DNA from: Candidatus Melainabacteria bacterium
GTDB taxonomy: Bacteria > Cyanobacteriota > Vampirovibrionia > 2-02-FULL-35-15
Direction of reading: 5' to 3'
DNA: 61,929 bases
Assembly (NCBI GenBank): GCA_016201905.1
Contig: JACQBQ010000023.1
Coordinates: forward strand, 1 to 61,929
Positions 1-61,929 of this stretch are shown in pieces. How positions within the stretch are numbered: position 1 is the stretch's first letter; each line of letters starts with the position of its first letter. A program made the position numbers and the translations under genes. Below the pieces are notes generated by a model. That model was not told the DNA's origin. It made no database searches and saw only the letters and a list, made by a program, of their open reading frames with translations.

Positions 1-210
1 ATACAATCCAGCGAAGAAAAAGTTAAATTCTTTTTGCAGGACTTAAGAACATATTATGAAAGAGGAGGGGATATGAAAACACATAAACTCGCTGAAATAG
101 AACCTGAAAGATTTAAAACATTATATGATGCACTTGATAACTTAAAAGAGAAGGGCTACTGCGATAAATGTATTACTAAGCATGTGTTTTTTGCTTTTGA
201 GGATAAATAA
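1..210 (+). CDS. hypothetical protein, 5' end outside window or small 45-aa gene
   Basis: The frame is open from the first base of the window to TAA at 208-210 (69 codons), so this may be the C-terminal part of a longer gene. An internal ATG at 73 is preceded by AGGAGGGG (63-70), a very strong ribosome binding site with slightly short spacing, so it could instead be a complete 45-residue protein. The visible protein is charged, with Cys residues near the end (YCDKC). I do not recognise a family. The next gene lies on the opposite strand and converges on it. Confidence 0.5.
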   Translation: MQSSEEKVKFFLQDLRTYYERGGDMKTHKLAEIEPERFKTLYDALDNLKEKGYCDKCITKHVFFAFEDK

Positions 211-271
211 ACTGCCTTACTTAAAATCGACTAGCCCTGATTAGAAGACTGATAAGAAATCTAGGAGCTTG

Positions 272-1183
272 TTATTTTTTACTTTTCAGATAAACTTTAT
301 TTGAACTTCTAATATTTTTACTAGACATAAGATCGTCGAGATTTACACCAACTTGTCTTAAAAATCCTCTGATTTTTTCTAATCCGGCAGATACAGTCAA
401 TTTATTAATAGGAGGAGAGTTAGGTATTTTAATTAAATTTCCAATAAACCTTGAATGTAACTCTGCTAGTCCTAGTATTAAAGAACCACCTAATCTTTTA
501 AATAGATTTCCATTACTACTTGGAATAACTCCTGTAGCTAATCCATATGCATGTCCTAATTCATTACATAGTACTGCTCCTGAATCACCTGAACTAGCTG
601 TGTTTGTTGACAAGTAGTCAACTTCTTTAGAAGTTTCATCTAATTTACCAAAGTTCAAGAACCCTTTGTTAAATAAAACTTGACCTATAGTTAGACCATT
701 GCTTCCCAACGTGTAAACAGATTCTCCTAAAGATGGTTCAGTGTTTGCAAATTGTATACGGTGGTATGGATCTTGTATTTCAGGTAATGCTAATAGTGCT
801 AAATCATATTTTTTTGAACGGTGGATAACTTTTGCTGTTACTTGATCATCGGGAAGATTTTTGTAAATCATGTTGAGGCAAATCTTTATCTTCCCTGTAT
901 CGATAAAGTCTAAAACATGTGAAGCCGTTAACATTCCTCCATCAGGGCTTATAACAAAACCCGAGCCAAATATATCTTCACTTCTTACAGTAGCTGTAGC
1001 AACAAGGGTTCTTATAAATTCACCATATCCAGCCCTTTCTACTAATTCAGCATTAATTGGCTGAACCGGAATCATTTCTTTTCGCCCAGTAGAATTAAAT
1101 CTAGTGGTAACTTGTTGGAAAGTTCCTCTATTAAGAGGTAATGGGCTATTCGTGACATTAGCTATTTGTTTCATTAAAATCAT
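272..1183 (-). CDS. trypsin-like serine protease (S1/HtrA-like fold)
   Basis: A 303-residue chymotrypsin-fold protease. The catalytic triad is visible in order: His89 in TASHV, Asp127 in YDLALL, Ser201 in SGDSGA. The GSGFVISPDG segment (about 73-82) before the His is typical of HtrA/DegP and V8-like proteases. There is no PDZ domain, so it is a stand-alone protease domain with a 65-residue N-terminal and a roughly 80-residue C-terminal extension. No clear hydrophobic signal peptide is visible; ATG at 1183 or 1174 are both possible starts (MILMKQ). Substrate and location are unknown. It is monocistronic, facing away from the PanE-like gene across a 188-bp gap in which I see no further gene. 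Confidence 0.85.
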   Translation of the reverse strand: MILMKQIANVTNSPLPLNRGTFQQVTTRFNSTGRKEMIPVQPINAELVERAGYGEFIRTLVATATVRSEDIFGSGFVISPDGGMLTASHVLDFIDTGKIKICLNMIYKNLPDDQVTAKVIHRSKKYDLALLALPEIQDPYHRIQFANTEPSLGESVYTLGSNGLTIGQVLFNKGFLNFGKLDETSKEVDYLSTNTASSGDSGAVLCNELGHAYGLATGVIPSSNGNLFKRLGGSLILGLAELHSRFIGNLIKIPNSPPINKLTVSAGLEKIRGFLRQVGVNLDDLMSSKNIRSSNKVYLKSKK

Positions 1184-1371
1184 TCTTGAAAAAGATTTTT
1201 AAATACGCAAAAAATCTATTATTAAAGTAAGTATATTAAATTTGACATTTAAAAGTAAAGATTTTTCAAAGACCTAAAGATTAAATTTTTATAAAATTTT
1301 GTATTTTAAGCTTACTTCTAGGGATTTGTCATTAAAACCTCATATATTATTATACAATTCTTAGAAATATA

Positions 1372-2346
1372 ATGAATAATCTAAAAACTAAAAAACTTCT
1401 AATCTTTGGCACAGGAGCTGTCGGTGGTTACTATGGTGGAATGCTTGTAAAAGCTGGCTTTGATATAACTTTTATAGCCCGAGGAAAAAATCTTGAAGCA
1501 TTAAAGAACAATGGTTTGACGTTAATTATAAATGGTAAGAAAGAGAATTTCCCTATTAATGTCTTAGAGACGTTGCATGCAACGTCTCTAAAAAAAACAT
1601 TTGATTACATATTTATTTGTGTTAAATCAATGGATACAAAAGATGCAGCACTTAAAATAAAAAATAATGTGGGTTACCATACAAATGTCCTTTCTTTTCA
1701 AAACGGAGTGGATAATGAAGAAATTATTGGAGAAGTAATTGGGATTGATAAGGTTATTGGTTCTAGTGTATATGTAACCTCAAAGCAAGTAGCGCCTGGA
1801 GTAATTGATCAATTTGGCTATAATGCAGTTATGTTTGGAGAGTTAGACAAAAGTGAATCAAAGAGAGTGTCAGAATTAAAAAGTATTCTTGAATCTAGTG
1901 GAATAGTATGTGTTCTCTCAAAAGATATATTAGGTGATTTATGGAATAAGCTTGTTTGGAATGCTTCATTTAATCCTGTTAGTGTTTTGACTGAAAAAAC
2001 TGTAGATAAAATGCTGAGTGATAAAGAAACCTTTGAGCTTATAAAAAATATTATGCTTGAAGTAAAAAACGTAGCACTTGCGCATGGAATAGGTATTAGA
2101 CCAGACACGGTAGAGTTTAATATCAACAGATCAAAAAATATAACTCCAAATGCTACTCTGTCACAAGACTTTAAAGGTTTTAAAACATCAATGCTGCAGG
2201 ACTTTGAAAGAGGCAAACCAATTGAGCTTGAGGAAATTGTTGGAGTTGTCATAAGAAAGGCTAAAGAAAAAAATGTAAGTGTGCCTAATATTTTTAATGT
2301 TTATACTCGATTAAAAGAAAAAGTTAAAAATCAAATTGCAATTTGA
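1372..2346 (+). CDS. panE: 2-dehydropantoate 2-reductase (ApbA/PanE family)
   Basis: A 324-residue NADPH-dependent ketopantoate reductase that makes pantoate for pantothenate and CoA. The N-terminal Rossmann motif GTGAVGGYYGG begins at residue 13. The block KLVWNASFNP (about 198-207) is the conserved substrate-side helix containing the family Lys and Asn, and LQDFERGKPIELEEIVG near residue 275 is the usual C-terminal signature. Length is close to the family norm. A perfect 28-bp palindrome lies inside the gene at 1564-1591 without breaking the frame. coaBC, further along the same pathway, is at 20.4-21.7 kb. Some family members reduce other 2-oxo acids, so substrate is by family only. Confidence 0.88.
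   Translation: MNNLKTKKLLIFGTGAVGGYYGGMLVKAGFDITFIARGKNLEALKNNGLTLIINGKKENFPINVLETLHATSLKKTFDYIFICVKSMDTKDAALKIKNNVGYHTNVLSFQNGVDNEEIIGEVIGIDKVIGSSVYVTSKQVAPGVIDQFGYNAVMFGELDKSESKRVSELKSILESSGIVCVLSKDILGDLWNKLVWNASFNPVSVLTEKTVDKMLSDKETFELIKNIMLEVKNVALAHGIGIRPDTVEFNINRSKNITPNATLSQDFKGFKTSMLQDFERGKPIELEEIVGVVIRKAKEKNVSVPNIFNVYTRLKEKVKNQIAI
1564..1591. repeat. 28-bp perfect palindrome inside panE
   Basis: The half-site TTAGAGACGTTGCA is followed directly by its exact reverse complement, with no loop. It closely resembles the GTAGAGACGTTGCATGC-type small dispersed palindromes I recall from filamentous cyanobacteria. Here it encodes residues around LETLHATSL of the reductase, in a region where the family is variable in sequence. 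Confidence 0.85.
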
Positions 2347-2387
2347 TTAAGAATATTACCAAGTAAAGTCGGATTGACGTATTGCAT

Positions 2388-2418
2388 TTGACAATTATCA
2401 AAAATATAATCTTATAAG
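2388..2418 (+). promoter_or_regulatory. candidate promoter for the EF-hand lipoprotein
   Basis: TTGACA at 2388-2393 is a consensus -35 box. TATAAG at 2413-2418 lies 19 bases on (slightly long); a perfect TATAAT at 2405-2410 is too close to pair with it. The gene start at 2448 has a good ribosome binding site (AAGGAG). Confidence 0.4.
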
Positions 2419-2447
2419 ATTAGAAACATATTGAAGGAGAAAATTAA

Positions 2448-3326
2448 ATGAGATTATTACCAACCATTGCAACAGCATTAGTACTTCCATTTGCAAGTAC
2501 CGGATGTATTGAAGAAAAAGAAGATTCCAAAAATACCCCAGCTATAACTAAACCAGCTCAAGATGTTAAAAAAGAAGATGCGAAAAGTGCTCCAGTTGTA
2601 ACTAAGCCAGCTGAAGATATTACAAAAGAAGATTTAAAAAAAGTTCTAGTTCTTATCAATGCTGATAGAGTTAAAAGCAATAAAGGTTCACTGCCAGAAT
2701 TATTTAAACTCCATGACTTTAATGGAAATGGGAAAATTGATGTTCCTGAAGAAGCACTTGAATTCCATTCGGACAGAGCAACCCATGATCATGCTGTATT
2801 GTATACCTGCTTTAATACACCTTACGAAAAGACAAGAGAAGAAGTAAAAAAAGTTGCTGATTGGTTTATTAATGTCGGTAACTCAAAGGGTACAAGCCCT
2901 GAAGAAAAAGAGGTTTTTCTGGATGTTGCTGCAAGGCTTTATGAATACATGAAAAACAGAGACTCTATTCTTACTCCACTTCCTAGAATATTGGCTGAGT
3001 TTGATGAAGATAAAAATGGAAGTATTGATGTAAAAGAAGCACTTAAATTTTATGAAACAAGAACTAAGATAAAATTAGAAAGAGATAATAAAGGACAAGT
3101 TACACCAAGAGACTTTAGAAAGGTAATAGATGCTTTTGCAGCAGAAAAATATGAATACCTGCTAAAAGAAAGAGGTGTAGGAAGAGTATTAAATATACCG
3201 ACTTCTTCAGCGCGATATATATGTGGTGATATTATATGTGAATTACAAAGACAATATTCAGAGCTATATGGACCATATGATCCCCTTTCAGCTCAAAAGT
3301 CAACCAGACTTATAGATAGAGACTAG
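2448..3326 (+). CDS. EF-hand lipoprotein
   Basis: A 292-residue exported protein. A hydrophobic start is followed by a lipobox-like ASTGC (Cys20), so it is probably lipid-anchored. Next comes a charged linker with a near-duplicated KPAxDxxKED segment (about 35-60). Two canonical EF-hand loops follow: residues 90-101 (D-N-N-K-D-E at the ligand positions) and 186-197 (D-D-N-S-D-E), so it should bind calcium. A tail of about 90 residues is unassigned. The start is supported by AAGGAG eight bases upstream. Two other EF-hand proteins occur at 9.5 and 55.4 kb. The specific function is unknown. Confidence 0.8.
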   Translation: MRLLPTIATALVLPFASTGCIEEKEDSKNTPAITKPAQDVKKEDAKSAPVVTKPAEDITKEDLKKVLVLINADRVKSNKGSLPELFKLHDFNGNGKIDVPEEALEFHSDRATHDHAVLYTCFNTPYEKTREEVKKVADWFINVGNSKGTSPEEKEVFLDVAARLYEYMKNRDSILTPLPRILAEFDEDKNGSIDVKEALKFYETRTKIKLERDNKGQVTPRDFRKVIDAFAAEKYEYLLKERGVGRVLNIPTSSARYICGDIICELQRQYSELYGPYDPLSAQKSTRLIDRD

Positions 3327-3340
3327 TTATACAAAGATTG

Positions 3341-4639
3341 CTAAAACAATAATCTAAAAAACAAAAATCTTTTATTAAATTTCTTAGATATCTTTTGCAA
3401 GTTTTCACTGGTTTCCCGGGCTTTTTTAGCTGTTACTTTTATATCTTCTTTAAACTCTTTATCAGCTACTATGCTATTTAATTCCCCGGTTAATTTGTCC
3501 AGCTTTTCTGAGAGCGAGTTTAAATTTGAAACAGTTTTTGGCAGCTCTAATTCTTCCTGTGTTTGTCTTAAATCTTTTATAAAGCTTGACAGCTCAGTTG
3601 AAGTTTCATTTGCAGTCATACTTATCTGCAAAATATCTTTTGCAAGTCCCTGCTCGTCAAGTAATTTTGCTACCTGTGTAGTTATTATGCCAAGCGATGT
3701 AGTGGTGGTTTTTAAATCCTTTATTATCTGTTCATCGCCAATGATCTTATTAATATTGTCTCCGACTTGAACAACGCTTGTAGAGAGGAGATTAGAGCTT
3801 GTTGCTAGTTGTTCTAGTTTTTCACTTGTGGTACTTAAAAGCACACCTGCATTATCGATTAGCTTATTAACATTTTTTACTACTTCTCTTGCATCTTGAA
3901 TAGTTGCTATAAGTAAATTGACATCTTCGTCCTGCAAAAGTTTATTTATTTTTGTAATTGCATCTCTAAAAGCTTCAGAGGATTCAATATTGGCTCTTAA
4001 AAAGCGTTCAAATCTTAGCGGCTCCTGCGAGATGAAAATAGGATTAAACTGAACAGAGCCGGATTTTCTATTTATAATGGGATTAATTTCTACATACTGC
4101 TCTCCAATAAGCCCTGAAGGCACAATATTTACCGAAGATAGAGGACCAAATGGCACATCTTTTTTTGTTATTACTAAGGTTACTTCTACATGATTTTTAC
4201 TTTCTTTTTGTTTTTGTTGTTTGTCTGCGAGCCCTTGCTGTATGTGTACCTGTGATTTGTCTTTTAGTAATTCAAATTTAATTTTTAAACTCTTTAACTC
4301 TTTTTTATCTTTTATGTCTTTAAACCTTGCTTCTAATTTTTCAGCTTCTTTTAACTCATTTTGACCAAGTTCAATTAATTCATTGTAATTTTTGTTTTCT
4401 TTGTTTTTAGTGCTTTTAAGGACAGGACATATGCTTTCTACTACACCAACCCTTAAGCCGCTCCATCTGACTATTGCACCTTCTTCCAGCCCGCTTACAT
4501 CTTCAAAATAAACTTTTATTTTTTGTTGGTTATGTAATTTGTAACCTTTTAGCCAAAATAAACTAGAGACAAAGATTGCTAATCCTAAAAGAGTGATTAT
4601 GGTAACTTTAGTGAGATCCTCTTGTTTTGACATAAGCAA
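3341..4639 (-). CDS. MlaD/MCE-domain protein with a charged insertion
   Basis: A 432-residue membrane-anchored MCE protein, the family of MlaD subunits in lipid-trafficking ABC systems. There is one N-terminal membrane helix (about 12-31). The first half of the MCE domain (VYFEDVSGLEEGAIVRWSGL, about 44-63) and the second half (KKDVPFGPLSSVNIVPSGLIGEQYVEINP, about 155-185, shown here only as a location) are separated by about 85 residues rich in Lys and Glu, predicted helical or coiled-coil. A normal MCE domain has no such insert. The remaining 240 residues are heptad-like helix, as in MCE tube proteins. No permease or ATPase partner lies nearby. The start may be at the ATG two codons in. Confidence 0.82.
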   Translation of the reverse strand: MLMSKQEDLTKVTIITLLGLAIFVSSLFWLKGYKLHNQQKIKVYFEDVSGLEEGAIVRWSGLRVGVVESICPVLKSTKNKENKNYNELIELGQNELKEAEKLEARFKDIKDKKELKSLKIKFELLKDKSQVHIQQGLADKQQKQKESKNHVEVTLVITKKDVPFGPLSSVNIVPSGLIGEQYVEINPIINRKSGSVQFNPIFISQEPLRFERFLRANIESSEAFRDAITKINKLLQDEDVNLLIATIQDAREVVKNVNKLIDNAGVLLSTTSEKLEQLATSSNLLSTSVVQVGDNINKIIGDEQIIKDLKTTTTSLGIITTQVAKLLDEQGLAKDILQISMTANETSTELSSFIKDLRQTQEELELPKTVSNLNSLSEKLDKLTGELNSIVADKEFKEDIKVTAKKARETSENLQKISKKFNKRFLFFRLLF

Positions 4640-4760
4640 TTACGTTGGACCAATATTTTATATTCTTAGTTCCGCCTTAGGACATTAACCTGTCTGCTTT
4701 TAAAGATAGCAGAAATGCGATAAAATTAACTGGTCTTTTAAAAAAAATACAAATAACAAA

Positions 4761-5945
4761 ATGACACTAAGTAATAAAGAAATAATAAAACCCCACGGTG
4801 GACATCTGGTCAACAACTGCCTGGCTAAGAAAGAAGAGTTACCTGCTCTTGAAAGAGAAGCAGGCAGTTTACAAAGTATAGAAGTATCCAAAAGAGTTTT
4901 ATGTGATCTTGAAATGCTTGCAATAGGTGCATTTAGCCCTCTCAGTGGATTTGTAGAAAAAAAGGATTATGAATCCATAGTGGAAAATATGAGGCTTTCA
5001 AATGGTTTAATTTGGCCTATTCCAGTTACACTGCAGATAAATAAAGATGTATATGAAAAAGTAAAAGGTCAAAAAAAAGTAGCTTTAAAAAATGAATTAA
5101 ATGAAGTTGTAGCCATATTGAACTTAAAAGAGATCTATGAACCTGATTTAAAAAAAGAAGCTAATCTGGTTTTTAAAACAGAGGATGAAAAACACCCGGC
5201 TGTTCGATATCTCTTTGAAGCTGGGAATTATTGCTTGTCTGGGGACATAAAAGTTTTAAAGCATACTTATGATGAGTTTCCTGAATATAATCTTGGATGT
5301 GAGAAAACAAGAGAATTATTTGTCCAGAAAGGGTGGAAAAGAATAGTTGCATTTCAGACAAGAAACCCTGTCCACAGGGCTCATGAATACTTATTAAAAG
5401 TAGCTCTGGAGACAGTTGATGGTTTAATGCTTCACCCGACAATGGGTGAGACAAAAGGTGACGATATACCTGCAGATATTAGGATGAAGTGCTACAAAAC
5501 AATATTAGAAAAATATTTTCCTCTTAACAGAACTCTTTTATGTGTTATGCCTGCCAGCATGAGATATGCTGGTCCTAAAGAAGCTATACTGCATGCAATA
5601 ATCAGGAAAAACTATGGCTGTACTCACTTCATAGTAGGAAGAGATCATGCAGGAGTTGGAAATTACTATGGTACGTATGATGCTCAGAAAATATTTGATG
5701 AGTTTAAAGCTGGTGAACTAGAAATAACACCAATGTTTTTTGAGCATAGTTTTTACTGTAAATCTTGTGATGGTATGGCATCTTATAAAACTTGTCCACA
5801 TGATGTATCTAGTCATGTGACTTTAAGTGGTACTAAAGTAAGAGAAATGCTAAGAGCTGGTGAAATGCCACCGATAGAATTTACAAGACCAGAAATTGCA
5901 AAGATTTTGATCGAGAGTATGAAGAAAGCAGTAGAGGTTAGATAG
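4761..5945 (+). CDS. sat: sulfate adenylyltransferase (ATP sulfurylase)
   Basis: A 394-residue ATP sulfurylase that forms adenosine 5'-phosphosulfate from ATP and sulfate. The nucleotide-binding motif QTRNPVHRAHE (about residues 200-210) and the second motif GRDHAGVGNYYG (about 293-304) are intact, and the N-terminal PUA-like part contains LAIGAFSPLSGF. There is no fused APS kinase domain, and the length fits the single-domain bacterial/archaeal Sat type. It could serve assimilation or sulfation (a sulfotransferase lies at 48.2 kb). No cysC, cysH or apr genes lie beside it. No clear ribosome binding site precedes the ATG. Confidence 0.92.
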   Translation: MTLSNKEIIKPHGGHLVNNCLAKKEELPALEREAGSLQSIEVSKRVLCDLEMLAIGAFSPLSGFVEKKDYESIVENMRLSNGLIWPIPVTLQINKDVYEKVKGQKKVALKNELNEVVAILNLKEIYEPDLKKEANLVFKTEDEKHPAVRYLFEAGNYCLSGDIKVLKHTYDEFPEYNLGCEKTRELFVQKGWKRIVAFQTRNPVHRAHEYLLKVALETVDGLMLHPTMGETKGDDIPADIRMKCYKTILEKYFPLNRTLLCVMPASMRYAGPKEAILHAIIRKNYGCTHFIVGRDHAGVGNYYGTYDAQKIFDEFKAGELEITPMFFEHSFYCKSCDGMASYKTCPHDVSSHVTLSGTKVREMLRAGEMPPIEFTRPEIAKILIESMKKAVEVR

Positions 5946-5952
5946 CTATGGG

Positions 5953-6039
5953 CGTCATTGCGAGGAGCGTTAGCGACAAAGCAATCTCAAAAACGTTTTA
6001 GAGATTGCCACGCCTCACTTTGTTCGGCTCGCAATGACG
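5953..6039. repeat. CGTCATTGCGAG palindromic repeat, copy A
   Basis: Outer arms CGTCATTGCGAG (5953-5964) and CTCGCAATGACG (6028-6039) are exact reverse complements. Inner arms GCAATCTC (5981-5988) and GAGATTGC (6001-6008) are nested within. It sits between sat and trpC, ending 10 bases before the trpC ATG. Copies B and C are at 42.1 and 54.2 kb. It looks like a non-coding MITE-like or REP-like element. Confidence 0.9.
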
Positions 6040-6049
6040 TGAACACAAA

Positions 6050-6874
6050 ATGAATATTCTTGAAGAAATAATCAGACATAAAAAAAACGAGGTCGCAAAG
6101 TCTAAGGAAAACCTGCCTCTCGATAAGTTAAAAAAAGAAATTAAGCGACATGAATATAAAAGAGGTTCTTTTAGTGAAGCATTAAAAGAAAAGATTAAAA
6201 AAAAAGAAGTTGGGTTAATTGCTGAAATTAAAAAAGCATCACCTTCAAAAGGCATAATAAGAGCTGATTTTAACCACATTGAAATAGCAAAAGCATACAA
6301 AGCTGGTGGGGCAACATGCTTATCAGTCCTGACTGATGAAAAATACTTTCATGGGAATTTAAGCTATATAAAAGAAATTAAAACAGTGGTTGATCTTCCA
6401 ATCCTAAGAAAAGATTTCATTGTCGATCCATATCAAATCTATGAATCTGTTTATAATCAATCAGATTGTATTTTATTAATTGTAGGCGCATTTTGTGAAA
6501 TACCTTTGCTGGGTGACTTGTATGAGATTGCTTGTGAGAATGAAATCGATACGTTAATTGAGGTGCACGATGAAATAGAGATGGAGATTGCGTTAGATCT
6601 TGTAACTGGGGTCGCGCGACCCCAGTTGCTGGGCATAAACAACCGCGATCTTAAAACATTTAAAACCAATCTCAACACTACAAAAACTCTTGTAAAAAAA
6701 TATAGACGAGATTTTGATGGAAAAATAATTGTAAGTGAATCAGGAATATTTACGAACAAAGATATTAAGTCATTAATTGAAGATGATGTTTATGTGTTTT
6801 TAGTAGGAGAAAGCTTAATAGCAAAGAAAGATATTGAAGAAGCTACAAAAAGATTGCTTAGTGTTTACTTTTGA
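6050..6874 (+). CDS. trpC: indole-3-glycerol phosphate synthase
   Basis: A 274-residue TIM-barrel enzyme of tryptophan synthesis, converting CdRP to indole-3-glycerol phosphate. Conserved blocks are present: EIKKASPSKG (about 62-71, catalytic Lys), RKDFIVDPYQIYE (about 123-135, second Lys), LIEVHDE, GINNRDL and VSESGI. Before GINNRDL the protein has about seven extra residues (VTGVARPQ region) compared with E. coli TrpC as I recall it. That stretch is encoded by a perfect 24-bp palindrome (6604-6627). No other trp genes lie nearby. The 3' end overlaps convergent tatC by 10 bp. Confidence 0.93.
   Translation: MNILEEIIRHKKNEVAKSKENLPLDKLKKEIKRHEYKRGSFSEALKEKIKKKEVGLIAEIKKASPSKGIIRADFNHIEIAKAYKAGGATCLSVLTDEKYFHGNLSYIKEIKTVVDLPILRKDFIVDPYQIYESVYNQSDCILLIVGAFCEIPLLGDLYEIACENEIDTLIEVHDEIEMEIALDLVTGVARPQLLGINNRDLKTFKTNLNTTKTLVKKYRRDFDGKIIVSESGIFTNKDIKSLIEDDVYVFLVGESLIAKKDIEEATKRLLSVYF
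6604..6627. repeat. 24-bp perfect palindrome forming an in-frame insertion in trpC
   Basis: The half-site AACTGGGGTCGC is followed by its exact reverse complement. It is far more G+C rich than the gene around it. Its 24 bases correspond to 8 codons and coincide with the extra residues of this TrpC just before the conserved GINNRDL block. Confidence 0.88.
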
Positions 6875-7629
6875 ACCATCTTTAAGATTCCCCAGCTTAT
6901 AAAATATAATGCAATTAATATCCCACTTACAATGCTCATATTAAAAGGATCTGGAGTAGGTGTAAGCACTGCACCTGAAATTACACTGGCTAAAAGCGCA
7001 TACCTCCATTTGTTAATCAACATTTTGGAGTTTACTATTCCTGCATTCGCTAATGTAAAAATTATTATTGGCAGTAAAAACGTACAACCGCATATTGCCA
7101 TTATCATAAGAGTAAACGAAACGAAATTTTCAATACTTATACTTGTAGAGATAACATCCTTTCCAAAACCAAATAAAAAATTAAGCATAGAAGGAGCTAC
7201 AAAGTAATATGCAAAAACCGATCCAATACAAAATAAAACTGGTGCCCCGGCTAGTATTGGAACAGCGACTTTTTTTTCTTTTGAACTTAAACCCGGTACA
7301 ATAAAGCTCGCTAACTGCCAGATAATGATAGGTGAAGCGATTCCTAAGCCAAAGAATAATGCTACTCGTAAACTGGTAAAGAAAAATTCCCCTGGCTTTA
7401 TCTGTAAGAAAGCTGTATCAATAGGAGCTATGTTAGTTAATAATTTTATAATCTCTCTGCTTGTTGAAAATCCAATTAAAGTCGTAATGCAAAGCACAAT
7501 GAGTGAAATAATGACTTTATTTCTAAGCTCAGTTAAATGTGCTGAAAGCGGCATTAGAGGACTGACATCAGGCTCACTTCCATTTTTTTTGTTGTAAAGA
7601 TCTAATTCTTTTGTGGATATGGGCTTCAT
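6865..7629 (-). CDS. tatC: Sec-independent protein translocase TatC
   Basis: A 254-residue inner-membrane protein with six predicted helices. It is the receptor component of the twin-arginine pathway, which exports folded proteins. The cytoplasmic N-terminus holds MPLSAHLTELRNKVI (about 26-40), the family signature with the conserved Glu and Arg, followed by the first helix. YFVAPSMLNFLFGF (about 142-155) is the conserved periplasmic loop/helix block. tatA is not in the window. The start codon region overlaps the end of proB by 4 bp, so the two are translationally coupled, proB first. Confidence 0.92.
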   Translation of the reverse strand: MKPISTKELDLYNKKNGSEPDVSPLMPLSAHLTELRNKVIISLIVLCITTLIGFSTSREIIKLLTNIAPIDTAFLQIKPGEFFFTSLRVALFFGLGIASPIIIWQLASFIVPGLSSKEKKVAVPILAGAPVLFCIGSVFAYYFVAPSMLNFLFGFGKDVISTSISIENFVSFTLMIMAICGCTFLLPIIIFTLANAGIVNSKMLINKWRYALLASVISGAVLTPTPDPFNMSIVSGILIALYFISWGILKMVQK

Positions 7630-8756
7630 TTTAAAATAACCAGATCGTCTCTATGTATAACTGTCTCTCCGTAAGTATAACCCAACGTTTTTTCAATATC
7701 AGTACTTTTTAGACCCATTATTTTTTCAAGCTCAGCTTTGCTGTAGTTCGTAATACCTTTAGCAAAAGATTTTTCAGAATTTAATATGCATATTTCAATT
7801 GCTGAGCCTCTTTCAAACTTGCCTGAGATTTTTTTTATCCCTGCAGGAAGTAAGCTTTTTCCATTATTTAAAATTGCTGTTTGCGCCCCTGAATCAACAT
7901 AAATCTTTCCGTTTGTAATCAGTGTATGGGCAATCCAGCTTTTTCTTTTTTCAGTTGAGTTTGTTTGTGGTAAAAACGTAGTACCGATATTTTTATTTTC
8001 CAAAAGATCAAAAATCTTTTCTGGTTGTTTCCCATGAATTATATGGGTCTTTATTCCAAGAGATGTAGCTAGTTTTGCAGCCTGAACTTTTGATGTCATT
8101 CCGCCTGAGCTAAACTCACTTCCTGTTCCACATGCCATTTTTTCTATTTCAGGAGTAATTTTTTCAATGATTGGTATGAGCTTGGCAGTTTTATTTGTTT
8201 TTGGATTGCTGTCATAGAAACCTTCTTCATCGGTTAGGATTATTAATCTGTTTGCTGAAATCAGATCGCTTACCATTGCACTTAGCATGTCATTATCACC
8301 GAACCTTATTTCTTCACTAGCCACAGCATCGTTTTCATTTATGACAGGCAGTACATTCATATTTAGCAGCTCAAGAATTGTTTCTCGCGCATTAATATAA
8401 ATTTCTCTTTGTGCAAAACCATCTCTTGTAAGAAGAATCTGAGCGATAGGAATATTATATTTTGAAAAGCATTTTTCATAAACTTGCATAAGCTGTGCCT
8501 GCCCAACTGCAGCGGTAGCTTGCTTGCCAAGTATTGTTGTAGGCTTTTTAGAGAGGTTTAACTTTTTTACACCAAGAGCTACTGCTCCAGATGTTACAAG
8601 GACTATATGGTGTCCACTGGTTTTTAATTTAGCAATTACATCTGAAAGCTTTCCTATAATGTCTGTGTTAATGCCAGCTTCAGAATTAAGCGAGCTTAAT
8701 GTTGTAGTACCAATTTTTATTGTTATTTTTTCAGATTTTGAATTAGTTTTATCCAT
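7626..8756 (-). CDS. proB: glutamate 5-kinase
   Basis: A 376-residue enzyme that phosphorylates L-glutamate in the first step of proline synthesis. The amino-acid kinase domain (about 1-260) has KIGTTTLSS at the N-terminus, LVTSGAVALG, NENDAVASEEIRFGDNDMLSA and the FSSGGMTSK glycine loop. A C-terminal PUA domain (about 280-365) gives the long form of the enzyme. proA is not in the window. It overlaps downstream tatC by 4 bp. Confidence 0.93.
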   Translation of the reverse strand: MDKTNSKSEKITIKIGTTTLSSLNSEAGINTDIIGKLSDVIAKLKTSGHHIVLVTSGAVALGVKKLNLSKKPTTILGKQATAAVGQAQLMQVYEKCFSKYNIPIAQILLTRDGFAQREIYINARETILELLNMNVLPVINENDAVASEEIRFGDNDMLSAMVSDLISANRLIILTDEEGFYDSNPKTNKTAKLIPIIEKITPEIEKMACGTGSEFSSGGMTSKVQAAKLATSLGIKTHIIHGKQPEKIFDLLENKNIGTTFLPQTNSTEKRKSWIAHTLITNGKIYVDSGAQTAILNNGKSLLPAGIKKISGKFERGSAIEICILNSEKSFAKGITNYSKAELEKIMGLKSTDIEKTLGYTYGETVIHRDDLVILK

Positions 8757-8932
8757 AACTTTTTAAGACTTTGTTGATTTTAAAAACAGTTAAATATATT
8801 TAGCAATGTGCTTTACCTTTTTATTTTAAATGACTTAATGTATATTGTCTCTTATTTAGAAATTTATAGTTAGTTACCTTGACTTTTTAATGAGTTGGGA
8901 GAAATTGAAAGAAAGAAAAACTGGGAGAAATT

Positions 8933-9244
8933 ATGGAAGTTAGAGGCTCAATTAATACACCCAAATCTCCAGTTTCGCTTGAGATAAATAACCTACTACC
9001 AGAAACCAAGAGTAGTGAATTAAGTAAACCCACTGCTACTGTCCATAGTTTAAATAAATCACAGGTCTTGAGAGATGTTAGAGACTGGCTTGTTGCATTG
9101 GTAGTACTTGCCTGGGGAGGAACTGGCATATATGATAGATTTTTCCCTGCTAATCCTGCTTCATTACAAAAAAACTCTACTGATGACTTTATAAAATTAG
9201 ATCAAAAAGAAAAAGGTAAAATTAAAGAAATAGAAAATAAGTAA
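8933..9244 (+). CDS. hypothetical single-pass membrane protein
   Basis: A 103-residue protein with one hydrophobic segment (about 50-63, WLVALVVLAWGGTG) in the middle, a Ser/Pro-rich N-terminus and a charged Lys/Glu C-terminus. GGGAGAA just before the ATG is a reasonable ribosome binding site. It is the first of four co-directional small genes (8.9-10.3 kb), each preceded by a GGAG-type site, which suggests one transcription unit. I do not recognise a family. Confidence 0.6.
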   Translation: MEVRGSINTPKSPVSLEINNLLPETKSSELSKPTATVHSLNKSQVLRDVRDWLVALVVLAWGGTGIYDRFFPANPASLQKNSTDDFIKLDQKEKGKIKEIENK

Positions 9245-9256
9245 AAGGAGTAAATT

Positions 9257-9488
9257 ATGAAAATAACAAATGATCCCAGAATACAAGTTGCTAAGACAGG
9301 TGTCCTTACTGGATTAAAAAAAAGAAGACCTGGTGAGGCCCCCCAAGGAAACAGTTGAAGTGGTTGCTGCTGGAGCTGGAATAGTTCTTGTAGGTGCTAC
9401 TTTGTTTTGGCTCATAGCAGGAGCACCAATACCAAGCTCCAATAATCCAAAAGCTACAGCAACTGAAACCAAACCAATGAAACATTGA
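9257..9488 (+). pseudogene. small membrane protein gene split by a frameshift in a C-run
   Basis: ATG at 9257 follows AAGGAG. The frame stops after 33 codons at TGA 9356-9358. Immediately before the stop is a run of six C (about 9339-9344). Reading with five C instead gives one continuous 76-residue protein: a basic N-terminus, then a hydrophobic segment (GAGIVLVGATLFWLIAGAPI) and a Thr/Lys tail ending at TGA 9486-9488. The topology resembles the preceding 103-residue protein. The shift could be a sequencing error, a real mutation, or slippage in a homopolymer. Confidence 0.65.
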
Positions 9489-9532
9489 AAAATTGGTTAA
9501 GCTTGAGAAATAAAAAATAAAAAGGAGGAGAC

Positions 9533-9898
9533 ATGTACATTAGCCCAGCTTCAGAAAAAACAAGTTTAGGTATAGGAGTTTTAGCAGCTTTACTTGGTCT
9601 AGGAGGACTAGCTTTCATATCATCTACTCAAAAGATGAGTGAAAGACAAGAAATAACAGAATTAATTAGCAGGAGTGATAAAAACAAAGATGGCAGACTC
9701 TCAGTAGAAGAAGCTACAGAGGTTATTTATAACGAATATGGCGTTAATAAAGATAGATTTATCTCAAGTAATAAAGTAAGAGACATAAGTCAGCAAGCAA
9801 AGAGAATGGGAGAACTTGGTTTTAAGGATGCAAGCCAAAATATCTTTTATGCTTTAAGCGAAATTGGCAGAAAACAAATAGAAAGACAAGAAAAATAA
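9533..9898 (+). CDS. small EF-hand membrane protein
   Basis: A 121-residue protein with one N-terminal membrane helix (about 11-30, LGIGVLAALLGLGGLAFI). A single canonical EF-hand loop follows at residues 49-60 (D-N-D-R-S-E at ligand positions, in DKNKDGRLSVEE), and then an amphipathic helical tail. The start has a strong site (AAAGGAGGAGAC then ATG). It lies within the small-gene cluster and probably shares its transcript. It may sense or buffer calcium at the membrane, but that is inference from the motif. Confidence 0.7.
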   Translation: MYISPASEKTSLGIGVLAALLGLGGLAFISSTQKMSERQEITELISRSDKNKDGRLSVEEATEVIYNEYGVNKDRFISSNKVRDISQQAKRMGELGFKDASQNIFYALSEIGRKQIERQEK

Positions 9899-9917
9899 TT
9901 TTAAAAAGGAGAACCTC

Positions 9918-10271
9918 ATGAATACATTACAAAAAATTGCTGCAGCTTCTGTTTTATCTTTAGGAGTTGGTGGTGGTGCTGGTTACGGTATTAGTCAAGC
10001 AGTAAATGAGTCAAACAGGATTGCAAATGATCCAGTTGCAAGAAGTAAAGAGAAGGGTCCTATTAAGATGATTGATATAAAAAGGGATGACATGGAAAAA
10101 GTATATGTCATGAAACAAGATTACGTTGATAAAAAATATAAGTTTGACTGGAGTAGTATGAATGTTGTTCTTGTCCTTAAGAATGGGAAATTAAATGAAT
10201 ATAATCTTAGAGTTCTTTCACCAGATGCATTTATATTTGAAGAACTACCTAAGGTAAAGAATAAAGAATAA
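9918..10271 (+). CDS. hypothetical exported or membrane-anchored protein
   Basis: A 117-residue protein. The N-terminus (LQKIAAASVLSLGVGGGAGYGIS) is a signal-like or anchor helix. The rest is charged, with a beta-rich C-terminus (VVLVLKNGKLNEYNLRVLSPDAFIFEELP). AAAAAGGAGAACCTC before ATG is a strong ribosome binding site. It is the last gene of the small membrane-protein cluster and converges on exbD. No family recognised. Confidence 0.6.
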   Translation: MNTLQKIAAASVLSLGVGGGAGYGISQAVNESNRIANDPVARSKEKGPIKMIDIKRDDMEKVYVMKQDYVDKKYKFDWSSMNVVLVLKNGKLNEYNLRVLSPDAFIFEELPKVKNKE

Positions 10272-10306
10272 ATTTTTCTAGATAGCAAATAGGGTTAAGA
10301 AAAAAA

Positions 10307-10765
10307 CTAATTTGTAGCATTCTGCAAAGTAACAATTCTAAGTTTTTTAACACCAACACCGGCAGCAGCATCAAGCACAGCTACAACGTATTTTTGCCTG
10401 GCTTCTTGATCTGCTTTTACTGCTACAGGGACATCTTTTGTGCCAAACTTTTGAAACTCACTTTTCATTGCATTGCTTACTAATCCCTGAATTCTTTCTA
10501 CAGGTGTTCTTTCATCTGAAATTTTTACGCCGTTTATAGCAATGATTCCATCTTTACTTACTTCTACAGTTATAGTTTTGTTTTGCTGTTCTGCTTTTCC
10601 ATGCTGGGCTACAGGTGGCTCTACCTTAAGAGAGCTTTGATTAATTAGAGGTGCAATTAAAATCATAATTATAAGTAAAACTAAAAACACGTCTGTTAAT
10701 GGAGTAATATTTATTTCAGAAAAGGTCTGTCTTCCACCTGAACCGCTACCGCTTGAAAATGCCAT
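10307..10765 (-). CDS. exbD: ExbD/TolR biopolymer transport protein
   Basis: A 152-residue inner-membrane protein of the proton-driven ExbBD/TolQR motor. The N-terminal EINITPLTDVFLVLLIIMILIAP block (about 17-39, given as location) holds the single membrane helix with the conserved Asp of LTDV that carries protons. The periplasmic domain follows (VKADQEARQKYVVAVLDAA, about 110-128). It begins 6 bp downstream of exbB, and a TonB-like gene lies upstream on the same strand, giving the order tonB-like, exbB, exbD. Confidence 0.92.
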   Translation of the reverse strand: MAFSSGSGSGGRQTFSEINITPLTDVFLVLLIIMILIAPLINQSSLKVEPPVAQHGKAEQQNKTITVEVSKDGIIAINGVKISDERTPVERIQGLVSNAMKSEFQKFGTKDVPVAVKADQEARQKYVVAVLDAAAGVGVKKLRIVTLQNATN

Positions 10766-10771
10766 TGCTCT

Positions 10772-11455
10772 TTATCTCCTGTAACCAGGCTGCGAACCAC
10801 CTTGTGGAGTGTGGTTTACTAATGTGGAAAAACTTAAAAATAATAATTTTAATAGCTGAAAATCTTCTTCAAACCTTCTAACGGTGTTGTTATAGTAGTT
10901 ATTCATAATTACAGCAATGATAGCTACAAGCAATCCATATCCTGTTGCAATTAATGCTTTTGCAATGCCAATAACTACTTCCTGGGTTTGACCACCAGCT
11001 TCTCCTAAGATCTGTAATGTGACAATGACACCAACGACAGTTCCAAATAATCCTAAAAATGGTGCAGTAGCACCAATGGTTCCAAGAATAGATAAATATT
11101 TTTCCAGTTTTCTTGACACAATGTTTACTGTTATATCAAACGCTCTGGAAAAATCTTCTTTTTCAACAGCTATAAGTCTAGTACCTTCTTCAGCAACTTC
11201 CCCTACAACACCGCCAAGCTGGTTTGACAGAGACTGAGCACCTTCCAGGTTTCCACGTTCTAATTCTCTTTGTAATCTTTGGATAAATGTAGTTACGTCT
11301 CTTTTATTTCGCGTATAGTAAAGAGATCTTTCAATGACAACAGCAATGGTAAGCACAGAACATATTGTAATTGGCCAAAAAGCAAACCAATCCCCAACCA
11401 TAAATGCAAAAAAATATTCAAAAAACTTATTGCCATGTACTGTTGTAGCGTCCAT
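10772..11455 (-). CDS. exbB: MotA/TolQ/ExbB proton channel family protein
   Basis: A 227-residue membrane protein, the channel partner of ExbD. It has three predicted helices: an N-terminal one (WFAFWPITICSVLTIAVVIE) and two in the conserved core. The core contains ILGTIGATAPFLGLFGTVVGVI (about 120-141, location only) and AKALIATGYGLLVAIIAVIMNNYY, the family hallmark. It likely powers the TonB-like protein just upstream. TolQ, ExbB and MotA-type partners cannot be fully separated by eye, but the neighbours favour ExbB. Confidence 0.9.
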   Translation of the reverse strand: MDATTVHGNKFFEYFFAFMVGDWFAFWPITICSVLTIAVVIERSLYYTRNKRDVTTFIQRLQRELERGNLEGAQSLSNQLGGVVGEVAEEGTRLIAVEKEDFSRAFDITVNIVSRKLEKYLSILGTIGATAPFLGLFGTVVGVIVTLQILGEAGGQTQEVVIGIAKALIATGYGLLVAIIAVIMNNYYNNTVRRFEEDFQLLKLLFLSFSTLVNHTPQGGSQPGYRR

Positions 11456-11542
11456 AATTTTATTTCTAATTATCCTTTCTTGATGACTGTATCATATTAC
11501 GATTTATTCTGTCACTTAGTCCAACTTTTTCTTGATCCTATA

Positions 11543-11567
11543 TAGGGTAGGATTTATCCTGCCCCTA
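11543..11567. repeat. short palindromic element between exbB and the TonB-like gene
   Basis: TAGGGTAGGAT (11543-11553) can pair with ATCCTGCCCCTA (11556-11567), with one G-T wobble and one bulge. The layout, TAGGG(G) ends around a TTT-type loop, resembles cyanobacterial small dispersed repeats. It could also act as a weak hairpin in the transcript. Confidence 0.6.
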
Positions 11568-11606
11568 CAAACATCAAACTTTTTTCTCTTTCTTACCACT
11601 TGACTT

Positions 11607-12974
11607 TTAATATTGCCTATATGAACTGCTTGACCCAAACACGTTATAGTCAAACGTAAATTCAATATCAACTATATTAGGAGCACCTTCAGGTAATCTT
11701 GCAAATGGTGCTGCACCTTGGACTGCAATTAAAGCTGCTTTATCAGAAGGTTCAAAGCCACTAGCAGCTTTTAATGTAAGATCAGAAAGCTCGCCTGATT
11801 TATTTATCTTAAATGTTACTATTACTCTTTTTGATTCATTGCCACGAGGCGGTCTCCATGAGCGCTTAATTCTTCTTTGTAGCTCATTCATATATGGACC
11901 AAAATCGATATCTTTTTTTGCAGCTAAGCTTGTTGATGCGAGATTTCTTGAGTTTGGTGGAGGATTGCCGATGTTTCCAAATCCGCCTGTACCAGGAGCA
12001 CTTGGGACTTTTGGTATTACTGCAACTGCGCTTACAGTTCCTGGAGAGCTGGACTCTGAATTAGCTGTATCTGGAGCCGGGGCAGCTGGCTGTGGAAGTT
12101 TTTCTTCAGTCTGTGTAGTAGAATTTTGTATTGGAGCTGGCTGTGATTGTGTTAAAGCTGGACGCTCAACAATTTTTGGTACTGGTCTTGGAATAACTTT
12201 AGGTTCAGGAGGAGCAATTGGTTTTGGTGGTGCAAGCATCTGTTGTACTACCCTGGGTACAGCTTGTGGTGGGCTTAGTGGCCTTGTCGGGCTAGCAGGA
12301 GTAATTGGTTTATTTGGAATGTGTTTCCCCTGATCAATGGATTGGACTGTTGATCTTCTCTTTGTTTCTTCTGGCGGTGGCTTCTTGGATTCTACTTGAG
12401 GCAAAATAAATTCAATTTCAGTAATCTGTTCTTTGTTCTTTGAAGGAATAACAAGAAATAAGCTTATTAAAAATAAAAGAGCAAAGAAAACCGAATGAAG
12501 AATATATGAGCTTGCTGTTGATTCGGAAAAACGAAACATCGTTGAATCAGTGCTGATAATTTTATAATCGTATTCCTGAAGAGCTTTGTTTGCATCAAGG
12601 TATGCATCCACCATACTGTAAATGACAAAACTTATAATTGTTAAAACTAAGAGTATTGAGAACGAGCCACCAAATTTAATGGAGTTCATTAAAAATTCAG
12701 CTGCAGGTGATGGTTGAAAATCAAATTTAAAAATAAAACCAAGAATAAATTTAAGTATTGTAAGCAGTGCAAGTGCAAATTCTAAAGTAGAAGCAGGATG
12801 TATTGAGCCAAAAAGCATTAACAGACTTATCGATGTTGCAACTAAAAATAAAATTCCTTTTGTAGTTTTTCCATTATATAATTGACCGATCCCAGGAATA
12901 ATGGAATATAGTGCAATAAGAAATGGTTCTATTCTTTTTGATTTAGACTTTTGATCAAATAAAATGCTCGTCAT
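11607..12974 (-). CDS. TonB-family energy transducer with extra N-terminal membrane domain
   Basis: A 455-residue protein. The N-terminal part (about 1-125) has several hydrophobic helices starting with ALYSIIPGIGQLYNGKTTKG, a TM2-like motif. A further helix at about 160-180 is followed by a long Pro/Pro-Lys-rich spacer (about 195-310) that would span the periplasm. The C-terminal TonB/TolA domain (about 355-445) contains MNELQRRIKRSWRPP and GELSDLTLKAASGFEPSD. An ordinary TonB has one N-terminal helix, so the TM2-like block is an addition. exbB and exbD lie directly downstream. The outer-membrane receptor is not in the window. Confidence 0.83.
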   Translation of the reverse strand: MTSILFDQKSKSKRIEPFLIALYSIIPGIGQLYNGKTTKGILFLVATSISLLMLFGSIHPASTLEFALALLTILKFILGFIFKFDFQPSPAAEFLMNSIKFGGSFSILLVLTIISFVIYSMVDAYLDANKALQEYDYKIISTDSTMFRFSESTASSYILHSVFFALLFLISLFLVIPSKNKEQITEIEFILPQVESKKPPPEETKRRSTVQSIDQGKHIPNKPITPASPTRPLSPPQAVPRVVQQMLAPPKPIAPPEPKVIPRPVPKIVERPALTQSQPAPIQNSTTQTEEKLPQPAAPAPDTANSESSSPGTVSAVAVIPKVPSAPGTGGFGNIGNPPPNSRNLASTSLAAKKDIDFGPYMNELQRRIKRSWRPPRGNESKRVIVTFKINKSGELSDLTLKAASGFEPSDKAALIAVQGAAPFARLPEGAPNIVDIEFTFDYNVFGSSSSYRQY

Positions 12975-13052
12975 ACCGAACCTTGCCTCTTTTCAATATA
13001 CACTATTCCACATTCCACGAGATTTCTATTTTAGAATTATTTTAACTACAAG

Positions 13053-13547
13053 TTAATTAATCTCAATTTTCAAAGATGAGCCTCTTGGCAAAACTAAACC
13101 TGGAGATGATTGATTTTCGTTTGAGGTATTAAAAATTGCTCCTAAGACATTTGTTTTTGTTTGCTTATATAATGTTTTGCTGATTTTTGCAGATACACCT
13201 CCATTTTGTCCTGATTCTTTTATATTCAGATTTGACTTGGCTAAAAATCCCATTTTTGTACCATTTATAGACTGGATCTCATTAAAATAAATCACATAAT
13301 TACTATTTTCCTTTATAAGCATGCCTATAAATCTTGTACCTTTTGGTATGTTTTTACCATCTGGCAGGCTTTGATCAAAGGTAGAAATTGCAAAGATAGA
13401 CTCAGGTGGATTTTGTAAATTAATCTCATGGAGAAGAACAATAGAAGCAAGCCCTTTTTTTAAATACTGAGTGTAGCCATATGTAAATATTCCAAAAATT
13501 AAAATTGGAGCCAATATTATTGCAAGTTTATTTTTTGTAACTTTCAT
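13053..13547 (-). CDS. hypothetical exported protein, VirB10/TrbI-like pattern
   Basis: A 164-residue protein with an N-terminal membrane anchor or signal (about 7-27, KLAIILAPILIFGIFTYGYTQ, shown as location). The core includes IPKGTRFIGMLIKE, a pattern seen where VirB10/TrbI-like domains say a value 'must be stable'. Related wording (IPNGSQLIG, IPAGSRVDG) occurs in two larger proteins at 18.6 and 53.1 kb. It ends in LVLPRGSSLKIEI, another typical strand of that fold. It starts 17 bp after the RidA gene. Function unknown; there is no secretion operon here. Confidence 0.55.
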   Translation of the reverse strand: MKVTKNKLAIILAPILIFGIFTYGYTQYLKKGLASIVLLHEINLQNPPESIFAISTFDQSLPDGKNIPKGTRFIGMLIKENSNYVIYFNEIQSINGTKMGFLAKSNLNIKESGQNGGVSAKISKTLYKQTKTNVLGAIFNTSNENQSSPGLVLPRGSSLKIEIN

Positions 13548-13564
13548 ACAATAATTATAAAACC

Positions 13565-14044
13565 TTAAGACTTAATTTGATAAATAAACTCAATCTCTAC
13601 TAAAGCATTTAGTGGTAACTCAGCTACCCCAAGCGCTGATCTTACGTGTTTGCCTGACTCACCAAATATACTAACAAGCAAATCAGATGCACCATTAATT
13701 ACTTTTGGCTGATCAGTAAATCCTGCACTACTGTTAACAAAACCAGTAACTTTAACTATGCGTTTTATTTTTGATAATGATCCAAGGGTTTCTTTAACAG
13801 CACTTAAGGAATTTAAAGTAGTTAATTTACTTGCCTCATAACCAATTTCTATAGTGTTATTTTTTTCGCCCATTTTACCAAGGTAGACTACTTTTCCATC
13901 TTTTATTGGCAGCGTGCCGGAAGTAAATAATAAATCAGAAACAACTAGAGTAGGGATATAACTTGCAAGCGGCTTTGTAGCTTGGGGAAGGGTAAGCCCT
14001 AATTCTTTTAATTTAGCTTCAGGATCTTTCTCTAGTTCTAACAT
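13565..14044 (-). CDS. RidA/YjgF family protein
   Basis: A 159-residue protein of the RidA (enamine/imine deaminase) family. The conserved LLFTSGTLPIKDG, GYEASKLTTLNSLSAVKETLGSL and KHVRSALGVAELPLNALVEIEFIY blocks are in order. The Arg of VRSALGVAELP matches the carboxylate-binding Arg of active RidA members, so deaminase activity is plausible. An N-terminal extension of about 25 residues and the GVAELP wording place it in a YjgH/YoaB-like branch rather than classical RidA. It is encoded 17 bp upstream of the exported hypothetical gene at 13.05-13.55 kb. Confidence 0.85.
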   Translation of the reverse strand: MLELEKDPEAKLKELGLTLPQATKPLASYIPTLVVSDLLFTSGTLPIKDGKVVYLGKMGEKNNTIEIGYEASKLTTLNSLSAVKETLGSLSKIKRIVKVTGFVNSSAGFTDQPKVINGASDLLVSIFGESGKHVRSALGVAELPLNALVEIEFIYQIKS

Positions 14045-14139
14045 AAAGCCTCCAATTTTTTTTAATATCTACAGTAATCATTAGTTAGTTTACCTCATCT
14101 TTTTGTTCTATATTGAAAAGATTTATTTTGACGATATAC

Positions 14140-14166
14140 GTAGAGATTTTTAAGCGATATCCCTAC
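14140..14166. repeat. short GTAGAGAT...ATCCCTAC inverted repeat
   Basis: GTAGAGAT (14140-14147) pairs with ATCCCTAC (14159-14166), with one mismatch in eight. It lies in the 415-bp region between the RidA gene and the protease, upstream of the riboswitch. Its ends match the GTAGRG...CYCTAC style of the other short palindromes here. Confidence 0.5.
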
Positions 14167-14330
14167 ATTTGATTTCTAGGTTCTTCTTTTTGAAGGGTTA
14201 TCCACTATGCAGTAATTCATTGATTTAAAAAATATAGGCTTTGTGACTGGTCAAGTTAATAATTATTTAAGCCGATTACTACTTCTAAGTTTTCTGTTCA
14301 TTAGAACTTAAAAATGTTTTTTTTGAGCAG

Positions 14331-14458
14331 TTTGACGAAAAGGCAAACCACAAGAAATTGTGGGACGCAAAACCACAGGCCCGTAGACAAAGCTGGTTCA
14401 GGGAGCAATGTCACCGCAGAACCGATGGCTAAAAGGGCAGCTGGGTTACCGAATCAAA
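14331..14458 (+). promoter_or_regulatory. cyclic di-GMP-I (GEMM-I) riboswitch
   Basis: The core follows the GEMM-I consensus in order: AAAGGCAAACC (about 14338-14349); hairpin P2 with CCACAA (14348-14353), GAAA tetraloop and TTGTGG (14358-14363); GGGACGCAAAACC directly after; a long P3 arm; and the closing block GCTGGGTTACCGA (about 14440-14452). TTTGA (14331-14335) and TCAAA (14454-14458) can pair as P1. The protease ATG begins one base after P1, so ligand binding probably controls translation. I cannot separate c-di-GMP from the 3',3'-cGAMP-selective variant without a structural alignment. Confidence 0.9.
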
Positions 14459-14459
14459 T

Positions 14460-15758
14460 ATGGCACCCTTCAATAAAACTGGCTTTGTTTTTAGTTTTGT
14501 TTGTGCAATTTTATTTGCTTCATTGCTCATTGACTCAGCAATTGCAAGTGAAACTACAGCTGACTATGATTCAGTAATTGTAATTCCTAAAGTAAAGATT
14601 AACAGGCTGGATAGAACAATGCACAGCCGTGGCATCTTAAGGTATAAAAAAGTTAAAGAAAATATTTATGTCATACCTTTAGAAGCCGGGAATGGCACAG
14701 CAAAAGTTGCTGAACTAAAAGCAAGTGGTTTATTTGATTTAGTAGAACCTGATTACAAATTTTCATTAGATCAAGTCAATGAAAAAAAATATACAAAAAT
14801 AATAATTCATAGCAGTGAACAGAACCCTCCAGAATCAAACACAAATAATATTCAGCCTGCACCAAGTGTAGAAGCAAAAGAAATCACACCAAATGACAAA
14901 GGATTTAATGCTCAATATTATTTAAGAGAGACAAATGCTACAAAAGCTTGGAGCACAACAGTTGGAAGTTCATTATTGGTTGGTGTTCTGGATACAGGTG
15001 TAGATGAAAATCATCCGGACTTAGTAGGAAAAGTAGTAAATGATTCTGATTCATCCAGTGATGATTTGACAGATCAGATCGGGCATGGAACAGAAGTTTC
15101 TGGAATAATTGCAGCAAACACCAATAACAATCAAGGGATAGCTGGTATATCCTGGAATACAATGATATTTCCAGTAAGAGTAACTGATGAAAGTGGACAA
15201 GCAAGGGTTTCAACAGTAGTTTCTGCTTTAGATAAGGCTTACAGCAAAGGGGTAAAAATTGTACAGATTAGCTTAAGTACAAATCAATTTTCACAAGTTT
15301 TAAAAGATGCAGTTGCTCAGGCGCAGGCAAGAGGTATTTTAGTAGTTTCAACAAGTGGTAATTCTGGAGCCAATGAATTGAGGTACCCGGCTGCTTTTGA
15401 TGGTGTAATTGGTGTGGGCGCAGTTAATCAGTCCAGAGAAATAGAATCATACAGTACAACAGGCGAACATGTAGCTCTTGTAGCGCCAGGCTCATCCATT
15501 TATACAACGTCGCTGAGCTCTGGTTATGCAGCAGTTAGTGGGACATCGTTTGCAGCACCACAGGTGGCAGGGGCTGCTGCACTTATATGGTCAGTAGCGC
15601 CTAACTTAAACAGCAGTGAAGTAAGAGATATCTTAATTAAATCTGCAATTGATCTGGGTGAAGCAGGAAAAGATCCTGTATATGGCTATGGACTTTTAAA
15701 TACAGAAGCTGCCGTTGAAATTGCAAAGACAAGACAAGCAAATCGAACCGCATATTAA
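14460..15758 (+). CDS. secreted subtilisin-like serine protease (S8)
   Basis: A 432-residue exported protease. The signal peptide is residues 1-30 (hydrophobic core FVFSFVCAILFASLLI, then AIAS). An I9-type propeptide-like region follows (about 35-100). The S8 catalytic domain (about 155-425) has Asp178 in GVLDTGVDENHPDL, His209 in GHGTEVSG, oxyanion Asn301 in STSGNSG and Ser363 in SGTSFAAPQVAG. All catalytic residues are present. The ATG lies immediately after the GEMM-I riboswitch, and no separate ribosome binding site is seen, so expression is likely set by a cyclic dinucleotide. The 3' end is 9 bp from convergent purQ. Confidence 0.93.
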   Translation: MAPFNKTGFVFSFVCAILFASLLIDSAIASETTADYDSVIVIPKVKINRLDRTMHSRGILRYKKVKENIYVIPLEAGNGTAKVAELKASGLFDLVEPDYKFSLDQVNEKKYTKIIIHSSEQNPPESNTNNIQPAPSVEAKEITPNDKGFNAQYYLRETNATKAWSTTVGSSLLVGVLDTGVDENHPDLVGKVVNDSDSSSDDLTDQIGHGTEVSGIIAANTNNNQGIAGISWNTMIFPVRVTDESGQARVSTVVSALDKAYSKGVKIVQISLSTNQFSQVLKDAVAQAQARGILVVSTSGNSGANELRYPAAFDGVIGVGAVNQSREIESYSTTGEHVALVAPGSSIYTTSLSSGYAAVSGTSFAAPQVAGAAALIWSVAPNLNSSEVRDILIKSAIDLGEAGKDPVYGYGLLNTEAAVEIAKTRQANRTAY

Positions 15759-15767
15759 CCCTTTAGA

Positions 15768-16460
15768 TTATGCTGAAAGAGCAATACTTGATATAACACT
15801 TTCAAATAATTTCTTCCCATCTTCACTGCCTAAAATATTTTCACAAGCTCTCTCTGGGTGAGGCATCATGCCTAAGACATTACCTTTTTCATTTATAATT
15901 CCTGCTATGTTTTCCATAGAGCCATTTGGATTACTTTCCTGAGTGATGTTTCCATTTTTATCACAGTATTGAAAGACAATTTGATTTTTATTTATGTTTT
16001 TTGATACATACCTTCCGTCACCGTGTGCAATGGGGATTTTTATAACCTCACCTGGTTTGTATAAATTCGTAAATGGATTTTGTAGAGGTTTATTACTCCC
16101 TACCTTTAAATAAACATCATCACAAATAAAAGAAAGAGATTTATTTCTTGTTAGTGCGCCCGGCAATAACCCAATCTCGCATAAAATCTGAAAGCCATTA
16201 CAAATGCCAATCACCAGACCGCCTTTATTTGCAAAGCCAATAATTGGATTTATTATTTTAGAAAACCTGGCAATTGCTCCTGATCTTAAATAATCACCAT
16301 AACTAAATCCACCAGGCAAGATTACACAGTCTATTCCTTTTGGAAGCTGAGGTACTTCATGAAACACTTCTACTACATCCTGTTTTAGAAGATCTCTTAA
16401 AACATAAACACAATCCTTATCACAGTTTGAGCCAGGGAAAATAATGACAGCAAATTTCAT
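15768..16460 (-). CDS. purQ: phosphoribosylformylglycinamidine synthase, glutaminase subunit PurQ
   Basis: A 230-residue class I glutamine amidotransferase that feeds ammonia to PurL in purine synthesis. The nucleophile Cys is in [11 protein letters not shown] (about 82-92), and the catalytic His/Glu are in [10 protein letters not shown] (about 205-214). FPGSNCDKD at the N-terminus and [16 protein letters not shown] are PurQ signatures. It is the small-subunit type, which needs separate PurL and PurS; a PurS domain is fused to PurC at 30.7-30.95 kb. It is encoded alone here, divergent from thrC. Confidence 0.93.
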
Positions 16461-16494
16461 AACGGTTTAATTTTATCTTATGATAGGTATGTTT

Positions 16495-16523
16495 GTAAGG
16501 GCAAATTTAAAACCTGCCCTTAC
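16495..16523. repeat. short GTAAGGGCA...TGCCCTTAC inverted repeat upstream of thrC
   Basis: GTAAGGGCA (16495-16503) and TGCCCTTAC (16515-16523) are exact reverse complements around an 11-base AT-rich loop. It lies just upstream of the likely thrC promoter. It belongs in style to the GTAGGG-type small palindromes of this window. Confidence 0.7.
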
Positions 16524-16530
16524 GCTTTGG

Positions 16531-16536
16531 TACAAT
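16531..16536 (+). promoter_or_regulatory. candidate -10 box for thrC
   Basis: TACAAT lies 10 bases before the ATG at 16546, which would give a very short or absent leader. No convincing -35 box; the palindrome at 16495-16523 occupies that position. Confidence 0.35.
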
Positions 16537-16545
16537 AATGTGGTT

Positions 16546-17637
16546 ATGATAAGCAAGTCTACTATCTTTACTCGTCCCTGGAATGGAATCATTGATTGCT
16601 ATCGTACATATTTACCTGTAAGTAATAAAACACCCGTTGTTACTTTGAATGAAGGTAACACACCACTTGTTTATGCTCCACATATAACAAAGCTTTGTAA
16701 CATGCCTGGCTTAGCGGTTTATTTAAAAGTTGAAGGAGCGAACCCAACAGGTAGTTTTAAAGATCGTGGAATGACAGTTGCTGTAAGTAAAGCCGTCGAA
16801 ATGAAATCCAAGGCAATAATTTGTGCAAGTACTGGAAATACCAGTGCAAGCGCTGCTGCTTATGCGGCACGTGCCAGGGCAAATGGTTTTAAGATGGATT
16901 GTTTTGTACTTGTTCCTAAGGGATATGTTGCGCTTGGAAAGTTATCTCAAGCAATGATTTATGGTGCTAAGGTTATACAAGTAAAAGGAAACTTTGATGA
17001 AGCCCTGAAACTTGTAAAAGAAATAGTTGAAAAGTATCCTGTAACACTGGTGAACTCCGTTAATCCGTTTCGTATTGAAGGACAAAAGACTGCAGCATTT
17101 GAAGTCTGTGAGCAGCTTGGCAGAGTGCCTGATGTTTTAGCAATTCCTGTTGGCAATGCTGGAAATATAACTGCATACTGGAAGGGCTTTTGTGAATATA
17201 CTAGAGATACCAGACCCAAAATGATTGGTTTTGAAGCCAGCGGTGCTGCTCCTATTGTACAAAATAAAATTATTGAAAAGCCAGAAACAGTTGCAACAGC
17301 AATTAGAATAGGAAATCCAGCCAGCTGGAAGCAAGCAGTAAATGCAGCTGGTGAATCAAGTGGATTTATAGACTGTGTAACTGATGATGAAATAATTGAG
17401 GCGTATAAACTTCTTCACCAGAAGGAAGGTATTGCATGTGAACCTGCAAGTGCTGCTTCAGTAGCCGGGCTTTTAAAAAGTGCAAAATTAAAAAAAATCC
17501 AGCCCGAATCGACAGTAGTTTGTGTCTTAACTGGTAATGGATTAAAGGATCCTGATACTGCTATTAAGTCCAGTGAGCAGGAAAAATTAGAAGTAGCTCC
17601 TGATTTGAAAGAGATAACTAAATTGTTAGGGTTTTAA
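16546..17637 (+). CDS. thrC: threonine synthase
   Basis: A 363-residue PLP enzyme that converts O-phosphohomoserine to threonine. The PLP Lys is in [14 protein letters not shown] (about residues 64-77). [18 protein letters not shown] and the phosphate-binding IPVGNAGNI are conserved, and [13 protein letters not shown] lies near the C-terminus. The frame is open 22 codons further upstream, but that stretch covers the palindrome and promoter-like TACAAT. ATG at 16546 ([12 protein letters not shown]) fits the family N-terminus better. No homoserine pathway genes lie nearby. Confidence 0.92.
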
Positions 17638-17649
17638 TTACTTTTTTAA

Positions 17650-18426
17650 TTACTTAAAATTCAATAGTGATTTATCCACAACTTTAGCTGTGGGTATATT
17701 TTTAGGGTTTGTTGAAGATTGGTTTTTTTCTACTAGCTTTCTAAAGAAGTTTGAAATATTTTTATAACTGGTGACTTGCTCAGGTGTAATGGCTAATATA
17801 GAGTTATCTTCTTCAAATATAAAATAATATGTACGGGTAGAAAGAGCATATTCTTTTAAAGCAAGTCCTGCAAATACTGAAAATATTTCACTAAGAGTGT
17901 TTAACTCATCAGGAGAAAGCCCAAGATTCTCAATAACATTTTCCTGCTTTTGAGAAAAAACATCTAAGATGATTTGTACCAGATCAGGCACAGATCTGAA
18001 TTTCTTATAAAACTCAACAAGAGATGGATCCTTATCTAGTTTTTTTATCTTTGATTTTATATATTTGTTCGATTTATCTTGGACTATTTTTGTAATGTCA
18101 TCAGGTAATTTATTACTTAAGTTAATATTTCCTGGATTTAATTGACGGTATTTCTTTTTATATGCATCCCTTTCTTCACTCCGTGGGGTAGTCTCTTTTT
18201 GGTAATGGTCATTTTGCTGAGTGGTTAAACAAGACAACCCGGGGGCATAAAAAGAACTATTAGGTATTTTTTGTACAACTTCTTTTTCTACCCTGTCGTC
18301 TACTGCCATATGCAATATAAACTCATAGCCTTTATTGTTTATTAAAGGGTTGAGTTGTTTTGCACTTTTATCTAAGACTAAGGCTGTTCCTCTTAAGAAA
18401 CTAGCTCTTAGTGTTCCCGTAAACAT
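17650..18426 (-). CDS. hypothetical protein
   Basis: A 258-residue protein, lysine-rich and mostly predicted helical, with no signal peptide and no motif I recognise. The N-terminus includes SFLRG, also found near the start of the unknown 381-residue protein at 27.3 kb; this may be chance. Two Cys are unremarkable. It lies alone between convergent thrC and the glycine-zipper gene, and base composition matches its neighbours. Confidence 0.6.
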   Translation of the reverse strand: MFTGTLRASFLRGTALVLDKSAKQLNPLINNKGYEFILHMAVDDRVEKEVVQKIPNSSFYAPGLSCLTTQQNDHYQKETTPRSEERDAYKKKYRQLNPGNINLSNKLPDDITKIVQDKSNKYIKSKIKKLDKDPSLVEFYKKFRSVPDLVQIILDVFSQKQENVIENLGLSPDELNTLSEIFSVFAGLALKEYALSTRTYYFIFEEDNSILAITPEQVTSYKNISNFFRKLVEKNQSSTNPKNIPTAKVVDKSLLNFK

Positions 18427-18575
18427 ATTAGTTTAATAATATACAACATTTTAAGTCTATTAGCTTAAGTTCTTAGGGTTTTAACCTACAAGATTAATTA
18501 TGATGTTAGCATTAAGTTAATTTAAGAAAAACTTACTATCAAAAACTAAGAGATAAAGAATAAAGTCAAATAGTT

Positions 18576-19340
18576 TTAATTTCTCTGCGGTACAACGACT
18601 TGCAAAGATTGATCCAATAGAACAGGAATTTGTGAACCACTTTGTATTACAAGCTCTGATCCTTTGGAAGCAAGAGCAGTAAGTAGTCCAGTTCCTCCGC
18701 CGATTGCAGCACCTGACCAGGCACCACGTCCTGGCATTCCACCAGCTATTGCACCAATTGCAGTACCAAGCAGAGCTCCAGCTCCAGCACCGATTGCAGT
18801 TTTTCCAACAGTTTTACCAGTTCTGGATCCGCCTGTTTCAGCCTGAAGCTTAAATTGATTTGTATCAACTGAAGCACTGAGTGGGTAACGCTGACCATCT
18901 GGTGCTTGTAAAGCAGTAAATCTTATTTCTAAAACTCCACCTGCTCCTGCTCTAAATCTTTTTGCTGGTATGACATTTACTACTTGGCCAATTAGCTGGC
19001 TACCATTTGGAATAACTACATCAGAACCAATGACAAGAGGTGATGAAACCGTTGCAGTTACTACATCTCCAATTCTATTAATTCCTGAACTTAGTGTTGA
19101 GATTAAACTTGCATCAAATCTTGAGCCTGCAGGTGCTACGACAACTTTTCCACGTAATGGACGGTTTGTAGTACCTACACCAGCTCCACGATTACCCTGA
19201 ATAACCTGATCGTATGAATCATCTGGTTCTACTGGGTCTTGGTATCCCTGAGCTAAAGCTGGAATACTGGAACACAAAAATATAAAACTCAGCAGCAACA
19301 GTTTTAATTTGTTCATTGTTTTCTTAAATGTAGTTTTCAT
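18576..19340 (-). CDS. exported glycine-zipper protein with VirB10/TrbI-like domain
   Basis: A 254-residue exported protein with a signal peptide at about 10-30 (KLLLLSFIFLCSSIPALA). The middle (about 60-150) reads as a beta domain: RFDASLIS, VIPNGSQLIGQVVN, GGVLEIRFTALQAPDGQRYPLSASV. A Gly/Ala-rich zipper (about 170-225, with repeated GxxxG) could insert in a membrane. The final strand ends IPVLLDQSLQVVVP. The same beta domain plus glycine segment occurs in the 366-residue protein at 53.1 kb, so they are paralogues. Possible role: outer-membrane or periplasmic channel-like structure; unproven. Confidence 0.7.
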   Translation of the reverse strand: MKTTFKKTMNKLKLLLLSFIFLCSSIPALAQGYQDPVEPDDSYDQVIQGNRGAGVGTTNRPLRGKVVVAPAGSRFDASLISTLSSGINRIGDVVTATVSSPLVIGSDVVIPNGSQLIGQVVNVIPAKRFRAGAGGVLEIRFTALQAPDGQRYPLSASVDTNQFKLQAETGGSRTGKTVGKTAIGAGAGALLGTAIGAIAGGMPGRGAWSGAAIGGGTGLLTALASKGSELVIQSGSQIPVLLDQSLQVVVPQRN

Positions 19341-19398
19341 AGCTTACCCCTTGTTTTCTTTAATTCCTAAGAGTTGATTATATTACATTTTTTACAAA

Positions 19399-19794
19399 TC
19401 ACACATTTGTATTTAAAAGTGCTTGATACCCTAACCTGCTTTCTTTACATGTTTTTAATAAGTTAATAAGATCTACAGATTTGTTTTCACCAGCAATTAT
19501 CACCAGGTATAAATTCTCTTTAGCTTGAAGCTTTGAAATTACTATAAGCCCTGTTTCGTTTAAGAGTGTATAAGTATGAAATGGTTTTGAGTAAAGATTA
19601 GTCCCAATTTCTTCAAACCTGGGCTCTGATTTTACTATGTTTAATATTTGTTCTAAATAGTTATTACTTCCATTGACTTTTTGTTCTTTGATTATTTGAT
19701 AGTCATTTCCTAAAAAGTAAATATAATCAGTACCTTGAATGTTCTGAATCTTAGCAATGATTTCATCAAAAAATTTGTTTTGATCCTCATCCAT
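19399..19794 (-). CDS. hypothetical protein, possible roadblock/LC7-like fold
   Basis: A 131-residue soluble protein. The order helix (MDEDQNKFFDEIIAKIQNI, location only), strand (DYIYFLGNDYQII), helix, then strands (HTYTLLNETGLIVISKLQ, NLYLVIIAG) and a final helix resembles small roadblock/longin-type domains, but there is no diagnostic motif, so this is a weak guess. It starts 9 bp after the stop of the upstream gene and so is probably in the gmk-rpoZ-coaBC-led transcript. Confidence 0.5.
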   Translation of the reverse strand: MDEDQNKFFDEIIAKIQNIQGTDYIYFLGNDYQIIKEQKVNGSNNYLEQILNIVKSEPRFEEIGTNLYSKPFHTYTLLNETGLIVISKLQAKENLYLVIIAGENKSVDLINLLKTCKESRLGYQALLNTNV

Positions 19795-19802
19795 AGTTAT
19801 TT

Positions 19803-20441
19803 TTATTCTGCTTGTTGTTTTATATCATTTTTTTTGATTTTCTTTGTTGAGTCGTTTGATTTTTTATCTTTTTCTTCAGCTATTTTATTGCTTGAATTTT
19901 TATTTGCACTCTCAATTTTTTTAATAGAAATGATATCTACCCAAGGCTCATCCAGTGCTGTGCTAAATACTTTTCCATACATTTCTACCAGATCTCCTTC
20001 TTCCAGCTCACGTATAACTGGATCTTCTTTGGCTTCTTTAACTGGATATGCTAGCTTAAGCTCAGAAAGAGGAATCTTTCCATCAGCTCTAAATAAGCAA
20101 AGGGATATATAATCCTTGGATTTTCTCATAGCAGGCTTATAGTCCAGTGCCAGGGTCGTAAATGAGCTAAATCTTCCCCTAATCTTTATTTTTTTATCTA
20201 AATAGCTGCCTGGGCTCTCAAGGAGTGCTCCTAAAAGAACTGGATTATATTCACTTTCATTTATAGGTTCTTTAGGTTCTTTTTTCTTTTTCTCTTTTGA
20301 ATTTTCTTCGTCAATTTTTTTATCTGTATTTTGCTTTGACTGTTTGATGGATACTTTAGTGACAGCCTGTGAATTAGGAGTAAGAAATAAAATGCAGAGA
20401 AGCACAAAGAAAAATAAAATTAAACTATAAGTTCTCTTCAT
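19803..20441 (-). CDS. hypothetical exported protein with OB-like domain
   Basis: A 212-residue protein with a signal peptide (about 5-27, LILFFFVLLCILFLTPNSQA). A Lys/Glu-rich linker follows (about 32-62). A beta-rich domain (about 68-165) includes LESPGSYLDKKIKIRGRFSSF and LEEGDLVEMYGKVFS, the wording of OB-fold nucleic-acid- or ligand-binding modules ('group of strands with G-K-V'). The tail is Lys/Asn-rich and low-complexity. It overlaps the end of coaBC by 4 bp, so it is likely co-translated. Function unknown. Confidence 0.6.
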   Translation of the reverse strand: MKRTYSLILFFFVLLCILFLTPNSQAVTKVSIKQSKQNTDKKIDEENSKEKKKKEPKEPINESEYNPVLLGALLESPGSYLDKKIKIRGRFSSFTTLALDYKPAMRKSKDYISLCLFRADGKIPLSELKLAYPVKEAKEDPVIRELEEGDLVEMYGKVFSTALDEPWVDIISIKKIESANKNSSNKIAEEKDKKSNDSTKKIKKNDIKQQAE

Positions 20442-21655
20442 ATTTTTTTTGCTTCTTTCATCTCCTCAAAGATACCAACCAATTTATTGCAAATGTGCTT
20501 TGCTATCTGAATTTTTGATTGTCTTTGTAAGATTTCTTTCTTTTTATCTCTTGTTAATATGATAACTGCATTTTCATCGGATCCAAATCCAATATCTGGA
20601 ATCGTAATATCGTTAGCTATAATCATGTCGATTTTTTTCTTTTCCAGTTTTTCCAGAGCATTCTTTTCTATGTTTTCAGATTCTGCAGAGAAACCAACAA
20701 TAACTTGTTTTTCACGCTTTGTTCTTCCAAGGATTTCTAAAATGTCAGGATTCCTAGTTAACTCTATGGTTATGTCCTCATTTTTCTTTTTAATTTTTTG
20801 CTTTGATGTTGTAATGGGCCTAAAGTCACTTACAGCGGCAGCCATAATTAGTGCATCTAACTTGTCAAACTCAGACTCAATAACCTCCTGCATTTCCTGA
20901 GCTGATTCAACCTCAATTACCTGATAGCTTCTATCACAAGGCACTGTTGAAATGAGAACTACATCTGCACCCATACTATGTGCGGCATCAGCTACAGCAA
21001 TGCCCATTTTTCCAGAGCTTTTGTTTCCAATAAATCTTACAGGATCGACTGCTTCACGAGTTCCTCCAGCAGTTACCAAGATCTTTTTACCGTAAAGTGG
21101 TTTTGCTTCTATTTCTCCGTATAATATAGTCTTTAATATCTTTTCATTAGATGCTATATGTCCTACTCCTGAATATCCACAGGCTAAATCACCATCTTCA
21201 GGTGGAATGATTTTATAACCAAGTTTTGTAACTAAAGTCTCTATGTTTTTTTGGGTAGTAAAATGCTCCCACATATTTGTATTCATAGCAGGAGCAATAT
21301 ATACTTGTGCTTTTGTTGCCAGCAGAATATTTGTTATTAGTTCATCACAAATACCGTTTGCCATCTTTGCAATAATATCTGCAGTTGCTGGAGCTACTAG
21401 GATGAGATCCGCATTATCAGCTAAGTCTATGTGAACTGGCCTTGTCTGTAATTCAGGTAAGAACATCTCACAGTAAACAGGATTTGAAGATAAAACTTTG
21501 AGAGGTAGTTCGCTTATAAAATGCCTGGCATCTTTTGTTATAACAGCAGTGACATTATGTCCAAGTTTTTTTAGCTCAGAAACTAAATCATACATTTTAT
21601 ATGCAGCAATCCCTGCACTTATACCTAATATTATATTTTTGGATTGATTTGACAT
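20438..21655 (-). CDS. coaBC: bifunctional phosphopantothenoylcysteine decarboxylase / phosphopantothenate-cysteine ligase
   Basis: A 405-residue two-domain enzyme of CoA synthesis. The CoaC domain (about 1-185) is an FMN flavoprotein with GISAGIAAYK at the start, the His of PVHIDLADNADLILVAPAT, and PAMNTNMWEH. Its proton-donor Cys is in ACGYSGVGH. The CoaB ligase domain (about 190-395) starts KILVTAGGTREAVDPVRFIGNKSSGKMG and has MAAAVSDF and IIANDI. Length is normal. It follows rpoZ by 21 bp in the order gmk-rpoZ-coaBC, a conserved arrangement in many bacteria. Confidence 0.95.
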   Translation of the reverse strand: MSNQSKNIILGISAGIAAYKMYDLVSELKKLGHNVTAVITKDARHFISELPLKVLSSNPVYCEMFLPELQTRPVHIDLADNADLILVAPATADIIAKMANGICDELITNILLATKAQVYIAPAMNTNMWEHFTTQKNIETLVTKLGYKIIPPEDGDLACGYSGVGHIASNEKILKTILYGEIEAKPLYGKKILVTAGGTREAVDPVRFIGNKSSGKMGIAVADAAHSMGADVVLISTVPCDRSYQVIEVESAQEMQEVIESEFDKLDALIMAAAVSDFRPITTSKQKIKKKNEDITIELTRNPDILEILGRTKREKQVIVGFSAESENIEKNALEKLEKKKIDMIIANDITIPDIGFGSDENAVIILTRDKKKEILQRQSKIQIAKHICNKLVGIFEEMKEAKKI

Positions 21656-21676
21656 CGGTGAAGAGAGTAAGTAGTG

Positions 21677-21874
21677 CTATTTACTATTCACTAGTAATGT
21701 GCCGTCTCTTTGAGCTGCAATTTCTTGCAGTGCCTGAATAACTGGATTTGTTGTGCCTTCAAGTTCTTTGGTTTCTTCTTTTATTTGTTTGGCTAATTGA
21801 CCAACTCTTAAGATAAGTTCATATCTATTTTCTGCTTCTTCCAGAAGATCGCTTAATAATTTATTCATTGACAT
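21677..21874 (-). CDS. rpoZ: RNA polymerase omega subunit
   Basis: A 65-residue protein matching the small omega subunit that stabilises the beta-prime subunit of RNA polymerase. NRYELILRVGQLAKQIKEE (about 16-34) is the conserved core (family: R-Y-x-L-V-x-x-A-x-R-A-R-Q). KPVIQALQEIA-like wording appears as NPVIQALQEIAAQRDG. Position between gmk and coaBC supports the call strongly, as this order is widespread. The start may be at either of two close ATG codons (MSMNK). Confidence 0.85.
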   Translation of the reverse strand: MSMNKLLSDLLEEAENRYELILRVGQLAKQIKEETKELEGTTNPVIQALQEIAAQRDGTLLVNSK

Positions 21875-21903
21875 TTTTACCTCACCCCTTGTTAACTTAC
21901 TTT

Positions 21904-22479
21904 TTACTTAATTCTACAACGTTCAGCCCGTATTATGCTAATTACATTATCAATTGCCTCATTTAGCCTGTCATTGACTACAAGATAATGGAAAAGTTTT
22001 GTTTCTTTCATTTCTTCCCTGGCTTTTTTAAGTCTTACTTTAACTTTTTCAATTAATTCTGTTTGTCTTTTAATTAGTCTTTCTTCCAGTGCTTCAAATG
22101 AAGGCGGAGCTAAAAATATAAGTATAGATTCCGGACATTTTTCTTTAATTTGTTTTGCCCCCTGGACCTCGATTTCTAACAAAACATCTTTACCGCATGA
22201 CAGATAATTATTTATTGAGAATTTTGGTGAGCCATAGTAGTCTCCTGCAAATTCAGCCCATTCAAGAAATTCGTTAGAACTAATCATTTTCTGAAACTCT
22301 TCCTTTGTTTTATAAAAATAATTTACACCTTCTTTTTCCCCTTCTCTTCTTTGTCTTGTAGTTGCTGAAACAGACAGATATATATTGTCAATTTTTTTTA
22401 AGACTTGTTCAACGATTGTTCCTTTTCCGACCCCTGATGGGCCGGTAATAACAAAAACTTTTCCCTTTGTATTTGCCAT
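21904..22479 (-). CDS. gmk: guanylate kinase
   Basis: A 191-residue kinase that converts GMP to GDP. The P-loop is ITGPSGVGKGT (about 12-22). GMP-binding residues fall in SATTRQRREGEKEGVNYFY and EFLEWAEFAGDYYGSP, and DVLLEIEVQGAKQIK is conserved. Full length. It is the first gene of a gmk-rpoZ-coaBC run. The 194-bp gap upstream, shared with the divergent TPR gene, shows no obvious structured element. Confidence 0.95.
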   Translation of the reverse strand: MANTKGKVFVITGPSGVGKGTIVEQVLKKIDNIYLSVSATTRQRREGEKEGVNYFYKTKEEFQKMISSNEFLEWAEFAGDYYGSPKFSINNYLSCGKDVLLEIEVQGAKQIKEKCPESILIFLAPPSFEALEERLIKRQTELIEKVKVRLKKAREEMKETKLFHYLVVNDRLNEAIDNVISIIRAERCRIK

Positions 22480-22673
22480 AATTTAAAGAGCTTTGAGTTG
22501 TAAGATGAGACCTATATTAAAATGCCTAAATTCTCAGCTTGCAGGTCAGATATTGAGGCTTATATCTTAAATGAGTGTACAATATCTATCATAGATTTTG
22601 GATGTGAAATAATAAAAAAAATATTATGGTTGTATAGATCTCCTTAGTAGTTTAGAAGTAGGTTTGGGTTTTT

Positions 22674-23870
22674 TTGAAAAAAGATGCTTTAATTTTTGGT
22701 TTTTTACTGTTTGTCTTGGGTGGCTCAGTATTTTTATTAAATACTCCTTCAAGGTATCTTCTTGAGAGTAATGCTTATTTAACAAATGGGAAAGTAGCCA
22801 GAGCTGTTACTCTGCTTGAAAGTGGTTTAAAAAAATATCCAGACAATTCCAAAATCGTTTATTCACTTGCAAAGGCTTACCTGTTGCTTGGTGAGACTGA
22901 ACAAGCAAATAAAACAATGCTTACAAAATATAAAACTGAAAAATTTAAAACCAGCAAAACACTTCAAGATTTTTTTGTTGAGCTTTCTGAAGCAAATCAT
23001 AGGCTAGGCAATAACAAATATGCAAGATTGTTTGGTGAAAAATATTTAAGTAATGAAAATCCAAATGAAGTATCAAAAAGAGTTGTTAAAAATTATATTT
23101 GTATTGGGCAAGTATTTCCTGAAAGATCAGTTGAGCTTTGGGAAAGAGCATATAATGTAGCCTCTGCACTAAAGAATTCTGAGCTAAAAGAGAGTGTAAA
23201 AGCTTTGCTTATGCCTAAATATCTTCAACTTGCACAAGACTTAAAGTCAATTAAAAGCTTTGATGAAGCATTAAACATACTACAAAAGGCAAAAATACTT
23301 GGTAAAAATGCTGAGGTAAATTATCAGGAAGCATTGATTTACAGTGAGCTTGGGAAAATCAATTTGTCTCAAAAAAACTTCGAAGAAGCTTTGCAAATTG
23401 AACCGGATAATGATAATTATAAAATTGCTTATGCAAATGCTCTTAAAAATGCTGCAATTAAAACTCATGAACAAGATAAAAGAACAGAATACCTTTCTAA
23501 GATAAAACTTCTGCTTGTAGATGGACAAGAAGATCCTAGAAAAGCAAGTATTTTAAATAAGATAATGTATTTGAATGCAAAATACAAAATTACAAATGAT
23601 AATTTTAAGTTGACAATGGTCGGCGATTTCTTTTATCCGTCTATAGTATTTAAGATAAAACCAGTTTCAGATATTTCGTTAAAAAAATATAAGGTTATTT
23701 TCTTTGATGGAAGCAAGAGTGAGCTGGATACTTATGAGGCACCAGTTACAGAGGGTGATCTTGAACAAACTATAGAAGTCACATGCAGGAATCCAGTTGA
23801 TACTGGTAATCTTATAAATGCTAAGATTTTTTTGAATGATGAGTTCGTAAAAGAGTATAGTAATAAATGA
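22674..23870 (+). CDS. TPR-repeat membrane-anchored protein
   Basis: A 398-residue protein. It has one N-terminal hydrophobic anchor (LIFGFLLFVLGGSVFLL), then TPR-like helical repeats (about 25-265, e.g. ARAVTLLESGLKKYPDNSKIVYSLAKAYLLLGE and QKNFEEALQIEPDNDNYKIAYANAL regions), and a beta-rich C-terminal domain (about 310-398). The start codon appears to be TTG at 22674; no ATG fits the signal helix. It overlaps the AIM24-family gene by 4 bp, so the two are coupled. Probably an assembly scaffold; no specific role visible. Confidence 0.75.
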   Translation: MKKDALIFGFLLFVLGGSVFLLNTPSRYLLESNAYLTNGKVARAVTLLESGLKKYPDNSKIVYSLAKAYLLLGETEQANKTMLTKYKTEKFKTSKTLQDFFVELSEANHRLGNNKYARLFGEKYLSNENPNEVSKRVVKNYICIGQVFPERSVELWERAYNVASALKNSELKESVKALLMPKYLQLAQDLKSIKSFDEALNILQKAKILGKNAEVNYQEALIYSELGKINLSQKNFEEALQIEPDNDNYKIAYANALKNAAIKTHEQDKRTEYLSKIKLLLVDGQEDPRKASILNKIMYLNAKYKITNDNFKLTMVGDFFYPSIVFKIKPVSDISLKKYKVIFFDGSKSELDTYEAPVTEGDLEQTIEVTCRNPVDTGNLINAKIFLNDEFVKEYSNK

Positions 23871-24583
23871 AACATGAAATTATTGGTAGTGACATGCAGG
23901 TAGCAATTGTTGAATTGGACCTTGGGGAATTTATTCAGGCTGAAGCTGGAAGCATGTTTTTTATGGAGGGTGATGTTGACCTAGATCTTAGAATGCCTGG
24001 CGGTTGGGTTGGCGGATTAAAAAGAATGTTTGTTGGTGAATCGTTTATGCTTCCTATATTTAAAGCCAAGTCAAGTACATGCAAAGTTGCTTTTGCTCCG
24101 CCATATCCGGGGAAAATACTGGAGCTGGATGTGAATGCCAATAAAACATGGCAGGCACAAAAGAACAGTTTTTTATTTGCATATGGAAGTATCTCGATAA
24201 ATGTTAGTTTTATAAGAAAATTTAAAGTTGGTTTTTTTGGTGGAGAAGGTTTTATCCTGGAAAAGTTTACTGGGCTTGGAAAAGTTTTTATAAACTGTGG
24301 TGGTATGGCAGTTGAAAAAGCACTTGCTGAAAATGAAACTATCCAGGTCGACACTGGGTGTATTGTAGCTTTTGAAAATACTGTTACTTATGATGTAAAA
24401 AGAATAAGAAGCATAAAGACAGCGATTTTTGGTGGTGAAGGATTGTTTTTATCTACACTTACAGGCCCGGGTAGAGTAATCCTTCAGTCTATGCCATGGT
24501 CAAGGCTTGTGAATGTGATATCAGGTGGTAACGGCAGTAAAGGTTTATTAGGTGATGTTGGAAAAGTCTTTGGTGGAGATTAG
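23867..24583 (+). CDS. AIM24/TIGR00266 family protein
   Basis: A 238-residue protein of the tryptophan-RNA-binding-attenuator-like AIM24 fold. The family wording is clear: GEFIQAEAGSMFFMEGDVDL, LKRMFVGESFMLPIF, FFGGEGFILEKFTGLGKVFI and IFGGEGLFLSTLTGPGRVILQSMPW. It has no signal peptide or membrane helix, and the molecular role of the family is poorly defined. Its start overlaps the upstream TPR gene by 4 bp. nuoA follows after a 69-bp gap. Confidence 0.9.
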   Translation: MKHEIIGSDMQVAIVELDLGEFIQAEAGSMFFMEGDVDLDLRMPGGWVGGLKRMFVGESFMLPIFKAKSSTCKVAFAPPYPGKILELDVNANKTWQAQKNSFLFAYGSISINVSFIRKFKVGFFGGEGFILEKFTGLGKVFINCGGMAVEKALAENETIQVDTGCIVAFENTVTYDVKRIRSIKTAIFGGEGLFLSTLTGPGRVILQSMPWSRLVNVISGGNGSKGLLGDVGKVFGGD

Positions 24584-24652
24584 ATACAAAGACGTAGAGG
24601 CGTAGCTATGTCCTTACGAACAATTATAAAAAATGTGTTATAAATATGACAG

Positions 24653-25027
24653 ATGTCATCTCAACTTTTGCAAATTGGAATTTTTACAGTAGTAGGCTTT
24701 GCGCTTGGGTTAACTTTGCTTTTGCTTTCTGCTACTATACAGAGAATTTTTGGAATCTATAATCCTACAAAAGTTAAAACCGAACCATATGAATGTGGCA
24801 TGAAAGTTTTTCATGATACAAAGATTCAATACGATATTAAATATTATCTTTTTGCATTGATATTTATTGTGTTTGATGTAGAGTTTGTTTTTCTTGTGCC
24901 ATGGGCAGTGATTTTTGATATTGCTACAAATAAAACTTTTTTAATTGTTGAAGCTTTTATTTTTGTATTTATCCTTGTGCTTGGGCTCTACTATGCCTGG
25001 ACTAAAGGTGTTTTAGAGTTTGATTAA
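24653..25027 (+). CDS. nuoA: NADH-quinone oxidoreductase subunit A
   Basis: A 124-residue membrane subunit of complex I (NdhC in cyanobacteria) with three predicted helices. The conserved loop TEPYECGMKVFHD (about 43-55) with its Glu and Cys, and the segment FALIFIVFDVEFVFLVPWAV (about 67-86, location), carry the acidic residues involved in the quinone-site to membrane-arm link. It leads the run nuoA-nuoB-nuoC. Confidence 0.95.
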   Translation: MSSQLLQIGIFTVVGFALGLTLLLLSATIQRIFGIYNPTKVKTEPYECGMKVFHDTKIQYDIKYYLFALIFIVFDVEFVFLVPWAVIFDIATNKTFLIVEAFIFVFILVLGLYYAWTKGVLEFD

Positions 25028-25096
25028 AAGCAGATGTAATATGTCAAATTTTCTGATTTATCAAATATGGGTATAATTTACTTACCAAGGATAAAA

Positions 25097-25726
25097 ATGC
25101 CAGAACCACAAATAAAACTTCCAAGCAAACCAGTTCCTGATGATTTAAAGGGAAATATAATTGTTACTGCTTTATCGGGCTTCTTAGATCTAATTTATAA
25201 CTGGGCAAGGTCTAATTCTGTTTGGCCACTTACTTTTGGAACATCATGTTGTGCCATTGAAATGATGTCTGTTGGCATGAGCAAGTTTGACATTTCAAGG
25301 TTTGGATCTGAAGTTTTTCGTGCTACACCAAGGCAAGCCGATTTAATTATTACTGCAGGTACTATAACCAGAAAAATGGCACCTGCACTGATCAGACTAT
25401 ACGAACAAATGCCTGAACCAAAATATGTAATTGCCATGGGAGCATGTACTGTAACAGGTGGAATGTTTCATGATTCTTACTGTGTAGTACAGGGAGTAGA
25501 CAGAATTATCCCGGTAGATGTCTATGTGCCTGGATGTCCGCCAAGGCCAGAAGGTTTGTTAAATGGTCTTATGATTTTACAGAGAAAAATTAGAAATGAG
25601 TCTTTGGCTTCACGAAGAATGTATGCAAAGGACCATCATCCAGTGGTGTATGTAGACGAGCTTACGGGCTTGCCTTACCCTTTTGAAGAAGAAAAACAAG
25701 AACAAAATAAAACAAAGGTTGCCTGA
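25097..25726 (+). CDS. nuoB: NADH-quinone oxidoreductase subunit B
   Basis: A 209-residue peripheral complex I subunit that carries iron-sulfur cluster N2. Cluster Cys ligands are visible in [10 protein letters not shown] (about 51-60), GACTVTGG and [12 protein letters not shown]. The frame is open 30 bases further upstream, but ATG at 25097 has AAGG six bases before it while the upstream ATG has none, so the shorter start is chosen. Followed after 2 bp by nuoC. Confidence 0.95.
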
Positions 25727-25728
25727 AA

Positions 25729-26301
25729 ATGTCAACAGAAATTACACCACCACCTCAAGCACCTGCACCACCACCTGTTACACCTGGTGAGTTTGGCGAT
25801 TTCCTAAAGAGCAAAGGAATTAAATCTGAGCCATTAGGGAAGGATGCCGATGGAGTAGAAATGCTTGAACTTGAAACTAAAGACCTTGTAACTGCATGTA
25901 ATCTTTTAAAAGAAAGTCCTGAAACAAAATTTGATTTTTTAGTTTTAATAACCTCAACTGATATGAAAAAAGGATATCAGTCTATTTACACTCTTCATTC
26001 CACAAAGACAAAAAAATCACTTCGCATAAAAATTACAATGCCAAAAAATAATCCAATCGTACCTACTGTAAGTCATATCTGGTCTACTGCAGACTGGTAT
26101 GAAAGAGAAGCATTTGACATGATGGGCATTATTTATACTGGACATCCGAACTTAAAAAGAATTTTAAATCCTGAAAATTGGGAAGGCTATCCTCTCAGGA
26201 AAGATTACATACCACCAGCTGATGCTTTAAATGGACCTCATCCGCTTACTGAAACTAAATTTGCTGAGGAGACTCTAACAAAGCCTCATAGCATGCCTTA
26301 A
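25729..26301 (+). CDS. nuoC: NADH-quinone oxidoreductase subunit C
   Basis: A 190-residue complex I subunit (30-kDa family, NdhJ in cyanobacteria). The signature HIWSTADWYEREAFDMMGI (about 116-134) and HPNLKRILNPENWEGYPLRKDY are intact. The Pro-rich N-terminus (TPPPQAPAPPPVTPGEF) is an uncommon extension. Its last 47 bases overlap the end of an opposite-strand gene. nuoD does not follow directly; two opposite-strand genes intervene. Confidence 0.94.
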   Translation: MSTEITPPPQAPAPPPVTPGEFGDFLKSKGIKSEPLGKDADGVEMLELETKDLVTACNLLKESPETKFDFLVLITSTDMKKGYQSIYTLHSTKTKKSLRIKITMPKNNPIVPTVSHIWSTADWYEREAFDMMGIIYTGHPNLKRILNPENWEGYPLRKDYIPPADALNGPHPLTETKFAEETLTKPHSMP

Positions 26302-27289
26302 TCCATTGTCTTATATGATGTTGGTTTTTAACTAAAGGTATCAAGTAAATATCGATTTCTAATTTTTTTAAGTATTCTTTTTCGCTTAGCGAAAAACCAT
26401 CATTAGTCTCTAGAGATGAAAGTATGTTGCCGACAATTCTATTTTTTCTTGTAACAGAACCATTGCTTTCTTTACTTCCTGGTGAAAATTCTGTAGGTTC
26501 TAATGAGCCTTTTATAAGAATTACTTTTTTTATTTTCTCCTTAAATGACTCATCAACAACTCTAGATAAAATAGAAAAAACTTGAAAAGCATGTTTACTC
26601 CAAGTTGTGTCTACATATGCATCTTTTACCTCTACAAATGCATCTGGTGTAGCAACATCAACTTCCTTTCCTTTATGTCTAGTGGGTTGATGCTCTAATG
26701 CCTTTTCCTTTTTATCAGTAACTTTAATCATCTTATCAACTTCAAAGTTTTTAATTAAATTCAAGTCTTGCTTGTACACAAATTTTGCAAGGAACCAACA
26801 AGCAAGTAATTCTTGTAAGGGTCCTCTGGGATTGTCTTTTTCATTACCTTCTGCAGTTAAGGTAATTCCCTGACTATTAATGTGTCCTAGTATGGGGGTT
26901 ACATTTATGCCAAATAAGCCGAGTTCTAATGCAATTGTCAAAGAAAATAATTTAACTTCATCATTTAAGTGAGCATGATTACTTAATAAAAGTAATTTGT
27001 TTACAAATCCATGCTTATCACCCTCAACGATCGGTAAGAATCTGCCATGACTGTAAGTTATATAGCTTACAATATTTGCAATAAGTTTATTCCTACCTTC
27101 TACACTAAGCGAAAATAAATTTTCTAACTTCCAAAGTTCTTCTATTTTTTCCAGTACTTCTTCTCTAGTATCAGTAAACAAAAAGAGTGTATCTTGACTT
27201 CCAAAGGTTTTTGGACTCTCAGTTCTTATTAGCCTTAAAGTAGGTACCGTAGAAGTACTCAAAGCAGGCACTATATTATTTGTCTGCAT
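26255..27289 (-). CDS. PD-(D/E)XK-like protein, paralogue 1
   Basis: A 344-residue soluble protein of unknown family, paralogous to its neighbour at 27.3-28.5 kb. Shared blocks are LTIALELGLFGINVTPILGHIN (about 117-138, location), LQELLACWFLAKFVYK (about 158-173), and KEVDVATPDAFVEVKDA (208-224), then KVILIKGS. The spacing E209-x-D211 ... E220-x-K222, after a helix containing Glu160, fits the PD-(D/E)XK nuclease core; this is inference from pattern only. It overlaps the end of nuoC by 47 bp on the other strand and, with its paralogue, separates nuoC from nuoD. Confidence 0.6.
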   Translation of the reverse strand: MQTNNIVPALSTSTVPTLRLIRTESPKTFGSQDTLFLFTDTREEVLEKIEELWKLENLFSLSVEGRNKLIANIVSYITYSHGRFLPIVEGDKHGFVNKLLLLSNHAHLNDEVKLFSLTIALELGLFGINVTPILGHINSQGITLTAEGNEKDNPRGPLQELLACWFLAKFVYKQDLNLIKNFEVDKMIKVTDKKEKALEHQPTRHKGKEVDVATPDAFVEVKDAYVDTTWSKHAFQVFSILSRVVDESFKEKIKKVILIKGSLEPTEFSPGSKESNGSVTRKNRIVGNILSSLETNDGFSLSEKEYLKKLEIDIYLIPLVKNQHHIRQWIKACYEALLESPQQI

Positions 27290-27324
27290 AATCTTACAAA
27301 GAAATTCTTAGCTTAATAATTTTC

Positions 27325-28470
27325 TTATAGTTTACCACAATAATTGTTCTCTATCCAATTTTTTAAACCAGCAAAATTATACAAAGATGGCATTGAATAA
27401 AGAACAATACCTTCTTTTGAAACCAATCTATTTAAGTAACTTTCAAACTTAGTATTATCACACCAGGAAGGACACTCGAATTTTTTAATCATCTTTCTTG
27501 CCTCATGTATCTGTTTTTCAAGATCTACATTGGATTTTGAACCGTTTATGAGAATCAATTTCTGAACTTTTTCTTTTAAGTTTTTATCTTTATCATCTAT
27601 TACAGCAAAAAACAAATCACGAACTTGGCAGCTTAAAGAAGACTTGCCAGACTTTACAGAAACTAATGCATCACCTGTAACGATATCCACCTCATTTCTG
27701 TATCGCCATTTTGAAATTTTATGATTATTTATATCTCTTTTATATCTAGGAAGGATTTCTGAAAGTTTGATTTGATTTAGTACTTCAGGATCTGGCTTAT
27801 ATATAAACTTGGCGAGATACCACGCTGCTAGCAATTCATATCTATATCCTTGCGAATTATAGCTGGTATGTTTATTTATATGTGCCAAAACAGGGGTTGG
27901 GTTAATCCCTAGTAAACCAAGTTCTAGCGCTTGAGTTAGATGAAGTGATTTACTTAGTCCACTTAAATCTGTTTTGTTTGCTAAGCTAATAAACTCATCT
28001 TGAAAATTATTATCAGTATTTTCGTACATTGTATGCCTTGAAAACATAAGATTTGAAAAGTAATTAGAATTTGCTTTTAAAATATGTAACAGAACTTTTA
28101 TGTATTGAGTATAAAAATCGTTGTTTGGATTATCTAGGTTAGAAAATAAGCTTCCACTTCGCCAAACCAGGTCAATGCCTTTTAAGATCGTGTTTCTATC
28201 TTCAAGATTTGAAATAAAACTGCTGGTTTCAGATTGAGAGAAAATTAAGTTTCGAGAAGCATCTAAGAGGTTTAAAACTTGACTACCATTAACAACATTT
28301 ATTGAACTGTTGTTTAAAGTACTATGGACTGAACTGGAATTACCATTAACTCCTTGGAATTGATGTTTAGGTTTTGCTTCTGTTAAACTATTTTTCCTTT
28401 TTGCTTTATGACCATGGTAATAGCCTCGCAAAAAACTAGAATTGCTAAAGTTTGTTCTGTTGGCTCTCAT
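27325..28470 (-). CDS. PD-(D/E)XK-like protein, paralogue 2 (altered site)
   Basis: A 381-residue paralogue of the gene just downstream, 35 bp away. It shares LTQALELGLLGINPTPVLAHIN, YELLAAWYLAKFIYK (about 211-225), NEVDIVTGDALVSVKSG (259-275) and KLILINGS. At the putative nuclease motif, D262 and K273 are kept but the middle acidic residue is Ser271, so this copy may be inactive or bind only. The N-terminus is basic and Asn/Ser-rich with SFLRG at 12-16. Both genes face opposite to the nuo genes and look inserted. Function unknown. Confidence 0.55.
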   Translation of the reverse strand: MRANRTNFSNSSFLRGYYHGHKAKRKNSLTEAKPKHQFQGVNGNSSSVHSTLNNSSINVVNGSQVLNLLDASRNLIFSQSETSSFISNLEDRNTILKGIDLVWRSGSLFSNLDNPNNDFYTQYIKVLLHILKANSNYFSNLMFSRHTMYENTDNNFQDEFISLANKTDLSGLSKSLHLTQALELGLLGINPTPVLAHINKHTSYNSQGYRYELLAAWYLAKFIYKPDPEVLNQIKLSEILPRYKRDINNHKISKWRYRNEVDIVTGDALVSVKSGKSSLSCQVRDLFFAVIDDKDKNLKEKVQKLILINGSKSNVDLEKQIHEARKMIKKFECPSWCDNTKFESYLNRLVSKEGIVLYSMPSLYNFAGLKNWIENNYCGKL

Positions 28471-28678
28471 AAGATCGAAGTGTATTTAAGTATTATTTAT
28501 TAAATTTAGAGTAAAGTCTACCATAAATTAAAGTAATCTTTATATTAAAGGGTATGCCATAGAATCCAGGGTAAGCTAAATTAACTTTTTAGACTCTGCT
28601 CCTTTAATTCCCCCGAAAAATTGTTAAAATGTTTTTGATACTTGGTAATAAGGCTGTAAGAATTAAAGGTGGAAGACA

Positions 28679-29902
28679 TTGTCAATTGTTAAAGATACAA
28701 ACCAGTTAGAAAAAGCATTTAAAACTGATGAAATGATTATAAATATGGGTCCGCAGCACCCATCGACTCACGGTGTACTTAGGCTTATTTTGACGCTGGA
28801 TGGGGAAATAGTTAGAAATTGTGAGCCTGTAATTGGTTACCTTCACAGAGGGATGGAATGGCTTGGACAAAACAGAACCTATGTTCAGTATCAGGCACTT
28901 GTAGATCGTGTGGACTACCTGGCTGGCATGTCTGATAGCCATGCATATATTATGGCAGCTGAAAAAATTGCCGGGATTAAAGTTCCACTTAGAGCAGAAT
29001 ACATAAGGGTTATTTGTTCTGAATTAAACAGAATTATTTCTCATTTGCTTTGGCTTGGGATTTTTATGCTTGATTTAGGTGCAATGATGGGATTTCCTTT
29101 TTATACTTTTCGGGACAGGGAAACAATTCTTTCCTTTCTTGAAGAAGTTTCAGGTCAACGTATGATGTTTAACTATATTAGAATTGGTGGGGTTTTTAAA
29201 GATCTACCTAAAGGCTGGACAAAAAAAGTAAAAAAATGGATTACAACTGATTTTTTAAAATATGTAGATGAGTATGAAGCGATTGCCACAAAAAACCCAA
29301 TATTTTTGGTCAGGACACAAAATGTTGGCTATATGTCGCCAGAGGTAGCATTAAGCAGAGGTGTAACAGGACCAAATCTTAGAGCTTCAGGAATAAATAT
29401 TGATTTAAGAAAATACAAACCTTATTCTGTTTATGAAGAGTTCAATTTTAATGTACCCACTTCAACAGTGGGAGATACTAATGCCCGTTATGCATGCAGG
29501 ATGCAGGAGTTTAGAGAGTCAGCAAAAATTATAGCTCAGGCAATTGATAAATTACCCGGTGGAGATACAGAAGATCTTGAAAAAAATAAAACTGAACTGA
29601 CAAGTGGTGCAAATCCGATTTATAAAGCTGAAGACTTAATGGTGCTAGCAAAAGGTAAAAATGTACCACCTTCTTTTAAGTGTGGTCCAGGTGAAGCATA
29701 TGCAGCAGTTGAATCCCCACGAGGGCAGTTAGGAGTTCATTTAATAGCAGATGGTACTTCAGTTCCATATAGAATTAAATGGCGTTCGCCTTCTTTTAAC
29801 AATGTTTCAATTCTTCCAGAGCTTGTTAAAGGTCATCCAGTAGCAGATACGGTTGCGATTTTTAGCAGTCTTGATGTGATATTACCGGATGTGGATCGTT
29901 GA
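28679..29902 (+). CDS. nuoD: NADH-quinone oxidoreductase subunit D
   Basis: A 407-residue complex I subunit (49-kDa family, NdhH) that forms the quinone pocket with NuoB. It has MGPQHPSTHGVLRLILTLDG near the N-terminus, the GYLHRGMEWLGQNR block, and ends PVADTVAIFSSLDVILPDVDR-like in the family manner. The start is TTG at 28679 with AGGTGG upstream. nuoA-B-C lie 2.4 kb away on the same strand. Three nucleotides further starts nothing else; purC-purS follows after 20 bp. Confidence 0.95.
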   Translation: MSIVKDTNQLEKAFKTDEMIINMGPQHPSTHGVLRLILTLDGEIVRNCEPVIGYLHRGMEWLGQNRTYVQYQALVDRVDYLAGMSDSHAYIMAAEKIAGIKVPLRAEYIRVICSELNRIISHLLWLGIFMLDLGAMMGFPFYTFRDRETILSFLEEVSGQRMMFNYIRIGGVFKDLPKGWTKKVKKWITTDFLKYVDEYEAIATKNPIFLVRTQNVGYMSPEVALSRGVTGPNLRASGINIDLRKYKPYSVYEEFNFNVPTSTVGDTNARYACRMQEFRESAKIIAQAIDKLPGGDTEDLEKNKTELTSGANPIYKAEDLMVLAKGKNVPPSFKCGPGEAYAAVESPRGQLGVHLIADGTSVPYRIKWRSPSFNNVSILPELVKGHPVADTVAIFSSLDVILPDVDR

Positions 29903-29922
29903 TTTCACGTTAAAATAATCAC

Positions 29923-30951
29923 ATGCCAACTGCTACAAAACCAATCTATAGCGGCAAAGCCAAGGATATCTTTGAAACGGATGACTCAGATGTTCTTCGG
30001 GCCTATTTTAGAGACAGTGCAACTGCTTTTAATGCACAAAAAAAAGGTGAAATTCACGGCAAGGGAAAAGTCAATGCAACCATCTCAGCTCTTTTATTTA
30101 CTTTGGTTGAAAAGAATGGGATTAAAACTCATTTTATAAAACAAATTTCTGACAATGAACTTTTAGTCAAAAGAGTACAAATTATTCCTTTAGAAGTAAT
30201 TGTTAGAAATATTGCAGCTGGCAGTCTTTGTAAAAGGCTTGGTATAAAAGAAGGAAAAGTTTTAAAAACTCCTATCGTAGAGTTTAGCTATAAGAATGAT
30301 GAGCTTGGCGATCCACTTTTAACAAGAGCTTATATTAAAAATGCACTTGAAATTGCTGATGATAAAACATTGGATTACATTACAGAAGTAACTTTAAAAG
30401 CAAATGAAATATTTAAAGATTTTTTCTTGAAAAATGAAATAAAAGTTGTTGATTTTAAACTGGAATATGGAACAGATAAAGATGGTAATTTGCTTTTAGC
30501 CGATGAGCTTTCGCCCGATAACTTTAGATTTTGGGATGCAAAAACAAATGAAAAATTAGACAAAGATCGCTTCAGGCAAGACTTAGGAAATGTAGAAGGT
30601 GCATACCAAGAAATACTAAAGCGAGTAAAAAGTGGCATTCAAGATTCTGCTAAACCCCAGCACACAAGCACACAAGCACATCAGCACACAAGCACATCAG
30701 CACACAAGCACTTTAATATAAAAGTCCAAGTCCTTCCAAAAAAAGATATTTTAGATCCCCAAGGCCAAGCAGTAGAAAAGGCATTGATTTCACTTGGATA
30801 TAAAGATGTAAGAGATTTAAAAATTGGCAAGGAAATAGTTTTTAAGGTTTCTGCAGATTCTGAATTAAAAGCAAAATCTCAGGTTAAAGAAATGTGTGAG
30901 AAATTACTTGCAAACCCTGTTATTGAAGACTATTTAATTGAAATTAAATGA
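29923..30951 (+). CDS. purC-purS: PurC-PurS fusion: SAICAR synthase joined to FGAM synthase PurS subunit
   Basis: A 342-residue fusion. Residues 1-240 are phosphoribosylaminoimidazole-succinocarboxamide synthase: YSGKAKDIFETDD, GKGKVNATISALLF, LVKRVQIIPLEVIVRNIAAGSL and LADELSPDNFRFWD. Residues 264-342 are PurS (FNIKVQVLPKKDILDPQGQAVEKAL region and GKEIVFKV), the small subunit that bridges PurQ and PurL. The two are joined by a His/Ser/Thr/Gln linker (about 241-263) encoded by a tandem repeat. I do not know of this as a common fusion. PurQ is encoded at 15.8-16.5 kb; PurL is not in the window. Confidence 0.88.
   Translation: MPTATKPIYSGKAKDIFETDDSDVLRAYFRDSATAFNAQKKGEIHGKGKVNATISALLFTLVEKNGIKTHFIKQISDNELLVKRVQIIPLEVIVRNIAAGSLCKRLGIKEGKVLKTPIVEFSYKNDELGDPLLTRAYIKNALEIADDKTLDYITEVTLKANEIFKDFFLKNEIKVVDFKLEYGTDKDGNLLLADELSPDNFRFWDAKTNEKLDKDRFRQDLGNVEGAYQEILKRVKSGIQDSAKPQHTSTQAHQHTSTSAHKHFNIKVQVLPKKDILDPQGQAVEKALISLGYKDVRDLKIGKEIVFKVSADSELKAKSQVKEMCEKLLANPVIEDYLIEIK
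30658..30711 (+). repeat. tandem repeat coding the PurC-PurS linker
   Basis: About three copies of CAGCACACAAGCACAT (starting near 30658, 30682 and 30698; the first has an 8-base extra ACAAGCAC block). Composition is strikingly unlike the flanking codons. It encodes a His/Ser/Thr/Gln/Ala linker between two enzyme domains. Confidence 0.8.
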
Positions 30952-31028
30952 ATTTAGTATTGGTTTTACAGATGAGTATTACTCCTGTTAGTATATAAGG
31001 CAAGCCTCAGAAATAAAGAATATCTATT

Positions 31029-32168
31029 ATGGATCGTGCAGAACTAACTCCCTTTAATTTTAAATCATCGGCTATTCCAAGCTTTTTGCCAAGTAAAAGT
31101 GAAGAATCACTATGTGATCTAGAAGGCAATCTTCTTGGAAAAGTTGAATTGTTTAAAATCGGCAACAGTATAAAGAAAGTAGTTATTAAATTAAATGATC
31201 CAAAGTTTGTTGAAAATGAAGATTTTCTTGCATATGTTAATGGTTATATAAAGATTGCCAGGACTGTAGAAATTGATCTTGGGAAGAAAGACAAAAAATC
31301 TAAATATTATGCTGAAGAATTGACTAAATATAGAAATAAAGAAATTACTGATAAACATGAACAAAAATTTACTGCTAAAGAAAATACTGTACGCTCTTGG
31401 GACAGTTGGTCTAATATTTTTACGTTTGGGAATCCACAGCTATTTATTATGATTAAAAAAGAAGAAGATGGTGATGATCTTAAAATAATATCAAATGAAC
31501 CAGTTTTTGATTATACAGATAGGTTTTATGAAATACCACTAGAAAGTCCAGTAAAGAAGCCTTATTCTTCAGGAAGTAAACCAAGTAGAGATAAAAGTAC
31601 TGTTGTTAAAGTATTAGAAAATTATGAGCTTGGTGACTTAAATGAAATTGATGATTTGATACATCAGGATAAGTATGTGGAAATATTAAACAAAGAAGAA
31701 GATGAGTATGGATTAGTAGTTCGAAAAAGTGTAATGAACAATATTGTTATTAATTTGAATGGGCAATATGATGAACCTTATGCAATATTTTTTTATACTT
31801 TAATTGATTACTTTCTTGAACGAAACAATACCATTGAAGTTTTAAATGATAAATATGACTTTCATGGCTTATTAATTAAAAAAGAACCTTCATCAGATAA
31901 TGAAATTAAGATTGACTTAAATGGCAAATTTACTAATGTATATGAAGTTCTTCTTACGACCTTAATTGCTAAGTTTCTTAAAGATGATCAAACCGTATCT
32001 GTTGACTGGGATATAGGCATTACTACTCCTAAAGAGCTTTTAGATAAAATTGATAACCATGAAATTTATGATATTGTGCGAGAGAAGTCAGATCATATGT
32101 ACACCTGTGAAAGAATGGGTCCTGACCATGCTCTCCATGTTTATGCGATTTTTGAACCTAGACAGTAA
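31029..32168 (+). CDS. hypothetical protein with three internal repeats
   Basis: A 379-residue acidic soluble protein. Three segments look alike: VVIKLNDPKF...YVNGYIKIARTVEI (about 47-79), IVINLNGQYDEPYAIFFYTLI then NNTIEV (about 232-264), and IKIDLNGKFTNVYEVLLTTLI then DQTVSV (about 286-317). Each reads strand, loop, helix, strand, which loosely resembles an HPr-like module; no His or Ser phosphorylation motif is visible. There is no signal peptide and the ribosome binding site is weak. Family not recognised. Confidence 0.55.
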   Translation: MDRAELTPFNFKSSAIPSFLPSKSEESLCDLEGNLLGKVELFKIGNSIKKVVIKLNDPKFVENEDFLAYVNGYIKIARTVEIDLGKKDKKSKYYAEELTKYRNKEITDKHEQKFTAKENTVRSWDSWSNIFTFGNPQLFIMIKKEEDGDDLKIISNEPVFDYTDRFYEIPLESPVKKPYSSGSKPSRDKSTVVKVLENYELGDLNEIDDLIHQDKYVEILNKEEDEYGLVVRKSVMNNIVINLNGQYDEPYAIFFYTLIDYFLERNNTIEVLNDKYDFHGLLIKKEPSSDNEIKIDLNGKFTNVYEVLLTTLIAKFLKDDQTVSVDWDIGITTPKELLDKIDNHEIYDIVREKSDHMYTCERMGPDHALHVYAIFEPRQ

Positions 32169-32302
32169 AAATATTTAACTTTAAACTAGATTTGTTGTGT
32201 TTATTGATTAAAATGGCAGATTAAATTTTTTTAATGTTTGCTTATATTGATGTAATTTTTGCTAGGATATAAATAAGTAGTATTAAATTGAGGGTTAAAT
32301 TT

Positions 32303-32701
32303 ATGAGTATATATGAAACAACAAGTGTGAAGTTAGGTAAGCAACCTGTAATTCCAGGAGTTAAAACAGATCCTGAAAACTATAAAACTTTTATTGATTT
32401 GCCTGAGTTTAGAAGAGCTAAAGGATTAAAATCTGCAGCATCTCAATTCGTTTTAGGTCATATTGTTGGTCTAGTAAATGAACATTATCGTGTAATAGAG
32501 GTTAATTGTGGAAATGAAAAGGCTGTTAATATCTTTCGGTACACTAAAGCAGCTAGACAGGCACAGGAAGATGTTGCTGATTTAGACTCTGAAAGATCTC
32601 GTGAACTTATTGGAAATCGGACAAGTAAAAGTGTAGAAATCACTAGGTCGCTTGATGGTGCTGGCAATACTATTGTTCTTTTTGAAATTAAAGATTCTTA
32701 G
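32303..32701 (+). CDS. hypothetical protein
   Basis: A 132-residue soluble protein. The frame could start at TTG 32288, but the ATG at 32303 with GAGGGTT upstream is preferred. The middle (LKSAASQFVLGHIVGLVNEHYRVIEVNCGNEKAV, location about 40-75) and a basic region are followed by a strand-rich C-terminus (SVEITRSLDGAGNTIVLFEI). It lies 134 bp after the three-repeat protein on the same strand and may belong with it; also possibly a diverged copy of its repeat. No family assigned. Confidence 0.5.
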   Translation: MSIYETTSVKLGKQPVIPGVKTDPENYKTFIDLPEFRRAKGLKSAASQFVLGHIVGLVNEHYRVIEVNCGNEKAVNIFRYTKAARQAQEDVADLDSERSRELIGNRTSKSVEITRSLDGAGNTIVLFEIKDS

Positions 32702-32711
32702 AATCAGAATT

Positions 32712-33566
32712 TCATTTTTTTCTCTTTAAAATTAATTTTTCAGGCTGTAACACAGGCAAGTTTTCATATCCTTCAGTTTCTTTTGTTTGTACTTCAATGG
32801 GTGTGCTTACCATGGTAATTATTCTTCCCGTAACACTTTTGTTTATGCTTTCAGAAATACTTCTTGTTAATTCGTCATCATTTTCTGCCGAAAAATACCT
32901 ACCCTTTGTATTTAAAGCAATGCACATTAACTGTTGCTTGGCTTCCCAGTCATCTTTTACACCGAATCCTACAACATCTATTTTTAAATCAATATTTGAA
33001 GCACTTAAGTTTTTGGCTAGTAGACATGGCTCTCCTCCACAGGTTTCAAGCCCGTCACTGATGAGCAGGATGGATTTTTCCCCTTTATATGACTGTAAAT
33101 CTTCAACGGCCTGTGAAAGCGAATAGGTAATCGGTGTGAAGCCTCTCGGAAGAATTTTATATATTTCTGAAATTATTGATCTTCGATTATTTATGGCTGG
33201 TATGATAACAAGCTTAGAATCACTGCAGTCATAATATGGATTTCCAGTAGGGTTGCTTGCACCGTAAACTCTAAGTCCTAAATTTAAATCTGAGTCAGCT
33301 TTTTCAAGAACATCTTCCAGTACTCTTTTTGCTATGTGAATCTTTGTCTCGCCTTGAATTTTATCTTCCATGCTGCCTGAAGCATCAAAAACAATTAAAA
33401 TTGTTCTTTTATCAGATGCATAAGGATTACCTTTTGGTTTATTGCTGTTAATAAATGGATTTGTGTTTTGGGAATTTGCAGCTATACAGGCTATTGTAAA
33501 AATTAAACAGAGTAAAAACAATTTAATGTTTTTCTTCAAAAACTGAATATTTTGCTTCTTCTTCAT
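32712..33566 (-). CDS. exported von Willebrand factor A domain protein
   Basis: A 284-residue exported protein. After a signal segment (about 13-32, IKLFLLCLIFTIACIAA) comes a VWA domain (about 50-240) starting RTILIVFDASGSMEDKI, a metal-ion-dependent adhesion site (DxSxS; here D-A-S-G-S), with PRGFTPITYSL supplying the Thr and SDGLETCGG the second Asp. ATG at 33566 is used; TTG at 33539 would give a cleaner signal peptide (MKKNIKLFLL). Either way it overlaps the CcoS-like gene. The role (adhesion or assembly) is unknown. Confidence 0.8.
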   Translation of the reverse strand: MKKKQNIQFLKKNIKLFLLCLIFTIACIAANSQNTNPFINSNKPKGNPYASDKRTILIVFDASGSMEDKIQGETKIHIAKRVLEDVLEKADSDLNLGLRVYGASNPTGNPYYDCSDSKLVIIPAINNRRSIISEIYKILPRGFTPITYSLSQAVEDLQSYKGEKSILLISDGLETCGGEPCLLAKNLSASNIDLKIDVVGFGVKDDWEAKQQLMCIALNTKGRYFSAENDDELTRSISESINKSVTGRIITMVSTPIEVQTKETEGYENLPVLQPEKLILKRKK

Positions 33567-33702
33567 CACCTGTAAACTCGCCTGTTTTCCTGCCCCAAAT
33601 ATATAATGCCAGTGCAACAACTGCAAATATAATACAAATTACAACTGCTCCATAATAACCTGCTCCTAGCCCTGCCTGATTTAATACACAATTTGGACAC
33701 AT
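33523..33702 (-). CDS. CcoS-like small membrane protein
   Basis: A 59-residue protein. The N-terminus MCPNC holds a CxxC pair, then one membrane helix (about 19-36, AVVICIIFAVVALALYIW) and a polar tail KTGEFTGDEEEAKYSVFEE. The tail resembles that of CcoS (G-Q-F-D-D-L-E then hydrophobic-acidic), a cbb3 oxidase assembly protein, but CcoS lacks the N-terminal CPNC, so the match is suggestive. No oxidase genes are in the window. No clear ribosome binding site. It sits two bases downstream of another tiny gene and overlaps the VWA gene. Confidence 0.55.
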   Translation of the reverse strand: MCPNCVLNQAGLGAGYYGAVVICIIFAVVALALYIWGRKTGEFTGDEEEAKYSVFEEKH

Positions 33703-33703
33703 T

Positions 33704-33808
33704 TTATTTTAATTTTTGTTTTGATTCACCCATTTTGAAGCATGCATATGATGCTAATGACAATACTGAAATAAAAAGAAATAAGATAAAAACTATTACT
33801 GGATCCAT
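33704..33808 (-). CDS. tiny single-pass membrane protein (34 aa)
   Basis: ATG at 33808 to TAA at 33706-33704. The peptide is essentially one membrane helix (VIVFILFLFISVLSLASYACF) followed by a short basic tail (KMGESKQKLK). It lies between two other small membrane-protein genes with 1-2 base spacing, which favours a real gene in a compact operon. A GAAAGAGAA stretch lies upstream. Function unknown. Confidence 0.5.
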   Translation of the reverse strand: MDPVIVFILFLFISVLSLASYACFKMGESKQKLK

Positions 33809-33810
33809 TT

Positions 33811-34029
33811 TTATTCTCTTTCTTCCAGAACTTCCATACCTTTTAGATTTAATATTATACCTAAAGAAGCAAGTATAAGAGCGACTCCTGTATAAATCAA
33901 TAATTTAAAGGTTAAGTCAGATTGTTCCATATCAATAGCATCTAAAACTATTTTTCCAATTGGTGTCATAAATGAAAAACCTAGAACCTGAAAAAATTGA
34001 GCTCTATACTTTTGTACTTCAGAAACCAT
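33811..34029 (-). CDS. small membrane protein (72 aa)
   Basis: A 72-residue protein with a weakly hydrophobic first segment (about 11-29) and one clear membrane helix (about 42-63, FKLLIYTGVALILASLGIIL), ending in a charged EVLEERE. Two bases separate it from the next small gene, so the three small genes and the VWA gene look like one operon. No family recognised. Confidence 0.6.
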   Translation of the reverse strand: MVSEVQKYRAQFFQVLGFSFMTPIGKIVLDAIDMEQSDLTFKLLIYTGVALILASLGIILNLKGMEVLEERE

Positions 34030-34043
34030 AAAATTATTCTATA

Positions 34044-34078
34044 ACAGGTTGTTTATAAAACCTGTAACCAAAGGTTAC
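34044..34078. repeat. two adjacent hairpins after hemB
   Basis: ACAGGTT (34044-34050) pairs with AACCTGT (34059-34065). GTAACC (34064-34069) pairs with GGTTAC (34073-34078), the two sharing two bases. They lie in the 73-bp gap downstream of hemB and upstream of the small membrane-protein operon. There is no U-run, so an ordinary terminator is not clear. Confidence 0.5.
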
Positions 34079-34102
34079 ATGAATAATTAAACTTTTCTAC
34101 AA

Positions 34103-35086
34103 TTAATCAATACTGAGCAGTTTATAAATATCTTTTGCAAAATAACTAATAATAATATCTGCTCCAGCTCTTTTAATACTTGTAAGCATTTCAATAATTG
34201 CCTTACTTTCATCCATCCAACCGTTTTCTGCTGCTGCTTTTATCATAGAATATTCTCCCGAAACATTATATGCAGCAATTGGCAGATTTACTTTTTCTTT
34301 TACTGCTGAAATTATATCAAGGTAAGGCAATGCTGGCTTTACGATAATAATGTCAGCACCTTCTTTTTCATCTGTCAAAGCTTCGCGAATTGCTTCACGT
34401 TTATTTGCTGGATTCATTTGATAAGATTTTCTGTCTCCAAATTGTGGTGTTGATTCTGCAGCTTCACGAAATGGACCGTAAAAAGCACTTGCATATTTAA
34501 CCGAGTAGCTCATTATGGCTACGTCTTGAAAACTATTTCTGTCTAGGTCTTCACGTATGCTGGCTACCATTCCATCCATCATTCCTGATGGTGCAATAAT
34601 ATCAGCACCGCTTGCAGCCTGGGATACAGCAGTTTTTTGTAAAAGAGCAAGAGTAGGATCGTTTAAGATATCTTTTTCAAGCACAATGCCACAATGACCG
34701 TGGGACATATATTCACAAAGGCAGGTGTCATTTATTAATAAGACATCAGTAAAGTTTTGCTTAATTAATTTATTTGCTTTTTGAATAATTCCATGTTCAT
34801 CCCATGCTGAAGTTGCCTGATTATCTTTTGAACCTGGTATTCCAAATAAAATAATCGAATTTATTTTGCTTTTTTGAAGCTCTTCTATATGTTTAAGTGC
34901 CCGATCAAGTGAAAACTGATAAATACCAGGCATGGAATCTATTTGAATTTCTTTTTCACTGCCTTCATGAATAAAAATTGGTGCAATGAATTGTAATGGA
35001 GATAAAACTGTTTCCTGGACAAGACTTCTTATTACTTCATTTTTGCGAAGTCTACGAGGGCGGGATTTTAAATTTGTATTTGCCAT
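34103..35086 (-). CDS. hemB: delta-aminolevulinic acid dehydratase (porphobilinogen synthase)
   Basis: A 327-residue enzyme that joins two ALA into porphobilinogen. The metal site is the Cys-rich zinc type (DTCLCEYMSHGHCGIV, about 119-134). Schiff-base lysines are in SYSVKYASAFYGPFR and IIVKPALPYLDII. Full length. It is the last gene of the run hemA-hemC-cobA/hemD-hemB, 11 bp downstream of cobA/hemD, so very likely co-transcribed. Confidence 0.96.
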   Translation of the reverse strand: MANTNLKSRPRRLRKNEVIRSLVQETVLSPLQFIAPIFIHEGSEKEIQIDSMPGIYQFSLDRALKHIEELQKSKINSIILFGIPGSKDNQATSAWDEHGIIQKANKLIKQNFTDVLLINDTCLCEYMSHGHCGIVLEKDILNDPTLALLQKTAVSQAASGADIIAPSGMMDGMVASIREDLDRNSFQDVAIMSYSVKYASAFYGPFREAAESTPQFGDRKSYQMNPANKREAIREALTDEKEGADIIIVKPALPYLDIISAVKEKVNLPIAAYNVSGEYSMIKAAAENGWMDESKAIIEMLTSIKRAGADIIISYFAKDIYKLLSID

Positions 35087-35097
35087 AGTTGATTATC

Positions 35098-36660
35098 TTA
35101 TAATGATACTGCCTGCTCTACGTCACTAAAATATCCCTCTATACTATTAATTAAACCTTCTTCAGTAAATGGCTCTGCCAGAATATCAACTCTACCAAAA
35201 AGCTCTTTTGCAATTTTTGATGTCTCATCTCCTATTGTTGCTATTAACGATTTTTTCAAATATTCATTTAAATTATGTTTTTCAGCTAATTTTGCAAAAT
35301 GGCTTGCTGTATTTGAGCTAAATAATGTGATTACATCAATACCTTCTTTAATTTGATTTATTATTTCTTTATCTAATTCATTTGTGAATATCGGTTTGTA
35401 AATCGGCCATGTAGTCATCCCTTGTAAAGGCAGTATATTAATTATCTCTGTTTGGGTTGGATATAAAATTTTTTTATCTTTTAGACTTGTTCTTTCACCT
35501 AATTCTTCTATTAAGTCTTTAAATGAAAATCTTTTCGGTATAAAATCTGCTTTAATATTATATTTTTCTAGCTCAAGCTTTGTCTTATAACCAACTGCTG
35601 CAACCTGAGATTTAAATAGTACTCTGGAATCATAGCAATTTTTCTCTATAATTTCAAAGAAAAACTTTACTGCATTCTGACTGGTAAAGAAAACCCAGTC
35701 AAAGCTTGAAAAATTGTTAATGATATTTTTATTGTAAATTTCTTTTTCATTTATTTGATAGCTTATAATTGGGCAGTTAACAGGACTTGCACCTAGCTCA
35801 ATAAGCTTTAGTGCAAATGAAAATGATTGTTCTTTAGCCCTTGTTATTAAAATCTTTTTGCCAAACAATGTTTTTGTTTCAAACCAGTTTAAAATCTCTC
35901 TATAATTTACAACTTCACCGATTATAATTACTGATGGTGCTTTAATGCTGTGTTTTTCTATATCTCTTATTGCTGTGCTTAACTTTGTAATTATTGTGGT
36001 TTGCTTACTTGTGGTTCCCCAGTAAATAACTGCTAAAGGCGTATCTTTGGCTCTTCTCAGGTTAATTAGCTTTTCAATTATTTTAGGTAAATATTTTACT
36101 CCCATTAAAAGTACAAGCGTACTTTTTTTAGCATCAAAGTTTTCCCACTGTATACTGCTTGTTTCATCGCCTGGATCTTCATGAGCAGTTAGCACTGTAA
36201 AGGAACTGCTGACTTCTCTGTGAGTAAGAGGTATGCCTGCATAAGCTGGTACTGCTGTAATACTTGAAACACCTGGAATAATTTCAAAATTTATATTGTT
36301 TTCTTTGAGAAAGATAGCTTCTTCACCACCTCTACCAAAAACATTTGGATCGCCACCTTTTAAACGACAGATGATTTTGTAATCCTTGGATAATTCCAAG
36401 AGTAAATTATTTACTTGGTCTTGGGTAAATGATCTACCAGGTTCTCCACCAAGCTTGCCTACATAAATAAGCTTAACTTTTTGATTTTCAAATAATGCAA
36501 GTTCTAAAATCTCTTTTGAAACAAGGTTATCGTATGCAATAACATCTGCTTTTTTTATAATTTCTTTGGCCTTAAGTGTTAGAAGCCCTGGAGCACCGGG
36601 ACCTGCACCGGTTATATAAACAATTGAATTATTTTGAGTGTTACCAAGCATAAGAAACAT
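35098..36660 (-). CDS. cobA-hemD: uroporphyrinogen-III C-methyltransferase / uroporphyrinogen-III synthase fusion
   Basis: A 520-residue fusion. Residues 1-255 are SUMT (CobA type): VYITGAGPGAPGLLTLKAKE, CRLKGGDPNVFGRGGEEA, VPAYAGIPLTHREVSSSFTVLTAH. This domain methylates uroporphyrinogen III toward sirohaem or cobamides. Residues 265-515 are HemD (ILITRAKEQSFSFALKLIELG, VFFTSQNAVKFFF, TLFSSNTASHFAKL), which closes the tetrapyrrole ring. The fusion is known in several phyla. ATG at 36660 or 36651 could be used. Between hemC and hemB on one strand. Confidence 0.94.
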   Translation of the reverse strand: MFLMLGNTQNNSIVYITGAGPGAPGLLTLKAKEIIKKADVIAYDNLVSKEILELALFENQKVKLIYVGKLGGEPGRSFTQDQVNNLLLELSKDYKIICRLKGGDPNVFGRGGEEAIFLKENNINFEIIPGVSSITAVPAYAGIPLTHREVSSSFTVLTAHEDPGDETSSIQWENFDAKKSTLVLLMGVKYLPKIIEKLINLRRAKDTPLAVIYWGTTSKQTTIITKLSTAIRDIEKHSIKAPSVIIIGEVVNYREILNWFETKTLFGKKILITRAKEQSFSFALKLIELGASPVNCPIISYQINEKEIYNKNIINNFSSFDWVFFTSQNAVKFFFEIIEKNCYDSRVLFKSQVAAVGYKTKLELEKYNIKADFIPKRFSFKDLIEELGERTSLKDKKILYPTQTEIINILPLQGMTTWPIYKPIFTNELDKEIINQIKEGIDVITLFSSNTASHFAKLAEKHNLNEYLKKSLIATIGDETSKIAKELFGRVDILAEPFTEEGLINSIEGYFSDVEQAVSL

Positions 36661-36684
36661 TATTACATGCCTATAAAGGCGTGA

Positions 36685-37623
36685 TTATCGGTGCGTTTCT
36701 ATGATCTCTTTAAGAATTTCTTTTCCACCCATCTGTAATAACGTTTTTCCAAGATTTATGCCAATGTTTCTACAGCTATTAACTTCTAAGTCACCAGTTG
36801 CTTTGTCTTTTACGATCCTCTTCCCATCAAGGCTTGCAATTATTCCTTGTAAGGTAATTTTATTCTCTTTGATTTCAGAATAAGCACCAATAGGTACTTG
36901 GCAGCCACCTTGAAGTGTTTCTAAAAATGTTCTTTCACAAATTGAAATCAAGTGTGTTTCTCTATGATTCAATTTTGAAATTATTTTTTCAATCTCTAAA
37001 TTATTTTCTCTGATTTCAATTGCTAAAGCTCCCTGACCAACAGCTGGCAAAATATCAAATGGACTAAAATGTTCTGTGATTTTTTCTTCAAATCCAAGCC
37101 TTTTAACACCAGCATAAGCAAGCACTATGGCATCATATTCTCCATCTTCTAGTTTTCTAATTCTTGTATCAAGGTTTCCTCTGAGATCTAAATACTCTAG
37201 GTCTTGTCTTAATGCTTTTAGCTGAGAGGTTCTTCTTAGGCTTGAGGTGCCGATTTTTGAATTAGGCGGTAATTTTTTAAAAACATTTTTATTTCTTGAA
37301 ATCAATATGTCATTTGGTTCTTCTCTTTTTAATACTGCTCCAATTTTTAATCCATCTGGGAGTCTGGTCGGTAAATCTTTTAAACTATGAACAGCTAGAT
37401 CAATCTCACCATTTAAAAGTGCATCTTCAATTTCTTTTGTAAATAGCCCTTTTCCTCCAATCTTTGAAAGAGCTATGTCAGTTATGTGATCGCCTTTTGT
37501 TTTTATTTCTTTTAAGCTAATTTCTAAGTTGGGATAAAACTTTTTAAGTTCTTCTTTTATATAGTTTGTTTGCCAGAGAGCCAGTTTACTTGAGCGCGTG
37601 CCAATTGTGATTTTGGTTTTCAT
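36685..37623 (-). CDS. hemC: porphobilinogen deaminase (hydroxymethylbilane synthase)
   Basis: A 312-residue enzyme that polymerises four porphobilinogens. TIGTRSSKLALWQT at the N-terminus, IVHSLKDLPT-type wording (AVHSLKDLP), GTSSLRRTSQL, and QGALAIEIR are present. The dipyrromethane cofactor Cys is in LQGGCQVPIGAY. An eight-residue longer frame exists, but the ATG at 37623 has AGAGAG upstream. It lies 27 bp after hemA and 24 bp before cobA/hemD. Confidence 0.95.
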   Translation of the reverse strand: MKTKITIGTRSSKLALWQTNYIKEELKKFYPNLEISLKEIKTKGDHITDIALSKIGGKGLFTKEIEDALLNGEIDLAVHSLKDLPTRLPDGLKIGAVLKREEPNDILISRNKNVFKKLPPNSKIGTSSLRRTSQLKALRQDLEYLDLRGNLDTRIRKLEDGEYDAIVLAYAGVKRLGFEEKITEHFSPFDILPAVGQGALAIEIRENNLEIEKIISKLNHRETHLISICERTFLETLQGGCQVPIGAYSEIKENKITLQGIIASLDGKRIVKDKATGDLEVNSCRNIGINLGKTLLQMGGKEILKEIIETHR

Positions 37624-37650
37624 TTCTCTCTGTGCACATTGGCACAATGG

Positions 37651-38994
37651 TTATAATTCAAACAAATCTTTTAGTAGCTGAGATTTTTCCTCTTGAGAAC
37701 CATAAAGCTTAGATTCTTTTAGATTTTTAATTGGCTTGTGAAAAATTGTGTTGACAATGTTTTTAGTAATGTAATCAAGTTCTTCAAGTGTAACAGTAGA
37801 TCCATTGGTCTTTATGGTGGATAATTTCTCGGTACGAATTTTTTCAACTTTTTCTTTTAAGGTTTTTATTACAGGAATTATGTTTTTCTCCTCGATTTGC
37901 TTATAGAACTTTTTAATTCCTTCAAGGATTATTTCGTTTGATAATTTTAAATCCTCGCTGTTAGTATCTGTAGTCTGGCTGTAAATAATCTGCAGACTAT
38001 CAATGTCCATGAGCTTTACATTTGGAAGTTTGCTAAACTCAGAATCAATGTTTCTTGGCATTGAAATATCAAAAATAAACAATGATTTATCGAAATCTTT
38101 TCTAACCTGATTAAACTGCTCAGCAAAAATAATAAAATGTGGCGCTCCTGTTGCAGCAATGACAATATCCACATCGTTCATTCCTTCATAAACACTTTCA
38201 AATGGAATAGATCTGTCAGCCTGATATTTGTCAGAGAACTCAATGACTCTATGAGGCGATCTGTTTAATACAACAGTTTCTTTTGATCCACCGATTTTTA
38301 TAACGTGTTCTAGTGCAAGTTTTGCCATCTTTCCAGCACCAAGAACCATTATTGACTTTGTTTTAAGAGGGCCACAGACTTTATTAGCTAAATCAATGGC
38401 AGCTGAACTTATTGACTGACAGTTTTTTGATAAACTGGTTTTTTTATGTGCTTCTTTGGCGCATTTTATCGCTCCTTGAAATAACAGCTCTAAAGTACTA
38501 TCCAGGGTTTGTTCTTTTTGTGCAATTGAGTAAGCACTTTTTAGCTGAGACAAAACCTGGCTTTCACCTAAAACCAGACTATCAAGCCCACAGGCAAGCT
38601 TAAATGCATGTTCTATCACTTCATTTTCTTTAACGATAGTAGTGTACTCTTTAGTTATTTTTTGCTCAATGCCAGAATTCTTTGTAAAGAAGTCATGGAT
38701 TTCTTTAGTAGAGATTTCTAAATTGTCTGTTCTAAAGTAAATCTCAGTTCTGTTACAGGTGCTAAGCAAAAGAAATGATTTTAATGAATTATATTTTTTT
38801 AGATTTTGGTTTGCTTCAGTTAAAGAATATTCTGGAATTGAAAATTTTTCTCGAATTGCAACAGGAGCTGTTTTGTAATTTACTGTAAATAAGTAAAGAT
38901 CGTGGACTTTAGGAAAAACAACCTCTTTACTTTTTGTGCTTAGCAAATCAAATTCACTCTGCAAAACATTTTCTTTTTTATAATTTATCACCAT
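37651..38994 (-). CDS. hemA: glutamyl-tRNA reductase
   Basis: A 447-residue enzyme of the C5 route to 5-aminolevulinate. The catalytic Cys is in LLSTCNRTEIYF (about 76-87). The substrate/NADPH blocks LGESQVLSQLKSAY and VLGAGKMAKLALEH are present, followed by a C-terminal dimerisation domain. The N-terminus is about 30 residues longer than many. It leads hemA-hemC-cobA/hemD-hemB; hemL is not in the window. Confidence 0.95.
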   Translation of the reverse strand: MVINYKKENVLQSEFDLLSTKSKEVVFPKVHDLYLFTVNYKTAPVAIREKFSIPEYSLTEANQNLKKYNSLKSFLLLSTCNRTEIYFRTDNLEISTKEIHDFFTKNSGIEQKITKEYTTIVKENEVIEHAFKLACGLDSLVLGESQVLSQLKSAYSIAQKEQTLDSTLELLFQGAIKCAKEAHKKTSLSKNCQSISSAAIDLANKVCGPLKTKSIMVLGAGKMAKLALEHVIKIGGSKETVVLNRSPHRVIEFSDKYQADRSIPFESVYEGMNDVDIVIAATGAPHFIIFAEQFNQVRKDFDKSLFIFDISMPRNIDSEFSKLPNVKLMDIDSLQIIYSQTTDTNSEDLKLSNEIILEGIKKFYKQIEEKNIIPVIKTLKEKVEKIRTEKLSTIKTNGSTVTLEELDYITKNIVNTIFHKPIKNLKESKLYGSQEEKSQLLKDLFEL

Positions 38995-39080
38995 AATGCC
39001 TGAAGAGATTTTATCAAATTTGGCATTTGATGGACAAAATAGTTGTTATGCCCTGTTTAAGGATTTAGCACGCTATATCT

Positions 39081-40004
39081 CTACTTTCGAGTAAATCTTC
39101 CTAAAGTCATACTTAAGAATGATGCTGTAAGTTCTCTTGAGAATTGTTCTTGCTCTTCGCTAGATAATTTTTGGGAATAAGATGTGTTTTGTATCGTTGT
39201 AAGTACCAATTCGTTTATAAGATTTAAGATTCTTTGAAATATCGGTGAATTGCTTTCTGTGATTTTTTTAAAGATATTTTTTAATTTTAATGTTTGAGTC
39301 GTAGATTGAAAAAGTTTTGAACCTTCTCTCAATTCAACTTCTTTTCCGTAGATTTTATGTCTTTGTTTTACAAGCTCATCTATGGCTGCTTCATCCAGTG
39401 ATTTGATTTCACCTAAAGTATAAGCATTGTGCATAATTTTTGCTGCATGTTCAAGAGATTCCATTTTAAAATAAGCATCAAATATATCTTTTCCAAGAGT
39501 AACTGCTCCGTGATGGTCTAGAATTATTGCATCATTTTTTACAAGATATGTTCCTGCAAGTTCTGCAAGAGAAACGGTTCCAGGCTCTCTGTAAGGTACA
39601 GTTGGAACTTCACCAAGGAGAACTATTATTTCAGGTATAGCTGGCTGGTTAAAGTTTAGCCCGGAAACACTAAATGCTACTGCTGTTGGCGGATGGACAT
39701 GAACAACTGCTCTTATGTCTGGTCTTTTTTTATATGCTTCAAGGTGTAATGCTAACTCGCTGGTAGGTTCTCTTTTTCCATTTGAAATAGTGTTTCCATC
39801 TATATCAACAATTACAAAATCATTTATTTCAACTGAACCTTTATGGCTGTTTCTTGGTGTTACTAAAATTAAATTGCTGTTAATTTTTAGACTAAGATTA
39901 CCTTCTGTGCCAGACAATAAGCCTTTTTCATAGGCCATATTACAAACTTTTTTAAGATCTTCCCTATGCTTTACTTCGATAAATGTTTCTTTTTCGGCAG
40001 ACAT
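39081..40004 (-). CDS. class II aldolase/adducin family protein
   Basis: A 307-residue protein. The aldolase domain (about 1-205) includes GLLSGTEGNLSLKI, the metal-binding HVHPP (AVVHVHPPTAVAF), and LDHHGAVTLGK with a second His pair; it resembles L-fuculose/rhamnulose-type aldolases. The C-terminal 100 residues (SKLFQSTTQTLKLK onward) are an extra helical tail. The substrate is unknown. ATG at 40004 is chosen because the longer frame runs into the uvrB promoter palindrome. Confidence 0.85.
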   Translation of the reverse strand: MSAEKETFIEVKHREDLKKVCNMAYEKGLLSGTEGNLSLKINSNLILVTPRNSHKGSVEINDFVIVDIDGNTISNGKREPTSELALHLEAYKKRPDIRAVVHVHPPTAVAFSVSGLNFNQPAIPEIIVLLGEVPTVPYREPGTVSLAELAGTYLVKNDAIILDHHGAVTLGKDIFDAYFKMESLEHAAKIMHNAYTLGEIKSLDEAAIDELVKQRHKIYGKEVELREGSKLFQSTTQTLKLKNIFKKITESNSPIFQRILNLINELVLTTIQNTSYSQKLSSEEQEQFSRELTASFLSMTLGRFTRK

Positions 40005-40020
40005 ATGTAATATATTACAA

Positions 40021-40050
40021 TGTAGGGACAAAGCACACTAGGTCCCTACA
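40021..40050. repeat. TGTAGGGAC...GTCCCTACA inverted repeat between aldolase and uvrB
   Basis: TGTAGGGAC (40021-40029) and GTCCCTACA (40042-40050) are exact reverse complements around a 12-base loop. It occupies most of the 53-bp gap between divergent genes, just before the uvrB start at 40058. Same style as the other GTAGGG-type palindromes. Confidence 0.75.
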
Positions 40051-40057
40051 GAATTAT

Positions 40058-42076
40058 ATGCCTACACTTACAAAATTTCAGATTAAAGCTCCATTTCAAC
40101 CAGCTGGTGATCAGCCAAAAGCAATTAAACAATTGAAAGATGGTATTCAAAAAGGTTTGCCCATACAAACACTTTTAGGTGTAACAGGTTCTGGTAAAAC
40201 ATTTACAATTGCAAATGTTATTGCTGAACTTCAGAAGCCTGCATTAGTGATTGCTCATAATAAGACTCTTGCAGCACAGCTCTGTAATGAGTTTCGTGAG
40301 TTCTTACCTGACAATTCCGTTGAATATTTTATTAGTTATTATGATTACTATCAACCAGAGTCTTACATTCCACAGACTGATACATATATAGAGAAAGTTG
40401 CCAGTGTCAATGATGAAATAGACAGACTTCGCCACTCCACCACCAGATCTCTTTTTGAACGAGATGATGTAGTAGTAGTAGCATCTGTCAGTTGTATTTA
40501 TGGACTTGGAGTTCCTGAGCTTTACTATGAGTCAGCTATAAAAATTAAAAAAGGACAGCATATAGATCGTGATGAGCTTGTTCATAACCTGGTGGATATT
40601 TATTATGAAAGAAATGATATTGATTTTAGAAGAGGAAAATTTCGTGTACGCGGGGAGATATTAGATATTTTCCCTATTTATGAGGAAGATATTTTAAAAG
40701 TTGAGTTTTTTGACGACAAAATTGAAAATCTTTCAATGATAGATCCTGTTACTGGTGAAGTGAAGTCATTGCTTGAGGAGTCTAGTGTTTATCCTGCAAA
40801 ACATTACGTGGCAGATGAGGATATGATTGAAATCGCATGTGAACAAATAAATAAAGAGTTAAAGGAAAGATATGATGAATTAAAGTCACATGGTAAAGAG
40901 CTGGAGGCAGCAAGGCTTTGGCAAAGAACAAAATTCGATATTGAAATGTTGCGTGAAGTAGGTTACTGTACAGGGGTTGAGAATTATTCAAGGATTTTAG
41001 AAGGAAGAAAGACTGGAGAGCCGCCAAAAGTTTTAATTGATTATTTTAATAGAAAGTTTGGGAAAGACGGATGGCTCTGTATTATTGATGAGTCCCATGT
41101 AACAGTTCCACAAATTGGCAGTATGTATCATGGCGATCAATCTAGAAAAAACACATTAGTAGACTATGGTTTTAGATTACCATGTGCAAAAGACAATAGA
41201 CCTTTAAAGCCTGATGAATTCTGGTCGCAGGTAGGGCAGGTCATTTTTGTAAGTGCTACGCCTGGAGATTATGAACTAAAAATATCCGAGCAGATTGTTG
41301 AACAAATTGTTAGACCGACTGGACTGGTTGATCCGCAAATTGAAGTTAGACCTACTAAGGGTCAGATTGATGATTTAATCCATGAAATAAGAATTAGAGT
41401 AGAAAAAAAAGAAAGGATCCTAATCTCGACTCTTACAAAAAGAATGGCTGAAGACTTGACTGCATATTTAACCGGCTCAAATTTAAAAGTCCGATGGCTG
41501 CACAGTGAAATTGTGGCTCTGGATAGAATTGAAATTTTGCGAGACCTTAGGCTTGGGGAATTTGATGTTCTGGTGGGTGTAAATCTACTGCGTGAGGGAA
41601 TTGACTTACCTGAAGTTACTCTTGTATGTGTTATGGATGCTGATAAGGAAGGGTTTCTCAGAGCTGAGAGATCACTTATCCAGATGATAGGCCGTGCAGC
41701 CAGAAATGTTGCAGGAACAGTGATCTTATATGCTGACAAAACTACAAACTCAATGAAAAAAGCAATTGATGAAACAAATCGTAGAAGAAATTTACAGATA
41801 GAATTTAATAAAAAACATAATATTACTCCAAAGACAATTATCAAAGGGCATGCAAATCCTCTACTTGAAGCGCTCCGAGCTAATAAAGGTATAGAGGAAA
41901 TTGCAGCTGAGCAGTTGGCATATGAAAAACTTGATTTAAAAGAACTTCCCAAAGTCTTAAAGAAAATTGAAGGTCAGATGAAATCAGCAGCTTTGCTATT
42001 GGACTTTGAAAGAGCAGCAAAACTGCGTGATGAGTTATACGCATTGAGAGAGGTTGCAAAAAAGCAAAAAAAATAA
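40058..42076 (+). CDS. uvrB: excinuclease ABC subunit B
   Basis: A 672-residue nucleotide-excision-repair helicase-like subunit. Walker A is GVTGSGKTFT (about 45-54). The damage-verifying beta-hairpin contains YYDYYQPESYIPQTDTYIEK. DESHVTVPQIGSMYHGDQSRK and the helicase block IQMIGRAARN follow. A C-terminal UVR domain (about 625-665) that binds UvrC is present. The frame is open 25 codons upstream, but ATG at 40058 (MPTLTKFQIKAPF) matches the family length. Copy B of the CGTCATTGCGAG repeat lies 7 bp after the stop. Confidence 0.97.
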   Translation: MPTLTKFQIKAPFQPAGDQPKAIKQLKDGIQKGLPIQTLLGVTGSGKTFTIANVIAELQKPALVIAHNKTLAAQLCNEFREFLPDNSVEYFISYYDYYQPESYIPQTDTYIEKVASVNDEIDRLRHSTTRSLFERDDVVVVASVSCIYGLGVPELYYESAIKIKKGQHIDRDELVHNLVDIYYERNDIDFRRGKFRVRGEILDIFPIYEEDILKVEFFDDKIENLSMIDPVTGEVKSLLEESSVYPAKHYVADEDMIEIACEQINKELKERYDELKSHGKELEAARLWQRTKFDIEMLREVGYCTGVENYSRILEGRKTGEPPKVLIDYFNRKFGKDGWLCIIDESHVTVPQIGSMYHGDQSRKNTLVDYGFRLPCAKDNRPLKPDEFWSQVGQVIFVSATPGDYELKISEQIVEQIVRPTGLVDPQIEVRPTKGQIDDLIHEIRIRVEKKERILISTLTKRMAEDLTAYLTGSNLKVRWLHSEIVALDRIEILRDLRLGEFDVLVGVNLLREGIDLPEVTLVCVMDADKEGFLRAERSLIQMIGRAARNVAGTVILYADKTTNSMKKAIDETNRRRNLQIEFNKKHNITPKTIIKGHANPLLEALRANKGIEEIAAEQLAYEKLDLKELPKVLKKIEGQMKSAALLLDFERAAKLRDELYALREVAKKQKK

Positions 42077-42083
42077 TCGCGAA

Positions 42084-42172
42084 CGTCATTGCGAGGAACG
42101 CAGTGACGAAGCAATCTCACAAACGTTAGGAGATTGCCACGTCGTCCGCCTAGGCGGACTCCTCGCAATGAC
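42084..42172. repeat. CGTCATTGCGAG palindromic repeat, copy B
   Basis: Begins CGTCATTGCGAGG (42084) and ends CCTCGCAATGAC (42161-42172). Inner arms GCAATCTC and GAGATTGCC recur as in copy A. Near the 3' arm is a perfect palindrome GTCCGCCTAGGCGGAC, shared with copy C but absent from copy A. Confidence 0.9.
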
Positions 42173-42200
42173 AATTAAGCATGATAAAATAATTAGTCAT

Positions 42201-42311
42201 ATGGAATTCTTTCGAAAACACTCACGTTTATTTGTAATCATTATGCTAATTGCTTTTTTGTTTGTTTCTGTTGTACCAATTCTTTATGTTTTTACTGTTA
42301 AAAAGCCCTAA
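42201..42311 (+). CDS. tiny single-pass membrane protein (36 aa)
   Basis: ATG at 42201 to TAA at 42309-42311. A basic start (MEFFRKHSR) is followed by one long hydrophobic helix (FVIIMLIAFLFVSVVPILYVF) and a KKP end. It lies 9 bp before the EnvC-like peptidase on the same strand, so they are likely co-transcribed. A longer reading of the same frame would run into the repeat and is not credible. Function unknown. Confidence 0.55.
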   Translation: MEFFRKHSRLFVIIMLIAFLFVSVVPILYVFTVKKP

Positions 42312-42320
42312 CTAAATATT

Positions 42321-43475
42321 ATGAAATCAAGGATTGTTAAATTGTTATTAGCTCTTTTGGCTTTGCTTTCTTTTATGAGCTTTGGTGTCCAGGCAAAAAC
42401 TTCCTCAAGTAAAAAGAATACTACTAAAAATCGAACTTTAAGGGAAATTGAAGCAAAGAGTGAATACCTGAAGAGAAAAATCGAAGAGACTAAAGAAAAA
42501 GAAAAAGTTGCTATTGTAAAATTAACAGAAATACAACGCAGGCTTTATAATACACAAGAAGTTTTAAAAAGAAATAAGTCTAAACTTTTCTCAACACAAA
42601 ATGATTTACAGCTTACAGAAGGAAAACTCGTTGATTTAAAAAAAGATTATTCAAGTTTAAGATCTGATGCAGAAAATAGAATAAAACAAATATATCAAGG
42701 GCAAAGACTAAGGATTTTAGAAATACTTTTAAAGACACCAAACCTGACAGATTTGCTGGATATCCTGTACTATCAAAAACTTCTTGTTGCACAGGATAAA
42801 AACTTACTTGAAAAATTAGTTACAGAATCAAAAGAAATACAAAGCTTTAAAGATCGGTTAGCTATTCAAAAAATTAAGATGGCAGGTATTGTTGGCGAAA
42901 TTGAAGAGCAGAAAGAAGAAATTGCAAAGGAGCATGCATCTCAGGCAAATTTAGTTAGTAAACTCCGCACAGAGAGAGCATCTTATGAGCAGGCTGAAAG
43001 ACAAATAGAAAGAGAATCTCAGCAACTAATTTCAGATATTAACAGGCTGGTGGGTGGTGAGTCGTTTTCAGGTCCTTCATTACCAGGTAAAGGAGTTTTT
43101 GCATACCCTATTAGAGGGCGTTTAACATCTCCATTTGGTATGCGCAGGCATCCTATTTTTAAAGTAGTAAGTTTTCATAGTGGCGTAGATCTTGCAGCAC
43201 CTTTTGGAAGTCCAATTAAAGCTTCAGACAGTGGAAGAGTTATTTTTAATGGCTGGTATGGAGGTTATGGCAAAGTTGTAATTGTAGATCATGGAATGAA
43301 TTATTCAACTCTTTATGCTCATTTGAGCAGAACATCTGTGTCACGCGGAAGAAATATAGAACAGGGAGAAATAGTCGGTTATGAGGGCCAAACCGGCTAT
43401 TCAACAGGTCCACACCTTCACTTTGAAGTAAGGAAAAGTGGAAGGCCGCAAAATCCGCTTAACTACCTTCGTTGA
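42321..43475 (+). CDS. EnvC-like M23 peptidase (murein hydrolase activator)
   Basis: A 384-residue exported protein. Signal peptide 1-25 (LLLALLALLSFMSFGVQA). A long coiled coil follows (about 30-235). The C-terminal M23 domain (about 265-384) has SPFGMRRHP, FHSGVDLAAPFGSPI (His and Asp ligands) and HLHFEVR. All LytM zinc ligands appear present, so it may be an active endopeptidase rather than only an amidase activator like E. coli EnvC. Role: cell division or wall remodelling. Confidence 0.9.
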   Translation: MKSRIVKLLLALLALLSFMSFGVQAKTSSSKKNTTKNRTLREIEAKSEYLKRKIEETKEKEKVAIVKLTEIQRRLYNTQEVLKRNKSKLFSTQNDLQLTEGKLVDLKKDYSSLRSDAENRIKQIYQGQRLRILEILLKTPNLTDLLDILYYQKLLVAQDKNLLEKLVTESKEIQSFKDRLAIQKIKMAGIVGEIEEQKEEIAKEHASQANLVSKLRTERASYEQAERQIERESQQLISDINRLVGGESFSGPSLPGKGVFAYPIRGRLTSPFGMRRHPIFKVVSFHSGVDLAAPFGSPIKASDSGRVIFNGWYGGYGKVVIVDHGMNYSTLYAHLSRTSVSRGRNIEQGEIVGYEGQTGYSTGPHLHFEVRKSGRPQNPLNYLR

Positions 43476-43482
43476 TTTAAAA

Positions 43483-44115
43483 TTATTTATTCATAGACCA
43501 TACCATCGAATGTCTTTTACTTAGATGTATTTCTGTTATTGACCCACATTCTACTTTTAAATACCAGAACTTATCAATGGTTGCTTTTAAAAGATTTAAT
43601 ATAAAAAGCCTAATTGGACCAGAGTGTGTAACCACGATAATATTTTTACCTGTATATTTTTTTGAAACAGTTTTATAAAATTTCTCTACTCTTTTATTTA
43701 AACCCATTACGGATTCACCTTTCGGAGGCTTTATTTTAAAAGGATTTTTTAACCATTTGTAATAATTTTTTAAATCTTTTTTCCTGACCTCCCAAAAACT
43801 TTTACCTTCCCACAGTCCTTCTGATTTTTCCATTAGATTTTTATCTCTAAGAATCTTTTTTATGTTTAGTTTTTTTGCAATTATTTTAGCTGTGTGCTCT
43901 GCTCGCTTTAGTGGACTTGAAATTATATAATCAATCCTTTCTTTCCTAGTGATTTTAGCTAACCTTATTGCAGAATTGTTTGCTTGTTTTATGCCTTCTT
44001 TTGTTAAGTCCCAATCCAAATGTCCAAATAAAAGTTGAAGCTTGTTTGCTTTAGTTTGTCCATGACGGACAAAGTAGATCTTTGTAATTGGTTCTTTGTA
44101 ATCTAGGGTATCCAT
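43483..44115 (-). CDS. histidine phosphatase family protein
   Basis: A 210-residue member of the phosphoglycerate-mutase-like superfamily. The catalytic His is in IYFVRHGQTKANK (about 13-25); the second His is in IIVVTHSGPIRLF (about 160-172). SSPLKRAEHTAKII is the usual second block. Substrates range from phosphoglycerate to alpha-ribazole phosphate and cannot be told from sequence. It shares one base with the start of the upstream YibE/F gene, so the two are tightly coupled. Confidence 0.88.
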   Translation of the reverse strand: MDTLDYKEPITKIYFVRHGQTKANKLQLLFGHLDWDLTKEGIKQANNSAIRLAKITRKERIDYIISSPLKRAEHTAKIIAKKLNIKKILRDKNLMEKSEGLWEGKSFWEVRKKDLKNYYKWLKNPFKIKPPKGESVMGLNKRVEKFYKTVSKKYTGKNIIVVTHSGPIRLFILNLLKATIDKFWYLKVECGSITEIHLSKRHSMVWSMNK

Positions 44116-45272
44116 TATTTTTTCTTATTTGTAAGATAGCTCATAATTATTGCTGTAGCTGGTATAGAAATTATAAGCCCAATACTTCCAGCAATTGCAG
44201 CAGTAATCTCTGACATAACCAGCTCAAGATTTAAAAACTTTGATGGATTTTGTTCGTGACTAATTAATAAAAGCAACGGTAATGCCATACCTGTGTAAGC
44301 AAGAACGAGTGTAGTGGTCATTGTACCCATAATATCTTTTCCTACATTCATGCCAGACTTAAAAAGCTCACTAGTAGAATACTTTGGGTTTGCAATTTTT
44401 ATTTCCTGAATTGAGCTTGAAACTGAAATTGCTACATCCATAATGGCACCTAAACAAGAAACAATCATGCCAGCTGCAAGTAGCCCTTTAAAATTTATCT
44501 TATAGAGCTGGTTTCCCCAGAGAATCATTGCTTCACTGCTTGCAAGTCCTGAAAGTGAGGCAGCTTTAATTACATAAGTTGCAATAAATCCACTTAAGCA
44601 TATGCCAATAACAGTTCCTAATGTACTGGCTAAGGACTTGGCATTTACTCCTGCTACAAGAACCATTGTAAAAGCTGTAGACAAAAAAGAAACCAAAACA
44701 GCAGCAAGTAGAGGATTAGCCCCCCTTACTATAAGGGGGATTAATAAAAAAGCAATAAATGCAATAGTTGTAAATAAAGAAATTATTGTTCTTATTCCTT
44801 TTTTACCACCAATGATGATTAATATGATTAAAAATAACCCAAACAATGACCAGATAAATGGTTCGCGGTAATAGTCAATTAAAAAATATTCTTCATTTCC
44901 TGTCTCAAGATTTTCTACTTTTGTAATAAGATATTTTTTACCAACTTCTCCAACAATTGCAAAAGCAGGATTGTCAGGGATTAAGTTCAAGGTTGCTCTT
45001 TTTTTACCTTTGTCAGAACCTGAGAAGATTTTTATAAGAAGTTGTTGCGATCTTTGTTTGTTGCCGCCTGGAAGTTCTTCTTCATTGTCTGAAATTATTT
45101 TTATTACCTGTCCGAGACAATAAGTTTCTTTTACATCTTGTTCGTCTTTTTTAACGTTGTTCGCTTTAACTTCGGGTTCTTTGTCTATAGCTCTTTGAGT
45201 TATGGTTATGCCAAGGCTGAGAAAAGAGATTAATAAAACTGGTATGAGGAGTAAAAATCTTTTTGATTTCAT
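44115..45272 (-). CDS. YibE/F family membrane protein
   Basis: A 385-residue integral membrane protein. An N-terminal helix (FLLLIPVLLISFLSLGITI) and a soluble domain (about 35-125) are followed by about seven helices (about 130-385). Family wording appears in FIAFLLIPLIVRGANPLLAAVL and AGMIVSCLGAIMDVAISVSSSI (locations). Transport role for this family is not established. It overlaps lipA by 4 bp and the phosphatase gene by 1 bp, in the order lipA, yibE/F, phosphatase. Confidence 0.88.
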   Translation of the reverse strand: MKSKRFLLLIPVLLISFLSLGITITQRAIDKEPEVKANNVKKDEQDVKETYCLGQVIKIISDNEEELPGGNKQRSQQLLIKIFSGSDKGKKRATLNLIPDNPAFAIVGEVGKKYLITKVENLETGNEEYFLIDYYREPFIWSLFGLFLIILIIIGGKKGIRTIISLFTTIAFIAFLLIPLIVRGANPLLAAVLVSFLSTAFTMVLVAGVNAKSLASTLGTVIGICLSGFIATYVIKAASLSGLASSEAMILWGNQLYKINFKGLLAAGMIVSCLGAIMDVAISVSSSIQEIKIANPKYSTSELFKSGMNVGKDIMGTMTTTLVLAYTGMALPLLLLISHEQNPSKFLNLELVMSEITAAIAGSIGLIISIPATAIIMSYLTNKKK

Positions 45273-46156
45273 GTCTCTCCTTTGTGAAATTCTCTGGCAT
45301 GATAAGAGCTTCTCACCAATGGACCACTAAAAACTTTTTTAAAACCGATTTTGAAAGCAACTTCTTTAAGAGATTCAAACTCATATGGTGTAAGATATCT
45401 AAAAACAGGATAACTGTCTTTTGTGGGTTGCATATATTGACCAAGGGTCAAATAATCACACGCATGTAAAAATAAGTCTTGCATTACTTGAATAACCTCT
45501 TCTAACTTTTCCCCTAATCCAAGCATTATTCCAGACTTAGTAATAATAGCTGGATTTGTTTCTTTTACAAACTGTATAAGCTCAAGAGATCTTTTATAAG
45601 TAGCACCGGGTCTTACTTCTCTGTATAGTCTTGGCACTGTTTCTAAATTGTGATTATAAATATCAGGGTGAGCATCAATAACAGTTTTTATACAGCTTTT
45701 ATCTCCCTTAAAGTCAGGTGTTAACACTTCAATAGTTGCATATGAAATTTGTTTTCTTAGTTCTTTTATCGTTTTTGCAAATTGATTTGAGCCTTGATCA
45801 AAAAGCTCGTCTCTATTTACAGAAGTGATTACTATGTGTTTTAACTTAAGAATTTTTGCAGCATTTGCAATGTTTCCTGGTTCGTCTGCTTGTGGTAACT
45901 CAGGTGGTTTTCCTTTTGGGACACTGCAAAAAGTACAGCCTCTTGTGCAGGTATTTCCATTTATCATAAATGTAGCAGTGCTATTAGAAAAGCATTCATT
46001 TTTATTTGGACAGCGTGCGCTTTGACAGACAGTATTTAAGTTAAATTCTTTTATTAGTGCATGAACTTTTCTTGAGTTACCATTTAATAAAACATCTTTC
46101 CGAAGCCATTCTGGCAGTCTTTGTGGTTTTTTAATTTCTGTCTCAGCAATTATCAT
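45269..46156 (-). CDS. lipA: lipoyl synthase
   Basis: A 295-residue radical SAM enzyme that inserts two sulfurs into octanoyl-carrier proteins. The auxiliary-cluster motif is CQSARCPNKNEC (about 44-55). The radical SAM motif is CTRGCTFC (about 70-77). The C-terminal RSSYHA (about 284-289) holds the family Ser. Full length. lipB is not in the window. Overlaps YibE/F by 4 bp. Confidence 0.96.
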   Translation of the reverse strand: MIIAETEIKKPQRLPEWLRKDVLLNGNSRKVHALIKEFNLNTVCQSARCPNKNECFSNSTATFMINGNTCTRGCTFCSVPKGKPPELPQADEPGNIANAAKILKLKHIVITSVNRDELFDQGSNQFAKTIKELRKQISYATIEVLTPDFKGDKSCIKTVIDAHPDIYNHNLETVPRLYREVRPGATYKRSLELIQFVKETNPAIITKSGIMLGLGEKLEEVIQVMQDLFLHACDYLTLGQYMQPTKDSYPVFRYLTPYEFESLKEVAFKIGFKKVFSGPLVRSSYHAREFHKGET

Positions 46157-46182
46157 TGTCTTAAATATCGTATCACCGGTAA

Positions 46183-47679
46183 TTAATCACTTACAATAAC
46201 ATTATTTTTTCTAAAAATCTTCTTAAACAACTCTTTGTCTTCTTTATTAAATGATTTTATTACAAAGAGAATTAATAGATAACATAAAAATAGAAAAAAC
46301 ATTTGGATGAATATATTTGTTTTGTGTAAGAAAATAGTTATAGGTATTAAACTTATAAAACCTGAAAGCGTTGGTTTTAGTAGAATTGTAAAAACATCTT
46401 TAAAATGCCAGACTAAATATTTGCTGCCTGCAAAAATTAACATAAGTGCAAATACTACTTCACTAATCAAAGTTGCAACACATGCCCCACTGGCTGAGTA
46501 AAAAGGAATTAAAATTAAATTCAAAATTACATTTAAGATGCTTGTAAATCCTTGGAAGTAAACCATATTTTTATGCTTGTTCATAGCTATGTAAAATAAA
46601 CTAAACGGTGTTTCAATAAAACGCAGATAAATAAATAAACTAAATAGTTTTACAAGCGGAATAGCTAAATTATATTTGTTGCTGAATATCAAATTAATAA
46701 TTGAATCTGAGAAAAAATAAATTGCTATTGTACTAGGTGTTGCAAAAATAACCATATACTTTAAAAGTATTCCAAAAACTCTTTTTTCTTTGTGTATAGA
46801 GGGTTTAAGGTCATAAGGACTGGAGGCCTGAAGGTCTCTGTCTTCTAGTATTCTGTACATTGTAGGTAGGAGGGCAAACTTGACTTGGTTTGGTAAAAGG
46901 TTTGCAATTCTGGTAGATCTAACGGCAGCACTATAAATACCCACTGAATGTAAGTCATTGAAGAAAGAAAGAAGTACTGTGCTAATCCTTCCATAAATAT
47001 TTAAGAAAAAATCATTTAAGCTAAATATTATTGAGTCTTTAAAAAAATCAGGAATTAGATTTAGTCTTAGCTTTGGTTTTAAAAGAAGAACTGTGTTTAG
47101 TAAAGAAATTACAAAAACTACAAGGCAGAGAAGCATATTTGCAAATGCAAGTGATAAAACAGAATTTTTCATAGAAAGAGCAATAACTATAATTATGAGA
47201 TTTATTACTGTTTTTAATATCCTGAAGAAAGAAATTAATTTAAAGTTGCCTAAAATTCTTCTTATGCTGCTGAAAACGGTAGAGTAGCTCTCAAGTATTA
47301 AGCCAATTGCAAATAGTTCAAGAATGATGATTCCTTCATTTCTGTAGCCTGCTAGAAATCCTAAAAAAGTTACCAGGATAAGAGTCGGGATAATTAAAAT
47401 ACTTTTTACAAATAATGCATTTCCAAAACTTATTTGTGTTTTTTTGAAATCTGTTGAACCAAATTTAAGAAGAGTTTTATTTAACCCAAAATCACTGAGA
47501 AACTGAAATAATTGAACAAAAGAAAGTATTGTGGAATAAAGCCCAAAATTTTCAACTCCAAGCTTTCTTGCAATAAAACCTACGGTTATTATATTTATAC
47601 CAACCGTTGCAAGTGAACTTGATAACAGATAAAAAATACCAAAAGTTAACTTTCTTGATAAAGGTTCTTTTTTATTCAT
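46183..47679 (-). CDS. polysaccharide biosynthesis flippase (Wzx/MATE-like)
   Basis: A 498-residue membrane protein with about 12-14 predicted helices. The N-terminus (FGIFYLLSSSLATVGINIITVGFIARKLGVENFGLYST, location about 11-49) matches Wzx/RfbX-type flippases for lipid-linked sugars. Substrate unknown; no glycosyltransferase cluster lies around it. It begins 26 bp from the lipA start codon on the same strand and may lead the lipA operon. Confidence 0.85.
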   Translation of the reverse strand: MNKKEPLSRKLTFGIFYLLSSSLATVGINIITVGFIARKLGVENFGLYSTILSFVQLFQFLSDFGLNKTLLKFGSTDFKKTQISFGNALFVKSILIIPTLILVTFLGFLAGYRNEGIIILELFAIGLILESYSTVFSSIRRILGNFKLISFFRILKTVINLIIIVIALSMKNSVLSLAFANMLLCLVVFVISLLNTVLLLKPKLRLNLIPDFFKDSIIFSLNDFFLNIYGRISTVLLSFFNDLHSVGIYSAAVRSTRIANLLPNQVKFALLPTMYRILEDRDLQASSPYDLKPSIHKEKRVFGILLKYMVIFATPSTIAIYFFSDSIINLIFSNKYNLAIPLVKLFSLFIYLRFIETPFSLFYIAMNKHKNMVYFQGFTSILNVILNLILIPFYSASGACVATLISEVVFALMLIFAGSKYLVWHFKDVFTILLKPTLSGFISLIPITIFLHKTNIFIQMFFLFLCYLLILFVIKSFNKEDKELFKKIFRKNNVIVSD

Positions 47680-47718
47680 AAGAGCTGTGAGATCTTATCT
47701 CTTAGCTCTTTTATATTA

Positions 47719-48057
47719 TTAGTCTTCTTGTGAATTATCAACCAACTGAATTTGATACATAACAAGATCACTAAGCTCAGGTTCTGACATCTTGCTTAAA
47801 GTTGCCCATGTTGCTCTTGTCCACTGTAGTTGAAAGTAATCTTCTTTTTTCTTCATATATTTCTGTATAAAATCATTGACATTAGGATACTTACGATAGT
47901 AATAAACAGCAGCTACGATATCACTACATGAGGTAATGGTCTTTGATTTAGACTCGTTTTTTTGAGCATCGCTCTTGCATTTAATTAAAAACCTGATTAG
48001 GAGCTCTAATGAGTCTATCTCTAATGTATTTTTCTGTAGTGACTGTTCTTTTTCCAT
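47719..48057 (-). CDS. hypothetical protein
   Basis: A 112-residue soluble protein, charged and helical (LELLIRFLIKCKSDAQKN, DFIQKYMKKKEDYFQLQWTRATWATLSKM regions). No motif or signal peptide that I recognise. It is 39 bp upstream of the flippase and shares its strand. The 152-bp gap on its other side, shared with the divergent sulfotransferase gene, holds nothing I can identify. Confidence 0.5.
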   Translation of the reverse strand: MEKEQSLQKNTLEIDSLELLIRFLIKCKSDAQKNESKSKTITSCSDIVAAVYYYRKYPNVNDFIQKYMKKKEDYFQLQWTRATWATLSKMSEPELSDLVMYQIQLVDNSQED

Positions 48058-48209
48058 ATTTTAGTAGCCTTTCTAAATATAGAAACGAAGAAATATCGTA
48101 TATTTTGATAGTGACTTTTTACTACTTTTCGTAAATAACGTAGAATATAATTAAATGTTTTTAATATATTGAAGGCTTTAATCAGGTTATCTGATGTTTA
48201 AGAAGGAAC

Positions 48210-49184
48210 ATGGGCAGGGAAAATAGAATGGATGAGCCTAGTATAAAAAGACCAGTGGTTATAATTGGTGCCCCTCGTTCTGGAACCAGTTTATTATTTA
48301 GAACTTTAAGCACAAGCAGGCATTTATGGTCTCTTTATAGAGAAAGCCATGATATTTGGAATAAGTTCTATAGGATGGCGGGAAAAGAACTAAAAGATGA
48401 TCTTTTAACAGAGTCAGATTTAGATGAAGCATCGCGAAGTTTTATTTTAAATGAGTTTCATAAATATACTTTAAACAATTTTTATTTGGGGTATGTAGCA
48501 AGAGAATATTTTTTGAAAAAAGATGCTTTAAAAGGAGCCTTGGATTTGTTAGGTAAAACAAATCTTTTGTATAAAAATATTTTTCTTAAAAAATATAGAA
48601 TAGTTGAAAAAACACCTAAAAATTGTTTTAGAATACCATTTATAAATAAATTGTTTAGTGACTGTAAGTTTATTTATTTAAAACGTGATGGGAGATCAAA
48701 TATAAACTCATTAATAGAAGGCTGGAAGTCTCCTGCTAGATATGTTAGTGGTCAAGCACCAAATATACCTTTAAATATAAAAGGTTATAGTACTGAAGAA
48801 AGTGGGAAATACTGGAAGTTTGCTTTACCACCTTCCTGGCAAGACTATATAAATAAACCACTTGAAGAAGTATGCGCATTTCAATGGGTTAGCTCAAATA
48901 GATTTGCATTGGATGGGCTTAAATCTATTGAAGATGAAAGAAAATATACCATAAACTATGAAGAGCTTACGGAAGATACTTATTCGACAGTAAAAAAGCT
49001 ATGTGATTATATTGAAATCCCCTTTTCTAAAAACCTAAGACAAATATCCAAAAACCTGCCCTTAGTAAATTATGTTACTAAGCCACATAAAAACAAATGG
49101 AAGAAAAACATTGATCTCATACAAAATACTTATCCAATGATTGAGCCGATGATGAAAGAACTTGGCTATAGTTTTGATGATTAG
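48210..49184 (+). CDS. sulfotransferase family protein (PAPS-dependent)
   Basis: A 324-residue protein. The 5'-phosphosulfate-binding loop is IIGAPRSGTSLLFR (about 18-31) and the 3'-phosphate motif is IYLKRDGRSNINSLIEGW (about 154-171). An Arg/Ser pair (R-D-G-R-S) fits sulfotransferases that sulfate lipids or glycans. ATG at 48210 lies 2 bases after AAGGA, which is short; ATG at 48228 has AGGGA with normal spacing and is an alternative. The acceptor is unknown. sat at 4.8 kb could supply the activated sulfate, but an APS kinase is not in view. Confidence 0.85.
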   Translation: MGRENRMDEPSIKRPVVIIGAPRSGTSLLFRTLSTSRHLWSLYRESHDIWNKFYRMAGKELKDDLLTESDLDEASRSFILNEFHKYTLNNFYLGYVAREYFLKKDALKGALDLLGKTNLLYKNIFLKKYRIVEKTPKNCFRIPFINKLFSDCKFIYLKRDGRSNINSLIEGWKSPARYVSGQAPNIPLNIKGYSTEESGKYWKFALPPSWQDYINKPLEEVCAFQWVSSNRFALDGLKSIEDERKYTINYEELTEDTYSTVKKLCDYIEIPFSKNLRQISKNLPLVNYVTKPHKNKWKKNIDLIQNTYPMIEPMMKELGYSFDD

Positions 49185-49185
49185 G

Positions 49186-49968
49186 TTATTTGCAATATTT
49201 TTTTTGTCTTAAAATCTCAAATAAAATTATGCCAAAAGCAACAGAAACATTAAGAGAATCCACTTTATCACTAATAGGGATTTTTACAAGGAAGTCACAA
49301 TTTTTTTTCACAAGTGGTCCAAGCCCTTCATGCTCATTCCCTACTACAATTGCAACTTGATCAGGGTAGTTAATCTTATATATTAGTTCACTGGGAGTAG
49401 AATTGTCAGCTCCTACTACCCAGAAGCCACTTTCTTTTAATTCATTTAAAACATTTACGCAATTGGTAGCTCTGGAAAAATTAGTCTGGAAAAGTGTTCC
49501 AGCACTGGTTTTAATTATGGTGGCATTTATACCTACGTTACTTCTTCCGGTTAAAATAATCCCATTTCCACCAGAAGCTGCAAATGTCCTTATCATTGCA
49601 CCTAAATTATGCGTATCTTCGATTTCATGTGCGATTAAAATTATTCTGGGAGAATTGTTTTCCAAGGTGCTAGTAATAAGTTCATTGACAGGCTTGTACT
49701 TAATTGGAGAAATACTTAAAACTATTCCCTGATGATTTTGATTATTTGTCAAGGTGCTTAATTTTTTTTCTGGAACAAGATGATATGGAATTTTGTTTTC
49801 TTTAGCATAAGAGATAATTCTTTGTCTTATGTTTCTGTCAGATAAGCCTTCACTCAGGTATATTTTATTTACCTCAACTGTGCTGCTTTCAATGACTTCA
49901 AGAGCAGGATTCTTGCCAAAAACCATCTCAAGGTTTTTATTATTGGGTTTTGAATTAAACTTGTTCAT
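49186..49968 (-). CDS. rlmB: TrmH/SpoU-family rRNA methyltransferase, RlmB-like
   Basis: A 260-residue SPOUT methyltransferase. The N-terminal L30e-like substrate-binding part is followed by motif 1 (HEIEDTHNLGAMIRTFAASG), motif 2 (VVGNEHEGLG) and motif 3 (IPISDKVDSLNVSVAFGIILFE). These match 23S rRNA G2251 2'-O-methylase RlmB, though other TrmH members are close. ATG at 49968 has TTGAGGA upstream; the longer TTG start would overlap the PBP1A stop by 4 bp. Confidence 0.88.
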   Translation of the reverse strand: MNKFNSKPNNKNLEMVFGKNPALEVIESSTVEVNKIYLSEGLSDRNIRQRIISYAKENKIPYHLVPEKKLSTLTNNQNHQGIVLSISPIKYKPVNELITSTLENNSPRIILIAHEIEDTHNLGAMIRTFAASGGNGIILTGRSNVGINATIIKTSAGTLFQTNFSRATNCVNVLNELKESGFWVVGADNSTPSELIYKINYPDQVAIVVGNEHEGLGPLVKKNCDFLVKIPISDKVDSLNVSVAFGIILFEILRQKKYCK

Positions 49969-49976
49969 GAAAGTCC

Positions 49977-52304
49977 TCAAGGCCCTGAATTTTTATCTTT
50001 TTCTATGATGTCTTGTTCGTTCTCTTGTTCTTGATTTCTGTCTCCTGTCTCCTGTGCTTCATTCTCTTCTTCAGGTGTAGGTGGTTTATTAAAGCTCCTC
50101 TCTTTTTTATTTTCTGATTCTTTGTTTGTTAGAGGATCTTCTGATTCTTGCAGTGATTTGGATTTTAATTCGTCTTCAATGATGTTTAATCGTTTTTTCG
50201 CTTGCTCTATTAACTCATTTTCATGTTCGTTTATTATTTCTGCTTTGCTTTCGTCTTGTTCTTTAGGCTCAGATTCATTTTGTTCTATGAATTTATTTTT
50301 GTTTTGTGAAAACGGACTAGATAAAAACCTTATAAACGGTAAAAATCTTTTTGCACCTGGTGGAATTGGAGCGTATTCTGTCGGCTCTGTACCTGGAAAA
50401 AATCGTTTTTTGACAGGATGTACAGTGTAAGGAGTTGCAAGTAATCCAGTGAGAGGATCAATTAAAAGTTCTTTTATTTTAGGTTCACCGGCAAAAGAAC
50501 CAGGGGGAATATCTTTATCTTCGTAGTAGGTTTCACAAAACCTTTTCCAGACTTTTGCTACAATTGCACCACCTGTTACACTTTTACCAAAAATCGGCTT
50601 GTTATTGTCATTGCCACCCCATATAGCAACAGAAAGATCTGGTGTAAAACCAATAAACCACACATCCCTTGATTTATCTGATGTACCAGTTTTACCTGCA
50701 ACAGGTCTGTCATTTAAACGTGCAAGTGTTCCTGTCCCTCTTTTTACAACATCCTGCAAAATGCTTACAAGAGTTGCTGTTGCATAATTTGAAGCTGCTC
50801 TTTGAGGAACAGGAGCATTATTTTCAATGATTCTTTTTTTTGGATCTTCTATCCTTCTTATTAAAATTGGTTTTATATAAATCCCGCTACGAGCAAACGT
50901 AGAGTAAGCACTTGCTGCTTCCAGAGGTGTAATCGCATCGCTTCCAAGAGCAAGGGATAAGTTAGGCTCAAGATTGCTTTCAATCCCACAGGCTTTTGCA
51001 GTTTCAATAACCTTTTCAATACCAACCTCTTTTGCTACTTTTACAGCTGGAAGATTCCTGGAAAAAGTTAATGCTTCCCTTATAGTAATATTTCCCCAGA
51101 ATTTCCCATCAAAGTTTTTTGGTATCCAGACCATATCTATACCATCTTCGATTTCAATTTTTGAATCTTTGATTTTTGTGTCTGGATCTATAAGTCCAAG
51201 CTCAAAAGCAGTTAGATATATAAAAGGCTTAAAGGCAGAGCCAATTGTGTGAGGGTTTGTGGCTCTGTTCCACTGGTGCTTCCAGAAATCCCCGACGCCA
51301 CCTACAAGTACCCGGACCTGCCCGGTTTTAACATCAATTGCACACAATGCATATTGATTTATACCGTAAGGAGCACTTTTAATTTCTTCATTTAATATTT
51401 TTTCTGCTTTTTCCTGAGCTTGTGTATCAAGGCTTGTAAAAACTTTATAGCCTTTTTCTTTTAATTGTTCTACGTTAAATCTTTCTTTAAGCTGTTCTAA
51501 GATATAAGAAAAGTAATAAGGATATAATTCGAACTGACCTGGTGAAGAACTAAAATTTAAACTTTCTTTTAATGCAGCTTTATATTGCTTTTGTGTTATG
51601 TATCCAAACTCCAGCATTTTTTGCAAGACTAGTTCTTTTCTCTTTTGTGCTGGTCTGTGATCCATTGAGAGTTGACTTGGTGCTTTTAGGAGTCCGGCAA
51701 GATAAGCTGATTCAGCTAAAGTCAAGCCTGAAGCATCTTTATTAAAATATCTTTGAGCAGCTCTTTGAATACCATAAGCTCGATTTCCCCAAAAAACCTG
51801 ATTTAAATATAATTCCAGGATTTTATCTTTATTAACTTTTCTTTCCATTTCCAGGGCAAGTAAAAGTTCCTTAATTTTTCTTGTAAACGTTCTTCCTCTT
51901 TCTCTCTCAGGAATTAAAAGATTTTTAACAAGTTGTTGTGTAATTGTACTTCCGCCTTCAACAATTCTTCCAGCCTGAAGATTTACGAAGAAAGCTCTGA
52001 ATATTGCAAGTGGATCAATACCAAAATGTTCATAAAAGTCTTTGTCCTCTATGGCTAAGACAGCTCTTTTTAAAAAAGGTGAGATTTCGCTTAGTGGGAC
52101 AACCTGTCTGTCTTCAACCCCTTGTAGAAAGCCTACAAAGTTGTCCCTGTAGTCATATATTTCTATTGAGCTGATGGGTTCATATTCTGTTAAATTACTG
52201 ATTGATGGTAAGCCTAAGAACCTATTTACTGAAGGTAAGGCCAAGTAGCTACCAAGACCAACACCAATTAAAAACGCTACAATAAAAACATATTTATTGT
52301 TCAT
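49977..52304 (-). CDS. penicillin-binding protein 1A
   Basis: A 775-residue bifunctional peptidoglycan synthase. One N-terminal helix (about 4-24). The GT51 domain has catalytic Glu86 in AIEDKDFYEHFGID and GGSTITQQLVKN (about 117-128). The transpeptidase domain has the SxxK motif S356-A-F-K359, SRN at 415-417 and KTG at 538-540. The last 135 residues are an acidic Glu/Asn/Lys-rich tail, longer than usual. It has its own start 12 bp from the downstream RlmB gene. Confidence 0.96.
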   Translation of the reverse strand: MNNKYVFIVAFLIGVGLGSYLALPSVNRFLGLPSISNLTEYEPISSIEIYDYRDNFVGFLQGVEDRQVVPLSEISPFLKRAVLAIEDKDFYEHFGIDPLAIFRAFFVNLQAGRIVEGGSTITQQLVKNLLIPERERGRTFTRKIKELLLALEMERKVNKDKILELYLNQVFWGNRAYGIQRAAQRYFNKDASGLTLAESAYLAGLLKAPSQLSMDHRPAQKRKELVLQKMLEFGYITQKQYKAALKESLNFSSSPGQFELYPYYFSYILEQLKERFNVEQLKEKGYKVFTSLDTQAQEKAEKILNEEIKSAPYGINQYALCAIDVKTGQVRVLVGGVGDFWKHQWNRATNPHTIGSAFKPFIYLTAFELGLIDPDTKIKDSKIEIEDGIDMVWIPKNFDGKFWGNITIREALTFSRNLPAVKVAKEVGIEKVIETAKACGIESNLEPNLSLALGSDAITPLEAASAYSTFARSGIYIKPILIRRIEDPKKRIIENNAPVPQRAASNYATATLVSILQDVVKRGTGTLARLNDRPVAGKTGTSDKSRDVWFIGFTPDLSVAIWGGNDNNKPIFGKSVTGGAIVAKVWKRFCETYYEDKDIPPGSFAGEPKIKELLIDPLTGLLATPYTVHPVKKRFFPGTEPTEYAPIPPGAKRFLPFIRFLSSPFSQNKNKFIEQNESEPKEQDESKAEIINEHENELIEQAKKRLNIIEDELKSKSLQESEDPLTNKESENKKERSFNKPPTPEEENEAQETGDRNQEQENEQDIIEKDKNSGP

Positions 52305-52310
52305 TGGTTC

Positions 52311-52349
52311 AAAAACAAAAAGCCAGCACTTGAGATGCCGGCTTTTATT
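52311..52349 (-). terminator. rho-independent terminator
   Basis: On the minus strand AAAAGCCGGCA pairs with TGCTGGCTTTT (one G-U wobble) around a 7-base loop, followed by a T-rich run. It follows the 156-residue exported protein gene (52372-52842) and precedes PBP1A. Confidence 0.8.
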
Positions 52350-52371
52350 ATATCTTTAGAAGTAATGATTC

Positions 52372-52842
52372 TTAGCTTGAGAAAGCTTTTGAAGCACCTT
52401 CTGCAGTCCATTCAATAGCATCAGGAATACCTTCTAATGCAGAGTGTAAAGATTCACATGAAAAAGGTTTTTCCCAACCTTTTACAAAACCTTTTGCACT
52501 CCAAAGTAATCCGCCTACTGTTCCATGAACAGCTGCGCCTGGAGCTGCTCCGATTAATATACCAGCAAGTGTTTCACCTGCTCCTTTTTCATCACCGAGT
52601 GCATCTGCGACAGCTTTAGTGCCTTTTACTGCACCACGAACTAGCCCTGTTGTGGTTCCAACAAGTAATCCTGTTGCAGAACTTAATACAGCACCCACTG
52701 TTTTAAATGGAAGTCCAATTGTCCATCCAAGAAGATCACTTGTTTTTTTACAACCTGAACTTGACTCATCTGCTAGTGCAGCTGTTGGTAATAAAATTGA
52801 TACGACCAATGTTAGTGCAAGTAGTTTTGATTTGTTTAACAT
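52372..52842 (-). CDS. exported glycine-zipper hypothetical protein
   Basis: A 156-residue exported protein. Signal peptide 1-24 (LALTLVVSILLPTAALA). The mature part is Gly/Ala/Thr-rich with GxxxG spacing (about 45-120, VGTTTGLVRGAVKGTKAV, GILIGAAPGAAVHGTVGGLL), suggesting membrane insertion or fibril-like packing. Two Cys (CKKTSDLL, FSCESL) could form a disulfide. A terminator follows it. No named family. Confidence 0.65.
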   Translation of the reverse strand: MLNKSKLLALTLVVSILLPTAALADESSSGCKKTSDLLGWTIGLPFKTVGAVLSSATGLLVGTTTGLVRGAVKGTKAVADALGDEKGAGETLAGILIGAAPGAAVHGTVGGLLWSAKGFVKGWEKPFSCESLHSALEGIPDAIEWTAEGASKAFSS

Positions 52843-52975
52843 TCTTTTTTTGCTCCTTATTATTTATTATGTTTACCCGTCCCTAAGATGTTTATTAAAC
52901 CAAGTTGGTTCAATATTGAGAACTTTAAAACATGTATTTTTTACAAAATGTATGGCATTACATATTTAGGATTCA

Positions 52976-53036
52976 GGGAATAGGATGTAGTTTATAGGGG
53001 ATAGGTGGCTAGGGAATGGCATGTAGGTTATAAGGG
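52976..53036. repeat. pair of imperfect 25-bp direct repeats
   Basis: GGGAATAGGATGTAGTTTAT (start of copy 1, 52976-53000) recurs as GGGAATGGCATGTAGGTTAT (start of copy 2, 53012-53036), 21 of 25 bases identical over the full units, 36 bases apart. They lie in the 278-bp gap between the divergent genes at 52.8 and 53.1 kb and could be binding sites or decayed repeats. Confidence 0.5.
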
Positions 53037-53120
53037 TCGGTATAGATTTTATACTTGTTATATTCCATTATTGCCTATTACTTATGGACTTAAGCCCTAT
53101 TTTCAGGGAAACAGAATATT

Positions 53121-54221
53121 ATGCTACTTCATACAATACGGATACTAAAAAATATAATTTTTATATATTTTTCAATATGTTTTTTATTTAACTTTATTTT
53201 TTTTGTTAATGAAAGCGCCTATGCCCAACCTGTATTAAAAGGAGGGATAAGAACTTTCATTGAAAAGGGACGTACTTTGGAAGTAAACCTAGGTACGCCA
53301 ATTAATTTTTATTATAGCCAGGCAGGTGATAAAGTTGCAGGCTATATAAGGGAAGATATTTTAATTGGTGATGATCTCTATATACCGGCTGGAAGCAGAG
53401 TCGATGGAATAATTACAGAAGTAAAAAAACCAAAACACTTTGGACAGGATGGTTCATTTGAAATTGATTTTAATGAAATAGTTACACCCGATGGTACTGC
53501 TATTCCTGTTTATGCTTCAGTTAGTACCGATACATCAAATGTTGCAGAAAAGGCTTCAAGTATATTAAGTTATGATGCAGCTCTAGTTGCCTATGGTACT
53601 TTTCATGGTTTAGTTGCAGGATTTCAATATGGTGGTTTACCGCTGGCAATAACAAGCCATGGAATAAGCCTGCTTGCAGGTGCTGGCATTGGTGCTAGTG
53701 CTGGTGTAATAGGTTCAATTGTAAGAGAAGGCAAGGTGCCTACCGTATTAAGTGGTGTCAACACAGATGTTTTACTAAAAAGTAATCTTTATATCTTTGG
53801 TGAGTTGCCAAATATAAAAGAAATAAAAAATAAAAAACAAGAAACTGAACAATATAAAGGATTTCGATTTTTTCCTCCTGTAAACAAGGATGAAATTGAA
53901 CTTGTAATAAATGAAATAAAAAAGAACCACAGTGGGGTTTATGGTGATTATATTGTTTTGAAATTTAATTTGAAAAACAATTCACAAAAAACGATTAATC
54001 TTTCAGATGTAGTTTTGCTAAGTGAAACTGAGTCTGGGCCTTTACATGCAGATTTGTTTTTATCAGGAACAGAGGCGCTAAAATCAGTGAAGCCATCTAG
54101 TGAAATAAATGCTTCTCTGGCTTTTATTCTTTTAAATAAAAATAAGATAAGTGATTATTCTCTTGTAGTTATTGATCCTTTGGACAGAAAAGAAATTGTG
54201 AAGATGCCGTTGAAGGAATAA
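53121..54221 (+). CDS. exported glycine-zipper/VirB10-like-domain protein, paralogue of 18.6-19.3 kb gene
   Basis: A 366-residue exported protein. Signal peptide at about 10-35. A beta domain (about 50-140, FYYSQAGDKVAGYIRED, IPAGSRVDGIITEV, DFNEIVTPDGTAIPVYASV) parallels the 254-residue protein at 18.6 kb. A Gly/Ala zipper region (about 165-200, HGISLLAGAGIGASAGVIGS) follows. A 140-residue C-terminal domain (FRFFPPVNKDEIELVIN to VVIDPLDRK) is extra and reads as a separate beta domain. Function unknown; it may form an envelope channel or scaffold. Confidence 0.7.
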   Translation: MLLHTIRILKNIIFIYFSICFLFNFIFFVNESAYAQPVLKGGIRTFIEKGRTLEVNLGTPINFYYSQAGDKVAGYIREDILIGDDLYIPAGSRVDGIITEVKKPKHFGQDGSFEIDFNEIVTPDGTAIPVYASVSTDTSNVAEKASSILSYDAALVAYGTFHGLVAGFQYGGLPLAITSHGISLLAGAGIGASAGVIGSIVREGKVPTVLSGVNTDVLLKSNLYIFGELPNIKEIKNKKQETEQYKGFRFFPPVNKDEIELVINEIKKNHSGVYGDYIVLKFNLKNNSQKTINLSDVVLLSETESGPLHADLFLSGTEALKSVKPSSEINASLAFILLNKNKISDYSLVVIDPLDRKEIVKMPLKE

Positions 54222-54230
54222 AATGTTTTA

Positions 54231-54359
54231 CGTCATTGCGAGAAGCGCAGCGACCCACTCCGACTTGTCGGAGACGAGGCGAGCGAAGCAATCTCAATAT
54301 TGTGAATAAGTTAGTGAGATTGCCACGTCGTCCGCCTAGGCGGACTCCTCGCAATGACG
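54231..54359. repeat. CGTCATTGCGAG palindromic repeat, copy C
   Basis: Outer arms CGTCATTGCGAG (54231-54242) and CTCGCAATGACG (54348-54359). Compared with copy B it carries an additional palindrome, CTCCGACTTGTCGGAG (about 54258-54273), inserted on its 5' side. It shares GTCCGCCTAGGCGGAC with copy B. Its end overlaps a possible ilvE -35 box. Confidence 0.9.
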
Positions 54360-54382
54360 TGTTACCGTAGCCCTGTTATAAT
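54354..54382 (+). promoter_or_regulatory. candidate promoter of the aminotransferase gene
   Basis: ATGACG (54354-54359, four of six matches to TTGACA) is the last six bases of repeat copy C. TATAAT (54377-54382) follows at 17-base spacing. The start codon chosen at 54418 has GGAG upstream. Confidence 0.45.
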
Positions 54383-54417
54383 ATCTAACCATGACTAAAC
54401 AAACATTGGAGAAAAAA

Positions 54418-55377
54418 ATGGTTTTAAAAGAAGGAACTGATCTTGATTCAATTGCTTATTTTAACGAAAAGTTTATTCCTCTTCGAGAAGCAAATATAAA
54501 TATTATGACTCATGCATTTCAGTATGGCACTGGTGTATTTGAAGGAATTAAAGGTTACTGGAATGCTAGCGAAAAACAAATGTATCTTTTTAAAATGAAA
54601 GAGCATTACATCAGGCTTTTAAATAGCTGTAAACTCTTAAGGCTTGAGCCAACTAAATCGGTTGATGAGCTTTGCAAAATCACAATTGAACTAATGCAAA
54701 AAAATAATCCGACTTGCGATATGTACATTAGACCAAATATTTATAAAGCAGGGTTAGTTATCGGTCCAGTGCTTCTAAATAATGAGGGAAGGAAAAATCC
54801 TACAGCTCTTTCGATTTATACAATACCAATGGGTGATTATGTAGACACTGCAAAGGGTCTGCATGTCTGTGTTTCAAACTGGATAAGAGTAGATGACAAT
54901 GCAATACCAGCACGTGGGAAAATCCAAGGCAGTTATGTAAACACTGCACTAGCTAAAACAGATGCTCTTCTAAATGGTTTTGATGATGCAATTGTTTTAA
55001 CACAGGACGGACATGTCTCAGAAGGCAGTGCAATGAATTTATTTATTGTGCGTGATGGAAAGTTAGTTACCACTCCTGTAAATGAAAACATCTTAGAAGG
55101 AATTACCAGGGCTACAGTAATGGAGCTTGCAAAAAACGAATTTAATTTAGATACGGAAATAAGAAAAATCGACAGAACAGAACTGTATGTATGTGATGAG
55201 GTCTTTTTCTGTGGAACAGCTGCTCAAGTAAGCCCAATAACTATGGTGGATCATAGATCGGTAGGAAATGGAAAAATAGGACCAATTAGTAAAAAACTTC
55301 AGGACTTATATTTTGAAGTAGTACGCGGACATAAAAAAGAATATAGAAATTGGTGTGCCTCAGTATTTAATAAATAA
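54418..55377 (+). CDS. ilvE: branched-chain amino acid aminotransferase
   Basis: A 319-residue PLP fold-type IV aminotransferase acting last in Ile, Leu and Val synthesis. The PLP Lys is in ARGKIQGSYVNTALAKTDALLNG (about 166-188, location). LTQDGHVSEGSAMNLFIV and the HAFQYGTGVFEGIKGYW block (about 35-51) are the family signature. A longer frame starts nine codons upstream, but TATAAT lies there and GGAG precedes ATG 54418. ilvD, in the same pathway, is at 57.1 kb. Confidence 0.88.
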   Translation: MVLKEGTDLDSIAYFNEKFIPLREANINIMTHAFQYGTGVFEGIKGYWNASEKQMYLFKMKEHYIRLLNSCKLLRLEPTKSVDELCKITIELMQKNNPTCDMYIRPNIYKAGLVIGPVLLNNEGRKNPTALSIYTIPMGDYVDTAKGLHVCVSNWIRVDDNAIPARGKIQGSYVNTALAKTDALLNGFDDAIVLTQDGHVSEGSAMNLFIVRDGKLVTTPVNENILEGITRATVMELAKNEFNLDTEIRKIDRTELYVCDEVFFCGTAAQVSPITMVDHRSVGNGKIGPISKKLQDLYFEVVRGHKKEYRNWCASVFNK

Positions 55378-55416
55378 AAAATTACTTCTTCCTAGCCAGC
55401 CATCCACTTAAGAGCT

Positions 55417-55830
55417 TTATTTTTCCTGTGCAGCTTTATATTTAGCTAATGCTTGTGCCTCAAGAACTTTAGTAAGACCTTCTAATAGATTCTCTCCTGA
55501 GTAATACTCTCTGTTATGATACAAAGTAACAATCATATTTCTAACATCTTGTTCTTCTTCTGGTGATATATGGTTATTTCCATCTCTATCAAATTCTTTT
55601 ATGGCTTCAATTGATTTTAGTCCTTGTGGAAGATAATATAGCCGGTTGTCTGTACTATAATCGCAATATTTACTTAATCTTGGATCTTTATAAGCTAAAT
55701 TTTCTCTTCGCTCTGGAGTAATAGCATTTCCTAATTTTTGCCAATCTACATCACGAGAAAAATAACCACCGGTAGCTAAAGCTATTCCTGTAATGCCAGC
55801 ACCTACATACTTACCGATTGACATTGCCAT
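55417..55830 (-). CDS. small EF-hand protein
   Basis: A 137-residue protein with a short N-terminal hydrophobic segment (VGAGITGIALATGGYF, about 9-24), so probably anchored or exported. One canonical EF-hand loop lies at residues 81-92 (DRDGNNHISPEE, ligand positions D-D-N-H-S-E). Third EF-hand gene of the window (2.4 and 9.5 kb are the others). The start may be at either of two ATGs (MAMS). Function unknown. Confidence 0.65.
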   Translation of the reverse strand: MAMSIGKYVGAGITGIALATGGYFSRDVDWQKLGNAITPERRENLAYKDPRLSKYCDYSTDNRLYYLPQGLKSIEAIKEFDRDGNNHISPEEEQDVRNMIVTLYHNREYYSGENLLEGLTKVLEAQALAKYKAAQEK

Positions 55831-55988
55831 AATTTCCCCCTTAAAAAATTTTTATAATTTATTAAAAACTAAAAATATCTTACCAACCTTGTAAAAAAAA
55901 AGAAATTATTGCTACTAGATTATGTTACCTTAATCGATAAAATATTAGGAATTCTATTTTTTCCTAGCCCAGACCAATCTGTTTTATA

Positions 55989-56330
55989 TTACCATCCATA
56001 AGGACCTATGATGGGTGGGCGAGGATATAGTGGACTTACTGGATTTAATGGGTTAAGAAGATTTGTCGGATCGCCTAAGCCACCATCAGGTCTTGCTATT
56101 GGGGTATTGGTATCGATGCCACCACTCATCCAGGTTATCACACCACCTAAAAGAAGACCTGCAGCTAATGCTGCTCCAGTAATTATAAAAGCTTCTTTAC
56201 TACCATCACTTTCTTCACCTTCTACTTTTTTCACACCATCTTTTTTCACTTCATTATTTGCACCACTTGGAATGGAACCAGATCTTCTATTAACAGGCTT
56301 AGCTACTCCATCTACAACTCTAACTAACAT
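55989..56330 (-). CDS. hypothetical single-pass membrane protein
   Basis: A 113-residue protein. A polar, basic N-terminus (about 1-48) is followed by one membrane helix (about 49-68, FIITGAALAAGLLLGGVITW) and a Pro/Asn-rich C-terminus (LLNPLNPVSPLYPRPPIIG). No recognised family. Upstream of the promoter-less methyltransferase gene on the same strand. No gene seen in the 158-bp gap before 55831. Confidence 0.5.
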   Translation of the reverse strand: MLVRVVDGVAKPVNRRSGSIPSGANNEVKKDGVKKVEGEESDGSKEAFIITGAALAAGLLLGGVITWMSGGIDTNTPIARPDGGLGDPTNLLNPLNPVSPLYPRPPIIGPYGW

Positions 56331-56425
56331 AGATTTTTCTCCTTAAATATTTTTAAACAACTATAAAACAAATTAAAAGTAAGTATAACAGAGTTATTAA
56401 AAGCTTGGGTTAATAAAAGTTAATC

Positions 56426-57085
56426 TTATTTTTTCCGAGCCCAGACCAGCCTACTTCCATAATTGTTTTTGTCAAAAGATAAAATATCAAAATTTGAAAG
56501 TAGTTCTTTTAGTTCATTGTCAGAATAATTTCTAAGCATCATCCCCTGACGCATTTGATCGGTGTAAACATGTGTAGAATCACTCAGCTCAAAATACTCT
56601 CCTTTGCCTGAACCTACTTGATCAAAGCAGGCAAATAAAAATCCTTTTTCAGTTAAAATCTTATGGACTTTTTCAAATAATACTTTTGCTTGATCGAATC
56701 TAAAGTGTTCCAGAACAGAATTGCAAACCACTGCATCAAAAGAATTTTCTTTAAAAGGCAGATTTAAAAGATCACCGACCAAAAAATTTACTTTTGCATT
56801 ATCTTCGCTTGCCCAGGTTTTTCCAAGCTCAACTGCTGGCTTTGCAATATCAATTCCTGTAACATCAAAACCATACTTTGATATGAAAATTGAAAGCCAT
56901 CCTGAACCGCAGCCTAAATCTAAAACTTTTTTTACCTGATACTTTTTCAGCTTCCGTGTAATTTCATGAATGTATGGAAGCTTTGGCAGTTCTTTGTGGG
57001 GCTTGCTAACTCTTTTCCAGGCTTCGTCCCAAAACTTGAGATTTTCTTCGTAGATTTTACTTATATCATTTTGTGTAGTGGTCAT
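56426..57085 (-). CDS. class I SAM-dependent methyltransferase
   Basis: A 219-residue methyltransferase. Motif I is [19 protein letters not shown] (about 55-73), followed by the acidic end of strand 2 ([11 protein letters not shown]) and CNSVLEHF (motif IV/post-I region, about 116-123). The substrate is not evident; the HVYTDQMRQ segment is family-like only. Start codon close to the divergent ilvD gene (57 bp gap). Confidence 0.85.
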
Positions 57086-57141
57086 ATGTCAGCTATAATC
57101 TAACATATAAAACCTTACAGAGCAAGAATAAAGAGAGCCAA

Positions 57142-58857
57142 GTGAAACCAGACTTAAAAAAACAAAGTAAAACAATAACCAGTGGACCAGAGAGAGCACC
57201 CCACAGAGCGTTTCACCGTGCAATGGGGCTTGGTGATAAAGAGCTTAGTCAGCCTTTTATTGGAGTTGCCAGTACATGGAATGAAGCTACCCCATGTAAC
57301 TTAACTTTGAAAGATCAAGCTTATGCCATTAAAAAATCTATTATTTCAAATGGTGGAACACCACGAGAATTTGTGACGATTTCTGTAAGCGATGGAATTG
57401 CAATGGGTCATGAAGGAATGAAATCCTCGCTTGTCAGTAGGGAAATTATTGCTGATTCTGTAGAGCTTATGATGCGAGCTCATTGTTATGACGGGTGGGT
57501 TGGAATTGCTGGTTGTGATAAAAGTCTTCCTGGCATGATGATGGCAATGGCTAGATTAAATCTGCCAGCCATATTTTTATATGGTGGAACTATTATGCCG
57601 GGGAAGTACAAAGGAAAAGATTTGACCATAGTCGATGTGTACGAAGCAGTTGGTGAACATAATGTAGGTAAAATTTCAGATGAAGAACTATATCAGATCG
57701 AGTGCAATGCATGTCCTGGTGCTGGTTCGTGTGGAGGGCAGTTTACGGCAAATACCATGGCATGTGTAGCTGAAGCTATTGGAATAGCACTTCTGGGAAG
57801 CAGTTCTTATCCGGCAGTTGATCCTGATCGGGCAAAAATCCATAAAATTGTTGGTGAAAGGATAATGCATCTTCTAAAAGAAGAAATTTGTCCAAGAGAC
57901 ATAATGACAAAAAAAGCTTTTGAAAATGCAGCAAGAATTGTTGCAGCAACAGGTGGTTCTACAAATGCGGTTTTACATCTTCCTGCTATGGCACATGAAG
58001 CTGGGATTAAATTTTCTCTTGAAGACTTGGATAAAATTTTTCAAGAAACGCCTTATTTTGTAGACTTAAAACCAGGCGGAAAATACGTAGCATATGATGT
58101 TCACAAGGTTGGGGGAATACCTGTGATTTTAAAACAACTTTTAGATATAGGACTGCTGCATGGAGATTGTCTGACTGTTAGCGGAAAAACTCACAATGAA
58201 AATTTAAAAAATATAAAACTTACACCAAATCAAGACGTAATACTGCCCATAGAAAAATCTTTAAATAAAACTGGTGGTGTAAAAATCTTAAAAGGAAATC
58301 TTGCACCAGATGGAGCTGTAATAAAAGTGGCAGGATTAAAAAAATTAACTTACCGTGGACCTGCAAAAATATTTAACAGTGAACAGGATTGTTTTGAAGC
58401 AATTATAGAGAAAAAAATTAAGCCGGGTGACGTGGTGGTAATACGCTATGAAGGACCGAAAGGCGGGCCTGGTATGCGTGAAATGCTTTCTGTAACTGCA
58501 GCACTGTACGGTCAAGGGCTTGGAACTGAATGTGCGCTAATTACAGATGGAAGATTTAGTGGTGGAACTCGTGGACTTATGATAGGACATGTAAGTCCTG
58601 AAGCGTATGTAGGCGGACCGATTGCACTGATTCAGGATGGAGATATTATAGAAATCAATGCTGAAAAAGGAACGATTTCAGTGGAATTACCCTACAGTGA
58701 ATTAAAACAAAGGAAAAGTAAATGGAGTCCACCAAAACCAAATTACACATCAGGAGTTTTAGCAAAATATGCAAAGCTAGTTGGGAGTGCAAGAGACGGT
58801 GCTGTTACTAATTTAAAATTAGATGTAGAAGCATTACATGCAATGCCTCTACCGTAG
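57142..58857 (+). CDS. ilvD: dihydroxy-acid dehydratase
   Basis: A 571-residue Fe-S dehydratase that makes 2-oxo acids for Ile, Val and pantoate. Cluster Cys are in [20 protein letters not shown] (location about 126-145) and [19 protein letters not shown] (about 190-208). The substrate-binding [11 protein letters not shown] lies near residue 470. The start is GTG at 57142, with GAGAG upstream. Full length. ilvE lies 2 kb upstream on the same strand with three opposite-strand genes between. Confidence 0.95.
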
Positions 58858-58905
58858 GTTATAATTGAATTTGTTTTTCTGAATCCTGATTCTCTAAAAC
58901 GATAT

Positions 58906-58979
58906 GGCAGTTGTCGCCAAGTGGTTAAGGCCCCGGGTTGTGGTCCCGGTATTCGCGGGTTCGACTCCCGTCAGCTGCC
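58906..58979 (+). tRNA. tRNA-His (anticodon GTG)
   Basis: Acceptor, D, anticodon and T arms all fold. The anticodon loop reads TTGTGGT (anticodon GTG). The extra G at position -1 (58906) pairs with discriminator C73 (58979), the hallmark of histidine tRNA. T stem GCGGG/CCCGT with TTCGACT loop. CCA is not encoded. An accessory island begins directly downstream. Confidence 0.95.
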
Positions 58980-59021
58980 CAGGTATATTTACAAGTTAGG
59001 GTATAATAAAAGTAAACTACT

Positions 59022-59285
59022 ATGAAAAAGAAACAATACAAAGTAAAAATTGAAAATGGAAATATAATTCCTCTTGAATCAATTGATACAGGTGAATCAA
59101 GAGAAGGGATTGTTGTTTTTTTTGATAAGGATGAATCTCCTGGGTACCAATCTAAACCTGTATGGGAAGCTTTTGATGAAATCATGAAAGATGTTCCTAA
59201 AGAAGAATTTAAGAAACTTCCAACAGATGGAGCACTTGAGCATGATCACTACATTTACGGTACACCAAAGAAAAATAAAAAATGA
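59022..59285 (+). CDS. VapB-like antitoxin (partner of PIN toxin)
   Basis: An 87-residue small protein. The C-terminal part (VPKEEFKKLPTDGALEHDHYIYGTPKK, about 57-83, location) is a hallmark of antitoxins paired with PIN-domain toxins in cyanobacteria and relatives, with the LPTD...DHYxYG motif that occupies the toxin. Its last four bases overlap the toxin start (ATGA), typical of TA modules. N-terminal half is a short strand-rich DNA-binding-type region of uncertain fold. Confidence 0.75.
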   Translation: MKKKQYKVKIENGNIIPLESIDTGESREGIVVFFDKDESPGYQSKPVWEAFDEIMKDVPKEEFKKLPTDGALEHDHYIYGTPKKNKK

Positions 59286-59701
59286 AAAAAGTTTTTGCAG
59301 ATACTAGCTACTGGATTGCACTTGCAAATCCTAATGACAGCCTTCACAAAATAGCAAAAGATTTAAGTAAGTCATTAAAGAGTGTAACTATAACAACTAC
59401 AGATGAAGTGCTTAGGGAATTACTAACTTATTTTTCATCGAAATATGGAAGCACATTCCGTCAAAAAGCAGCACAGATGGTGCGTTACATATTGAATGAG
59501 CTAACTATTGAAGTTATCCCTCAAACTAGAGAATCTTTTTTGTCTGGGCTAGAATTATATGAAAAGTGACCTGATAAAGAATATAGTTTTGTGGATTGTA
59601 TTTCAATGGATGTTATGAGAAGGTTGGATATTAAAGAGGCACTTACAGGCGATATTCACTTCACTCAAGAAAACTTTATAGCAAGCTTAGTAAAGAAATA
59701 A
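59282..59701 (+). pseudogene. PIN-domain toxin interrupted by in-frame TGA
   Basis: The frame runs 140 codons from ATG 59282 to TAA 59699-59701 but is cut by TGA at 59567-59569 after 95 residues. The second part continues PDKEYSFVDCISMDVMRRL and TGDIHFTQENF. All PIN acidic sites remain: Asp in FADTSYW, Glu in DEVLREL, Asp in VDCISM, Asp in TGDIHF. The family normally has Arg (RPDKEYS) where the TGA stands, so a CGA-to-TGA change is likely. Antitoxin overlaps by 4 bp. Confidence 0.85.
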
Positions 59702-59703
59702 AA

Positions 59704-59784
59704 CTAAGCCACATCCCTATAATCAGGAATAAATAAATGCCATATATATTCTTTTATTCTGTTTTGAACACTTATGATGCTACC
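59704..59784 (-). pseudogene. C-terminal remnant of an unknown gene, copy 1
   Basis: Read on the minus strand, a 26-residue tail VQNRIKEYIWHLFIPDYRDVA ends at TAG (59706-59704), with a stop just upstream. It matches a second fragment at 60.35-60.43 kb (RIKxxxxxLFIPDYR). The corresponding DNA, 23 bp (59714-59736), is identical in both. The parent gene is not in the window. Confidence 0.55.
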
Positions 59785-59795
59785 CTAAGCTAGAT

Positions 59796-60053
59796 TTACA
59801 AAATATTTTGTGCCACTCTATGAATTAATTCTGAAATCAAAGTTTGGTATTTTACCTTGAATCTTTTAGCAGCTTGCTTAATAGTTTCAAGATCCCTTTG
59901 ATTTACTCGAATGTTTAGTACTGCGTCTTTTTTTCTCGTAGCAAGTGAATTTACAATTTCTTCAAACTCCTTTTTACTTACACTTCTGTATTCACCATTT
60001 ATCAGGGCATCTTCAATTTCTTTTTCTTGTTTAGTAAGTTTAATTTTTCTCAT
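59796..60053 (-). CDS. CopG/BrnA-type antitoxin (ribbon-helix-helix)
   Basis: An 85-residue protein. The C-terminal half (VLNIRVNQRDLETIKQAAKRFKVKYQTLISELIHR, about 45-80, location) is a ribbon-helix-helix DNA-binding domain with the KYQTLISELIH pattern of BrnA-like antitoxins. It overlaps the start of the upstream toxin by 4 bp (toxin first), a BrnTA-type order, and would repress the pair's own promoter. Confidence 0.75.
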   Translation of the reverse strand: MRKIKLTKQEKEIEDALINGEYRSVSKKEFEEIVNSLATRKKDAVLNIRVNQRDLETIKQAAKRFKVKYQTLISELIHRVAQNIL

Positions 60054-60322
60054 TTTTTCTCCTTTTTATAAATCTTTGTGTATTTTCTACTTGGATACAA
60101 AGTTTTCAAAAATACTCCTTTTTCACTTTGCACAAACGGAACTACCCAAATATATCTTTTATATTCAAAGAGCATCATATTTTGAGATTCATTCTTTGGA
60201 TGTCTCATTACGTCAACAAGTTTTGACTTAATAATTTCATCAAAAGAAACTCCTCGCGTTTTCTTCAATCTTTCACTCTTTAATGTGTTCCATTTAATTT
60301 CCAGCACAATTACATTATACAA
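60050..60322 (-). CDS. BrnT-like type II toxin
   Basis: A 90-residue protein with a RelE-like fold signature: IKWNTLKSERLKKTRGVSFDEI (about 9-30, location), then a conserved HPKNESQNMM and YIWVVPFVQSEKGVFLKTLYPSRKYTK. This resembles BrnT-type ribonuclease toxins whose genes precede a CopG/BrnA antitoxin, as here. Active-site residues cannot be confirmed by eye. No ribosome binding site is strong. The pair is flanked by the two similar gene-tail remnants. Confidence 0.7.
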   Translation of the reverse strand: MYNVIVLEIKWNTLKSERLKKTRGVSFDEIIKSKLVDVMRHPKNESQNMMLFEYKRYIWVVPFVQSEKGVFLKTLYPSRKYTKIYKKEKK

Positions 60323-60348
60323 TACTTTTGTATAGACAATAAAATAAT

Positions 60349-60365
60349 AAGCTTCTAAGAAGCTT
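60349..60365. repeat. short palindrome AAGCTTCT/AGAAGCTT
   Basis: AAGCTTCT (60349-60356) and AGAAGCTT (60358-60365) flank one base. It overlaps the end of the second gene-tail remnant and lies just upstream of the toxin gene; it could be a small hairpin or operator. Confidence 0.4.
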
Positions 60366-60433
60366 CCCTATAATCAGGAATAAATAAGTTTTCTGTAAAG
60401 TTCTTAATCCTGGTTCCCGCCCACTTTGTCATA
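60355..60433 (-). pseudogene. C-terminal remnant of an unknown gene, copy 2, truncated by IS
   Basis: Minus-strand frame reading KWAGTRIKNFTENLFIPDYRE then AS and TAG (60357-60355). The upstream end is cut off exactly where the IS left inverted repeat starts (60434). It is homologous to the tail at 59.7 kb, so the IS appears to have interrupted or replaced the body of this gene. Confidence 0.6.
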
Positions 60434-60447
60434 TGTGTCAACTTAAG
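60434..60447 (+). repeat. IS left terminal inverted repeat
   Basis: TGTGTCAACTTAAG, exact reverse complement of the window's last 14 bases. Confidence 0.9.
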
Positions 60448-60550
60448 AGCTGAAAAATTACGATCAAATTAAGTCAATTGTTATTAAAGGCCACTTTTTT
60501 GAAACTTCAGATGTCACTTACAGCAAAAAAAATATCCAAAGGACTTAACT

Positions 60551-61925
60551 ATGAATAAAAACTGTAAACGACATCATATCTGTTCTTGACAAAAGAACAA
60601 TTAATAAAGTTGCCAAAGATGTAGATTTTATTAAGCGAAATAGAAATCTTACAGGCTTTGATTTCTTTCTTTCTCTTGTTTTTGGCTCTATCTCAATGAA
60701 GACTGTATCTCTTGCTGCACTTGTTGATTGTTGTAAGAACATTAATATTTCTAGACAAGCCCTTGACAAACGCTTTTGCAAAGAAGCAGTTTCTTTTTTA
60801 AAGAAGCTTCTTACAATACTATTTGATAAATGCTTAATAAGAGAGAAGAGTTGTTTGAAGTATTTGAAGGAGTTTTCTCAGGTACTAATTATTGACAGTT
60901 CCCTATGGCAACTGCATGAAAAATTAAAAGATGTTTTTCCTGGCTTTGGTGGTGCTAGCTCTAAAGCTGGCTGTAAACTTCAGCTAGTTTACAATTTACT
61001 TATTAATCAAATTCACTCTATTACAGTAACTGAAGGCACTAAAAATGATAGTGTTTATTCGGAAGAATTATTAGATATGATAAAGCAAAAAGCATTATTG
61101 TTATTTGACCTGGGATATTTCTCCATAAGATTCTTCCAAAAGATTCATGAAAAGGGTGCTTACTTCATCTCCAGATTAAAGGGTGATGTCAAAATATTTA
61201 ATTCTAAAACAAGAGAGCAAATAGATATTCTTAAATTCCTAAAGAAACTAAAGCAAGCTGATACAAATAAGTTTGAAATAAATATTCTATTAGGGGTAAA
61301 TCAAGGGGTGTCTATTCCTTGTCGTTTAATAGGGATGAAAGCACCTAAGTCAGTGGCAGATAAAAGGAGGATGCAGTACAAAAAAAGAAATAGAAGGGTA
61401 AAAACTGTAAAACAAATCACATTGCAGTTATATGATTGGACACTAATGATTACAAACACGCCTCATAATTTACTGCCAACATGGATAGTATATATTTGCT
61501 ATGAACTTCGTTGGCAGATAGAAATAATATTTAAACAATTCAAATCAATACTGCAAATACACAAGATAAATTCTGGCAGTGAACATAGAGTCAAATGTGA
61601 AATATATGGGAAATTAATTGCAGCGGTGATAATCACAAAAATTCATGGGAAGTTAAATGTCTGGTTTTGGAACAAGGAGAAAAAGGAGATCAGTCTAGAA
61701 AAGTTTTTTAAAACAATACAAACAAGAGCATTTATGTTTATGACCTTGCTACAAGAAAACTTTAAGAAAGCAATAAAGTTTTTAGAAGATGAAGTGCTAA
61801 GATGTTTGAGAAATTGTGTAAAATTAATTCAGCGGTCGAGAAGAACATCACTTGAAAATCTTCAACTCTCATCAAAAGAAAGATTTAGGAGCATAAAACC
61901 ATGTCAGATTCCTTCCTTAAGTTGA
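60551..61925 (+). CDS. IS4-family transposase, frameshifted near its start
   Basis: From ATG 60696 the frame gives 409 residues, but N-terminal family sequence (VDFIKRNRNLTGFDFFLSLVFG) lies in frame upstream with no start codon. ATG 60551, with AAAGGAC before it, reaches that frame if one A of the five-A run (60557-60561) is skipped, giving about 457 residues (MNKTVNDIISVLDKRTINK start). DDE catalytic residues: Asp in LIIDSSLW, Asp in LLLFDLGYF, Glu in the YREK signature Y-E-L-R-W-Q-I-E-x6-K near 61497-61548. TGA stop (61923-61925) lies inside the right inverted repeat. Confidence 0.85.
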
Positions 61926-61929
61926 CACA
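61916..61929 (-). repeat. IS right terminal inverted repeat
   Basis: CTTAAGTTGACACA, reverse complement of the left repeat; the transposase stop codon lies within it and the window ends at its last base. Confidence 0.9.

Follow-up and report, generated by a model that had tools for sequence, protein, structure and literature searches.

An in-frame palindrome in trpC of a Candidatus Melainabacteria bacterium, probably a diverged copy of a double-foot-REP-type family

Described palindromic elements

Double-foot REPs are associated with subclass 2.4 of the TnpAREP transposases and have been reported in Cyanobacteria, Bacteroidetes and other phyla; tnpAREP genes themselves also contain in-frame REPs (Quentin et al. 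2018, PMC6006769). The palindromes analyzed here resemble them in their length, in a GT[AG]G 5′ end with its complement at the 3′ end, and in the position of the transposase genes' own copies, between the HUH and Tyr motifs. As in double-foot REPs, long stems recur throughout the genome, judged by the excess of the 27-29-nt class over shuffled sequence, with cores that vary and a trpC core that is single-copy. They differ from published double-foot REPs in their occurrence in Melainabacteria, in their in-frame residence in many housekeeping enzymes, in sites shared across genera and in variable, symmetric cores. The trpC copy differs further by its degenerate feet, GTAA...TTGC, where canonical feet would be GTAG...CTAC.

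Di Nocera et al. (2013, PMC3733652) described REPs in frame in genes and REPs within uvr and other repair genes, and found that two Xanthomonas carry different REPs at nearly one and the same position in recB. Like the GTAG-tagged REPs of that work, the present elements are short, palindromic, RAYT-associated and in part intragenic; unlike the classical ones, which have an unpaired tag at one end and a loop, both of their ends pair and the loop is absent. Preservation of REP palindromes by complementary mutations was noted earlier (Nunvar et al. 2010, PMC2817692). A likeness of another kind is to quasi-palindrome template switching, in which imperfect inverted repeats are perfected by compensated changes in one step; being a mutation process and not an element, it would explain symmetry, not spread or common feet.

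Rickettsia palindromic elements (RPEs) other than RPE-4 and RPE-6 are longer, members of one family resemble each other in sequence, and no transposase is known for them. The very small mobile repeats of cyanobacteria associated with Elhai may be a close precedent. The likeness to RPEs is one of form, as these too are in-frame palindromes in many unrelated proteins (Ogata and Claverie); RPE-4 and RPE-6 are CGTC-type repeats (PMC3733652). The original prediction had read the trpC palindrome as an RPE-like mini-element that inserted in frame without disrupting the enzyme, an interpretation that was largely right, except that the nearest relatives are double-foot REPs. Elements of this kind have been described before; new here are the lineage, the extent of residence in housekeeping enzymes, and shared sites with changing symmetric cores.

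The trpC palindrome and its site in relatives

The window is the whole 61,929-nt stretch of DNA analyzed, which belongs to a 2.28-Mb assembly in 59 contigs (the genome under study, labeled G000). It was compared with other genomes of the same family (G001-G010) and with outgroups. The features of interest are listed in Table 1.

Table 1. Coordinates of trpC, its palindrome and sister elements in the window
Feature	Position	Strand	Basis or context
trpC, indole-3-glycerol phosphate synthase (IGPS), 274 aa, intact	6050..6874	+	ORF, phmmer, NNR motif
Loop-less 28-nt palindrome, halves GTAACTGGGGTCGC and GCGACCCCAGTTGC, 13/14 pairs	6602..6629		Inside trpC
Perfect 24-nt inner part, halves AACTGGGGTCGC and GCGACCCCAGTT	6604..6627		Exact position in trpC
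Ten codons versus five in insertion-free relatives (net +15 nt)	6602..6631	+	Alignments
Sister element TTAGAGACGTTGCATGCAACGTCTCTAA, 14/14 pairs	1564..1591		In frame, ketopantoate-reductase-like ORF 1372-2346
Sister element GTAGAAGCATTACATGCAATGCCTCTAC, 12/14 pairs	58825..58852		C-terminal end of ilvD (57079-58854)
Sister element, 29-nt form GTAAGGGCAAATTTAAAACCTGCCCTTAC	16495..16523		At or before start of threonine-synthase-like ORF

Among solved IGPS structures the best match to TrpC was 3tsm (phmmer, E 5e-58), and the invariant NNR motif is retained. The perfect, loop-less 24-bp palindrome announced by the original prediction inside the TrpC frame is present exactly as described; it lies at the center of a 28-nt element whose sole mispair is T/G and which encodes residues 185-194 (VTGVARPQLL) in frame. 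A codon-shuffle test on this stretch gave p 0/100. A GT[AG]G foot paired with a 3′ C[TC]AC, the double-foot REP criterion, is absent from the trpC copy; the double foot GTAG...CTAC is found in the trpC copy of G009 and in other copies of G000.

Searches of the 2.28-Mb genome retrieved no second copy of the 24-mer with up to three mismatches, and no match to the half-site outside trpC with up to one mismatch; the assembly holds no donor copy for the trpC core. As neither the 24-mer nor the half-site has copies beyond trpC, a sequence-defined repeat was dropped in favor of a family defined by form. Uniqueness in the genome had been named beforehand as an argument against a mobile element: the sequence is indeed unique, but what the family keeps is form.

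An AlphaFold2 model computed with a TrpC alignment (mean pLDDT 92.9) places the palindrome-coded segment in a loop (183-192), after a helix (175-182) and before a strand (193-197) that leads into N197-N198-R199. In this confident model the element precedes the GINNRDL strand in an alpha-beta loop. In TIM barrels, loops before strands lie on the face opposite the active site, and tolerance of an insertion is therefore expected. On this view, the trpC element occupies a permissive surface loop on the barrel side away from the active site, and the enzyme is intact.

TrpC proteins of G004, G005, G006, G010 and the outgroups have no insertion; by alignment, their loop is about five residues shorter and reads like ...ALNINPQMIGINNR. 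Five additional residues are found at one TrpC position in G000, G001, G003, G007 and G009, in a 30-nt stretch that begins with the element. The gain relative to insertion-free relatives is five residues and not about seven. In total, five other family genomes have an occupied trpC site. In G009 the palindrome is perfect (halves GTAGGGTCAGGTCG and CGACCTGACCCTAC), G003 and G007 have imperfect palindromes of another core type, and the G002 element is displaced by 6 nt (two codons). G008, with a single additional residue, lacks a palindrome. Extra residues shared by palindrome-free relatives would have spoken against an insertion, and one relative, G001, comes near that situation: its palindrome has decayed (4/14 pairs) but the right foot, CCCTAC, is kept. 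The other palindromes at the same TrpC site, the empty loops and the many core genes with such elements support the in-frame element reading. Since 28 is not divisible by three, about 13 nt of the former trpC loop must have been lost or overwritten, suggesting that the element did not arrive by clean insertion.

Other features were noted in the window. Three inverted pairs of CGTCATTGCGAG repeats (5953-6039, 42084-42173 and 54231-54359; 6 matches versus 1 expected) resemble CGTC-tagged REP dimers; the first lies just upstream of trpC and is separate from the palindrome. A small protein encoded at 2448-3326 has two EF-hand-like motifs, DFNGNGKIDVPEE and DEDKNGSIDVKE, and a further small ORF with a similar motif lies at 9533-9898.

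A palindrome family and candidate transposases

The census covered 1.21-1.33 Mb of the 2.28-Mb genome. In 1.21 Mb, 26 28-mers with a GTA or TAC end and at least 11/14 pairs were found, versus 1-6 in three dinucleotide shuffles, all of which scored only 11/14. Strict GTA...TAC palindromes of 28 nt numbered 9 in 1.33 Mb and 0-1 in four shuffles; those of 18-21 nt were near chance level. The class that stands far above shuffles in G000 consists of loop-less elements of 27-29 nt with GTA...TAC ends and variable cores. In genomes of the same family, the pattern GTAGGG-N-CCCTAC occurs in up to 37 copies per genome, mostly as 28-mers, whereas a non-complement control gave 0-1. Seventy 28-mers were listed from five family genomes, 43 of them perfect, with a core pairing of 7.46/8 as opposed to 3.99 with shuffled right arms. 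As the search pattern fixed the outer six bases only, this core symmetry is not a search artifact. The family is defined by length, ends and symmetry, and not by sequence.

At least ten in-frame copies reside in recognizable, Pfam-supported genes of G000: maf, trpA, a glutamate-racemase-like murI, uvrD, leuS, recJ, uvrC, a TRAM/radical-SAM protein gene, fmt and ilvD. Further genes have in-frame copies in relatives. With TrpC and TrpA, two tryptophan-pathway enzymes carry an element. For fmt, uvrC, trpA, murI, uvrD, leuS and recJ, the site used in G000 is occupied in other genera too, usually by a different, symmetric core. Site lengths read by hand from the orthologous-site alignments gave an average net gain of about 2 residues at occupied sites, compared with 9.3 for a bare insertion.

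Symmetry statistics were computed on 37 elements hand-picked from the same alignments, as automatic calling of occupied sites with a fixed score overlooked decayed copies. Two-sided compensated differences at orthologous sites numbered 246, versus a mean of 60 (maximum 141) with right arms shuffled. A tree of nine genes for the family was poorly resolved, too weak for counting gains and losses.

Individual sites showed additional arrangements. Palindromes lie at one trpA site in several genera (L075, 8074-8101; L178-L183), and trpA of G003 looks as if a second element had split the first. In G006 the uvrD loop (L210) contains a near-perfect palindrome, yet is the shortest of all loops compared, arguing that the element replaced this loop and did not lengthen it.

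RAYT-like ORFs were found in G000 (two), G002, G005, G006, G007 and G009. Most of those inspected contain, in frame and between the HUH and Tyr motifs, a perfect or near-perfect palindrome of the same type, with a core that differs each time. Palindromes in this same linker were recorded in several genera (L135, 1482-1509; L136, 1599-1625; L095, L098, L100, L137-L141, L144 and L145). The two G000 ORFs, on C40 and C30, have NHLH, WQ and internal palindromes; the Tyr motif is an exact YIKNNP in C30 and YIINNL in C40. The PF01797 profile alone missed the G000 transposases, and NF047646 gave three weak matches in the two ORFs, both of which score below the NCBIfam HMM cut-off. A RAYT/TnpAREP-type HUH transposase is most likely the mover of the palindromes.

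Origin and renewal of the elements

With a probability of about 0.78, the trpC palindrome is a resident, diverged copy of a double-foot-REP-type family that is spread by RAYT proteins and renewed at the DNA level. Loop-less elements of 27-29 nt with GTAG...CTAC ends would have been spread in the lineage by HUH transposases of the RAYT/TnpAREP type, with single-stranded hairpins as their substrate. In the permissive TrpC loop the palindrome would have been present, or have repeatedly arrived, in six genera, and arrival together with the loss of about 13 nt would have restored the frame in survivors. Renewal on DNA hairpins could then proceed through replacement by another element at the same spot or through hairpin-templated (quasi-palindrome) correction. 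Several observations count against this explanation: the trpC copy has neither a canonical foot nor a donor core in the assembly, the mean gain of about two residues is not what plain insertion predicts, and the link to the transposase is indirect, given the sub-threshold scores of both RAYT-like ORFs. The trpC copy is accordingly not a canonical double-foot REP, but a diverged element that works like this family and most likely derives from it.

How the site came to hold different cores may be accounted for in two ways, each a finer version of this explanation. The first, which we rate slightly below even odds, is repeated independent arrival or cassette-like exchange at one permissive loop. 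It agrees with the different core types per genus at a single site in fmt and trpA, with nested or duplicated elements (trpA of G003, uvrC of G005), and with shifts of the element by a few codons in uvrC, uvrD and murI and by 6 nt in trpC of G002. It would nevertheless demand a strong hotspot, as the nucleotide register is identical across several genera in trpC and fmt, and it fits poorly with a trpC core that has no donor in the assembly and with the recJ copies, all three of which share a degenerate left foot despite different symmetric cores.

The second, to which we give a somewhat smaller chance, is a single ancestral insertion in trpC before the genera split, followed by rewriting of the core through quasi-palindrome replication errors. 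The common register and net +15 nt in trpC of G000, G001, G003, G007 and G009 are consistent with it, and this shared register and the shared recJ foot favor descent. This second account also agrees with the excess of single symmetric base-pair differences: within genomes, 22 element pairs are separated by just one symmetric base pair, as against 4 separated by a single nucleotide. Inverted-repeat arms are known to be homogenized by template switching (PMC8794818, PMC8604942). On the other hand, cores that share a site in different genera scarcely resemble each other more than unrelated cores do (similarity 0.517 versus 0.474, permutation p 0.018), a slight likeness that favors turnover. The trpC cores of G000 and G009 differ at about 10 of 14 paired positions, and G005 and G010 belong to the genus of G009 yet lack its trpC element. 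Genome-wise clustering of the cores of the 37 elements gave no significant signal, and the site signal was weak.

A need for an mRNA hairpin in trpC, for attenuation, stability or pausing, is a very improbable reason for the persistence of the palindrome. Its predicted RNA fold is strong (-24.4 kcal/mol, z -3.6), but no U run follows it, many relatives have no trpC element at all, and like palindromes occur in unrelated genes. A selected mRNA hairpin would moreover favor G-U pairs, whereas coding-strand mismatches in the orthologous-site elements were A-C in 29 cases and G-T in 26, without such a preference. RNA selection is therefore not supported, and symmetry appears to be kept or renewed at the DNA level. 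A chance coding palindrome or an assembly artifact, for which the single occurrence of the exact trpC sequence might speak, was rejected as having next to no probability in view of the shuffle controls and of the palindromes that other genomes carry independently at this position.

Under the explanation of a resident, RAYT-spread family, we tentatively propose, at a little under an even chance, that in this lineage coding palindromes at fixed sites of housekeeping enzymes are continually renewed at the DNA level, the core being exchanged or symmetrically rewritten in a single step, with site, length and frame unchanged. If this is true, loops of essential enzymes would be diversified by a hairpin-based process and not by ordinary point mutation. 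The different symmetric palindromes in orthologous enzyme loops constitute a natural experiment on re-transposition versus hairpin-templated rewriting, a question in REP evolution, and may show how mobile palindromes supply essential proteins with new peptide segments while leaving them intact.
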